Source of the DNA: Candidatus Thalassarchaeaceae archaeon
GTDB lineage: Archaea > Thermoplasmatota > Poseidoniia > Poseidoniales > Thalassarchaeaceae
NCBI GenBank assembly: GCA_030745885.1
Contig: JASLNR010000035.1
Span: forward strand, 1-10,438
Direction: 5' to 3'
Length of the DNA stretch: 10,438 nt
The position numbers and the translations under genes are program-made. Shown piece by piece: positions 1-10,438 of the stretch. Within the stretch, counting starts at the first letter, position 1, and every line of letters starts with the position of its first letter. The notes beneath the pieces are model-generated. The model saw only the letters and a list, made by a program, of their open reading frames with translations. It did no database searches and was not told the origin of the DNA.

Positions 1-426
1 GTGGGATACTGCACCCTGTACGGGGACATGAACGGGGGTTACGCGCCACTAGGAGACCTCTACAAGACTCAGGTTTACGAGTTGGCGGAAGCGATAAATG
101 AAGATGCCAAGTCCTCGGGCAGACTCCTACCCATTACCGCATCAACGATAGCCAAGCCGCCCTCAGCAGAGCTCTCGCCCGACCAAGTTGACCAAGACAC
201 GCTTCCCCCATACGACATACTCGATGAGATTCTGAGGGCCCTCATAGAGGATGGTGCCTCGCCTGAAAGAGTCGTTTCGGCAGGTCATGATCAATCCACG
301 GTTTCATGGGTGGACGAGCACCTCGAAGCGAGCGAGCACAAGCGCTGGCAGATGCCTCCGGCTCCACGAGTGAGCGAGAGGGCTTTCGGGCAGGGCTGGC
401 GTCAGCCACTGGCTGTCAAGAGGTAG
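1..426 (+). CDS. nadE: NAD+ synthetase, C-terminal part (5' end outside window)
   Basis: NAD+ synthetase makes NAD+ from deamido-NAD+ (NaAD), ATP and ammonia or glutamine in the cytoplasm. The 141 visible residues match the C-terminal end of the synthetase domain. Near the left edge is GYCTLYGDMNGG, followed by the GDLYKTQVYELA helix. The substrate-binding loop KPPSAEL-SPDQ-DQD-LPPYD lies at about residues 52-72. The tail has HKRWQMPP and RAFGQGWRQP at residues 112-136. This kind of tail is familiar from long, glutamine-dependent (glutaminase-fused) NadE proteins, but the N-terminal half is not visible, so the nitrogen donor is inference. The GTG at base 1 is almost certainly an internal Val codon, because the fold would be cut in half if translation began there. 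The stop is TAG at 424-426. A 50-residue membrane protein gene starts 8 bases later. Confidence 0.93.
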   Translation: MGYCTLYGDMNGGYAPLGDLYKTQVYELAEAINEDAKSSGRLLPITASTIAKPPSAELSPDQVDQDTLPPYDILDEILRALIEDGASPERVVSAGHDQSTVSWVDEHLEASEHKRWQMPPAPRVSERAFGQGWRQPLAVKR

Positions 427-434
427 GTTATCAC

Positions 435-587
435 ATGGACGAGGATGCCGGCCCGCCCGAGCACTACAGAAAGAAGCGGGACCTCTACAGTGGAATGTTG
501 CTACAGTCGTTGTACTGGGCCCTTAGGAGTGCAATTGTGGTTGTGGTGGTGCTTGGTCTCCTAGCCATGTTCAGCCCCCTGCTTTGA
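435..587 (+). CDS. Small single-helix membrane protein (50 aa)
   Basis: No family is recognised. The 50-residue product has a short acidic/basic N-terminal part (DEDAGPPEHYRKKRD) and then one hydrophobic helix at about residues 26-49 (WALRSAIVVVVVLGLLAMF). Basic residues precede the helix, which suggests an N-in, C-out tail-anchored topology. The same frame is open further upstream, but that stretch overlaps nadE out of frame and reads as a shadow. ATG at 435 is preferred because it follows the nadE stop by 8 bases and has a GAGGT-like ribosome binding site at about 420-424, inside the end of nadE. It is probably co-transcribed with nadE. The gene ends 9 bases short of the stop of the convergent gene on the other strand. 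Confidence 0.6.
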   Translation: MDEDAGPPEHYRKKRDLYSGMLLQSLYWALRSAIVVVVVLGLLAMFSPLL

Positions 588-596
588 TACTCCCCC

Positions 597-1493
597 TCAT
601 TTCCTCTTGTCTTCGACTTTCTTCTTGTATGCCGCTGTAGAATCCGCTTCGGTCCACCCATCCAAGAAGAGCCCCCCGCCCTTGTGGACGCCACCCCTCA
701 CGTTCCCTTTCCGAGGTTTCCTGTCTTGATTGCGAGACAATAGGTGGCGGCTAAAGGACTTGGGGAGGCCATCCGCACCCCGTTCAGACTGGGAGAGTGA
801 GTATGCCCTCCATTCGGCTTTGGGTCCTGACTTCTTCACGGTGATAGGGTCCCCGTCATCCCCCATAGTCAAACCAAGAACAGCGCCCAAGGCCAATAGT
901 AGCAGTGAGCAGAACATGGAAGTATGGCCCGTTCTGAACCCCCCAATAATCATCTCAATCAGACCTGAGAGGAAGGGGTCAGGTTCCTCCTCGTGCTCCT
1001 CGACGAGTCTGACGAAATCGTCTGCCTCCAAGCTGTAGTTCCCCCTGCTGCACTGCGATTCTGACTCATTGACGGGATGATGGCAGATCTGCCCTACATA
1101 GACCATGGACTGATCGACTAGTTCGGCCCTCTCGAATCCTAACTCGCACAGTGGATTGAAGGTGTTGTTTGTGTGGCTGAAGTTGGAGGGCTTCTCTGCA
1201 CCTTCCGACCATACCAGCAATGTGAGATTCTGGCACGAGTCCCACATCCCGTTCCCGTCGAGATCGACGTAATCGCCGAAGACGTAGGCCGCCCAACCAA
1301 GATTTTCGGTGCCCAATGAGTCATCGAAGAACAAAGTCCCGTTGACTCCGCTAAATGCAAATGTGGGGGATGAATCATCCGAATCACTGGATTCGCCGAT
1401 AGGCAACTCAGTTCCAGTGATGATGACCAAGACACTAACAAATAACACGACCGTGCCGATTGCCGCAGTCAGGTTCGCTATCGGATGCACCAC
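597..1493 (-). CDS. Two-helix membrane protein with sequon-rich ectodomain, unknown function
   Basis: The function is not recognised. The 298-residue protein has a membrane helix at about 10-28 and a second at about 192-209. Between them is an acidic ectodomain with four Cys (87, 116, 137, 148), enough for two disulfides, and a calcium-loop-like DLDGNGMWD at 77-85 (Asp77, Asp79, Asn81, Asp85). It also has six N-x-S/T sequons (Asn51, 89, 104, 109, 142, 152), consistent with archaeal N-glycosylation. After helix 2 comes a basic, low-complexity cytoplasmic tail of about 85 residues ending in a Lys/Arg-rich stretch. The start is GTG at 1493. An in-frame TAG lies three codons upstream, so it cannot be much longer. 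The GTG one codon later (1490) is better spaced (5 bases) from the GGGAG at 1496-1500 and is an equally good start. It is likely the last gene of a minus-strand run with its two upstream neighbours. Confidence 0.75.
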   Translation of the reverse strand: MVHPIANLTAAIGTVVLFVSVLVIITGTELPIGESSDSDDSSPTFAFSGVNGTLFFDDSLGTENLGWAAYVFGDYVDLDGNGMWDSCQNLTLLVWSEGAEKPSNFSHTNNTFNPLCELGFERAELVDQSMVYVGQICHHPVNESESQCSRGNYSLEADDFVRLVEEHEEEPDPFLSGLIEMIIGGFRTGHTSMFCSLLLLALGAVLGLTMGDDGDPITVKKSGPKAEWRAYSLSQSERGADGLPKSFSRHLLSRNQDRKPRKGNVRGGVHKGGGLFLDGWTEADSTAAYKKKVEDKRK

Positions 1494-1560
1494 GACTCCC
1501 TATCAGCCGCACGGGGTCTATGCTCAAGGGCATTACGTTGGGAGGCTATCCTTCGGCCCC

Positions 1561-2013
1561 CTACTGGAAGGCGATTGCGTAAGCCGCTACCAACATCACC
1601 AGAATCCACAGCTTCGCCATTCGTTTGCGTCGTCGCGGCGAGTTGCCTGAGAGCGTGACCCTGAACAGAGTTAGAGTCGAGACCATTCCAAAACCAAAGG
1701 TAACCACAAGTGCGTTCGAACCCATTGCCCAATGGAATCCTTCGTCGGTCGCGGAGGATGTCGAGCTGCCTTCCTCATCCAGTGGGCCTCCCTCGCCAGC
1801 ACCGTCCTCGACAGCGTTCACCCCTAGGAAGAGCAGGGCTAGGGCGACCAAGCTAGTTACCTGCCCGATTAGCAAGAAGGAGGAGGAGGCATCTCCCCGC
1901 CCCCCACGCCACTTGTGAATCGGGGCTCGTTTGGATTTGGTACGTTCGTCCCCTTTCTTTCGATAGGAGGAGTCGTCGCGGTTAGACCAGCGTGACCTTG
2001 GGGACGTCCCCAT
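1561..2013 (-). CDS. Three-helix membrane protein, unknown function
   Basis: No family is recognised. The 150-residue product starts with a strongly basic, polar segment of about 42 residues rich in Arg, Lys and Ser. Helices follow at about 44-66, 97-118 and 133-149. The loop between helices 1 and 2 (67-96) is acidic and Gly/Ser-rich. The loop between helices 2 and 3 holds the basic cluster RRRKR at 127-131. By the positive-inside rule this gives N-in, acidic loop outside, C-terminus outside. ATG at 2013 is the only good start near the N-terminus. There is no clear Shine-Dalgarno sequence, but an AATTAAG element lies about 25 bases upstream, which would suit a leaderless transcript. The gene lies 67 bases upstream of the two-helix protein gene and 58 bases downstream of the PH-domain gene, all on the same strand. 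Confidence 0.65.
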   Translation of the reverse strand: MGTSPRSRWSNRDDSSYRKKGDERTKSKRAPIHKWRGGRGDASSSFLLIGQVTSLVALALLFLGVNAVEDGAGEGGPLDEEGSSTSSATDEGFHWAMGSNALVVTFGFGMVSTLTLFRVTLSGNSPRRRKRMAKLWILVMLVAAYAIAFQ

Positions 2014-2071
2014 GGACTGGAAAGTAAGACTGTGCTTAATTGGCTTGCGCGTGGTGGCTTCAGAGGTATTC

Positions 2072-2605
2072 TCACTCTTCGGATGAGGTTCCCTCGATTC
2101 GCCTTAGGATATCCCTGATCTCGACCAGCACGTTCTCGGAGGATGAGGTTTGGGTTTGCATTGAGGTCGCTTCGACGCCCTTGTGCGCGATTCCATCACG
2201 CTGCCTGAGGACGAGGTCACGGAAGCCGAGGGCGTCGGAGACTCCGGTTAGCGAGGCGCTTCCGCCACCACCACTGCCTCCTGCGGTCTCGATTGTTAGG
2301 TGGCAGAGGCCCATAGCGCTGAGAATCGGGCCCTCGATTACAGCCATGTCGGTGATCTTGTCGAGAGGGATGTTCTGCTGCTTCTTGAACAGCCATCCCT
2401 TGCGGACGTTTAGGGAGCGGTCCGTCAGGTCCATCCCGAGGTTCTCGTACTGTTTCTTATGGACAAAGTACCCGATAATAACCCACACGGGAATCAATAA
2501 GACTCCGACCATAGTGACTAGAAGCATGAAATTGGCCATCAACCACCAGTAGATAATCAGCCTCCTGTCGAACTGTGCAGAAGCGAGCATCCTGTGCTCA
2601 CCCAT
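2072..2605 (-). CDS. Membrane-anchored bacterial PH-domain protein (bPH2/YdbS-like)
   Basis: The 177-residue protein has an N-terminal hydrophobic region at about 18-48 (WWLMANFMLLV and PVWVIIGYFV), probably a hairpin of two helices or one long helix. A PH-like domain of the bPH2/DUF304 (YdbS-like) type follows. The diagnostic run is at 55-108: LGMDLTDRSLNVRKGW, then NIPLDKITDMAVIEGP, then the MGLCHLTIETAG strand. A Gly/Ser loop (109-116) precedes GVSDALGFRDLVLRQRD. The C-terminal 25 residues look like a charged amphipathic helix. The precise role of this family is unsettled; in other organisms members are membrane-associated and often paired. ATG at 2605 has an in-frame TAA two codons upstream, so the start can only be here or at Met6. 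The gene is divergent from the three-helix gene starting at 2640, with 34 bases between them. Confidence 0.85.
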   Translation of the reverse strand: MGEHRMLASAQFDRRLIIYWWLMANFMLLVTMVGVLLIPVWVIIGYFVHKKQYENLGMDLTDRSLNVRKGWLFKKQQNIPLDKITDMAVIEGPILSAMGLCHLTIETAGGSGGGGSASLTGVSDALGFRDLVLRQRDGIAHKGVEATSMQTQTSSSENVLVEIRDILRRIEGTSSEE

Positions 2606-2639
2606 AGTTTACCGGCTATTCCCAACTACTTGAGGATGA

Positions 2640-3017
2640 TTGGAGTGGGAGAACATACTCAAGTCCCGGCACCCACGGACAATCGTGGATTACGTAGGGA
2701 TGTTGCAGACGGCTTCCCTGAGCCTTTGCAGCCTCGCTGTGGTTCTCTGGATGTCCATAGGGACACTCTCGCGCACGACCGAGCGCGAGACGCTGGCCCA
2801 GCGTACCATCGCTGCCATGTGCCTCGCATCTGCTGTGTTGCTATTCGCTCTACACCACGCTGGCGGGGAGCTCTGGGGTTCGAGGAACGTCGCTAGACTC
2901 TTCGCTGTCGTCGCGGTAATCGTGGCTCTCGCCTCGATGATGAACATCAAGGGCAAGGACGTCCAAGGGGAGTCGAATCCCCATTCAATCATGAGGAGCC
3001 GTCGAGAGGAGGAATGA
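2640..3017 (+). CDS. Small three-helix membrane protein, unknown function
   Basis: No family is recognised. The 125-residue product has hydrophobic segments at about 19-42 (VGMLQTASLSLCSLAVVLW), 57-72 (IAAMCLASAVLLFALH) and 85-101 (ARLFAVVAVIVALASMM). Its hydrophilic C-terminal tail is rich in Arg and Glu. The start is uncertain. TTG at 2640 has a GAGG four bases upstream (2632-2635). GTG at 2685 and ATG at 2700 are in-frame alternatives that would shorten the N-terminus by 15-20 residues without losing the first helix. An ATG at 2636 belongs to a different frame. The gene is divergent from the PH-domain gene, and its stop lies 2 bases from the stop of the convergent NifU-like gene. Confidence 0.6.
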   Translation: MEWENILKSRHPRTIVDYVGMLQTASLSLCSLAVVLWMSIGTLSRTTERETLAQRTIAAMCLASAVLLFALHHAGGELWGSRNVARLFAVVAVIVALASMMNIKGKDVQGESNPHSIMRSRREEE

Positions 3018-3019
3018 GG

Positions 3020-3295
3020 CTACCCCGCGTTCAACTTGTCATCGATGAAGGAGCGCATGTAAGCCGGAAGCTCCCCGTTAACGAATACGACGTCCTCGAC
3101 CTCATCCAGCATCATCAATGAGTAGTAGATCTGCATCGCAGTCATCGGGGTGGCGCTGCAGCCCGTACAGCCGCCCTCGAGGGAGATCATGACCACCCCG
3201 TCGGCAGTGTCTACTACGTTGACTACCCCGTCATGAGCATCCAATACCACTTGGACGGGCCCCACCGAGTCCAGGATTAGTTGCTTATCGACCAC
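3020..3295 (-). CDS. NifU-like (Nfu-type) Fe-S scaffold/carrier protein
   Basis: The protein is 91 residues, the size of a stand-alone NifU C-terminal domain. Such proteins carry or assemble Fe-S clusters and pass them to apo-proteins in the cytoplasm. The family signature is plain: a Gly/Asp/Val strand pair (DAHDGVVNVVDTADGVVMISLEGG), then the cluster-ligating CTGC (Cys43, Cys46), then an amphipathic helix and the VEDVVFV strand. The first part corresponds to the usual 'GGDV.lVdv..g.V.v.l.G.C.gC' pattern. The GTG start at 3295 is supported by a GGTGA ribosome binding site 4 bases upstream (3300-3304 on the complement). The gene is transcribed away from the glutamine amidotransferase gene across a 62-base shared control region. 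It could equally be called a NifU domain-containing protein, since the physiological target is unknown. Confidence 0.9.
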   Translation of the reverse strand: MVDKQLILDSVGPVQVVLDAHDGVVNVVDTADGVVMISLEGGCTGCSATPMTAMQIYYSLMMLDEVEDVVFVNGELPAYMRSFIDDKLNAG

Positions 3296-3299
3296 AGGG

Positions 3300-3304
3300 T
3301 CACC
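3300..3304 (-). promoter_or_regulatory. Ribosome binding site GGTGA of the NifU-like gene
   Basis: On the minus strand the bases read GGTGA, with 4 bases to the GTG start at 3295. This matches the archaeal anti-Shine-Dalgarno complement and fixes a GTG start. Confidence 0.6.
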
Positions 3305-3310
3305 TTCGCA

Positions 3311-3324
3311 CCGCTCTTGAGCGG
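3311..3324. promoter_or_regulatory. Perfect dyad CCGCTC-TT-GAGCGG, candidate operator
   Basis: A perfect 6-base inverted repeat with a 2-base centre lies in the 62-base region between the divergent NifU-like and amidotransferase genes. The 2-base spacer is too short for a stable RNA hairpin loop but fits a dimeric regulator binding DNA. It lies between the shared TATA-like element and the NifU-like start, about where that gene's transcript would begin, a typical place for repression. No regulator gene is visible, so the function is inference. Confidence 0.35.
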
Positions 3325-3329
3325 GGGGC

Positions 3330-3338
3330 TTTCAAACA
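3330..3338. promoter_or_regulatory. TATA-like element shared by divergent promoters
   Basis: TTTCAAA (TTTGAAA on the other strand) is the most AT-rich block in the divergent region. It lies about 25 bases before the amidotransferase ATG at 3358, suiting leaderless initiation. It lies about 38 bases before the NifU-like GTG, which leaves a short leader carrying GGTGA. The match to an archaeal TATA box is weak, so confidence is low. Confidence 0.3.
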
Positions 3339-3357
3339 CTTGCCCTCTCGGAGCGTC

Positions 3358-4257
3358 ATGGGAGCCGGAACCCGGGTTCTTCTCATCGACCTGCTGGTCG
3401 AGCGCTCGGAATTCGGGCATGGGGGGAATCAGGAGATTGTGCGCCCCATTGCTGACTCGGGGAGTGTTGAGGTGCTGCTGGTGACTCCGCAGATGCAGTC
3501 CGAGGAAGCGGGTCGGCGTGCCCAGGAGGCTGGCGAGGTCGCTATCACAGAGGAGGATGTCCCCCACTGGGACGATGACTTCGGATTCTGGGCCGAATGC
3601 GTAGTCGAAATGGGCGGCAACAGGGTCACGTTCAGACGAATAGCCATGCCCCTGCACGGCGAAGATTCACCGACTGCAGAGTGGTTGGGCAGTATTGCAC
3701 CCGATGCGGTCATCTGCTCCGGGTCACGTCGAAACGTCTCGATCTGGGAAGACTGGATGGATTGCGGCGCCGCCTTATTGAGATCCGCTATCTCAATAGG
3801 AATTCCCACTCTGGGAATCTGCTTCGGCCACCAACTCCTCTGCAAGGCGCTTGGGGCAACCGTAGAAAGGGCCGACTCGCTATCCAACGGTGTCTGGGAT
3901 CTGGATCTGACTGAAGAGGGCGATTCAGACGAGCTCTTCGCCTCGAGGCGGTCGGGTGGGGAGGGCTCACCAGTCGTCCTCTTCACACACAGAGACCATG
4001 TGATGTCGGTGCCTGAGTGTTGCACTCTGCTAGGTAGCACGGAACACAATGGCGTCACAGCCGTGAGAGTCAACAGCGAAGATGGCGTCTCTTTGCCGGC
4101 TTGGGGCGTCCAGTTCCATCCCGAGGCTGCCAAGGCTCGTATAGAGCGCGCCTTCGAGTGGGGACACATCACTCGCGAGGAGCTTGTGTCGTTCCAGCGA
4201 GAACATGACGGAGCTGGCATTCTCGAATCCTTCGCGGCTGTGATCACGGGCCACTAA
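3358..4257 (+). CDS. Stand-alone class I glutamine amidotransferase-like protein
   Basis: Class I glutamine amidotransferases hydrolyse glutamine and release ammonia for a partner reaction. Counting from ATG at 3358 (299 residues), the nucleophile elbow is GICFGHQ at 153-159 (Cys155). The His and Glu of the triad are in GVQFHPEA (His254, Glu256). SGSRRN at 121-126 sits where the oxyanion loop is expected. The triad is therefore intact. No synthetase or acceptor domain follows, so it resembles the GMP-synthase-amidotransferase-like stand-alone family, whose partners and substrates are mostly unknown; it is not assigned as guaA. Between the first strand (RVLLID, 6-11) and the next recognisable core strand (VTFRRIAM, 90-97) is an acidic insertion of about 75 residues. 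TTG at 3340 would add six residues, but ATG 3358 fits the TATA-like element better. No clear ribosome binding site is present. Confidence 0.85.
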   Translation: MGAGTRVLLIDLLVERSEFGHGGNQEIVRPIADSGSVEVLLVTPQMQSEEAGRRAQEAGEVAITEEDVPHWDDDFGFWAECVVEMGGNRVTFRRIAMPLHGEDSPTAEWLGSIAPDAVICSGSRRNVSIWEDWMDCGAALLRSAISIGIPTLGICFGHQLLCKALGATVERADSLSNGVWDLDLTEEGDSDELFASRRSGGEGSPVVLFTHRDHVMSVPECCTLLGSTEHNGVTAVRVNSEDGVSLPAWGVQFHPEAAKARIERAFEWGHITREELVSFQREHDGAGILESFAAVITGH

Positions 4258-4293
4258 GTGATTACCCGAAACCTCCGAAAATGGTGGATTTGG

Positions 4294-4302
4294 ATTAAAT
4301 AC
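4294..4302 (+). promoter_or_regulatory. TATA-like box of the pyrophosphatase gene
   Basis: ATTAAATAC is a good archaeal TATA-box match in an otherwise GC-rich 80-base intergenic region. A purine-rich CCGAAAATGG lies upstream. Initiation 22-27 bases downstream would start the RNA near 4320-4325 and leave a short leader that contains the ribosome binding site. Confidence 0.5.
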
Positions 4303-4327
4303 GTAACTCGGGTCGCCGGGGCGACGC

Positions 4328-4335
4328 AGGTGAGG
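4328..4335 (+). promoter_or_regulatory. Strong ribosome binding site of the pyrophosphatase gene
   Basis: AGGTGAGG lies just before ATG 4338. Its GGTGA core has 4 bases to the start codon. It is the best Shine-Dalgarno sequence in the window and fixes the start. Confidence 0.65.
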
Positions 4336-4337
4336 AC

Positions 4338-6392
4338 ATGATTGAGAACATACCGGAAATCGCAGCTGCAACTGCAGTCCTAGGACTTGCAATCGCTGTG
4401 CTGCTCTACACTCAGATAGAGAAATTGAAGATTGACAATCCCACTGTAGCTGACATCACCCAGCAGATCAGGGACGGGGCGATGGCATTCTTGTTCGCTG
4501 AATACCGATACCTAGCCGTCTTCATCGTTGTCGTAGCAGGGTTGCTCTTCTTGAACCCCGATACGGGCAATCAGACCGTGCTCGCCTTCCTGGCTGGCGC
4601 TGCCGCTTCCGTGGCAGCTGGCTTCAGCGGGATGCGAGCAGCCACAAGCGCCAACGGCCGCACGGCCATGGCTGCAGCATCGGGCGGGCAGCCAGCCGCC
4701 CTAGAGGTCTCCTACAACGGAGGCGCGGTGATGGGTCTCTCGGTCGGTGGCCTCGGGCTGCTTGGCATCTCGTTGATGGCCATGTGGCTTGGAACCGGCC
4801 CCGAGGTTCAGAACATCGCTGGATTCGGCATGGGGGCCTCCTCTATCGCGCTGTTCGCCCGCGTGGGCGGTGGCATCTACACCAAGGCCGCTGACGTCGG
4901 CGCCGACCTCGTCGGCAAGGTCGAGGCGGGGATCCCTGAGGACGACCCGCGCAACCCCGGCGTCATCGCCGACAACGTGGGTGACAACGTTGGGGACGTC
5001 GCTGGGATGGGCGCCGACATCTTCGAGTCCTTCGTAGGCTCAATCATCGCTGCCATGGTTATCGCCGAGGCCTCGGGGATGCACTCCGATTACATCACCC
5101 TCCCGATCTTCCTCGGGCTAGTGGGATACGCCGCTTCGATCGTCGGCGTATTCAGCATGAAGGTGTTCAAGGGGGGCGATGCCGCTGCGGCACTGCGAAA
5201 CACGACTTTCATCGGCGCAGCCCTCTTTTGGGCCGCCGGCTGGTTCGGCATAGGCTACCTGGAGCTTGAGACAGGCACAGACCCAATGCAGGCAGTGATT
5301 GCCGGCTCGATCGTCGGGATCCTCATCGGTCTCGTGACCGAGTTCTACACCGGGATAGAGCCCGTCTTCGGGATTCCCGTGAAGGCCATTCCCCACATCG
5401 GAAAGATGTCCAAGACTGGCCCTGCCACCAACGCCATCGCAGGCCTCTCGGTTGGCATGATGTCCACTTTCATACCGATTCTCCTCATCGCGGGCGGCAT
5501 CTTCGTTGCCAACGAAGTGATGGATGACGGAAGTGCTATGGCCGCTGATCTGGGACTCTATGGAATCGCCATGGCCGCGATGGGGATGCTCGCGACCGTG
5601 GGAGTCACCATGACCGTAGACGCCTATGGGCCAGTCGCCGACAACGCGGGCGGCATCTCCGAGATGAGCGAGCTAGGCCCTGATGTCAGAGAGATTACAG
5701 ACAGCCTCGACAGCATCGGCAACACCACTGCTGCCATCGGCAAGGGCTTCGCGATAGGCAGCGCAGCGCTCACCGCGCTCGCGCTCTTCGCCGCCTTCGG
5801 CACCGCGGCCCAACTCGAGGCCTCGGACCTAACCCTCACAGACCCGATGGTCGTCGTTGGGCTACTAATCGGTGGCTCGCTGCCATTCGTGGTCGCTGCC
5901 ATGACCATGACCTCGGTCGGGAAGGCAGCCGGTGACATGGTGATCGAGATCCGTCGGCAGTTTCGGGAGATTGAGGGCCTGCTAGAAGGCAGGGAAGGGG
6001 TCAAGCCCGATTCCATGACCTGCATAGACATCTCCACACAGGCTGCCCTGCGCGAGATGGTGATGCCCGGATTGACTGCGGTCTCGGCTCCCGTGGTCGT
6101 CGGATACGCCCTCGGTCCTGCCGCCCTCGGCGGCCTGTTGGCGGGCGCGCTGGTGACGGGTGTGCTGATGGCCCTCTTCATGGCCAACGCTGGCGGTGCG
6201 TGGGACAACGCGAAGAAGGCCATCGAGCAAGGGCACATCGAAGGCGCTGCGAAGGGGGACCCCTCTCACGACGCCGCTGTCATTGGCGACACCATAGGGG
6301 ACCCGTTCAAGGACACTAGCGGGCCATCGCTGAACATCCTGATCAAGCTGATGTCGATCGTCTCGGTCGTCATCGCACCCGGACTTATCTGA
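4338..6392 (+). CDS. hppA: Membrane-bound ion-pumping pyrophosphatase, K+-dependent type
   Basis: This polytopic membrane enzyme hydrolyses cytoplasmic pyrophosphate and pumps H+ and/or Na+ outward. The 684-residue length is normal for the family, and about 16 hydrophobic helices can be traced. Catalytic motifs are all present: DVGADLVGK at 186-194 with Glu196, [19 protein letters not shown] at 202-220, [12 protein letters not shown] at 428-439, and [15 protein letters not shown] at 650-664. The [10 protein letters not shown] stretch at 461-470 has Ala465 and Gly468, where K+-independent enzymes have Lys and Thr, so it belongs to the K+-dependent group. Glu230 lies three residues after Asp227 in helix 6, as in many bacterial and Na+-pumping enzymes and unlike the plant-type arrangement. 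Whether it pumps Na+ or H+ cannot be settled here. It has its own TATA-like box and GGTGA site. A lipoprotein gene starts 49 bases after it. Codon use is GC-rich, with ATC and GTC favoured. Confidence 0.97.
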
Positions 6393-6414
6393 GTACTCCG
6401 AGTAGCGTCAGACT

Positions 6415-6424
6415 CTTGGCCAAG
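6415..6424. repeat. 10-base palindrome between hppA and the lipoprotein gene
   Basis: CTTGGCCAAG is a perfect palindrome within the 49-base gap after hppA, 17 bases before the lipoprotein ATG. A 10-base palindrome can occur by chance; it is listed only as a possible regulatory or stem site. Confidence 0.15.
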
Positions 6425-6441
6425 GCTGAGGACGGGGTATC

Positions 6442-7392
6442 ATGCGCTCAGCCCGGGCACTGGCCCTCGCGATGCTCGTGCTCGTAGCGAGCATGGCCGG
6501 CTGCGCGGGCTCGGATGGCGAGGTCGATTCGGATTCCATCAACGTCCCGACCTGGCAGATTGGGGACTGGTGGCTCTACACGTTCTCGACCCCCGACTAC
6601 AGCGACGACACGGCTAGGCTCGTCGTGGCGAGCGATGGCGAGGAGAGCGGCACTGCCTACATGTTGGCTATCTCGAGCTTGGCTGAGGCCAGGCGGCACG
6701 CTGTGCTCAACCACAACCCATTCCTCGGAAGGGTCACGCACTCTGGCCTGAGTGCCTTCGAGAACGGGGTGGCCCAGCCAGTGCTGTCGTTCCCGATCGA
6801 GAAGGGGGGGTCATGGGGCTTCACACTGTTCTCTACTGAGTGGACTGCATCGGTGACAGGGGTCACGGGCGGAACGGCCATTATTGCGGGTGCCGCGTCT
6901 GACGGCTCGAGGTTGGACTACGTGTACGACAGCGGGATCGGCTACTTCTCCTCCTTCATATGGGCGGATGCCTCGGGAACGGAGCAACTCAGGATGATGG
7001 TGGCCGATCAGGGTTCTGGGCATATCGGGGACGTCTACTTCGTCAGGGGGGGTGACCTGTTCAGCGAAATCTGGGAGGACCCTGGCACAGACTTGGAGTT
7101 CCGTGACACATTCCTCGTCAGCGACCACCCCAGCGACGGCGAGTGGGACGAGATGGTCTATTTCATCGACGCAGAGTGCGGCAGCGGCTCTTCCAGCATC
7201 ACACTGACTCTGCGGGATCACCTATCTGCATCCGCTCTGGAGCGGATTTGGGGGCCCGGGGCAAGCGAGACGGGGACTTTGGGCACGATTCCATACCCCT
7301 CGGGGGAGTACACCCTGACAGCGACCTTCACCGGCACCGCGTTCCTGCGGGTCATAATCGCGGGCGGCATCACCGAGTCGTGGAGCCTCTAG
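6442..7392 (+). CDS. Predicted lipoprotein, unknown function
   Basis: The 316-residue product has a signal peptide with Arg2 and Arg5, a hydrophobic core (LALAMLVLVAS) and a lipobox SMAGC, so Cys21 is the probable lipidation site. The mature protein starts with a Gly/Asp/Ser-rich acidic spacer. It then has WQIGDWWLYTF at 39-48, a pattern often seen at the start of archaeal extracellular beta-rich domains. The rest alternates Gly/Thr/Ser-rich beta strands with few charged helices, ending in a possible second beta domain at about 240-316. It has no catalytic motif that I recognise, and its binding partner is unknown. ATG at 6442 follows GAGGACGGGG (6428-6437), and the signal peptide confirms the start. 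It may be co-transcribed with hppA. Its TAG stop (7390-7392) overlaps the TAG of the convergent glutaredoxin-like gene in a shared CTAG. Confidence 0.8.
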   Translation: MRSARALALAMLVLVASMAGCAGSDGEVDSDSINVPTWQIGDWWLYTFSTPDYSDDTARLVVASDGEESGTAYMLAISSLAEARRHAVLNHNPFLGRVTHSGLSAFENGVAQPVLSFPIEKGGSWGFTLFSTEWTASVTGVTGGTAIIAGAASDGSRLDYVYDSGIGYFSSFIWADASGTEQLRMMVADQGSGHIGDVYFVRGGDLFSEIWEDPGTDLEFRDTFLVSDHPSDGEWDEMVYFIDAECGSGSSSITLTLRDHLSASALERIWGPGASETGTLGTIPYPSGEYTLTATFTGTAFLRVIIAGGITESWSL

Positions 7393-7661
7393 AGGTAATC
7401 GATAAGGTTGTCCGAGCCTCCCACGAACACCGGCTCTTCGCCCCTCAAGTCGAACACTACCGGAACCGTTCGGTGTCCCGTCTGACTGACCACCGCTTGC
7501 CTGAGCCCATCGTGATGATCGAGGTTGACATCGGTGAAGCTCAGTTCTTTGGATTCGAGGACCCTGAAGGCGAATGAGCAGAAGGGGCAGATGGTCTGGG
7601 TGAAGACCAAGAAGTCGGTCTCAGTCCCTATAATTATCTCACGAAACTGCGACAGGCTCAC
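7389..7661 (-). CDS. Glutaredoxin-like thiol-disulfide oxidoreductase
   Basis: Counting from GTG at 7661 (90 residues), the thioredoxin fold is complete. The first strand is DFLVFTQT at 16-23. The redox active site is CPFC (Cys25, Cys28). A helix and strand (LSFTDVNLD) follow, then the cis-proline TVP (Pro68), the VFV strand and GGSDNL at 81-86, which in glutaredoxins contacts glutathione or another thiol cofactor. The natural thiol partner in this organism is unknown. An upstream ATG at 7730 would add 23 residues overlapping the preceding gene by 92 bases; those residues do not look like part of the fold. GTG 7661 overlaps the preceding gene by only 23 bases and has a GGGGG-containing stretch just upstream. 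The tight overlap suggests co-transcription with the protease-transporter gene. Confidence 0.85.
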   Translation of the reverse strand: MSLSQFREIIIGTETDFLVFTQTICPFCSFAFRVLESKELSFTDVNLDHHDGLRQAVVSQTGHRTVPVVFDLRGEEPVFVGGSDNLIDYL

Positions 7662-10438
7662 CGCCCCCTTCTTGGTCAGACCACCATCCAGACTCGCCCA
7701 AATCGTCCGGAAGGACAGCGTCCACGGCATCCTTCTCCTCGAGCACTCTATTGCACTCTTCCGGGTCGATGAAGATTAGGAAGAAGACTGTGAACATTGT
7801 GAGTGCTGCCCCCACGTATATCGTGGTGCTGTAATTGTTGTCAAAAATCTGCAGCATCCTGCCAGTGAAGGTGTATGCCATCACTCCTGAGAGGTTGAAC
7901 ATTGACATGTATGCGGTGAATTGTGTCCCTCCGACCTTGCTCCATGTCATCTTCATGCAGACAGCAATCACACATATCCAAGCAACTCCGTTTACTAGGC
8001 CTCGAATAATCAGATAGGCCGTCATAACCACTGTGTTGGTCCAGAATGGTTCCAGTACCGCCAGCATAGCATTGCACACCGCAAGGCTTGTGAAGCCGAT
8101 CATTGCCACCCTTCTGACCCCGAACTTATCTCCCAGCATACCCCCTGCAATCTGGCCGGTCATGACTGCAAGGATGACGATACCGCCAACGATGACGTTG
8201 TAATCCTCCTGTTCCCATCCTGCCCGATTGATGAATATATCAATCACGATTGGGTCTATGAAAAGGTACAGTTCGGACAGAAGGCACAGGAAAATAAGCA
8301 TGAAAGAGGATCTTAGGTGGAATGCCTTGGTAAGATTGAAACTTGTCTGAGCAAGAGTCCTGCGGGGTCCTTGGGGCAACATCGAGAATGGGTTAAAGAC
8401 TCGAGGTATTGAGACCGTCCTAGCGATTAAGGCAGTGATAATGGCTAGAACGATCCCGTAGAATGCGATCGACTTTGCTGTCCCGTATAGTGGAACGGTC
8501 AGGTCAACTGAAATTATCGCAAATAACAGCCCAGCAACAAAGATGGTTAGGGATACAATAGTCAGCAGGGCTGCGAGTGAGATTCTTTCGTCGAATGTTG
8601 ACCTACCCACCGCCCGAGCCGCCCACCATCTGGATTCTTCTGGCTCCTCCCAGTATAGCCTCTCATCCACTTCAAATTCAGATACCCCGTAAGAATCCGT
8701 GGATTCAGGATATAGTGATTCTTGATTGGATGGTCTTGACCATGGGAATAGGCGGGTGCCGGGTTTCTCGTACAGGAACATTGGAAGAATCATGATCAGA
8801 AGCAGGATGGGGAGTTGTATGGAGAGCATCCCCTTGATGCCGATCGTCTTGGCGAATCCGCCAAGGACCGCGCCACCGACAATCATCCCGCCTCGCTTGG
8901 ACGCGAACATGTACCCGTTTGCCTTCGAGACCTCGTCATCCCGAAGAACGTCCACTGCGAGGGCGTCGGTGCTGACGTCCTGCAGGGAAGCGAAGATGTT
9001 GTGCACGAACATTAGCTTGATCACTAGGTCGATCTGCCCCGTCAAGTCCGGGACAAAAAGGAGAGTCCCAATTGTGACGGCCATTCCAAACTGGGCGAAT
9101 AATATCCACAGCCTACGGGAACCGAATTGGGGTAGGCTCAACGTGTCGATGACGGGCCCCCATATCCACTTGAAGGTCCAAGGCAAGGCGACGGTTGCGA
9201 ATAACAAACCAATCTCTTGGGGGGTAAACCCGTTGTCCGAGAGATATGATGCGAAGGCGACAGTCGCGAACCCCCATGGGAGGCCTTGGGCGAAGTAAAG
9301 GACACACAACGAGACCATCCTTCTGAGTCTGTTCTCAGTCAGGCTCTGTCCGTCGAACCACTCCTCAACAAGTTGTTCTCTGTTGTAGAGCACGTATGCT
9401 AACAGGGGCAGTAAGATTAGCGACAGCCCGATAATCAGAATTCTCGAGCTGCTCGAACCGGTTGCTTCTGCCGGTGCTACCATATCCAGAAGGATGACCC
9501 TGCGGGCATCCACTGGGGATATGTGGTCGTCATCGACAATCAGACGGGCGTAGATGGTCGTGTTTCCAGACTCGTTGTGCGGGTCCAGCTTGATCCCCCA
9601 CTGGGCCCAGTCGCCCAACGGGGAGGAGTCTTCCGCCGCCCTCCACTGGCTACCACCGACGCGGACCTGAACCTCGCCCTGACCGGGGGCCGCGCCCGAG
9701 GCGGTGCCCGATAGGTAGCTCTGGTTGAGCACCTCGTCCATCGAGTTAATGTCCATCGAGACGTTCAGGGAGCGGTCAATGCTTCCTGCGGCCTCAACGA
9801 AGGCGACGGGGTCGGCCTGGCCGTAACCGAACTCGTTGTCTGGTCTCGTCTCCAGCAGGCTGCAGTCATTGAGTCCCGCGTCTCCGAAGAGGGAGACCTC
9901 ACGCTCGATCGACTTGTCGGACACGATGGCCTTCAACTCGGAAGGAGTGAGGTCTGGGTTGGCTTGAATCATCAGGGCGGCAATGCCGGCCATCAGGGGG
10001 GTTGCCATGCTGGTGCCGGACTTGCTGGTATAGCCGTCCTGGGTGGCAGCGTCGGGGGCCATAATGCTGGAGCCGATGGTGGCGACGTCCGGTTTGACGC
10101 GGAGGTCCGAGGTGTACCCGCGGCTGCTGTAGATGGCGAGGCTGAGGTCCTTGTCGAGGCTCGCCACCGTAATCGGCAGGCGCGCATCGCCGGGGCTGTC
10201 TATGGTATTGCAGCCGACTAAGGTAGCGCCTCCGAACTCGTTGCCAGCAGAGAGGGTAGTGATGATGCCGGCCTCGACCACCATGTCCATCTGTCGGCTC
10301 CAGGCGGAGTTTCCGTCATTGTCGACGTGGATCTCGAACTGCTGCTCACCCAGAGACGAGGTAACGATGTCAATGCCGTACTTGTCCCTGTTGTCTATGG
10401 CCCACTGGGCGCCCTCTATGACGTCCTCTATGTCGCCG
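7639..10438 (-). CDS. Subtilisin-family (S8) protease fused to AmpG/PAT-type MFS transporter (5' end outside window)
   Basis: The frame is open to the right edge; about 932 residues are visible (numbered from the edge). Residues 1-220 are the C-terminal two-thirds of an S8 protease: DVIEGAQWAIDN helix and TSSLG strand, oxyanion Asn66 in SAGN, and the catalytic Ser143 in GTSMATP. The Asp and His of the triad must lie beyond the window. A beta domain (about 220-320, with SGTASG and VQVRVGGSQW) and a membrane helix (about 332-352) follow. After a cytoplasmic linker (YNREQLVEEWFDGQ..RLRR), residues 374-891 form a polytopic transporter. It has the AmpG-like signature LYFAQGLPWG, then LPWTFKWIWGPVID and LQDVSTDALAVD. 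PAT-family members move muropeptides or acetyl-CoA; the substrate here is unknown. The tail is acidic. Met374 (base 9318) is a possible internal start, but it has no well-spaced ribosome binding site. The transporter half is markedly AT-richer than the protease half. Confidence 0.85.
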   Translation of the reverse strand, partial: GDIEDVIEGAQWAIDNRDKYGIDIVTSSLGEQQFEIHVDNDGNSAWSRQMDMVVEAGIITTLSAGNEFGGATLVGCNTIDSPGDARLPITVASLDKDLSLAIYSSRGYTSDLRVKPDVATIGSSIMAPDAATQDGYTSKSGTSMATPLMAGIAALMIQANPDLTPSELKAIVSDKSIEREVSLFGDAGLNDCSLLETRPDNEFGYGQADPVAFVEAAGSIDRSLNVSMDINSMDEVLNQSYLSGTASGAAPGQGEVQVRVGGSQWRAAEDSSPLGDWAQWGIKLDPHNESGNTTIYARLIVDDDHISPVDARRVILLDMVAPAEATGSSSSRILIIGLSLILLPLLAYVLYNREQLVEEWFDGQSLTENRLRRMVSLCVLYFAQGLPWGFATVAFASYLSDNGFTPQEIGLLFATVALPWTFKWIWGPVIDTLSLPQFGSRRLWILFAQFGMAVTIGTLLFVPDLTGQIDLVIKLMFVHNIFASLQDVSTDALAVDVLRDDEVSKANGYMFASKRGGMIVGGAVLGGFAKTIGIKGMLSIQLPILLLIMILPMFLYEKPGTRLFPWSRPSNQESLYPESTDSYGVSEFEVDERLYWEEPEESRWWAARAVGRSTFDERISLAALLTIVSLTIFVAGLLFAIISVDLTVPLYGTAKSIAFYGIVLAIITALIARTVSIPRVFNPFSMLPQGPRRTLAQTSFNLTKAFHLRSSFMLIFLCLLSELYLFIDPIVIDIFINRAGWEQEDYNVIVGGIVILAVMTGQIAGGMLGDKFGVRRVAMIGFTSLAVCNAMLAVLEPFWTNTVVMTAYLIIRGLVNGVAWICVIAVCMKMTWSKVGGTQFTAYMSMFNLSGVMAYTFTGRMLQIFDNNYSTTIYVGAALTMFTVFFLIFIDPEECNRVLEEKDAVDAVLPDDLGESGWWSDQEGGGEPVAVS

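Follow-up and report, generated by a model that had tools for sequence, protein, structure and literature searches.

Introduction

The peptidase-containing ABC transporters (C39) are ATP-driven exporters in which a cytosolic cysteine peptidase trims leaders. Among transporters related to the one described below, AmpG is the anhydromuropeptide permease of the PAT family, and SLC33A1 (acetyl-CoA transporter 1) is a human protein with a different cargo. To our knowledge, AmpG has no ectodomain and SLC33A1 carries none resembling an S8 peptidase; we also know of no murein of their own that archaea could recycle.

Marine Group II have been described as outnumbering all other planktonic archaea in surface ocean waters, and their lineage as proteolytic and without amino acid biosynthesis genes (PMC6461757). 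Extracellular peptidases of the S8 and M28 families have been reported from Marine Group II genomes (PMC6864105, PMC6336850) and may include the genes analyzed here. For Marine Group II and deep-sea archaea, strong transcription of subtilase and pyrophosphatase genes and a life based on proteolysis have also been reported (PMC6864105, PMC9723583, PMC6461757, PMC6336850, PMC4660358). A union of these peptidases with a transporter is not mentioned in the passages located by term search, the words "fusion" and "fused" were absent from each paper in which they were sought, and our literature searches found no paper on an S8-permease fusion. Proteins of this kind do carry the automatic JGI label "subtilisin family serine protease/MFS family permease". 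Here, we describe a gene of this kind in a stretch of 10,438 nucleotides from Candidatus Thalassarchaeaceae archaeon (contig JASLNR010000035.1, assembly GCA_030745885.1), which we call the window.

Results

The original prediction for this DNA was an extracellular subtilisin joined in frame to an AmpG/PAT-type transporter. Accordingly, a single uninterrupted frame was found to run from an S8 subtilase through a beta domain and an anchor helix into an AmpG-like MFS permease (Table 1), so that a secreted-type domain, an anchor helix and a permease of this type share one frame. This frame is encoded by the minus strand, which the prediction had not mentioned. The motifs it had named (GTSMATP, the oxyanion Asn in SAGN and RLRR), as well as the anchor helix, are all present. 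In the window part of the protein, Pfam Peptidase_S8 was matched over model positions 97-288 of 288 (E 1.3e-29), and the same 932 residues matched MFS_1 from residue 377 (1.7e-28) and Acatn (6.4e-9). As predicted, both halves are intact where they meet, but the protease as a whole is cut by the window edge: the catalytic Ser and the oxyanion Asn are in the window, and the Asp, the His and the N-terminal region lie outside it and were read only in relatives. A NifU-like gene is also found in the window beside the fusion. The glutaredoxin-like open reading frame, as listed from its first start codon, overlaps the end of the fusion gene, and a Pfam search of the 316-aa lipoprotein-like gene returned no match.

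Table 1. Features of the fusion gene and its neighbours, in window coordinates.
Feature	Position	Strand	Remarks	Basis
S8 subtilase-AmpG-like permease fusion gene	7639..10437	minus	932 aa, 5' end outside window	open frame and relatives
S8 catalytic domain, C-terminal two thirds	9820..10428	minus	PF00082, residues 4-206	Pfam
Oxyanion Asn	10240..10242	minus	N66 in SAGN	invariant in 52 aligned rows
GTSMATP with catalytic Ser	9997..10017	minus	Ser143	invariant in 52 aligned rows
Beta domain	9478..9810	minus	residues 210-320, C-terminal to catalytic domain	strands in predicted model
Anchor helix	9385..9453	minus	residues 329-351	helix in predicted model and sequence
Linker up to RLRR	9331..9384	minus	putatively cytoplasmic	sequence
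AmpG-like MFS permease	7738..9330	minus	residues 370-900	PF07690/PF13000; PDB sequence and fold matches
Two additional helices between six-helix halves	8422..8577	minus	residues 621-672	predicted model
Glutaredoxin-like gene	7389..7730	minus	conserved neighbour	PF00462 and synteny
Lipoprotein-like gene	6442..7392	plus	316 aa, marks conserved slot	synteny and counts
Membrane pyrophosphatase	4338..6392	plus	conserved neighbour	PF03030 and synteny
Class-I glutamine amidotransferase-like gene	3340..4257	plus	frequent neighbour	PF00117 and synteny

Database searches for the same S8 and MFS domain order, which the prediction had proposed as a check, showed both domains in all 54 of the best relatives (P0002-P0055, 1,223-1,330 aa, among the best 120 of 510 matches). 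The nearest kin are Marine Group II archaea, with 92% identity over residues 300-932 for P0002, which reads unbroken in L001 (MAG SP208, Euryarchaeota archaeon); L003, from Candidatus Thalassarchaeaceae archaeon, is likewise close to the window. Among the sequences collected, L001 is the nearest full-length relative (1250 aa), and aligns to all 932 window residues at equal length with no indel. For this one sequence pair, dN/dS by the NG86 method rose from 0.034 (S8 part) through 0.088 (permease) and 0.136 (beta domain) to 0.238 (anchor plus linker), values that indicate purifying selection on both halves.

To evaluate the distribution of the fusion, 292 genomes of the order of the genome carrying L001 (G001), Poseidoniales according to record titles, were drawn from a larger set and searched with each half. 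The permease half matched in 191/292 at 1e-10 and the S8 half, with five candidates scored per genome, in 88/292 at 1e-110, and both were in the same open frame in 69 genomes. In 13 genomes, S8 had its own frame of 663-726 aa, apart from the transporter, and 20 genomes contained a permease whose 876-907 aa match the form with a beta ectodomain in length; reading confirmed this form in seven (L056, L090, L091, L092, L094, L098, L099). Nine of these 20 had no S8 orthologue at E 1e-110 in assemblies that are perhaps incomplete. The leftover strong matches were fragments or unclear (S8 in 6 genomes, permease in 7, partly the same ones), and none of the 69 genomes with the fusion also contained a free-length S8 or a beta-ectodomain-length permease. 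In a second order, that of G360, the fusion was matched end to end in 11/21 genomes, in frames of 1,168-1,206 aa. Two of these were read (L160 and L161), and their S8 and permease parts were 52-53% and 34% identical, respectively, to P0002. In G295, G400 and G402, also of this order, the S8 match was in frames of 625-772 aa, apparently apart from the permease. The label Marine Group III for the second order comes from one source name (P0280, 72% identical to its permease).

The presence of both halves in one frame in 69/292 and 11/21 genomes agrees with the earlier argument against a random assembly join. An assembly or annotation artefact, in favour of which we found no evidence, has a negligible probability given many independent assemblies in two orders and the purifying selection across the joint; the fusion is real, and chance or misassembly is ruled out. 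The prediction had named separate genes in close relatives, with a stop between them, as one observation that would count against it. Separate genes do occur (an S8 orthologue is present in 88 genomes, and in 13 of them it is apart from the transporter), but there is no stop at the joint.

The S8 half was examined for signs of activity. PF00082 matched the full-length L001 with E 4.5e-45, and the best solved relatives of this half were the archaeal-type subtilases 9ues (E 9e-38) and 3afg (1e-37), whose chains of 427 and 539 residues, unlike the fusion, contain no transporter. Of 50 distinct fused genes, 46 retain Asp, His, Asn and Ser when the motifs are applied strictly; in L036, L038 and L041 the letter beside His is changed and the His itself is kept, and in L003 the contig end cuts the gene before Asp. 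Judged from these retained catalytic motifs, the protease looks active. Judged by eye, full-length relatives begin with what resembles a signal sequence, and the region after it is propeptide-like. Many subtilases are made with a propeptide and mature through self-cleavage, and this feature, together with the occurrence of free S8 orthologues, raises the possibility that the protease is regulatory, maturing itself and then being shed from the permease or cleaving neighbouring surface proteins, so that the mature cell would contain two proteins. However, the window and L001 share a conserved anchor and linker (dN/dS 0.24, no indel), and the methionine before the window permease is not conserved among relatives, so that no independent permease start is apparent. 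We consider a regulatory protease very unlikely.

The AmpG/PAT-type identity of the other half and the order of the domains hold by Pfam and by PDB matches in sequence and fold. The best PDB match by sequence was AmpG (9c3f, E 4.1e-11), followed by the SLC33A1 group, which shares the Pfam signature PF13000 with the permease half; when the predicted model was compared by fold using Foldseek, ranks 1-4 were all AmpG (9j9z at E 7.8e-12). AmpG (PDB 9j9z, 8zgz, 9c3f) is therefore the closest solved relative by both measures, with 16-18% identity in the fold alignments. By our own count, the model contains one anchor helix and twelve core helices, six in residues 370-553 and six in 709-889 (by eye, with 709-738 counted as one), as well as the extra pair, which the shorter M28-type permease of L085 (426 aa) seems to lack, judged by length. 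The pLDDT of the model block in the permease was mostly 70-90, and low in the loop at 573-591 and in the tail; the truncated protease part of the model was unusable. The topology proposed originally, with the protease outside, one crossing by the anchor and a transporter beginning in the cytoplasm, is consistent with the model, and the protease would probably face outward. By analogy with the family, the permease may work as an importer coupled to protons. In the titles of PDB entries, the cargo is anhydromuropeptides for AmpG and acetyl-CoA or glutathione for its kin SLC33A1, and with such cargoes, family membership implies no peptide transport.

To compare the domains attached to this permease, we collected 159 loci, 79 from a search keeping the best 80 of 92 matches and 80 chosen from further searches, which gave 140 distinct permease genes once identical proteins were dropped. 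One was cut by its contig, and the other 139 fit one of six ectodomain types: 50 S8, 33 LP87 (a small domain with no Pfam match), 21 ECTOb and 14 ECTOa (beta domains about 30% alike), 11 M28 and 10 plastocyanin-like. The ectodomains other than known peptidases (33 LP87, 35 beta ECTO and 10 cupredoxin) account for 78/139, indicating that the transporter is retained without a peptidase. Pfam confirmed the M28 domain in three genes (PF04389, 5e-16 to 4e-19) and the copper domain in P0193 (PF00127, 9e-14). Among the best 120 of 1128 database matches, M28 was joined to MFS in 56 (P0122-P0177) and PF00127 in 44 (own count), and the copper forms were placed in Poseidoniaceae by source names (P0306, P0313). 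M28 was also found joined to a membrane half of another, more divergent MFS-like type (P0202, P0212). By strict pattern, all five ligand-region motifs were present in 6/11 M28 genes, and the others departed at one to three: in L081, L112 and L137 the departures were in a neighbouring residue or unread letters, with no ligand loss seen, and in L104 and L105 one motif failed in each. The copper-ligand pattern was found in 8/10 genes, L111 having unread letters and L121 a change in the residue before His. About twenty ectodomain-free paralogues, in frames of approximately 410-490 aa and 37-43% identical to the M28-type permease, lie outside the 140-gene set (four were read, L162-L165), so that an ectodomain on every gene can be claimed for the two close branches only.

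The variety of ectodomains bears on what the permease carries. Its cargo could be other than peptides (muropeptide-like, nucleotide-like or a metal complex), with ectodomains that prepare or bind this cargo and peptidases that trim stems or carriers, as might be expected from AmpG and SLC33A1 being the best solved relatives, and from cupredoxin and jelly-roll ectodomains that resemble binding rather than digesting modules. In contrast, S8 and M28 enzymes have, as a rule, ordinary L-peptides as substrates, and we regard another cargo as unlikely.

The position of these genes on the chromosome was compared using the lipoprotein-like gene as a marker. Where the 3' flank reached 1.5 kb or more (19 genes with shorter flanks were set aside and the cut gene was excluded), it was no more than 3.5 kb from the permease gene in 42/44 S8, 19/19 ECTOb and 7/9 M28 forms, and in 0/48 of the LP87, cupredoxin and ECTOa forms. 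These counts indicate that one chromosomal position holds an S8, beta or M28 ectodomain, and that the other forms are elsewhere. The window itself fits this slot, since the fusion adjoins the glutaredoxin, 316-aa lipoprotein and pyrophosphatase genes. In the genomes that were read, free S8 genes are located elsewhere and have their own anchor, and the transporter bears a different ectodomain; for example, the genome of L047/L056 combines an ECTOb permease with an S8 orthologue (72% identical) that is located about 12 kb from it on the opposite strand and forms a tandem with another subtilase. The transporter serves as a conserved platform for exchangeable ectodomains, with S8 peptidase, M28 (zinc peptidase) and beta jelly-roll forms occupying one chromosomal slot, and what appeared to be a single odd protein should be seen as a member of a family of ectodomain-swapped permeases.

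The histories of the two halves were examined using trees. A careful permease tree (57 sequences, with the ectodomain-free paralogues as the root) placed L160 and L161 with the S8/ECTOb branch (100/98) and ECTOb twice within this branch, although three long rows and two long-branch joins, one of them at the outgroup, make the root unsure. With eight labels, including separate ones for L160/L161 and for the paralogues, this tree needed 11 changes, compared to a minimum of 7, and a quick tree of 139 permease rows needed 12 ectodomain changes, compared to a minimum of 6. In the S8 tree, made by the quick method, the free S8 genes formed two separate groups within the fused ones. The two halves, compared in 49 proteins, conflicted: a permease clade of 13 was rejected in the S8 tree (p 5e-5) and a second clade of 9 was rejected less strongly (p 0.026), these p values being indicative because the clades were picked from the permease tree after the S8 tree had been seen. 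The simplest reading of this disagreement is that S8 halves were swapped among lineages by within-gene recombination.

Halves that differ in history, as though freely re-paired, are also what would be expected if the permease were a mere membrane anchor or fusion hot spot, whose N-terminal helix accepts any secreted domain with no functional link. The exchange of unrelated kinds of ectodomain (peptidases, cupredoxin and beta domains) and the S8 orthologues with a simple anchor of their own point the same way. However, within the two close permease branches each of the 139 classifiable genes bears an ectodomain, the ectodomain-free paralogues being more distant, and random capture is not what best predicts two peptidase families on this permease and one of them on another MFS as well. 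We find an anchoring role alone doubtful.

Discussion

We favour a mechanism in which the tethered peptidase supplies the importer within one membrane protein, to which we give a probability of roughly 0.45. An S8 endopeptidase, facing outward and held by one helix on an AmpG-type MFS importer, would act at the cell surface on proteins or peptides, and the released products would be taken in by the importer, which a cation gradient would power. With the peptidase close above the importer mouth, the local product level would be higher and less product would be lost by diffusion. The presence of S8 and M28, which are unrelated, on the same importer, and of M28 on a second MFS-like half, favours this coupling. 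In contrast, the cupredoxin, beta and LP87 forms argue against a purely proteolytic role and for ectodomains that bind or prepare the importer's cargo, and these non-peptidase ectodomains are the chief evidence against a peptidase feeding the importer. The persistence of the S8 half without the transporter in 13 genomes, the existence of ectodomain-free paralogues of about 450 aa, and the nine genomes in which a permease of beta-ectodomain length occurs with no S8 orthologue at E 1e-110 also count against coupling. Thus, what the original prediction had observed is confirmed, and its interpretation, the capture of protease products by a tethered importer, is partly supported: it gains from M28 on the same transporter and loses from the copper-binding and apparently non-catalytic domains found there too.

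The fusion and the enzyme swaps suggest that one molecule may combine digestion with uptake. Marine Group II are thought to feed on protein, and with peptidase and importer in a single chain the product would be a private good, going to the cell that bears the cost of the enzyme. It is possible, and we propose it tentatively, that Marine Group II and III evolved a modular uptake machine, in which one AmpG-like importer bears a swappable outer tool (serine endopeptidase, zinc peptidase, copper protein or binding domain) that sets the harvest or diet and is exchanged partly by recombination at one locus, while the importer is kept. Such a multi-helix protein may be missed by surveys that filter for extracellular location or signal peptides; in one survey, a peptidase was retained if it had a signal peptide or a predicted extracellular location (PMC6336850). 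The natural split and the swapped forms provide ready controls for whether the fusion matters.

As in the peptidase-containing ABC transporters, a peptidase and a transporter are here found in one polypeptide and would act on the same substrate path. At E 0.001, Pfam gave no match to a C39 peptidase or an ABC ATPase in the window, and the fusion differs from those exporters in combining an extracellular serine or zinc peptidase with an MFS permease.

Variation in the proteins joined to the permease

Among the matches listed, four proteins (P0202, P0212, P0217 and P0231; 883-908 aa) carry an M28 peptidase partnered with an MFS-like half that differs from the AmpG-like permease and is more diverged. 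When two of the four (P0202, whose source is named as Thalassarchaeaceae, and P0212) were scanned, the sole Pfam match in the MFS-like half was a weak one to Acatn. At other loci of relatives (L101, L106, L111, L113, L120-L122, L127, L132 and L135), the AmpG-like permease is joined to a plastocyanin-like copper domain, which may serve in copper handling or in electron transfer beside the carrier.

Placement and copies of the fusion

A clear fusion of the Marine Group II type was found in L034, on a contig assigned to a Neomarinimicrobiota genome, a placement that is probably a binning error. Two genomes each carry identical or near-identical fusion copies on two contigs (L024 and L027; L031 and L076), which may reflect duplicate assembly or true duplication.

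Free S8 genes and neighbours of the permease slot

The subtilases of the L047 tandem pair are diverged (∼33-34% alike), and each has a hydrophobic stretch close to its end. The free S8 frame of L050 is shorter than its kin, and two separate searches placed one TAG within its S8 match; the gene may be broken, or the sequence may be misassembled there. In L056, the pyrophosphatase frame is interrupted by a run of unread letters with repeated residues on either side, which may mark a gap in the assembly or bases that were withheld.

Coordinates of features in the window and at loci of relatives
Feature	Location	Strand	Description
Lipoprotein-like gene	window 6442-7392	+	Conserved; without Pfam match; accompanies permease slot
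Tandem subtilases	L047:5878-9934		667 and 673 aa
Free S8 frame	L050:7799-9580		593 aa; genome G004
Pyrophosphatase frame	L056:9024-11423
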